This document shows, piece after piece, positions 1-20,272 of a stretch of 20,272 nt of DNA. Numbering within the stretch: position 1 is the first letter of the stretch; every line of letters begins with the position of its first letter. The position numbers were made by a program, and so were the translations under genes. The notes under the pieces were generated by a model that worked only from the letters and a program-made list of their open reading frames with translations, did not search any database and was not told the DNA's origin. The stretch covers positions 1 to 20,272 of IMG/VR virus record IMGVR_UViG_3300032214_000504; one strand, given 5' to 3'. Source of the stretch: a virus.

Positions 1-1394
1 GGAATAACTTCGCTATATGCTATTGTAGTGATGTAATTACCACATAATGTCTCATAATTCTTTTCATTTTTTACCCTATAATATAATTTTGTACCAACAG
101 TACCACTAGCAATAAAATTATCAGCATAATATGTCGAGCCGACAAAATAGTCTGTTTTACCACTATAATAGAAGCTTGTAAATGTATTTCCAGTGCTAAC
201 TTCTAGTGAAAAGAAACCATTAACCTTGTCTGGTGGTGTGGTTACTGTCCATGTGACAACTGGTGTACTAGTATTTAACCCATTTACTGTGTTTATTGCT
301 GGGAAATAAACCATAGTTATGATATCTCCAACAAGTAACGAACCTTCTAATATTATTCTTTTGCTATTTGATATAGATTGGTAATAATCTATACCATTAG
401 CCAATGTTATACCGTTTAACATCACAACAACAACGTTGCCTTGTGAGGGTGGTACTGACGTGTATATTTCGTATTTTTGTGTCGAGGTGTTAAAGTAGAC
501 CAGATTAGAACCTTCTGCGTCTGTCACACCACTGACAATCGGTGCTGATATGTCAATATTGTCACCAATTAAATTGTTACCACCGTCTGACGTATAAATA
601 AATGTTATTATATCATCAGTATATGTTTCACCACTTAAACTTACAACACTAGCACTAAATGTATAATCTAGATTATTTGCCAAAACCAATCCGTTTAAAG
701 TCATAACAAAATCACCAAGAACATTACTAGGAATTACAACTTCCTTTATACCAGCTGGTGGTAATAATGTTGTTTGAATCAATCTGTTTGTTAATGTAGA
801 GTTACTAGTGTTGTTTGTAAATGTAGGTTTTTCAGCTTGTCTTATTGAAACAAAGTAATAATCCAAACTTTTATCATAAATGCCGTATTCAGAACCGCTT
901 ATATAGTTCACGGTATCGATACCTTTACCCAATCTTTTCATGAAATCTGTACAAGCACTAAATTGATAATAACCTTTGATAAGGTAATCACCATCCATTG
1001 TCAAACCACTTGTCGGAACATATTGTGTTGTTTCGTTTGTAGCACTAAATGCTGAATAGCTTAGTATTTCAGATTTATAAACTGGTATTGTGGCGAAACC
1101 ATTTAAACTTTGGTCATATTTGTATATTTGAAAGTTAAAGTTTGCGTTTGTATCTACAAATGAACTTGTGTTTGCTGTAAATTGGAAGGTTAACGGAATC
1201 GTTTGTGTACTAGCAGATATAATGTATGTACCACCAGTTGTTGTACCAGTACAATCTATTTTTGTAGCACCACTAACATTGAATAGTGGGCTGTTAAAAA
1301 CACAAAAATCAGAACTCATATTTACGTTGGTATATGTTCTATTCCTAACGGCAGAATTCTGGTTTTGTATGTATATTCTATCTTGGTATCTCAT
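1..1394 (-). CDS. Tail-fibre-like structural protein, 3' end outside window
   Basis: An open frame starts at ATG 1394-1392 and runs without a stop to the left edge, giving about 464 residues of an incomplete protein. The start overlaps the previous gene's stop as TAATG, which suggests translational coupling. The visible part is rich in Thr, Ser, Asn, Gly and Tyr, with no membrane segment or enzyme motif. Two modules about 94 residues apart, around residues 225-265 and 319-365, share the pattern V-x-LNG-x-x-LAN-x-x-DY followed by a strand ending in D-I-I-T. Similar LNG...DYT modules recur in phage tail fibres, so I infer a fibre or fibre-attachment protein at the distal end of the tail. The true C-terminus, where a receptor-binding tip might be, is not visible. 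It could instead be another baseplate-associated beta-rich protein. Confidence 0.75.
   Translation of the reverse strand, partial: MRYQDRIYIQNQNSAVRNRTYTNVNMSSDFCVFNSPLFNVSGATKIDCTGTTTGGTYIISASTQTIPLTFQFTANTSSFVDTNANFNFQIYKYDQSLNGFATIPVYKSEILSYSAFSATNETTQYVPTSGLTMDGDYLIKGYYQFSACTDFMKRLGKGIDTVNYISGSEYGIYDKSLDYYFVSIRQAEKPTFTNNTSNSTLTNRLIQTTLLPPAGIKEVVIPSNVLGDFVMTLNGLVLANNLDYTFSASVVSLSGETYTDDIITFIYTSDGGNNLIGDNIDISAPIVSGVTDAEGSNLVYFNTSTQKYEIYTSVPPSQGNVVVVMLNGITLANGIDYYQSISNSKRIILEGSLLVGDIITMVYFPAINTVNGLNTSTPVVTWTVTTPPDKVNGFFSLEVSTGNTFTSFYYSGKTDYFVGSTYYADNFIASGTVGTKLYYRVKNEKNYETLCGNYITTIAYSEVI
295..735 (-). repeat. Two tandem LNG/LAN/DY beta modules in the fibre-like protein
   Basis: On the minus strand the encoded segments VMTLNGLVLANNLDY (M at 702-704) and VVMLNGITLANGIDY (M at 420-422) align closely and lie 94 codons apart. 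Each is followed by a strand with D-I-I-T before an aromatic Tyr. The similarity is at the protein level; the DNA has diverged. The boundaries are approximate. Modules of this type are known from phage tail fibres. Confidence 0.55.
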
Positions 1395-1636
1395 TAGTAG
1401 CTTATATCTAACGTTATCGTTGCAATGTTATTTTCATTTTTTAAACCAAATTCCATTGGTTTAAGCAAAGCAGATGTAAATTCTGTTCTAGATAAATTTT
1501 GAAGATATGCGACAAACCCATTAAGATTAATAAAATCTTCTTGTTGTATTTGACCAGAAACACTAGTAACGAATCGAGCATCACCTATTACATGTGTCAA
1601 TATTTCTCCTTCTACTTTTTTTAATAATTGTGGCAT
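1394..1636 (-). CDS. Small hypothetical protein of the tail operon (80 aa)
   Basis: This is a complete 80-residue frame from ATG 1636-1634 to TAA 1396-1394. I do not recognise the family. It has no signal peptide, transmembrane segment or cysteine. Charged residues are spread throughout, and it ends in a beta-like stretch (IATITLDISY). It lies 25 bases after the 1041-residue gene and its stop overlaps the ATG of the fibre-like gene (TAATG), so it is probably translated with both. A small adaptor, chaperone or connector for the next protein is plausible from position alone. The same-strand continuity, the stop-start overlap and the lack of another candidate in the gap support it being a real gene. 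Confidence 0.7.
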   Translation of the reverse strand: MPQLLKKVEGEILTHVIGDARFVTSVSGQIQQEDFINLNGFVAYLQNLSRTEFTSALLKPMEFGLKNENNIATITLDISY

Positions 1637-1661
1637 ATCTATAAATATATTTCTCTTTTAA

Positions 1662-4600
1662 TTACTTCAATCTAATTTCACCATCACTGTCTGATTTTAC
1701 AGAACCCTCAGTAATCGTTACGCTACCAATAAATTCTGAAGAAGCATTCATTTGTTTTAAATAGACACCAGTACATTTTTGAACCTTTGTGTTTGGTTGC
1801 AATGTACCTTCACTACTTATTGTCGTTTTATCAACATCAACCGTTAAATCAAAAGCAATACTTTCAGCAGCATAATCATCACATATGAACAAGCTACCTT
1901 TTTTGTACATAAATTTTTGTTGGTCAAAAAATGTGTTACTATAAATTTTAACACTACCCCATATTGTTGTCGCTGGAACTACTTGTTCTATAATATCTGT
2001 CCAATAATCACCAACCAAACCAGCAAATTGTTCCATTGTCGCATATGTGTATTTTGAACTTTCAGTATCACAATATTTTGTACTATTCAAATATCTATCA
2101 TATAACGCCCTAAGTGTAGGATATGCTGACAATGTTTTTCTATTTTTAGCGTCAATAAGTTCTGACATAATTTGACTTTCAAATTCTTCAACAGTGTCAA
2201 TATTTGAAAGTGGTTCTGTTAATAATTCTGTGAAATCTAAACTTTCACCACCACAATCAACACAGCACGAATCACAGTTAATCAATGTTTCACCCCAAAA
2301 TGGTTTTATTAAATAACTAGAGACTGGAAGATACGCTGAAGTATCTTTCATTAATTCTATAAACGAATTTAGTTCATCTAATGAATTTTGTGTAAAACTA
2401 TCAGTTACGTTTGTTATCGTACCTTGAACATCAGAAACGTCTGATATGTGATAAAAACTTAAACCACTTACACTACATGTAACCCAAAGTGCACCAATTG
2501 GTGTTGCTTTAGTAAACGCTTTGAAAACCTTCCCACAATTACATTCTGTTGTTGGGAAACATGCTTCATAATTATCAACACTAGCTTCAATACAAGTGCT
2601 AAAAAAATCAACACAATCTTGAACAATCACTGAACAATCAGCAACTGTTTGTATTGTTGGTAGCGTTACAACATTTCCACTATAATCAGTAACAGTTATT
2701 CCACTACATGGTATTGTTTCACCAGTCAATAAACATGGATTGTCAACAACATAGCACCAAACATCGTGTTCAACAGCACTAGCCAAATTGATATCTAAAT
2801 CAATTTCTTTTGTGTTTATAACTAATCTTTCGTCATTTACGTTGTACTCTGTTTGTCTAATTCTATTGTCACCTAGATTATTTTTTATGTCAAAAGTTCT
2901 ACTAACTGGTGTTGTATTTTTAATCCATGATTTTTTATTATCAATAATTCTTTCCAATTCAAAACCAGGTGATTTTTCAACTCTAATAGTTTTTGCCTCA
3001 CCGTCAATACAAGACTTATTTAATTTTAAATTATCAACTAAAACACATATATTTGAACATGTGTTGTTTATTTTTATTGATAAAGTTATTTTTTTATCTT
3101 CTATTTTTGATATAATATCTGGGTCTGTTATTTCAGTTGTGTAATTTAACCATTTAGAAGCTAAAATAGTTTGAGCTAAAGAATCTCTAAACTTTTTTAA
3201 ATCATCTACACTATTCGTAAAATTAGATTGGGTGAATAATGACTCCAATATGTTGTCTTTAACTGGCACACAAGATTGAACGTTACAATAGTAATCGCTA
3301 GGACCTTGTGTTTCACAGTTACTAGGTACTGGCTCTAAAGACCCACTCAATTCTGTTTTTTGGTATTTAATAACAGTACAACCACTAGTAAAAGTTTCTG
3401 TTTGCTTTGGTTGTCCGCAAATATAAAAACCACTATCTGTTGCGTGTTGTGTTAAATATGTGTATAGATTACCGCTGCCAATAGATGGAAATAGATTAAA
3501 CTCATATACAGTTGTTAAAGCACCGTTTGACTCGATGACATCGACACTCATTGATACATCTAGATTCTCTAAAACTTGTGTTGGTGTTGAACAAACAGCT
3601 GTACTTGTTTCAGTATCACCTTTTAAATTTTGTATTTCTGTTTCTAACGCTGTTGTTTTATCATCACATTCCTTAACCAATTTTGTTAATATTTCAATTT
3701 CTTTTTTTAATCGAGTTTTAAAACCAAAAGGTGTTGTACATTGAAACGCAAATTCTAAATTACCGTTTTGAACAGATTCATAACTTAAAAGTATCATTTC
3801 TATCACATTATCACATGTGTAAGATGTTGGGTCACCGTCTAAAAATCTCTGATATTTATCTAACCCTAATAAGTTTTGTAACACAGTTAAACCACCATTT
3901 GTTTCGTTTATACAAATAGTAACACTAGAATTTGGGTTTACCGCTGTTGAGCTACTACTTAACGCTGGGAAACCAAAAGGTGCTGTAGAACCAAAGCCAG
4001 TATTACCAAACGCTTTTATCGCACTTCTAGTAGTTACTACTTGTGGTGCGGCTTGTGTAACACCAACAGCTTCAGCGTATTTTAAATAAAGTTCGATATC
4101 AACGTTATCACAAACCATTGAATAATAACTCTTTTCATATTCTGAAATAGTTATTTCTAATTTGCTACTTATGCTTTCGCACTCTGCTTGTAGATTTAAA
4201 AGTTCTGATTCTAATTTTTTAATTTGGTCTTGCGTTCTTGGGTCGACATTTACAGATATCGTTGGGTTTAAAATATCAGATAAATTCTCACACTCTAGTT
4301 TAAAAAGATAGTTAAAATCAACAACCAATTTACATTCTTTCTCACCGTTTTCGGTGTTGAAAAGACTACCATCGTTACCATCTGGGTTTAAAACTATCTT
4401 AAAAGTATCTATAAGACAATCAGTACCACTAGACGAAGTTTTCCATCTACATTTTTGTTTATTGTCATCCCAATATATATCACTGCTAGTCACATTTGGA
4501 AAATATTGACTTGCAGATGTTATTAATTTTGGTATCATTGTTTTACAACAATAACTACCCAATTCTATTGGTTGGTTTTGTCCGTTGTATACCAAAAAAA

Positions 4601-4787
4601 CATCAATGTCACCATTTTGATTTAAAACTACGGTTTGTTGTGATGGTGTGTAACCATTCAACGTACCATATTGTTGGAAATACGCAGAACTATTAGTTGC
4701 GTCATCGTTTTTGATTGAATTAGCAATGTTTCTTAACAATACTGTACATATTTCATTACCAAGTGATGTAGTATTAGATTCTGCCAT
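1662..4787 (-). CDS. Large cysteine-rich tail-associated protein (1041 aa)
   Basis: This complete 1041-residue frame has an ATG preceded by an A-rich stretch (AAAAATAAAAA) and no Shine-Dalgarno motif. I do not recognise the family. By my count it has about 39 cysteines, very high for a phage structural protein, including CC, CNC and CDSCC-x-x-C clusters. Two predicted coiled-coil stretches lie near residues 186-222 and 355-392. Between them are two related blocks, each beginning CDNV (first at residue 226) and each followed later by PFGF. Residues 234-242 read YLKYAEAVG, identical to the end of the preceding 909-residue protein. No signal peptide or membrane segment is seen. Its place between a gpI-like tail protein and a fibre-like protein suggests a tail-tip or fibre-linking structural role; this is inference. 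The cysteines could bind metal or form disulfides after release. Confidence 0.8.
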   Translation of the reverse strand: MAESNTTSLGNEICTVLLRNIANSIKNDDATNSSAYFQQYGTLNGYTPSQQTVVLNQNGDIDVFLVYNGQNQPIELGSYCCKTMIPKLITSASQYFPNVTSSDIYWDDNKQKCRWKTSSSGTDCLIDTFKIVLNPDGNDGSLFNTENGEKECKLVVDFNYLFKLECENLSDILNPTISVNVDPRTQDQIKKLESELLNLQAECESISSKLEITISEYEKSYYSMVCDNVDIELYLKYAEAVGVTQAAPQVVTTRSAIKAFGNTGFGSTAPFGFPALSSSSTAVNPNSSVTICINETNGGLTVLQNLLGLDKYQRFLDGDPTSYTCDNVIEMILLSYESVQNGNLEFAFQCTTPFGFKTRLKKEIEILTKLVKECDDKTTALETEIQNLKGDTETSTAVCSTPTQVLENLDVSMSVDVIESNGALTTVYEFNLFPSIGSGNLYTYLTQHATDSGFYICGQPKQTETFTSGCTVIKYQKTELSGSLEPVPSNCETQGPSDYYCNVQSCVPVKDNILESLFTQSNFTNSVDDLKKFRDSLAQTILASKWLNYTTEITDPDIISKIEDKKITLSIKINNTCSNICVLVDNLKLNKSCIDGEAKTIRVEKSPGFELERIIDNKKSWIKNTTPVSRTFDIKNNLGDNRIRQTEYNVNDERLVINTKEIDLDINLASAVEHDVWCYVVDNPCLLTGETIPCSGITVTDYSGNVVTLPTIQTVADCSVIVQDCVDFFSTCIEASVDNYEACFPTTECNCGKVFKAFTKATPIGALWVTCSVSGLSFYHISDVSDVQGTITNVTDSFTQNSLDELNSFIELMKDTSAYLPVSSYLIKPFWGETLINCDSCCVDCGGESLDFTELLTEPLSNIDTVEEFESQIMSELIDAKNRKTLSAYPTLRALYDRYLNSTKYCDTESSKYTYATMEQFAGLVGDYWTDIIEQVVPATTIWGSVKIYSNTFFDQQKFMYKKGSLFICDDYAAESIAFDLTVDVDKTTISSEGTLQPNTKVQKCTGVYLKQMNASSEFIGSVTITEGSVKSDSDGEIRLK
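4062..4088 (-). repeat. Shared motif YLKYAEAVG, internal copy
   Basis: Codons 234-242 of the 1041-residue protein encode YLKYAEAVG, followed by V-TQ. The same nine residues, followed by L-TQ, occur at codons 892-900 of the neighbouring protein. The codons differ at several third positions, so the residues appear conserved rather than recently copied. Confidence 0.85.
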
Positions 4788-4840
4788 TTTTTATTTTTAT
4801 ATTATTATTTTCTATTTTTATTACTTTTATCTATTGTTGT
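4788..4840 (-). promoter_or_regulatory. A/T-only-like leader before the 1041-residue gene
   Basis: The 53-base gap is almost entirely A on the coding (minus) strand and contains TATAAAAATAA close to the ATG. The same 11-mer occurs upstream of the gp25-like gene. It resembles the T4 late promoter core TATAAATA, but this copy is so close to the start codon that a translational enhancer role (A-rich leader, typical of Bacteroidota) is at least as likely. Confidence 0.3.
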
Positions 4841-7570
4841 TTATATAGCTTTAGTTGGTGATTGAGTTAGTCCTACTGCTTCAGCATACTTCAAATATGT
4901 TTCAAATGTTAATTCACAACAACCGATTTTAAAATCACCAACAACTATTTCAACACCATTAAAATTTTTTGCTTTAAATTGATAATAGTTATATAAATCA
5001 GCATATAAACTTGAATCATCAATTAATTCTTGTGTTAATTTACAACCAATACCAACTTCACCAGTGTATGGGTCTGTTATGTTTGGAACCGCCACCGTTT
5101 TTTGTGGACAAGCCGAAGCATCTGATACAACAACCTTGTTTATACCAGAACCGTATAATGTTATAAAGTTTAAGTATGCTGTTGCTGTTGGTGAACCTTG
5201 TGGTAAATATATTGGTTCTTTAGCGATTGTCCAGTTACATGTTACATTACAACCGCATTTATCTGTTGTACAACAAACAAAACCACTACTTACTAATTTT
5301 GGGTTTGAAGGTATTGCACCTTGATAAATTGAATCGGCATAAGTAGATTTTCCACCTAAATAACTACAACATTCTTTATCAATAAATGCTGTTTTATTTG
5401 TCACACCATTAATAAGATTTCCGTTGATATCGTATTTATTAATCTCAAAAACGTATAAACCTAATTGTGGGTTAGTTTTTGGTGGGTTTGCCAATGTTTC
5501 ACATGGTTTTACTGGTTTTGGGTCTGTTTTTTTAATACAAATACTCAAAGACTCATCTTCACCTTCACATGGGCACCCACATGGTGTTAAAATATCCTCT
5601 GGCATAGGGTCTTTTATTATTTCTGTTTCGTAAACAATGCAATCACCTAAATCTGAACCATCGTTATTTACCACGTCAACATATGTGTTTCCAGTGTAAT
5701 TTGTTATATCACCTAGTGAATAATTTAAGAATAAATTTCTTTCAGACGTAACAGCTGTTGACGCTGTGACCGTTACTGGTATAAAATTTTGAATTAAGTT
5801 TCTAAATTGGTTTATATATTTCGAACCACCATCATAAGGACCAACGTGTGGATTGTTTCCACTTGTTATGTCTATTGTTGCACCAGTACCACCAGTTTCT
5901 CTATACCAAAGACCATAATTTTGGAAATACATGTCTGGTGTGTCTGGTAATGGTCTAGGATAACCTTCTAAATCTACTGGGTATGACAACACATCGCTAT
6001 CTAAACCGTTTAATTCAAGTACTTGTACAAATAAATCAACATCGATAGGGCCTTTAGCTCTATAAATGTATTCGTTAAATGTAACTAACCCCATTGGTGT
6101 TCCAATAAAGTTTAAAAGGAATTCTATTGATTTTCTAGCACCTTTAGATTTCCAAATCCATGGTGAGTTCAAAATTATTCTTCTCCATAGCTCAATATCT
6201 GCTTGTGCTGCTGTTAAACCAACTGGTTGACCAGCGTAATTTGAACTATCGGTTTCAACATAATTAGCCAAAAGATTATTCTCAATAACAGAAGAAACCA
6301 AATCCCAACCTAACACTCTTGCTAAATCTTTTAAATACGCATCTGGGATATTGTCTTGTCTATTGTATGTTACAACATGTGCAAAAGAAATACCTTGTAT
6401 GAACTGGTTAATATCATCAAAAGACCTACCGTATATTTTTAATGTCTTATTAACTTTTTGACCAGTTGTTGTGTCTTGATGAACTTCAGCCAAACGTACT
6501 GGTGTTGTATCAAAAGCTGATATTGACTCAGAAACCAAAAACCTAGTCATCAAATCTGTTTCGTTTAAATCATAGTTTGTAGCTAAATCAAACAGTTCTG
6601 TTGCGTAATTTATATATTCTGTAGTGTCAAAATCTATATTATAACCGTCAGTTACTGGCCATTTAACAGATTTGGATGAATACATTAAAATACCGCTTTG
6701 TGTTCTAACTGGGAAGTTAAATGTAGCTGTGTATAATGGTAGTGTGTACCTATTCAACAAATATTCATGCAATCCATTTAAACTATTGAAAAATGTATTT
6801 TCAATAGTTTTATTAGGTTTAATATGGTAATATAAATAAGAACCAGTTGTTGCACCAGAAAAAACATCACCTTTTGCTTTAAAATAAACGTAATCAGCTT
6901 GTTCGAATGTTGAACCAGTGAATCCTATAATATCATATTCTGTATTATTTATCAATATAGCGTATGATTTATAGTTTACTGTTAAATTTCTCAAATCATT
7001 TTCTTGATTAAAAGAATCCGAAACAGTACCATTGGCCAAGTAGTTTATCTTAAATTTGTTGTTAATAAGTGTAGTGTTTAATTTAAAACTAGACTCATTT
7101 GTTATATAATCGTAAGTATAATCTTCAAAAGTAAAGCCATTAATAAACTGACTATCGTAAAAAGCTGTTGGTGTAACGTATAACGCAGCTGGCCATTTTG
7201 TTATTATTTCTTCTAATGTTACTCTAAAGTACTCAGTCATTGAACCAAATAATGCGTAGTTTTTTAAATTAGATTCGTCTAAATTTAAAAACACACTTGC
7301 ATTATTCTCTAAAAGTTTTACTGATTGCTCAATTGTTAAATCTAATTTATCTAGTGTAAAAAAGTCAGAAAATTTACCAGTAATATAATTTTTGTCTAAT
7401 TTTGGGTCCAAGTTAGTTGTAATAGCAAAATTACCCATTGTAAACAATGGGGTACCACCATCACTTGCCAGTTGTAACCCTACTAAATCTGGACTAAAAT
7501 CTCTGTATTCAATGTTTCCATCGTATGATATTTTCTGTGAATACCCAGCTACTTTTATCTTTTTTGCCAT
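4841..7570 (-). CDS. Tail/baseplate protein with gpI-like segment and Cys-rich C-terminus (909 aa)
   Basis: This complete 909-residue frame starts 7 bases after the previous stop. The N-terminal part (about residues 1-400) is Tyr, Asn and Thr rich and looks beta-structured. Residues about 410-495 carry a helical segment with ARVLGWDL and, further on, WRRIILNSPWIWKSKGARKS leading into EFLLNFIGTP. This resembles the tail-protein-I (P2 gpI-like) pattern, in which an R-R...S-P-W...K-G-x-R/T-x-x-I helix occurs in baseplate proteins of contractile tails. Residues about 640-890 contain roughly 17 cysteines, with clusters such as CGCPC, CC and CCTTDKCGC. The last 18 residues contain YLKYAEAVG, shared with the next gene product. 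I infer a baseplate protein that attaches fibres or peripheral tail proteins. The gpI assignment rests on motif resemblance only. Confidence 0.75.
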   Translation of the reverse strand: MAKKIKVAGYSQKISYDGNIEYRDFSPDLVGLQLASDGGTPLFTMGNFAITTNLDPKLDKNYITGKFSDFFTLDKLDLTIEQSVKLLENNASVFLNLDESNLKNYALFGSMTEYFRVTLEEIITKWPAALYVTPTAFYDSQFINGFTFEDYTYDYITNESSFKLNTTLINNKFKINYLANGTVSDSFNQENDLRNLTVNYKSYAILINNTEYDIIGFTGSTFEQADYVYFKAKGDVFSGATTGSYLYYHIKPNKTIENTFFNSLNGLHEYLLNRYTLPLYTATFNFPVRTQSGILMYSSKSVKWPVTDGYNIDFDTTEYINYATELFDLATNYDLNETDLMTRFLVSESISAFDTTPVRLAEVHQDTTTGQKVNKTLKIYGRSFDDINQFIQGISFAHVVTYNRQDNIPDAYLKDLARVLGWDLVSSVIENNLLANYVETDSSNYAGQPVGLTAAQADIELWRRIILNSPWIWKSKGARKSIEFLLNFIGTPMGLVTFNEYIYRAKGPIDVDLFVQVLELNGLDSDVLSYPVDLEGYPRPLPDTPDMYFQNYGLWYRETGGTGATIDITSGNNPHVGPYDGGSKYINQFRNLIQNFIPVTVTASTAVTSERNLFLNYSLGDITNYTGNTYVDVVNNDGSDLGDCIVYETEIIKDPMPEDILTPCGCPCEGEDESLSICIKKTDPKPVKPCETLANPPKTNPQLGLYVFEINKYDINGNLINGVTNKTAFIDKECCSYLGGKSTYADSIYQGAIPSNPKLVSSGFVCCTTDKCGCNVTCNWTIAKEPIYLPQGSPTATAYLNFITLYGSGINKVVVSDASACPQKTVAVPNITDPYTGEVGIGCKLTQELIDDSSLYADLYNYYQFKAKNFNGVEIVVGDFKIGCCELTFETYLKYAEAVGLTQSPTKAI
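4871..4897 (-). repeat. Shared motif YLKYAEAVG, C-terminal copy
   Basis: Codons 892-900 of the 909-residue protein encode YLKYAEAVG, ten residues before the C-terminal end. It follows a CC pair (CCELTFET), just as the internal copy in the next protein follows a cysteine (CDNVDIEL). A terminal position would suit a docking peptide. Confidence 0.85.
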
Positions 7571-7577
7571 TTAAAAA

Positions 7578-8501
7578 TTAGATTGTTGTTATATTATTAA
7601 AAGTTTTCGTAAAATCAATCGCTGTTCTTTGTTCTCTAACTTCAAACAATGATTTACCAGTAAACTGGTCTTTTATTTCGTATAAGTTATATTGTTTATA
7701 AATATCATTATTAAAGTTGTATATCGTGTAAATACCATCTTCAAGACTTTTGGTTTGATTACCAAAGATTGCAAATGCAAGTGTTTCAACATCGTGTTCA
7801 ACCATTTCAACCTCTATCATTATAGGGTTAAAGAAAGTGTTTGTGATTATAATTTCTTGGTTTGGTTGACCTATAAAAGGTAACGCATTTGGTTTAACAT
7901 TTGGCGCAGATGCTGGTGAAACAGTACAAAAAGTCAAACTTGAATTGTCGTTAAACCTATATCTAATTGCTTTTTGGTTTGTATTTGTTAAATTTTGGTT
8001 AACTGGTTCCGCTCTGTTATTTGATGTGATAACTCTGAAAAAATTATTAACTTTTGCGTCTGGTCTTGATGTCGTTGTGTCTAAATATTCAATTCTATAA
8101 CCAACCAATCCGTTGTTTTCAAATCTATTTGAAAAATTTGTAGGGACGCTTGCTATATCAAATAACAAACCTTTGATATCTGGATATGATGATAATACGC
8201 CAACATCAACTATTTTGGTTCTAATTTCAACTGGTTTTATAATAATTGTATAAAAACCTTTTGTACTAAAATTGGCAACTGGTAATGTAAGTGTATACAT
8301 ACCACCAAAAACTTCAAATCCAGTTACATTCGATTGAACTTTGTTAGGGTTATCGATTTTCTTTAAAACTATATTTGGGTCTAATTTTGTTAGCCCAGCA
8401 TCACCAGCTCTATCTCTAGAAGGTGTAAAATGATAAAAAATCTCCACATCATCTGGAGAAATATCTGCTGGTCTTACTATTCCGTATGTTCCTGTTGCCA
8501 T
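7578..8501 (-). CDS. Hypothetical structural protein of the baseplate operon (307 aa)
   Basis: This complete 307-residue frame starts at an ATG preceded by AAAAAAAAGAAAA on the coding strand. I do not recognise the family. There is no signal peptide or membrane segment and only one cysteine (in LTFCTVSP). The N-terminal third looks like a beta sandwich, with alternating hydrophobic strands such as YTLTLPVANF and FYTIIIKPVEI. The C-terminal end has a Tyr/Asn-rich strand series followed by a charged helix (KSLFEVREQRTAI). It lies between two other structural-looking genes and just before the gpI-like gene, so a baseplate or tail-tip subunit is the natural guess from context. No enzymatic residues stand out. 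Confidence 0.75.
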   Translation of the reverse strand: MATGTYGIVRPADISPDDVEIFYHFTPSRDRAGDAGLTKLDPNIVLKKIDNPNKVQSNVTGFEVFGGMYTLTLPVANFSTKGFYTIIIKPVEIRTKIVDVGVLSSYPDIKGLLFDIASVPTNFSNRFENNGLVGYRIEYLDTTTSRPDAKVNNFFRVITSNNRAEPVNQNLTNTNQKAIRYRFNDNSSLTFCTVSPASAPNVKPNALPFIGQPNQEIIITNTFFNPIMIEVEMVEHDVETLAFAIFGNQTKSLEDGIYTIYNFNNDIYKQYNLYEIKDQFTGKSLFEVREQRTAIDFTKTFNNITTI

Positions 8502-8548
8502 TTTTCTTTTTTTTATTTAATATAACAATCTTTTTTTAAAAGTGTATT

Positions 8549-9430
8549 TTATTGTTTATTTAGTTTATAATATCCGTTTCCGTAGTTTTCTAACTCTTTT
8601 ATATTTCTTATTTCAGAGAGCTTTAAATGCCTATCCATAACAGTTGTTGTACCTCTGTCTATAAATACATCGTTTTGAACTTCTGGTGGAGAAATTATAC
8701 CAAATAAATATTCTTCTTTGGTCAAGGCTGACAATGAAACGTTTGTTTCGTTTAATCCCTCGCCTATGTATCGGTAAGTTGTTAAAGGTACTACAGTCCT
8801 TTCACCTTCAACCAATATTTGTCTTGTAACACCGCTATAGTCCATGAATTGTAATCCATAAACTTGGTTATTTGTACCTAAATTAACGTCATTTGGAGTG
8901 TCAAAAACATAGATTTTAGGGTCGGCCATTGATTTGATTCTATCAACACCATTTACTGTTACGTTGTTGTAGTTTGTGTATGTTTCAGTGTTAACATTAA
9001 AATTTGTTCTAAAAGGGTTTATAGCCGCATAAGACCTAACATCTTCAATTCTACTATCCGTAGCACCAGTTATAACAATATTACTAAAATTGTAATAATT
9101 TGATACTGTATTTAACGGATACCTTAAAACTTTCCATAATGTCTCTGGTGTGTTTGTCGTTGTAAATGTAGGGCCAGTGGCACCAGTCATAAATGGGAAT
9201 AAAAGACCTAGTGTGGTTAATTTATCCTTTAATATTGTATAGTCAGCTGGTGTTGAAACTTTATCTTTTACGATAAATTCAGAATCTGTAAACAAACCCA
9301 TATCATCAACGTTTTGAGTTATCAAAACTTTTAAATAAAAAGTTGTCGCTGTTAACGTACCCCAATTTTTATTTTCACTACTTCTATCAATACTGTTTTC
9401 TAGTAATATTTTTCTTTTAATGACTTCCAT
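8549..9430 (-). CDS. Hypothetical structural protein (293 aa)
   Basis: This complete 293-residue frame has an ATG overlapping the preceding stop as TAATG at 9428-9432, so the two genes are probably coupled. The family is not recognised. The protein lacks cysteine, a signal peptide and membrane segments. It is rich in Thr, Asn, Val and Tyr, with a basic start (EVIKRKILL) and a charged C-terminal helix (HLKLSEIRNIKELENYG). Composition and context fit a virion protein of the baseplate or tail tip. A 47-base A/T-rich gap follows before the 307-residue gene. Confidence 0.75.
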   Translation of the reverse strand: MEVIKRKILLENSIDRSSENKNWGTLTATTFYLKVLITQNVDDMGLFTDSEFIVKDKVSTPADYTILKDKLTTLGLLFPFMTGATGPTFTTTNTPETLWKVLRYPLNTVSNYYNFSNIVITGATDSRIEDVRSYAAINPFRTNFNVNTETYTNYNNVTVNGVDRIKSMADPKIYVFDTPNDVNLGTNNQVYGLQFMDYSGVTRQILVEGERTVVPLTTYRYIGEGLNETNVSLSALTKEEYLFGIISPPEVQNDVFIDRGTTTVMDRHLKLSEIRNIKELENYGNGYYKLNKQ

Positions 9431-10278
9431 TATGTGGCATTTATTTCATAAAGTTTTACAACAGATGTATTTGTGTTGTATGTTACGTTATTTTGACCAG
9501 AAATGCCATTTCCTTGGTACGTATTGTCTATTTCATAATAATAACCAGTAGTTGTTCTAACCATTTTGTATCTAGTGTAAAGTTCATGCACTAGTTTATC
9601 AATTGGCTGTGCCACATTTTTAACCATTAAATTAACAATTTTACCCGTTTTAGCATTTGCTAGCGTTGCTCTCATATATAAATACTTTGACTCACCTATA
9701 TTTAACTCACTTTTGTAATCATATAAGTGATATCCTTCAGCAGAACCCATAGGGTTCAATAAAGGACTCTCGACAATAAAATTAACGGGTATTTGGTTTG
9801 CTGGTTTTGGTGTGCCTGGTATTACACCTGGTGCTGGTTGTAGTAAATCAGAAGAATTTAGCTCAGAATACAACGTTAAAAAACTAACCAATGATTGTGT
9901 TAATGGGTTATCGGTATCATAAAAACTTAACCTTAAAAATGTTTGTTTGAAGGATTCTTTTCTAAATTTTATGTCATCATCAGTAAAACCAATATCACCA
10001 TAAAACCCAACATAATTTTGTGTAGGGTTTAACAAGTAAACATCGTAAATTATTTTATCAATATGCATCCCTTGTAAATCCAAAGGTAAGAACCTAATTC
10101 TTTCATAATCTATGATGGGGTTAATAGCGTTCTCTACTTCTGTTTCAACAAATACTCTGTCTATCAATTCAGCATTATCAACATTCTGAAATGTCATGTT
10201 GATTGGAACAGTAATCGTTGTACCAGTCGCACCAGAAGGTATTGTTGACATATTGATTTTAACTTTATTAGCAAACAT
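9430..10278 (-). CDS. Hypothetical structural protein (282 aa)
   Basis: This complete frame starts inside the end of the 601-residue gene, with an 11-base overlap, and ends in a TAATG overlap with the next gene. The chosen ATG is directly preceded by AGAAGAAG, one of the few purine-rich, Shine-Dalgarno-like stretches in the window. A second ATG at codon 10 (10251) would avoid the overlap and cannot be excluded. The family is not recognised. The protein has no cysteine or membrane segment. A central proline-rich linker (APGVIPGTPKPANQIP, about residues 149-164) separates an N-terminal half with strands and a helix (FKQTFLRLSFYDTD) from a C-terminal half ending in YNTNTSVVKLYEI. The context suggests a two-domain tail or baseplate protein. 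Confidence 0.75.
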   Translation of the reverse strand: MFANKVKINMSTIPSGATGTTITVPINMTFQNVDNAELIDRVFVETEVENAINPIIDYERIRFLPLDLQGMHIDKIIYDVYLLNPTQNYVGFYGDIGFTDDDIKFRKESFKQTFLRLSFYDTDNPLTQSLVSFLTLYSELNSSDLLQPAPGVIPGTPKPANQIPVNFIVESPLLNPMGSAEGYHLYDYKSELNIGESKYLYMRATLANAKTGKIVNLMVKNVAQPIDKLVHELYTRYKMVRTTTGYYYEIDNTYQGNGISGQNNVTYNTNTSVVKLYEINAT

Positions 10279-12073
10279 CTTCTTCTGTGTTAGTTTTAAA
10301 TTTATCTGTTATTCTATCACCAACTGGGTCTTCTGGAAATTTACTATAATATAAATTCCAAACACCAAATGGGTCTTGTCTTCTCACTGTAAAACAGTAA
10401 TTTTGATACATGTAATGAGAACCGTTTAAAAATGGATAGTCCAATGGTTTTTTATCACTTTCGTTAAAACCTATGTCTAATAAATCTCTCCAAATAATTC
10501 TACCATCACCCAAATTAACAGCATAACTAGGTATTCCTTCTGTAAACTCATCACCTTGTTCAATATAAGTAGAAAATTCTCTTATTTTTATCAAATGATG
10601 CGGCTGATAATAGTAACCTTCTTGTCTTGGACCCATTGTTATTGTTTTTGTAATAAACGATGGGTTAAGCGGTGTTCCTCTATCTGAAACGTATGTTAAA
10701 GATGGGTTTGTTTCTCTATTTACTGTGTTGAATCTGTGTTGAATGTTAGCCAATACTACTTCAGTTAATTCATTAATATTGTACTCTACCAAATCACCGT
10801 AAAAATCATTATTGTTAGGGATGTTATTATTGTTGTTTATCTTAATATCATTCTCTAATGGCGTGTGTGTTGGGAATGGTAATGAACCACCGTTATGTAT
10901 TTTATGTATCGTAGGTATGTTTCTTAAATAAGTAACTGTGTTACTATTGTTTAACCTAGAACTATATGGTGTTTCAAAACCAGATGATACATTTGTAAAT
11001 AAATTGTTGCTATTTGTTTTTATAATCGTTAGATACAATTCACTTAACGGTCTACCTAAATTGTCGGTTAACTCGCTAACATCTATATCTTCATTAAAAA
11101 CAAACTGAATTATTGAATCATTGAAAAAGTTTTCACTAAAACCAACACGGTAAGCTTCGTAATCATCCGTTTCTATTAGTGGCGCAACTCTGGTTTTTAT
11201 TTTCCTAAATATTCTAAAATAATACTCTGATTCAATATTATTCACAACTCTTTTCATCCTAGAATTTGCACCTAAAACACCAGTATTTGGTTTATCGATT
11301 ACAAAATAACTTTCTTTAAAATCACCGTTGTCTAACCCAGTTCTAACAACAACGTGGTCACCATCATAACCAGTAGTTCCAGTTATTCTAACAACATCAC
11401 CTATTTTTAAATTATGCATGCATGACATACCAATAGCTGTCATTGGTCTTGTTGCTATTGTAGCACTAACCGCTTCAGTTATTAATAGACCACCGTTTAC
11501 AAAATTATGTGCTTTATCCATTTCTTTTGGGTACGTAATTGTTAATTCCCAATTTTTGACTGGTTGGGAATTTGCGTTACCCATATATGGCATGATGTCT
11601 GGTGTAAAGTAAAATCTTTCTCTCTTTGGCTCCATGTCAAAATAATTACATAAAGCAGCTTTTGAAATATCTGGGTCATAGCAACCAAACCAACCATCTT
11701 TTTCTTTTAAGTTTGTTTTTAAGGACGCTGGGTATGTCAAATCGGTATCATCAATGATGTCGTTGTCTTTTGGATATGAAGTGTCTAGGAAGTCTAAAGA
11801 ATTAAACCAAGACCATGTATACTTGTCGGACATGGCAGAATCTTTTAGATTAAATAAAACATTTGACATAGTTGTATTCATCGTACCGATAATACGATAG
11901 TATTTACATCTTTGTCTTTCAATATTAAACCTTTCAGCAACATTAACTATTTTATTAATTTCATTTGTTGGTAATAGTTTTTGACTATTTTCAATGTTAA
12001 TTTTTAAAGTAGTATCTGTGTTTACTGATAATGCAGATTTTTCTTTATTTAATCTTTGTTGTGTTCTTTCCAT
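10268..12073 (-). CDS. Hypothetical structural protein (601 aa)
   Basis: This complete 601-residue frame starts 8 bases after the 1501-residue gene. I do not recognise the family. The N-terminal 60 residues are charged and helical, followed by a mixed domain rich in Trp, Tyr and Asp (for example DKYTWSWFNSLDFLD). A central segment, LKIGDVVRITGTTGYDGDHV, looks like a small beta-barrel. An asparagine-rich linker (INNNNNIPNNNDF) lies near residues 411-424. The C-terminal domain includes GDGRIIWRDLLDIGF, and the protein ends in acidic EEDVC. There is no signal peptide or membrane segment. Its size and its place directly after the baseplate wedge genes fit a large baseplate or tail-tip component. 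The 3' end overlaps the next gene by 11 bases. Confidence 0.75.
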   Translation of the reverse strand: MERTQQRLNKEKSALSVNTDTTLKINIENSQKLLPTNEINKIVNVAERFNIERQRCKYYRIIGTMNTTMSNVLFNLKDSAMSDKYTWSWFNSLDFLDTSYPKDNDIIDDTDLTYPASLKTNLKEKDGWFGCYDPDISKAALCNYFDMEPKRERFYFTPDIMPYMGNANSQPVKNWELTITYPKEMDKAHNFVNGGLLITEAVSATIATRPMTAIGMSCMHNLKIGDVVRITGTTGYDGDHVVVRTGLDNGDFKESYFVIDKPNTGVLGANSRMKRVVNNIESEYYFRIFRKIKTRVAPLIETDDYEAYRVGFSENFFNDSIIQFVFNEDIDVSELTDNLGRPLSELYLTIIKTNSNNLFTNVSSGFETPYSSRLNNSNTVTYLRNIPTIHKIHNGGSLPFPTHTPLENDIKINNNNNIPNNNDFYGDLVEYNINELTEVVLANIQHRFNTVNRETNPSLTYVSDRGTPLNPSFITKTITMGPRQEGYYYQPHHLIKIREFSTYIEQGDEFTEGIPSYAVNLGDGRIIWRDLLDIGFNESDKKPLDYPFLNGSHYMYQNYCFTVRRQDPFGVWNLYYSKFPEDPVGDRITDKFKTNTEEDVC

Positions 12074-12081
12074 GTTATTAA

Positions 12082-15000
12082 TTAAGTACTAGAAGGTGTG
12101 ATGATTGTACAACCAACGTTATCACTAACACTAACTGTTTGAATCACTGATTTAAGTGAGTTTACAGCTGGTGCTGTTGAATATGGTGCTAAACCACCGT
12201 TAATCACTAGTGATTTTGTGTTAGGTGTTACACCAGTATTATATGTCCAATAAGCACTTAATGCTACTGTAGGCATTGTTATTGTTGGTAACGTTCCACT
12301 AGCGACACAACCTTTATTATCAGTTATTGAATAAGTTATAACCGCACTAGATGATATAGACGGCATTGTTGCGTTTATCAATTGTTGGTTACTTGTTATT
12401 GATACAGTGTTTGTCGGGCCACCGTTTACTTGATAAACAAACGTGTATGGAAGACGTGCTGTTGAACCAGCTTGTAAATGGCTGACGTTAAATTTAAACG
12501 AAACAAGATTTGGATTACATTGTTGTGCGTTATTTATACCACTAGTATTTATTGCCAACGTATTTACTGGTAATTCTATTGAAGCACTATTTATCGATAA
12601 ATAATTGCTAAAACATAAACCATCTGGTGATTTCATTCTTATTTTAACACCACTATTTAAACCACCACTAGGTTTAGGTATTGTAACAAACATAAGTGTT
12701 GTCGCATTTACATATGTTAATATGACGTTATTCCAAATAAAATCTGGTGTACCACCAGTATTATCATCAACATTATATTGTATGTTAATAGGGCCAGCTG
12801 TTGCACCAGCAGTTATATAAAACGGTACAATATAGTTGTTAGGGTCACACTGTTTGTTTAACTGAGCAATTGTTGCCATTGAAGCTACCATTTGAACATT
12901 TAAACTAGGAACCGTTACAGATAATGTATCTGTTGTTCCATAATTATCAACTGTTGTAATCGTATATGTACCTCTAATCGCATCGTTTACTGACAAGCCA
13001 TTTGTAGATGGGAAACCAGCTGGGCCAGTTATTGTATTTGTGTAAGGCCCTTGACCACCAGTAAGACCTATGTTGAATGCACCATCTGCGGATTCCCAAC
13101 ATGTTGTAGGTGACTGAGTTAAAACACTTAAAACAACTGGTGTCGGTCCGTTTAAAACCAAATCAGTAATTGTAATTGTTGTTATACCATCACTAACCAA
13201 TAACTTATAACCAAAATGTGGTGGGGTTAGACCATCGGAACCAGTATCAGCCCCAAGCCCAGTTATCACCAATGGTGATGTAGAAAACGATGTTACTGGT
13301 TTTGCAACAGAACCATTGCTTCTTAACAATTGATAAGTCCAAACACCAGTACCGCCACCTACGCTAGTTATTGTTATTTCACCGTCTTGAACGGAAGCAG
13401 AACTACATAGTTTTGTTACACTAGCTGTTGCATATAATGCTGGTGGTCCATCAACTGTAATGTTTTGTGTTACAACGTTTCCATTTGCATCAATAACTTC
13501 TATTGTGTATGTACCAACAGCTAAACCATTAATTGTAACACTTTGTGCTGCTGGTGGTAACGGTACAGTACCAGTATTATTGTAACCACTTGGACCGCTT
13601 ATCGTGTAAGTAAACGGTGCCGTACCAGATACTATGTTAAACGTTATTGAACCAGTTGGGTTTGTACTAGTTGCAGATTGAGATGTTGCCAAAACATTGA
13701 ATTCTTTTTCAGCGACTGGTAAACATCTAGTAAAAAATCTTTGGTTAAGTTTATCTAACGCTCCTTTTCCTGGTAATGGACCAAAATAGAAGAAATACGA
13801 ATGTTTAGGTTGTGTAAATGCAGTATCGCTACCACTAGGATAACCCCTAAAACTAGAATAATCAACACCATTTTGAGTGTTATTTGAAAAAGAATAAACA
13901 CCTATCCCACCATTTATTATGTTAAAACTAGTCGTAAACGGTACCAAGGTAAAAGCGTTTTGATTTGGTATTTTGTTTAATTCATAATACACATCTCTAA
14001 ACCATATACCGCCATTTTCATCAATATCTTTTAGACCTATGTTGTAATCAGCGGCAATTGGTGCTCCATTTGGGTAGGTTGCTGATGGTGCCCCAAATTG
14101 TAATTGGTCTAAATCAACACCAAACTCAGATAAATGTCTTATGTTTAAACATTGGCTGTAATCAGAATGCAATCCAATACAATCAACTTCAAAGAATAAT
14201 CCTTGTAAGTTACCCCCAGTACCTATCATACCAGTTGTCTCAACTGTTAAGTTATCGTCAGTTAATTCAACTACGATTGGTGGTATTTTATATGTTGTTG
14301 GGACTAGTAGTTGCTGTACCTTTGGTATTCCTTGCCAGTCACAATCAAATACTGACCCTAAGCATATAATATCAGTAGCAAATAATTTTGCGGTTGCGTC
14401 ATGTAAAGAGGCAGCATAAAAGAATTCTTCATTTATCTTTTTGCCATTCAAGAAAGTATCTACTTTTTTAATTAAACCCTCTCTAACACCACCTCTACTT
14501 TTCAATTCATCTTGTGAATCATCACCATTCGTAGTCACATTATTATCAGAATTATAGCAACTATCAAACAAATAATTTGTTCTACAGTTATTGTCTGGCA
14601 CATTATTTTTATTGCCATCAACACCGCCTTGACTGAAGAAATCGTCACAATCATATTCACAAAATCTTTCTGATTTTCTACGTTTTCTTTTATATTTTAA
14701 AAGATAACCATATAATGTTCCATTTACCCAATCATTGTAAAAATCAAATTGGAATATACCTAAGCTCTCAGCCAAAATAGCTGCAACACATTTATCTAAA
14801 CCAGCGGCATCACCAAACTTATTTGGGTGACCAAAATTATCGCCAGGGTAAAAACTAGGGTAATATCCAGTGTTTGTTTTGACCGCCTCAAATCCTTTGT
14901 CGCTACTCTTACAGCCAGGTGCGTACAAACCAGTACCAGTATCAGCATCAAAAGGACATTGTACCCAAATACAAGGTATGTAAGCTAAAATGTCGCTACA

Positions 15001-16587
15001 ATTACAACAACCATTACCAATACACCAATTACATACATTTACACTGACAAATGGTATCTTATTAATGAATTTACCTATGCTAAATATTATGTTACATATC
15101 ACTTTTAGAATAGCATTCAAAACGCCTATGATTATGTTTACTAATTTAATTAAAAACGCATTCATAATATAAATTAAAAATGCAATTATTTTTATGATTA
15201 AACAAATGATGAAAAATATAGGGCTAAAATCAGTATTAACTTTATTAAAAGGAAACGTTGTTTTGTCACCAGCACAACCATCGACATCTTTTATAGCTGT
15301 AAACGCTCTTGTTTTTTTATTGTCAGATGTTTGATATCTAGGTATAAAATTGGTTACACTGTATATTTTGTTCCAATATAAACTTCTAAAGCTCGTCTTT
15401 TTTGTTGTTTCGTTAAAAGTATAATCTATCTCGGAAACAGAGTTAGGATTATTTGGGACTAGGTATTTAGCTCTTGTTCTAAGCCTACCTTCACCGCCAG
15501 TATTATCCATACCAATTTTGAACCTAACACTTGCTCTAGTTGGTATACCTTTTGTTTCATCATCAGATGGTATTAGATTACCGAACTCATCAGTTACAAC
15601 GTAATCTAGGTTCATAGGTATTTGATAAGCCCATGTACCGTCTTCATCTATTAGCCTACCGCCATCTACATCGAACTGTTCGACACCACCATCAATGGTT
15701 TCTCTAAGCATTTCGATAGAACCTTCACCAGTTACTTGTTCACATAACTGACCTAGTTTTTTTCTAGGTCTACATCTTTTGTTTATACTATTTTTTTCTG
15801 AGTCACCAAAAATACTACCCATGAACATAGCGCATGGTTTGATATTGTAATTCATATCAATATCAGCTCTAGTGATTCCAATTTCACAATTATCGGTACT
15901 ACCCCAGAAAGGTTGTACGTTTACACCATAGTTTGTTGATTTGATTTGAACTAATTTGTCTAAATTGGTACCGCCCTTATATTTTGTAGGGCTATCAAAA
16001 AATTTAAGTGGTGTTCCTTGACTTATTAAGTCGTATGGTCTTTGAGATGCAATACCGATATCTGAAATATCAGCATCAACATGTACAGTATATGTTCCTA
16101 GTGGTACACCAAAAATCATAAAATCACCAGCACTGTTTGTTGTTGTGGTGAATTTATAGTATTTGCAATAGACACCTAATAATTCATCATTATCTAATAT
16201 CTCTCTTTTATTTGGAAAAGTACCTACTGGTGTGAAACATTCATTATTGGTTTCACTTGATTTGGGTAATAGATTATATCTAATACCATCGCTATCTTTA
16301 TCAGAAACAATAGAATAAGGATATAACCCCTTTATTTGTGGGTCATTTTTATCAACATCATCAATTGGTATAAAAACACTAACTCTAGCGTTTGGTAACC
16401 CAAAGCCACTGTTGATTATTACTCTACCTACAATTACACCATAATCAGAGCAGAAGTTTCTATACGCCTCTTCTTGCGTGATTTTCATTGAAAGTACTTC
16501 GATGAAATCAAAATCTTGGTCTAATTTTACTTTAAGGTATTTGTCTGAACCATTTGGTGTTGTCCTTATTCTTACTGTTTCTGACAT
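12082..16587 (-). CDS. Giant multidomain tail protein with membrane-like core and SprB-like repeats (1501 aa)
   Basis: This is the largest gene in the window, intact, starting 5 bases after the small membrane protein. Residues 48-75 (YGVIVGRVI, then PNARVSVF) and 143-173 (TNSAGDFMIFGVPLGTYTVH) together resemble a carboxypeptidase-regulatory-like beta sandwich with a long loop inserted. Residues 457-514 are strongly hydrophobic with regularly spaced lysines. They are followed by a cysteine cluster at 519, 522, 527, 528, 530, 539 and 544. More cysteines lie near 640-680. Residues about 962-1501 form about six Ig-like repeats, the first clearly SprB-like (GSITF, GTAPFTYTISG, LAVGTYTIEVIDANG). 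I infer a virion protein with a host-facing repeat region and a segment able to enter or span a membrane, possibly at the tail tip or tube. Its exact place in the particle is unknown. It is not a typical T4 protein. Confidence 0.8.
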   Translation of the reverse strand: MSETVRIRTTPNGSDKYLKVKLDQDFDFIEVLSMKITQEEAYRNFCSDYGVIVGRVIINSGFGLPNARVSVFIPIDDVDKNDPQIKGLYPYSIVSDKDSDGIRYNLLPKSSETNNECFTPVGTFPNKREILDNDELLGVYCKYYKFTTTTNSAGDFMIFGVPLGTYTVHVDADISDIGIASQRPYDLISQGTPLKFFDSPTKYKGGTNLDKLVQIKSTNYGVNVQPFWGSTDNCEIGITRADIDMNYNIKPCAMFMGSIFGDSEKNSINKRCRPRKKLGQLCEQVTGEGSIEMLRETIDGGVEQFDVDGGRLIDEDGTWAYQIPMNLDYVVTDEFGNLIPSDDETKGIPTRASVRFKIGMDNTGGEGRLRTRAKYLVPNNPNSVSEIDYTFNETTKKTSFRSLYWNKIYSVTNFIPRYQTSDNKKTRAFTAIKDVDGCAGDKTTFPFNKVNTDFSPIFFIICLIIKIIAFLIYIMNAFLIKLVNIIIGVLNAILKVICNIIFSIGKFINKIPFVSVNVCNWCIGNGCCNCSDILAYIPCIWVQCPFDADTGTGLYAPGCKSSDKGFEAVKTNTGYYPSFYPGDNFGHPNKFGDAAGLDKCVAAILAESLGIFQFDFYNDWVNGTLYGYLLKYKRKRRKSERFCEYDCDDFFSQGGVDGNKNNVPDNNCRTNYLFDSCYNSDNNVTTNGDDSQDELKSRGGVREGLIKKVDTFLNGKKINEEFFYAASLHDATAKLFATDIICLGSVFDCDWQGIPKVQQLLVPTTYKIPPIVVELTDDNLTVETTGMIGTGGNLQGLFFEVDCIGLHSDYSQCLNIRHLSEFGVDLDQLQFGAPSATYPNGAPIAADYNIGLKDIDENGGIWFRDVYYELNKIPNQNAFTLVPFTTSFNIINGGIGVYSFSNNTQNGVDYSSFRGYPSGSDTAFTQPKHSYFFYFGPLPGKGALDKLNQRFFTRCLPVAEKEFNVLATSQSATSTNPTGSITFNIVSGTAPFTYTISGPSGYNNTGTVPLPPAAQSVTINGLAVGTYTIEVIDANGNVVTQNITVDGPPALYATASVTKLCSSASVQDGEITITSVGGGTGVWTYQLLRSNGSVAKPVTSFSTSPLVITGLGADTGSDGLTPPHFGYKLLVSDGITTITITDLVLNGPTPVVLSVLTQSPTTCWESADGAFNIGLTGGQGPYTNTITGPAGFPSTNGLSVNDAIRGTYTITTVDNYGTTDTLSVTVPSLNVQMVASMATIAQLNKQCDPNNYIVPFYITAGATAGPINIQYNVDDNTGGTPDFIWNNVILTYVNATTLMFVTIPKPSGGLNSGVKIRMKSPDGLCFSNYLSINSASIELPVNTLAINTSGINNAQQCNPNLVSFKFNVSHLQAGSTARLPYTFVYQVNGGPTNTVSITSNQQLINATMPSISSSAVITYSITDNKGCVASGTLPTITMPTVALSAYWTYNTGVTPNTKSLVINGGLAPYSTAPAVNSLKSVIQTVSVSDNVGCTIITPSST
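12085..13704 (-). repeat. Tandem SprB-like / Ig-like repeat region (about six units)
   Basis: Codons about 962-1501 of the giant protein encode consecutive units of roughly 70-110 residues. Units one to three show the SprB-repeat pattern most clearly: G-x-I/F strand, G-T/G-x-x-P-Y/F-T, then G-L/A-x-x-G-T-Y-T-I, then D-x-x-G. Units four and five begin near a Cys-x-Pro-Asn and are longer and weaker matches. The last unit ends in VSVSDNVGCTI near the C-terminus. SprB repeats are known from Bacteroidota adhesins. The DNA copies are well diverged. Confidence 0.6.
15043..15222 (-). other. Hydrophobic segment plus Cys cluster start inside the giant protein
   Basis: These codons (about 456-515) encode FFIICLIIKIIAFLIYIMNA and continue through two more aliphatic stretches to NKIPFV, with Lys about every 7-12 residues. 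The length is enough for two or three membrane helices or long amphipathic helices. The codons immediately after encode CNWC and CCNC. Confidence 0.75.
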
Positions 16588-16592
16588 AAATT

Positions 16593-16976
16593 TTATTTGC
16601 TTTTAGGTGTTATATCTTCGACATCAACCATTATCAAATCATCTTCAGTTAAACTTTCATAATCGTCATCTTCGTCATCATAATCATCATATTCATCATC
16701 TTTTATCAATGATTTAAACTTTTTTGTTTTTGTTAATCTGGCAAACAAGCCTCTAACATCAACTTCTTTGGTTAAAACCAATGTGTTAAACATGAACCAA
16801 ACAATGGCTATGTTTATCAATGGTAATAATAAAAGACCGACAAAAAAACCAATTAATTTGGCTGTGTAGCTTAAAAAAGCAGATAAATTCTTATGTCTAG
16901 GGTTTATCCCAGAATCATTATTGTTTGATTTAAAGTTTGGATTAGGTGTCCCACCAGTTTTACAATTGCATCCCAT
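16593..16976 (-). CDS. Small membrane protein with acidic C-terminal tail (127 aa)
   Basis: This complete 127-residue frame starts after the A-rich sequence AACAAAGAAAA. The N-terminus is MGCNCKTGGTPNPNF, with two close cysteines and a polar Asn/Gly-rich linker. Residues 41-67 form one long hydrophobic stretch (LIGFFVGLLLLPLINIAIVW and on), and the preceding residues 31-40 are mildly hydrophobic. A basic patch follows (RLTKTKKFK), then an extremely acidic tail at residues 93-122 (for example DDEYDDYDDEDDDYE). By the positive-inside rule the basic patch would stay in the cytoplasm. The gene lies inside the baseplate cluster, 5 bases before the giant protein, which also has a hydrophobic core. 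A membrane-anchored assembly factor or partner of that protein is possible. A holin is less likely, given the single main segment and the acidic tail, but is not excluded. Confidence 0.75.
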   Translation of the reverse strand: MGCNCKTGGTPNPNFKSNNNDSGINPRHKNLSAFLSYTAKLIGFFVGLLLLPLINIAIVWFMFNTLVLTKEVDVRGLFARLTKTKKFKSLIKDDEYDDYDDEDDDYESLTEDDLIMVDVEDITPKSK

Positions 16977-16998
16977 TTTTCTTTGTTTTTAATAACTT

Positions 16999-17035
16999 TT
17001 TATTTCTACAAGTATAACGATTATTTAGAAATAAA
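16999..17035. repeat. 10-bp AT-rich inverted repeat between gp6-like and membrane protein genes
   Basis: TTTATTTCTA (16999-17008) and TAGAAATAAA (17026-17035) are perfect inverted repeats around a 17-base loop. They lie in the 65-base gap between the gp6-like stop and the next ATG. There is no T-run after the stem on the minus strand, so it is not a standard terminator. An RNA-processing stem or a protein-binding site is possible; chance is also plausible in such AT-rich DNA. Confidence 0.35.
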
Positions 17036-17041
17036 TAAATG

Positions 17042-18859
17042 TTATTGTCTAACCCTAACTAGAATATCTTTTGTTGGGTATTTTATCTCATACATAGAAG
17101 TCGGTTCACCGTACAAAGTATTATCTTCTGATATGTCTATTTGTCTTGTTGGTACGTCTATATATGGTTGTGAAGTTTCATTTAAACTATAACCACCACC
17201 AACTTTATTAAAAATTCTCAACCCGACTAAATTCAATACACCACCAATATTATTTATTGTTTCAATTAAATTTGAAAGGTAGACGCTTTGCCCCATTTCA
17301 AATTTGTTGACATCAAAATAGTTTTTAACTTCATTTATAACTTGTGAAATTACTTGTGATTGTGGTGCTTTTTTATCGATATATAAATCAATTTCAAAAG
17401 ATAAATTAATGATTCTCCCGTCAGTGATTTGAACATAATCATTAAGCATTCTAAAATCAGCCAAATAATTACTTATATTTTCTTTTAATGTAGTTGTTGT
17501 TTGGTTTGTTAACGAACCGTTTTGGTCCAAACTTAAAACATACATTTTTATCTTATTTTGTTCTTCAAAAATACCATTTCTAAATGGTGCTCCAAATTTT
17601 CCAGGTATTTGAGCAATTTTTGTTTGGTAATCTTTGATTGTCACAGCTCTGTTTTGAGATGAAAAGTTGTATCTAACCATGTTTCTAACTTCTTCAACAC
17701 TTGGTGAATCTTTACCACCGATAGCTGGGAATAAGTTATTAACTTTTAATGATTTTTTAACATTTTGATTTATACTACTATCTGGACCATTTACGCTAAT
17801 GTTTACAATACCAGTACTTTTAATAGTATTAGGACCTAAATTGCTATCAGCACCGCCACCTACTCTATATTTTATAAACATAGTTGTATTAGCTGTTGGT
17901 GTTACACCCAAAGACATATTGTTTATAAAATTACCTATTTGATTGACCAATGCTTTGTTAGTATCAAAATCACATAAGCTACTTATGTCTTGAGTACCAG
18001 CACCAAATGTTACTTTTGTAAAACCTAAATCTGTATATTCTCTTATAAATTTTTTACTAACAGAAATCCATTTTCCTGGTTTTACACCAGAATTATCACT
18101 AGTTCTAGTGTTGTCCTCTATAAAAACTTTATCTTCAGCCAACGCATCAACTTCAAACCATCTGTTATTTATATTTAAAAATTCATCTATAGTAGGTTCG
18201 CCAATGTATGATGTTCCTGGTAATGTTATAATGGATTCTACAGATAGCACATTATCGTCTGGTAGTATAACCTCTAGAAATGGTCTAACGTCAGATGTTG
18301 TTATAACTCTTTTAAGTACTTTGGTAAAACCATTTGTAACCATTTCTCTTTTTGTTAGAGTATAGTTAATCAATGTTCCATTTGCGTTGAAATTTGGTAA
18401 AATTATCCTATTAGGTATACCACCAATTGTAAACGGACTAGAAAAATCAACATCACTAACGAGTTCAAATACTTTACCGCTGCCAGTAACTTGTGAACCA
18501 GCTTTAATAACTGGCGCATAAGATACGTCAAACGTATCGCCAAAAACTGGTACAGTAACACTTAAATCAACGATAGTCGCACTGGCTCTTTTTCCTGGGA
18601 TTTTTAAACCGAATGTTCTAGCCATTGATAACAATGACTTTCTTTCTTTTGCATAATCAATTTGAGTTTCAGCAAACATTCTATCTGTGTTGTATGATAA
18701 CATATCACCAACCGCAGCGTTTAATTCTAAAAGCATCATACCAACTGATGCGTCATTGAAATCATTGAAGATATCTGGATAATATTGTCTTACGTAATTA
18801 ACTAAGTCTGTTCTTATATCCGCAAAATTTCGTGATGAATAATTAACTTCTTGTGCCAT
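17042..18859 (-). CDS. Baseplate wedge protein, gp6 / baseplate-J-like (605 aa)
   Basis: This 605-residue protein is close in length to T4 gp6 (about 660). Its N-terminus, YSSRNFADIRTDLVNYVRQYYPD followed by FNDFNDASVGMMLLELNA and then GDMLSYNTD, is the characteristic opening of gp6-like wedge proteins in T4-related phages. A later region with YNFSSQNRAVTIKDYQT and the C-terminal wedge strands (GGVLNLVGLRIFN) fit the baseplate-J fold. In T4, gp6 forms the inner ring of the baseplate and joins neighbouring wedges, working with gp25 and gp53. Here it follows the gp25-like gene by 9 bases (ACAAAAAAA before the ATG), matching the usual pairing of these two functions. There are no membrane segments and few cysteines. 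This is one of the most secure assignments in the window. Confidence 0.92.
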   Translation of the reverse strand: MAQEVNYSSRNFADIRTDLVNYVRQYYPDIFNDFNDASVGMMLLELNAAVGDMLSYNTDRMFAETQIDYAKERKSLLSMARTFGLKIPGKRASATIVDLSVTVPVFGDTFDVSYAPVIKAGSQVTGSGKVFELVSDVDFSSPFTIGGIPNRIILPNFNANGTLINYTLTKREMVTNGFTKVLKRVITTSDVRPFLEVILPDDNVLSVESIITLPGTSYIGEPTIDEFLNINNRWFEVDALAEDKVFIEDNTRTSDNSGVKPGKWISVSKKFIREYTDLGFTKVTFGAGTQDISSLCDFDTNKALVNQIGNFINNMSLGVTPTANTTMFIKYRVGGGADSNLGPNTIKSTGIVNISVNGPDSSINQNVKKSLKVNNLFPAIGGKDSPSVEEVRNMVRYNFSSQNRAVTIKDYQTKIAQIPGKFGAPFRNGIFEEQNKIKMYVLSLDQNGSLTNQTTTTLKENISNYLADFRMLNDYVQITDGRIINLSFEIDLYIDKKAPQSQVISQVINEVKNYFDVNKFEMGQSVYLSNLIETINNIGGVLNLVGLRIFNKVGGGYSLNETSQPYIDVPTRQIDISEDNTLYGEPTSMYEIKYPTKDILVRVRQ

Positions 18860-18868
18860 TTTTTTGTT

Positions 18869-19255
18869 TTATATTTTAATAACTACTACATCTGATGATG
18901 AAAACACATCGTCAGTTATTACATAGCTTATTGTTACAACAGCTGCATATTCACTTTCTGGTGATTGCTCTATTATAATCTCGTTTAATTGTAATTTAGG
19001 TAAGAATTTTTTTACGACAGTTGTTATCTCATCTTTAATACCTTGAAGTGTCAAAGCATCGTTTGGTTCAAAGATAAACCTAAGCAAGTCAGTACCAAAA
19101 TCTGGGTTGTAAAGTCTTTGCCCTCTTCTGGTTAAAATTAAGTGTAAAAGGTCAGCTTTTATCGCTTGATTGTCTTGTTCCGTTAAATCCAAGAAAAAAC
19201 CCTTTTTACTATCTTTGAAAGGATAGTTTATGTTAATATATTTTCCGTTTGCCAT
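18869..19255 (-). CDS. Baseplate wedge protein, gp25 / GpW-like family (128 aa)
   Basis: The protein has 128 residues; T4 gp25 has 132. The diagnostic segment is ILTRRGQRLYNPDFGTDLLR followed by FIFEPND, the conserved G-x-R/x-x-x-P-x-FG...L-F-E-P pattern of the gp25-like family. The N-terminus (YININYPFKDSKKGFFLDLTEQD) and the alternating beta strands at the C-terminus also fit. In contractile tails this protein forms the wedge core where the sheath begins to polymerise. It is the first gene after the nrd terminator and probably the first of the late unit. The gp6-like gene follows 9 bases later. Older annotations call this family lysozyme-like, but no lysozyme active site is expected. Confidence 0.93.
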   Translation of the reverse strand: MANGKYININYPFKDSKKGFFLDLTEQDNQAIKADLLHLILTRRGQRLYNPDFGTDLLRFIFEPNDALTLQGIKDEITTVVKKFLPKLQLNEIIIEQSPESEYAAVVTISYVITDDVFSSSDVVVIKI

Positions 19256-19287
19256 AAAATCGTTTATTAGATAAATATGATAATAAA

Positions 19288-19298
19288 TTATTTTTATA
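19288..19298 (-). promoter_or_regulatory. Candidate late promoter element before the gp25-like gene
   Basis: The minus strand reads ACTTATAAAAATAATT, with TATAAAAATAA about 33 bases upstream of the gp25-like ATG and just downstream of the nrd terminator. It resembles the T4 late core TATAAATA, although with an extra A. Bacteroidota sigma-70 promoters (TTTG and TAnnTTTG) were not clearly seen here. The assignment rests on position and one short motif in AT-rich DNA. Confidence 0.35.
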
Positions 19299-19318
19299 AG
19301 TAAATATGGTAAATAAAA

Positions 19319-19340
19319 AAAGGGGCCATATGACCCCTTT
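19319..19340 (-). terminator. Rho-independent terminator after the ribonucleotide reductase gene
   Basis: The stem AAAGGGG (19319-19325) pairs with CCCCTTT (19334-19340) around an 8-base loop. On the minus strand the stem is followed by a run of T residues (19321 down to 19315, then ATTTA). It lies 21 bases after the reductase stop. The opposite strand also has a T-rich tail, so it may work in both directions. It is the only GC-rich hairpin I saw in a gap in this window. Confidence 0.88.
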
Positions 19341-19361
19341 AATTTTTTATTTACTTATCTT

Positions 19362-20272
19362 TTAAGCTGAACACCCAAAACATTCAAATTGACTGTCTTT
19401 TGGTTTTTCAACCGTTGTGATTAACTGTGTACTAGCTAATTTAGCGTTTGCATCCAATTTTGATTTGGTTCTAGTGTAGTAAACACCAGTTTTTAACCCA
19501 CCTTTCCAAGCGTACATTAGCGCACTTGCTATTTTACCGTATTTAGCGTCTGAATGGTAAACATTCAATGATTGTGATTGGTCTACAAATTTATTTCTGA
19601 TTATAGATAAATCTAACAATACTTTTTGTGAAATTTCCCAAACGTCTTTATATCTGTATCTAATGTCTTCTGGTATTTCAACGATATTTTGAACACTACC
19701 TTTATTTTTAATGATTTTATCAACCATTTCAGAATCCCATAAATCATTATCAATCAATTCATTTACCAAGTATTTGTTTACAATCAAAAATTCACCTTGA
19801 CCAACTCTTCTAGTAAATAAATTAGATGTAACTGGTTCAAACGATTCAAAAACACCTAATAAAATAGCTGAAGAAGCTGTTGGCATAAGACCTAATAATA
19901 AGCTATTAAGCATTGGTATTGGTTGCCCTTCTGGTAGTGGTGACCATCCTTCGATATATGTTTCACCTTTAGAATATGGACTACCTTCCCAAGCTGGATA
20001 ATTGATACCTTGTTCAATAGCCAATTCCATTGATTCGGTAACAGCAGCTTTATACATTGTTTCAAAAATGTCTTTATTCCATTTTTTAGCTTCTTCGCTT
20101 TCAAAAGATATTTTTTTCTTAGCGAAAAAATCAGCCAATCCAGCAACACCAATAGCTAACGCTCTTTGGTCAATACCAGCTTTTTTACTCCAATCATCAC
20201 TCCACTTATTAGTTTCGATTACTCTGTTCAGTGCTTTAACCAAAACTTTTGTTGTTTTAGCTATTGTTTCTA
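19362..20272 (-). CDS. nrdA: Ribonucleoside-diphosphate reductase large subunit, C-terminal part
   Basis: The frame continues past the right edge; about 303 C-terminal codons are visible. The protein reduces ribonucleotides to deoxyribonucleotides for phage DNA synthesis, with a small radical-generating subunit not seen here. Family signatures include VKALNRVIETN, IGVAGLADFF, the LMPTASSAILLG loop, FEPVTSNLFTRRV, and the tyrosine pair in GVYYTRT, equivalent to the radical-transfer Tyr pair of class I enzymes. The C-terminus CFGC-SA carries the two cysteines that relay reducing power to the active site. The active-site Cys that carries the radical lies upstream, outside the window. An in-frame TTG at 20243 is internal, not a start, because upstream codons (ETIAKTTKVL) continue the family alignment. 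A terminator separates it from the tail genes. Confidence 0.93.
   Translation of the reverse strand, partial: ETIAKTTKVLVKALNRVIETNKWSDDWSKKAGIDQRALAIGVAGLADFFAKKKISFESEEAKKWNKDIFETMYKAAVTESMELAIEQGINYPAWEGSPYSKGETYIEGWSPLPEGQPIPMLNSLLLGLMPTASSAILLGVFESFEPVTSNLFTRRVGQGEFLIVNKYLVNELIDNDLWDSEMVDKIIKNKGSVQNIVEIPEDIRYRYKDVWEISQKVLLDLSIIRNKFVDQSQSLNVYHSDAKYGKIASALMYAWKGGLKTGVYYTRTKSKLDANAKLASTQLITTVEKPKDSQFECFGCSA

Follow-up and report, generated by a model that had tools for sequence, protein, structure and literature searches.

GIANT, a candidate baseplate-anchored host-surface adhesin with a long apolar helix from large contractile-tailed phages

A 1501-residue protein, referred to by the working name GIANT, is encoded on the minus strand at positions 12082–16587 of an IMG/VR virus record, which was analysed over a stretch of 20,272 bases (the window). 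GIANT represents a widely conserved, previously undescribed family, and its gene lies within a phage baseplate operon. Its sequence features point to a baseplate-anchored host-surface adhesin as its probable role. The whole reading, a baseplate-anchored adhesin of large Bacteroidota phages with a membrane-inserting helix, is given a probability of about 0.5; if the adhesin role is granted, the modelled helix might equally well be membrane-active or not.

A conserved gene among baseplate genes

The GIANT frame is open from its ATG start and intact over 1501 codons, as originally predicted. A search of IMG/VR gave at least 160 candidate stretches with relatives, and the best 80 of 160 were fetched and used here; a homologue is present in every syntenic contig. 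The identity of these relatives to GIANT varies from 22 to 97% according to the region, and in most full-length relatives the alignment extends from residue 1 into the C-terminal region. Comparison with a 93% identical homologue revealed 88, 49 and 379 differences at codon positions 1, 2 and 3, with a dN of 0.04 and a dS of 0.53. The relatives in 160 stretches and this distribution over codon positions thus rule out a chance open reading frame. At one locus (L071:995–5668), GIANT is broken into three overlapping frames of 610, 561 and 406 residues, as a result of frameshifts, sequencing error or true decay.

The gene order RNR–gp25–gp6–TM127–GIANT–601–282–293–307–909–1041, where the numbers are protein lengths, is constant over about 50 contigs. 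Two baseplate wedge genes lie upstream of GIANT on the same minus strand. One encodes a gp25-like protein (18869–19255; Pfam GPW_gp25, 8.5e-13) and the other a gp6-like protein of the Baseplate_J type (17042–18859; 25.3 bits in Pfam for a cut-off of 21.1, and PHROG 219 with an E-value of 3e-22), which bears out the suspected baseplate operon. The genomes of seven out of eight large relatives also match the Phage_sheath_1 profile (PF04984), three of them above the curated cut-off; another sheath family, PF17481, gave no match. Being encoded together with gp25, gp6 and a sheath protein, GIANT belongs to a contractile-tailed phage (myovirus) context. At the other end of the order, the RNR frame of one locus (L066) reaches 1760 residues, as compared with about 720–790 at other loci, possibly through an intein or a fusion.

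The 909-residue protein encoded further downstream (4841–7570, minus strand) aligns with a 1337-residue protein located in the gp7 slot of the Microcystis phage Mel-JY01 (hhalign, 5.9e-9). It is a probable gp7/P2-I-like wedge protein, to judge from a motif and from this alignment; PHROG and Pfam gave no gp7 match in either Mel-JY01 or the Flavobacterium phage immuto. It contains 17 cysteines, and its 1041-residue neighbour (1662–4787, minus strand) contains 39 (3.7%). Both proteins carry the motif YLKYAEAVG(L/V)TQ, at the end of the former and around residue 230 of the latter, and the motif also closes the 909-residue protein in four searched relatives (L002, L016, L047 and L050); it is possibly a shared docking tag. 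Past the conserved block, two frames of 464 and 80 residues (3–1636, minus strand) lack relatives among the loci fetched and probably encode a variable tail fibre and its helper.

Between gp6 and GIANT lies the gene of a 127-residue membrane protein, TM127 (16593–16976, minus strand), which is present in 78 loci and adjoins GIANT in essentially every one. TM127 begins with MGCNCK, C3 and C5 being kept in 60 of 60 sequences. This MxCxC start is followed by one membrane segment with a Pro kink, and then by an acidic linker that leads to a conserved VEDIT tail. It has no PHROG match and no significant Pfam match. In the window's structural module, segments of membrane grade are confined to GIANT and TM127. 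The most divergent relative comes from a rumen metagenome-assembled genome (MAG); its TM127 slot is occupied by an 87-residue protein with a MACNC start and a membrane segment, which the TM127 profile does not detect; a 100-residue protein with a hydrophobic segment is encoded there as well.

Four regions of the GIANT protein

The four very different regions expected in GIANT all proved to be real. The monomer was modelled with AlphaFold in two pieces, residues 1–960 (pLDDT 83, pTM 0.82) and the C-terminal part. The models show a distinct helix and a chain of immunoglobulin (Ig)-like domains, and not one continuous fibre fold.

The N-terminal part (residues 1–450; 15238–16587, minus strand) is strongly conserved. 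Its mean pairwise identity of 0.64–0.71 is comparable to that of gp6 (0.70), and a dN of 0.009 was obtained for a dS of 0.45 in the comparison with locus L002. A putative docking function at the baseplate is assigned to this part. It includes a putative beta sandwich of transthyretin/CarboxypepD_reg-like type, interrupted by a long insertion (residues 49–173; 16069–16443, minus strand), as suggested by its modelled strands and by profile and fold matches. The CarboxypepD-like domain of the original prediction holds as a fold hint, with CarboxypepD_reg (PF13620) matches at E ≤ 0.01 in 33 of 44 relatives (best 8.5e-5), but not as a curated family, the score over GIANT residues 146–173 being 22.7 bits for a gathering score of 32.3. 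As to a transthyretin-like sandwich of seven strands, Foldseek retrieved weak matches to CnaB pilins, transthyretin-like folds and 3qec (TMt 0.22–0.45).

The hydrophobic stretch that follows is drawn in the 1–960 model as one unbroken helix of 54 residues (456–509; 15061–15222, minus strand), about 80 Å long, which exceeds a single bilayer crossing. Its Kyte–Doolittle (KD) hydrophobicity over 19 residues reaches a maximum of 3.03 at residue 457. The mean over 45 residues is 2.40, a value attained by none of 5000 shuffles (highest 1.89), and the core is kept without counter-example in every full-length relative inspected, in full agreement with the hydrophobic core first noticed. Across 51 relatives, a polar stripe one residue wide runs along the helix with a period of about 3.67 residues, through positions 466, 469, 473, 476/477, 481, 484, 488, 491/492, 495, 498/499, 502 and 506. 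N476 is invariant and position 484 is Asn in 92% of these sequences. The hydrophobic moment accordingly peaks at 96–100 degrees, and about three quarters of the circumference is made of Ile, Leu, Val and Phe in all relatives.

The cysteine cluster that had been noted is equally constant, since C544, C600, C643, C647, C668, C749, C803 and C955 are kept in essentially all 51 aligned rows. The first five belong to a Cys-rich segment (residues 519–677; 14557–15033, minus strand). This segment also contains a Ca-loop-like motif of the DxNxNGxxDN type at residues 656–668 (VDGNKNNVPDNNC; 14584–14622, minus strand), found in its fuller form DxNxNGxxDNxC in 24 of the 51 relatives, which may bind an ion. 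A moderately conserved mixed domain (residues 720–960; 13708–14430, minus strand), delimited by conservation and by the model, then leads to the C-terminal arm.

Co-variation of cysteines was analysed over 210 pairs on a tree built without the Cys columns. C282 and C438 were lost together on the same three branches, and three shared events each were counted for the columns C1053–C1138, C1357–C1493 and C1247–C1427, the first of these being cysteines of the relatives that are absent from the window protein. These four pairs co-vary with P-values from 6e-6 to 6e-5, which are approximate and assume independent branches. Among the controls, four sets (G, P, Y and F; 780 pairs) gave no value below 1e-4, and Asn gave one. 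The co-variation suggests that the pairs form disulfides or share ligands; the test reaches varying cysteines only, and several other conserved ones never vary. Because no signal peptide is apparent at the GIANT N-terminus (MSETVRIRTTPNG...), any disulfides would form only after release.

The C-terminal arm (residues 961–1501; 12085–13707, minus strand) consists of about five to six Ig-like domains of the SprB/GhpA type and varies in length. A scan of residues 940–1501 gave one match to the SprB repeat (PF13573) at 30.8 bits for a cut-off of 28, and the scan of full-length GIANT gave 23.8 bits, under this cut-off. SprB matches were obtained in 39 of 40 relatives (best E-value 2.8e-18). AlphaFold builds the C-terminal piece of 540 residues as an all-beta chain with a pLDDT of 89.7, and its best PDB match in Foldseek is the neck of the Aureispira adhesin GhpA (E 1e-12). 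The SprB-like nature assigned to the C-terminus is confirmed by these data. The arm is also the fastest-evolving part of the protein, with a mean identity of 0.25–0.33 as compared with the values of the N-terminal part given above. The combination of Bacteroidota surface modules with a membrane-grade helix in a single protein of a baseplate operon is thereby substantiated.

Proposed role and competing explanations

In the proposed mechanism, the N-terminal 450 residues or so would dock on the gp25/gp6 wedge, since their conservation equals that of gp6 and the genes are strictly adjacent. The apolar helix and the Cys-braced middle would form a stem, steadied outside the cell by disulfides and possibly by calcium, from which the SprB/GhpA-like Ig chain would extend and bind the host surface. 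The helix would probably be shielded in the virion, perhaps bundled with its own copies or with TM127. Attachment or contraction would then expose it for insertion in the host membrane, where it may steady or open the envelope at the tail tip. Entry of the helix into a membrane appears plausible, and the ever-adjacent membrane protein with its MxCxC start plausibly backs insertion. The original suggestion of a tail-tip device that touches the host surface and may enter a membrane is partly supported; within the baseplate, GIANT might sit at the tip or at the rim.

The helix could also be simply a buried bundle. The main competing explanation keeps the same adhesin and makes the helix purely structural: copies of GIANT, or GIANT and TM127, would bundle with the Asn stripe as a specificity layer, without any contact with a membrane. 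Such a bundle would account for a continuous 54-residue helix that outspans the bilayer, as well as for the Asn ladder 476/484/491, whose spacing is typical of helix bundles; the pTM of 0.82 also indicates that the overall arrangement of the 1–960 model is predicted with some confidence. However, an apolar surface covering about three quarters of the circumference exceeds what a bundle needs, and the constant partner is itself of membrane type. This explanation is considered rather unlikely, while being the strongest of the alternatives.

A bolder version of the membrane-inserting adhesin is doubtful at this stage. GIANT and TM127 would constitute a two-component, disulfide-braced insertion machine, in which the Ig arms grip the host and the 80 Å helices, with their polar stripe turned inwards, form or gate a pore together with the TM127 helices. 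If true, this would be an entry device that has not been described for T4-like tails.

TM127 resembles a single-pass tether, with its CxC, membrane segment, acidic linker and VEDIT tail, and its gene is placed between wedge genes. Conceivably, TM127 and GIANT together hold the nascent baseplate at the inner membrane of the host, and act in morphogenesis and not in entry. This appears improbable, as it leaves unexplained both the receptor-binding-like evolution of the SprB-like arms and the paired cysteines. Exported surface proteins of Bacteroidota commonly carry SprB and CarboxypepD modules, which would suit a protein that the phage makes and the infected host displays on its surface, for adhesion or superinfection exclusion. 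The lack of an apparent signal peptide, the position of GIANT locked among baseplate wedge genes in all contigs and an N-terminus constrained like gp6 make this location outside the virion very unlikely. Finally, GIANT is a large protein encoded directly downstream of gp6, as gp7 follows gp6 in T4, but its identification as the gp7 counterpart is rejected, since it aligns with no gp7-slot protein, the 909-residue protein being the one that matches that of Mel-JY01, and no wedge protein is found among its 50 best Foldseek PDB matches.

Relation to known systems

Searches by sequence, PHROG, Pfam and Foldseek gave no named T4 counterpart of GIANT, as anticipated, and no homologue of described function turned up. 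PHROGs contain no match to GIANT, and PDB searches by sequence and profile with residues 1–960 gave nothing meaningful. Of the T4 gp25–gp6–gp7 wedge set, gp25 and gp6 have homologues that are adjacent here too, whereas no GIANT or TM127 counterpart was detected in T4 by the searches run. The phages immuto and Mel-JY01 possess a related gp25–gp6 pair followed by other genes, without GIANT.

No family member was found in cultured or annotated phages by tblastn with three divergent queries, nor by profile searches of immuto, Mel-JY01, LR756508 and LR756502, and we know of no cultured phage carrying GIANT. LR756502, a 642-kb uncultured phage, was rejected as a member because its sole match (31.6%) covers query residues 920–1117 only and lies in a separate protein of 1675 residues (L086:6752–11776). 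The latter looks secreted, with a signal-like N-terminus, and has only SprB-like repeats in common with GIANT. Among predicted structures, the sole strong BFVD match comes from Myoviridae sp. ctPuP5, with an uncharacterised protein piece of 994 residues (A0A8S5LA66) that matches GIANT 1–960 over its full length (TM 0.70–0.72, 33% identity, E 7e-82). It is evidently a member of the family, with no function described, and presumably comes from gut material.

Bacterial genomes gave homologues in one of 396 Bacteroidota genomes, the rumen MAG, where the neighbours are of phage type. In this Paludibacteraceae MAG (G001; loci L087 and L088), relatives of GIANT occur as three fragments, each on its own contig, reflecting either the binning of several phages or a single broken copy. 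The SprB/GhpA-like modules and this MAG suggest that the hosts are Bacteroidota. Membership in the clade of the lake bS21 phages (PMC9723584) was not established, bS21 being found in only 1 of 13 large relatives.

The grappling-hook adhesin GhpA of Aureispira (9flp and others) resembles the GIANT arm as a Bacteroidota adhesive Ig chain. It differs in being a host cell-surface protein and not a phage protein, and it shares the Ig chain only; its superposition on the arm is that of generic Ig strings (TM 0.28).

The nearest functional model, by analogy, is the megatron (g15) of RcGTA and roseophage R4C. This large baseplate protein has several domains, with parts that bind the host and a helix proposed to penetrate the outer membrane, and its partner hub contains an iron-sulfur cluster with four Cys (PMC7296036, PMC10276861). 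The megatron differs by its N-terminal iris of short helices, its gp27/hub-type central domain and its siphophage-like tail, whereas the GIANT helix is central. GIANT was not retained as a member of the megatron family, given this position of its helix and the lack of any megatron/gpJ-type match by PDB sequence or among the 50 best PDB fold matches.

Little has been described of host recognition and envelope crossing by contractile phages of Bacteroidota. GIANT provides a concrete, testable candidate for these steps, combining an anchor, a membrane-grade helix, host-style adhesin domains and a membrane partner. Many large phages conserve it, and its relatives extend to gut and rumen material; it also adds phage tails to host adhesion as a setting for Ig chains of the SprB/GhpA-like type.
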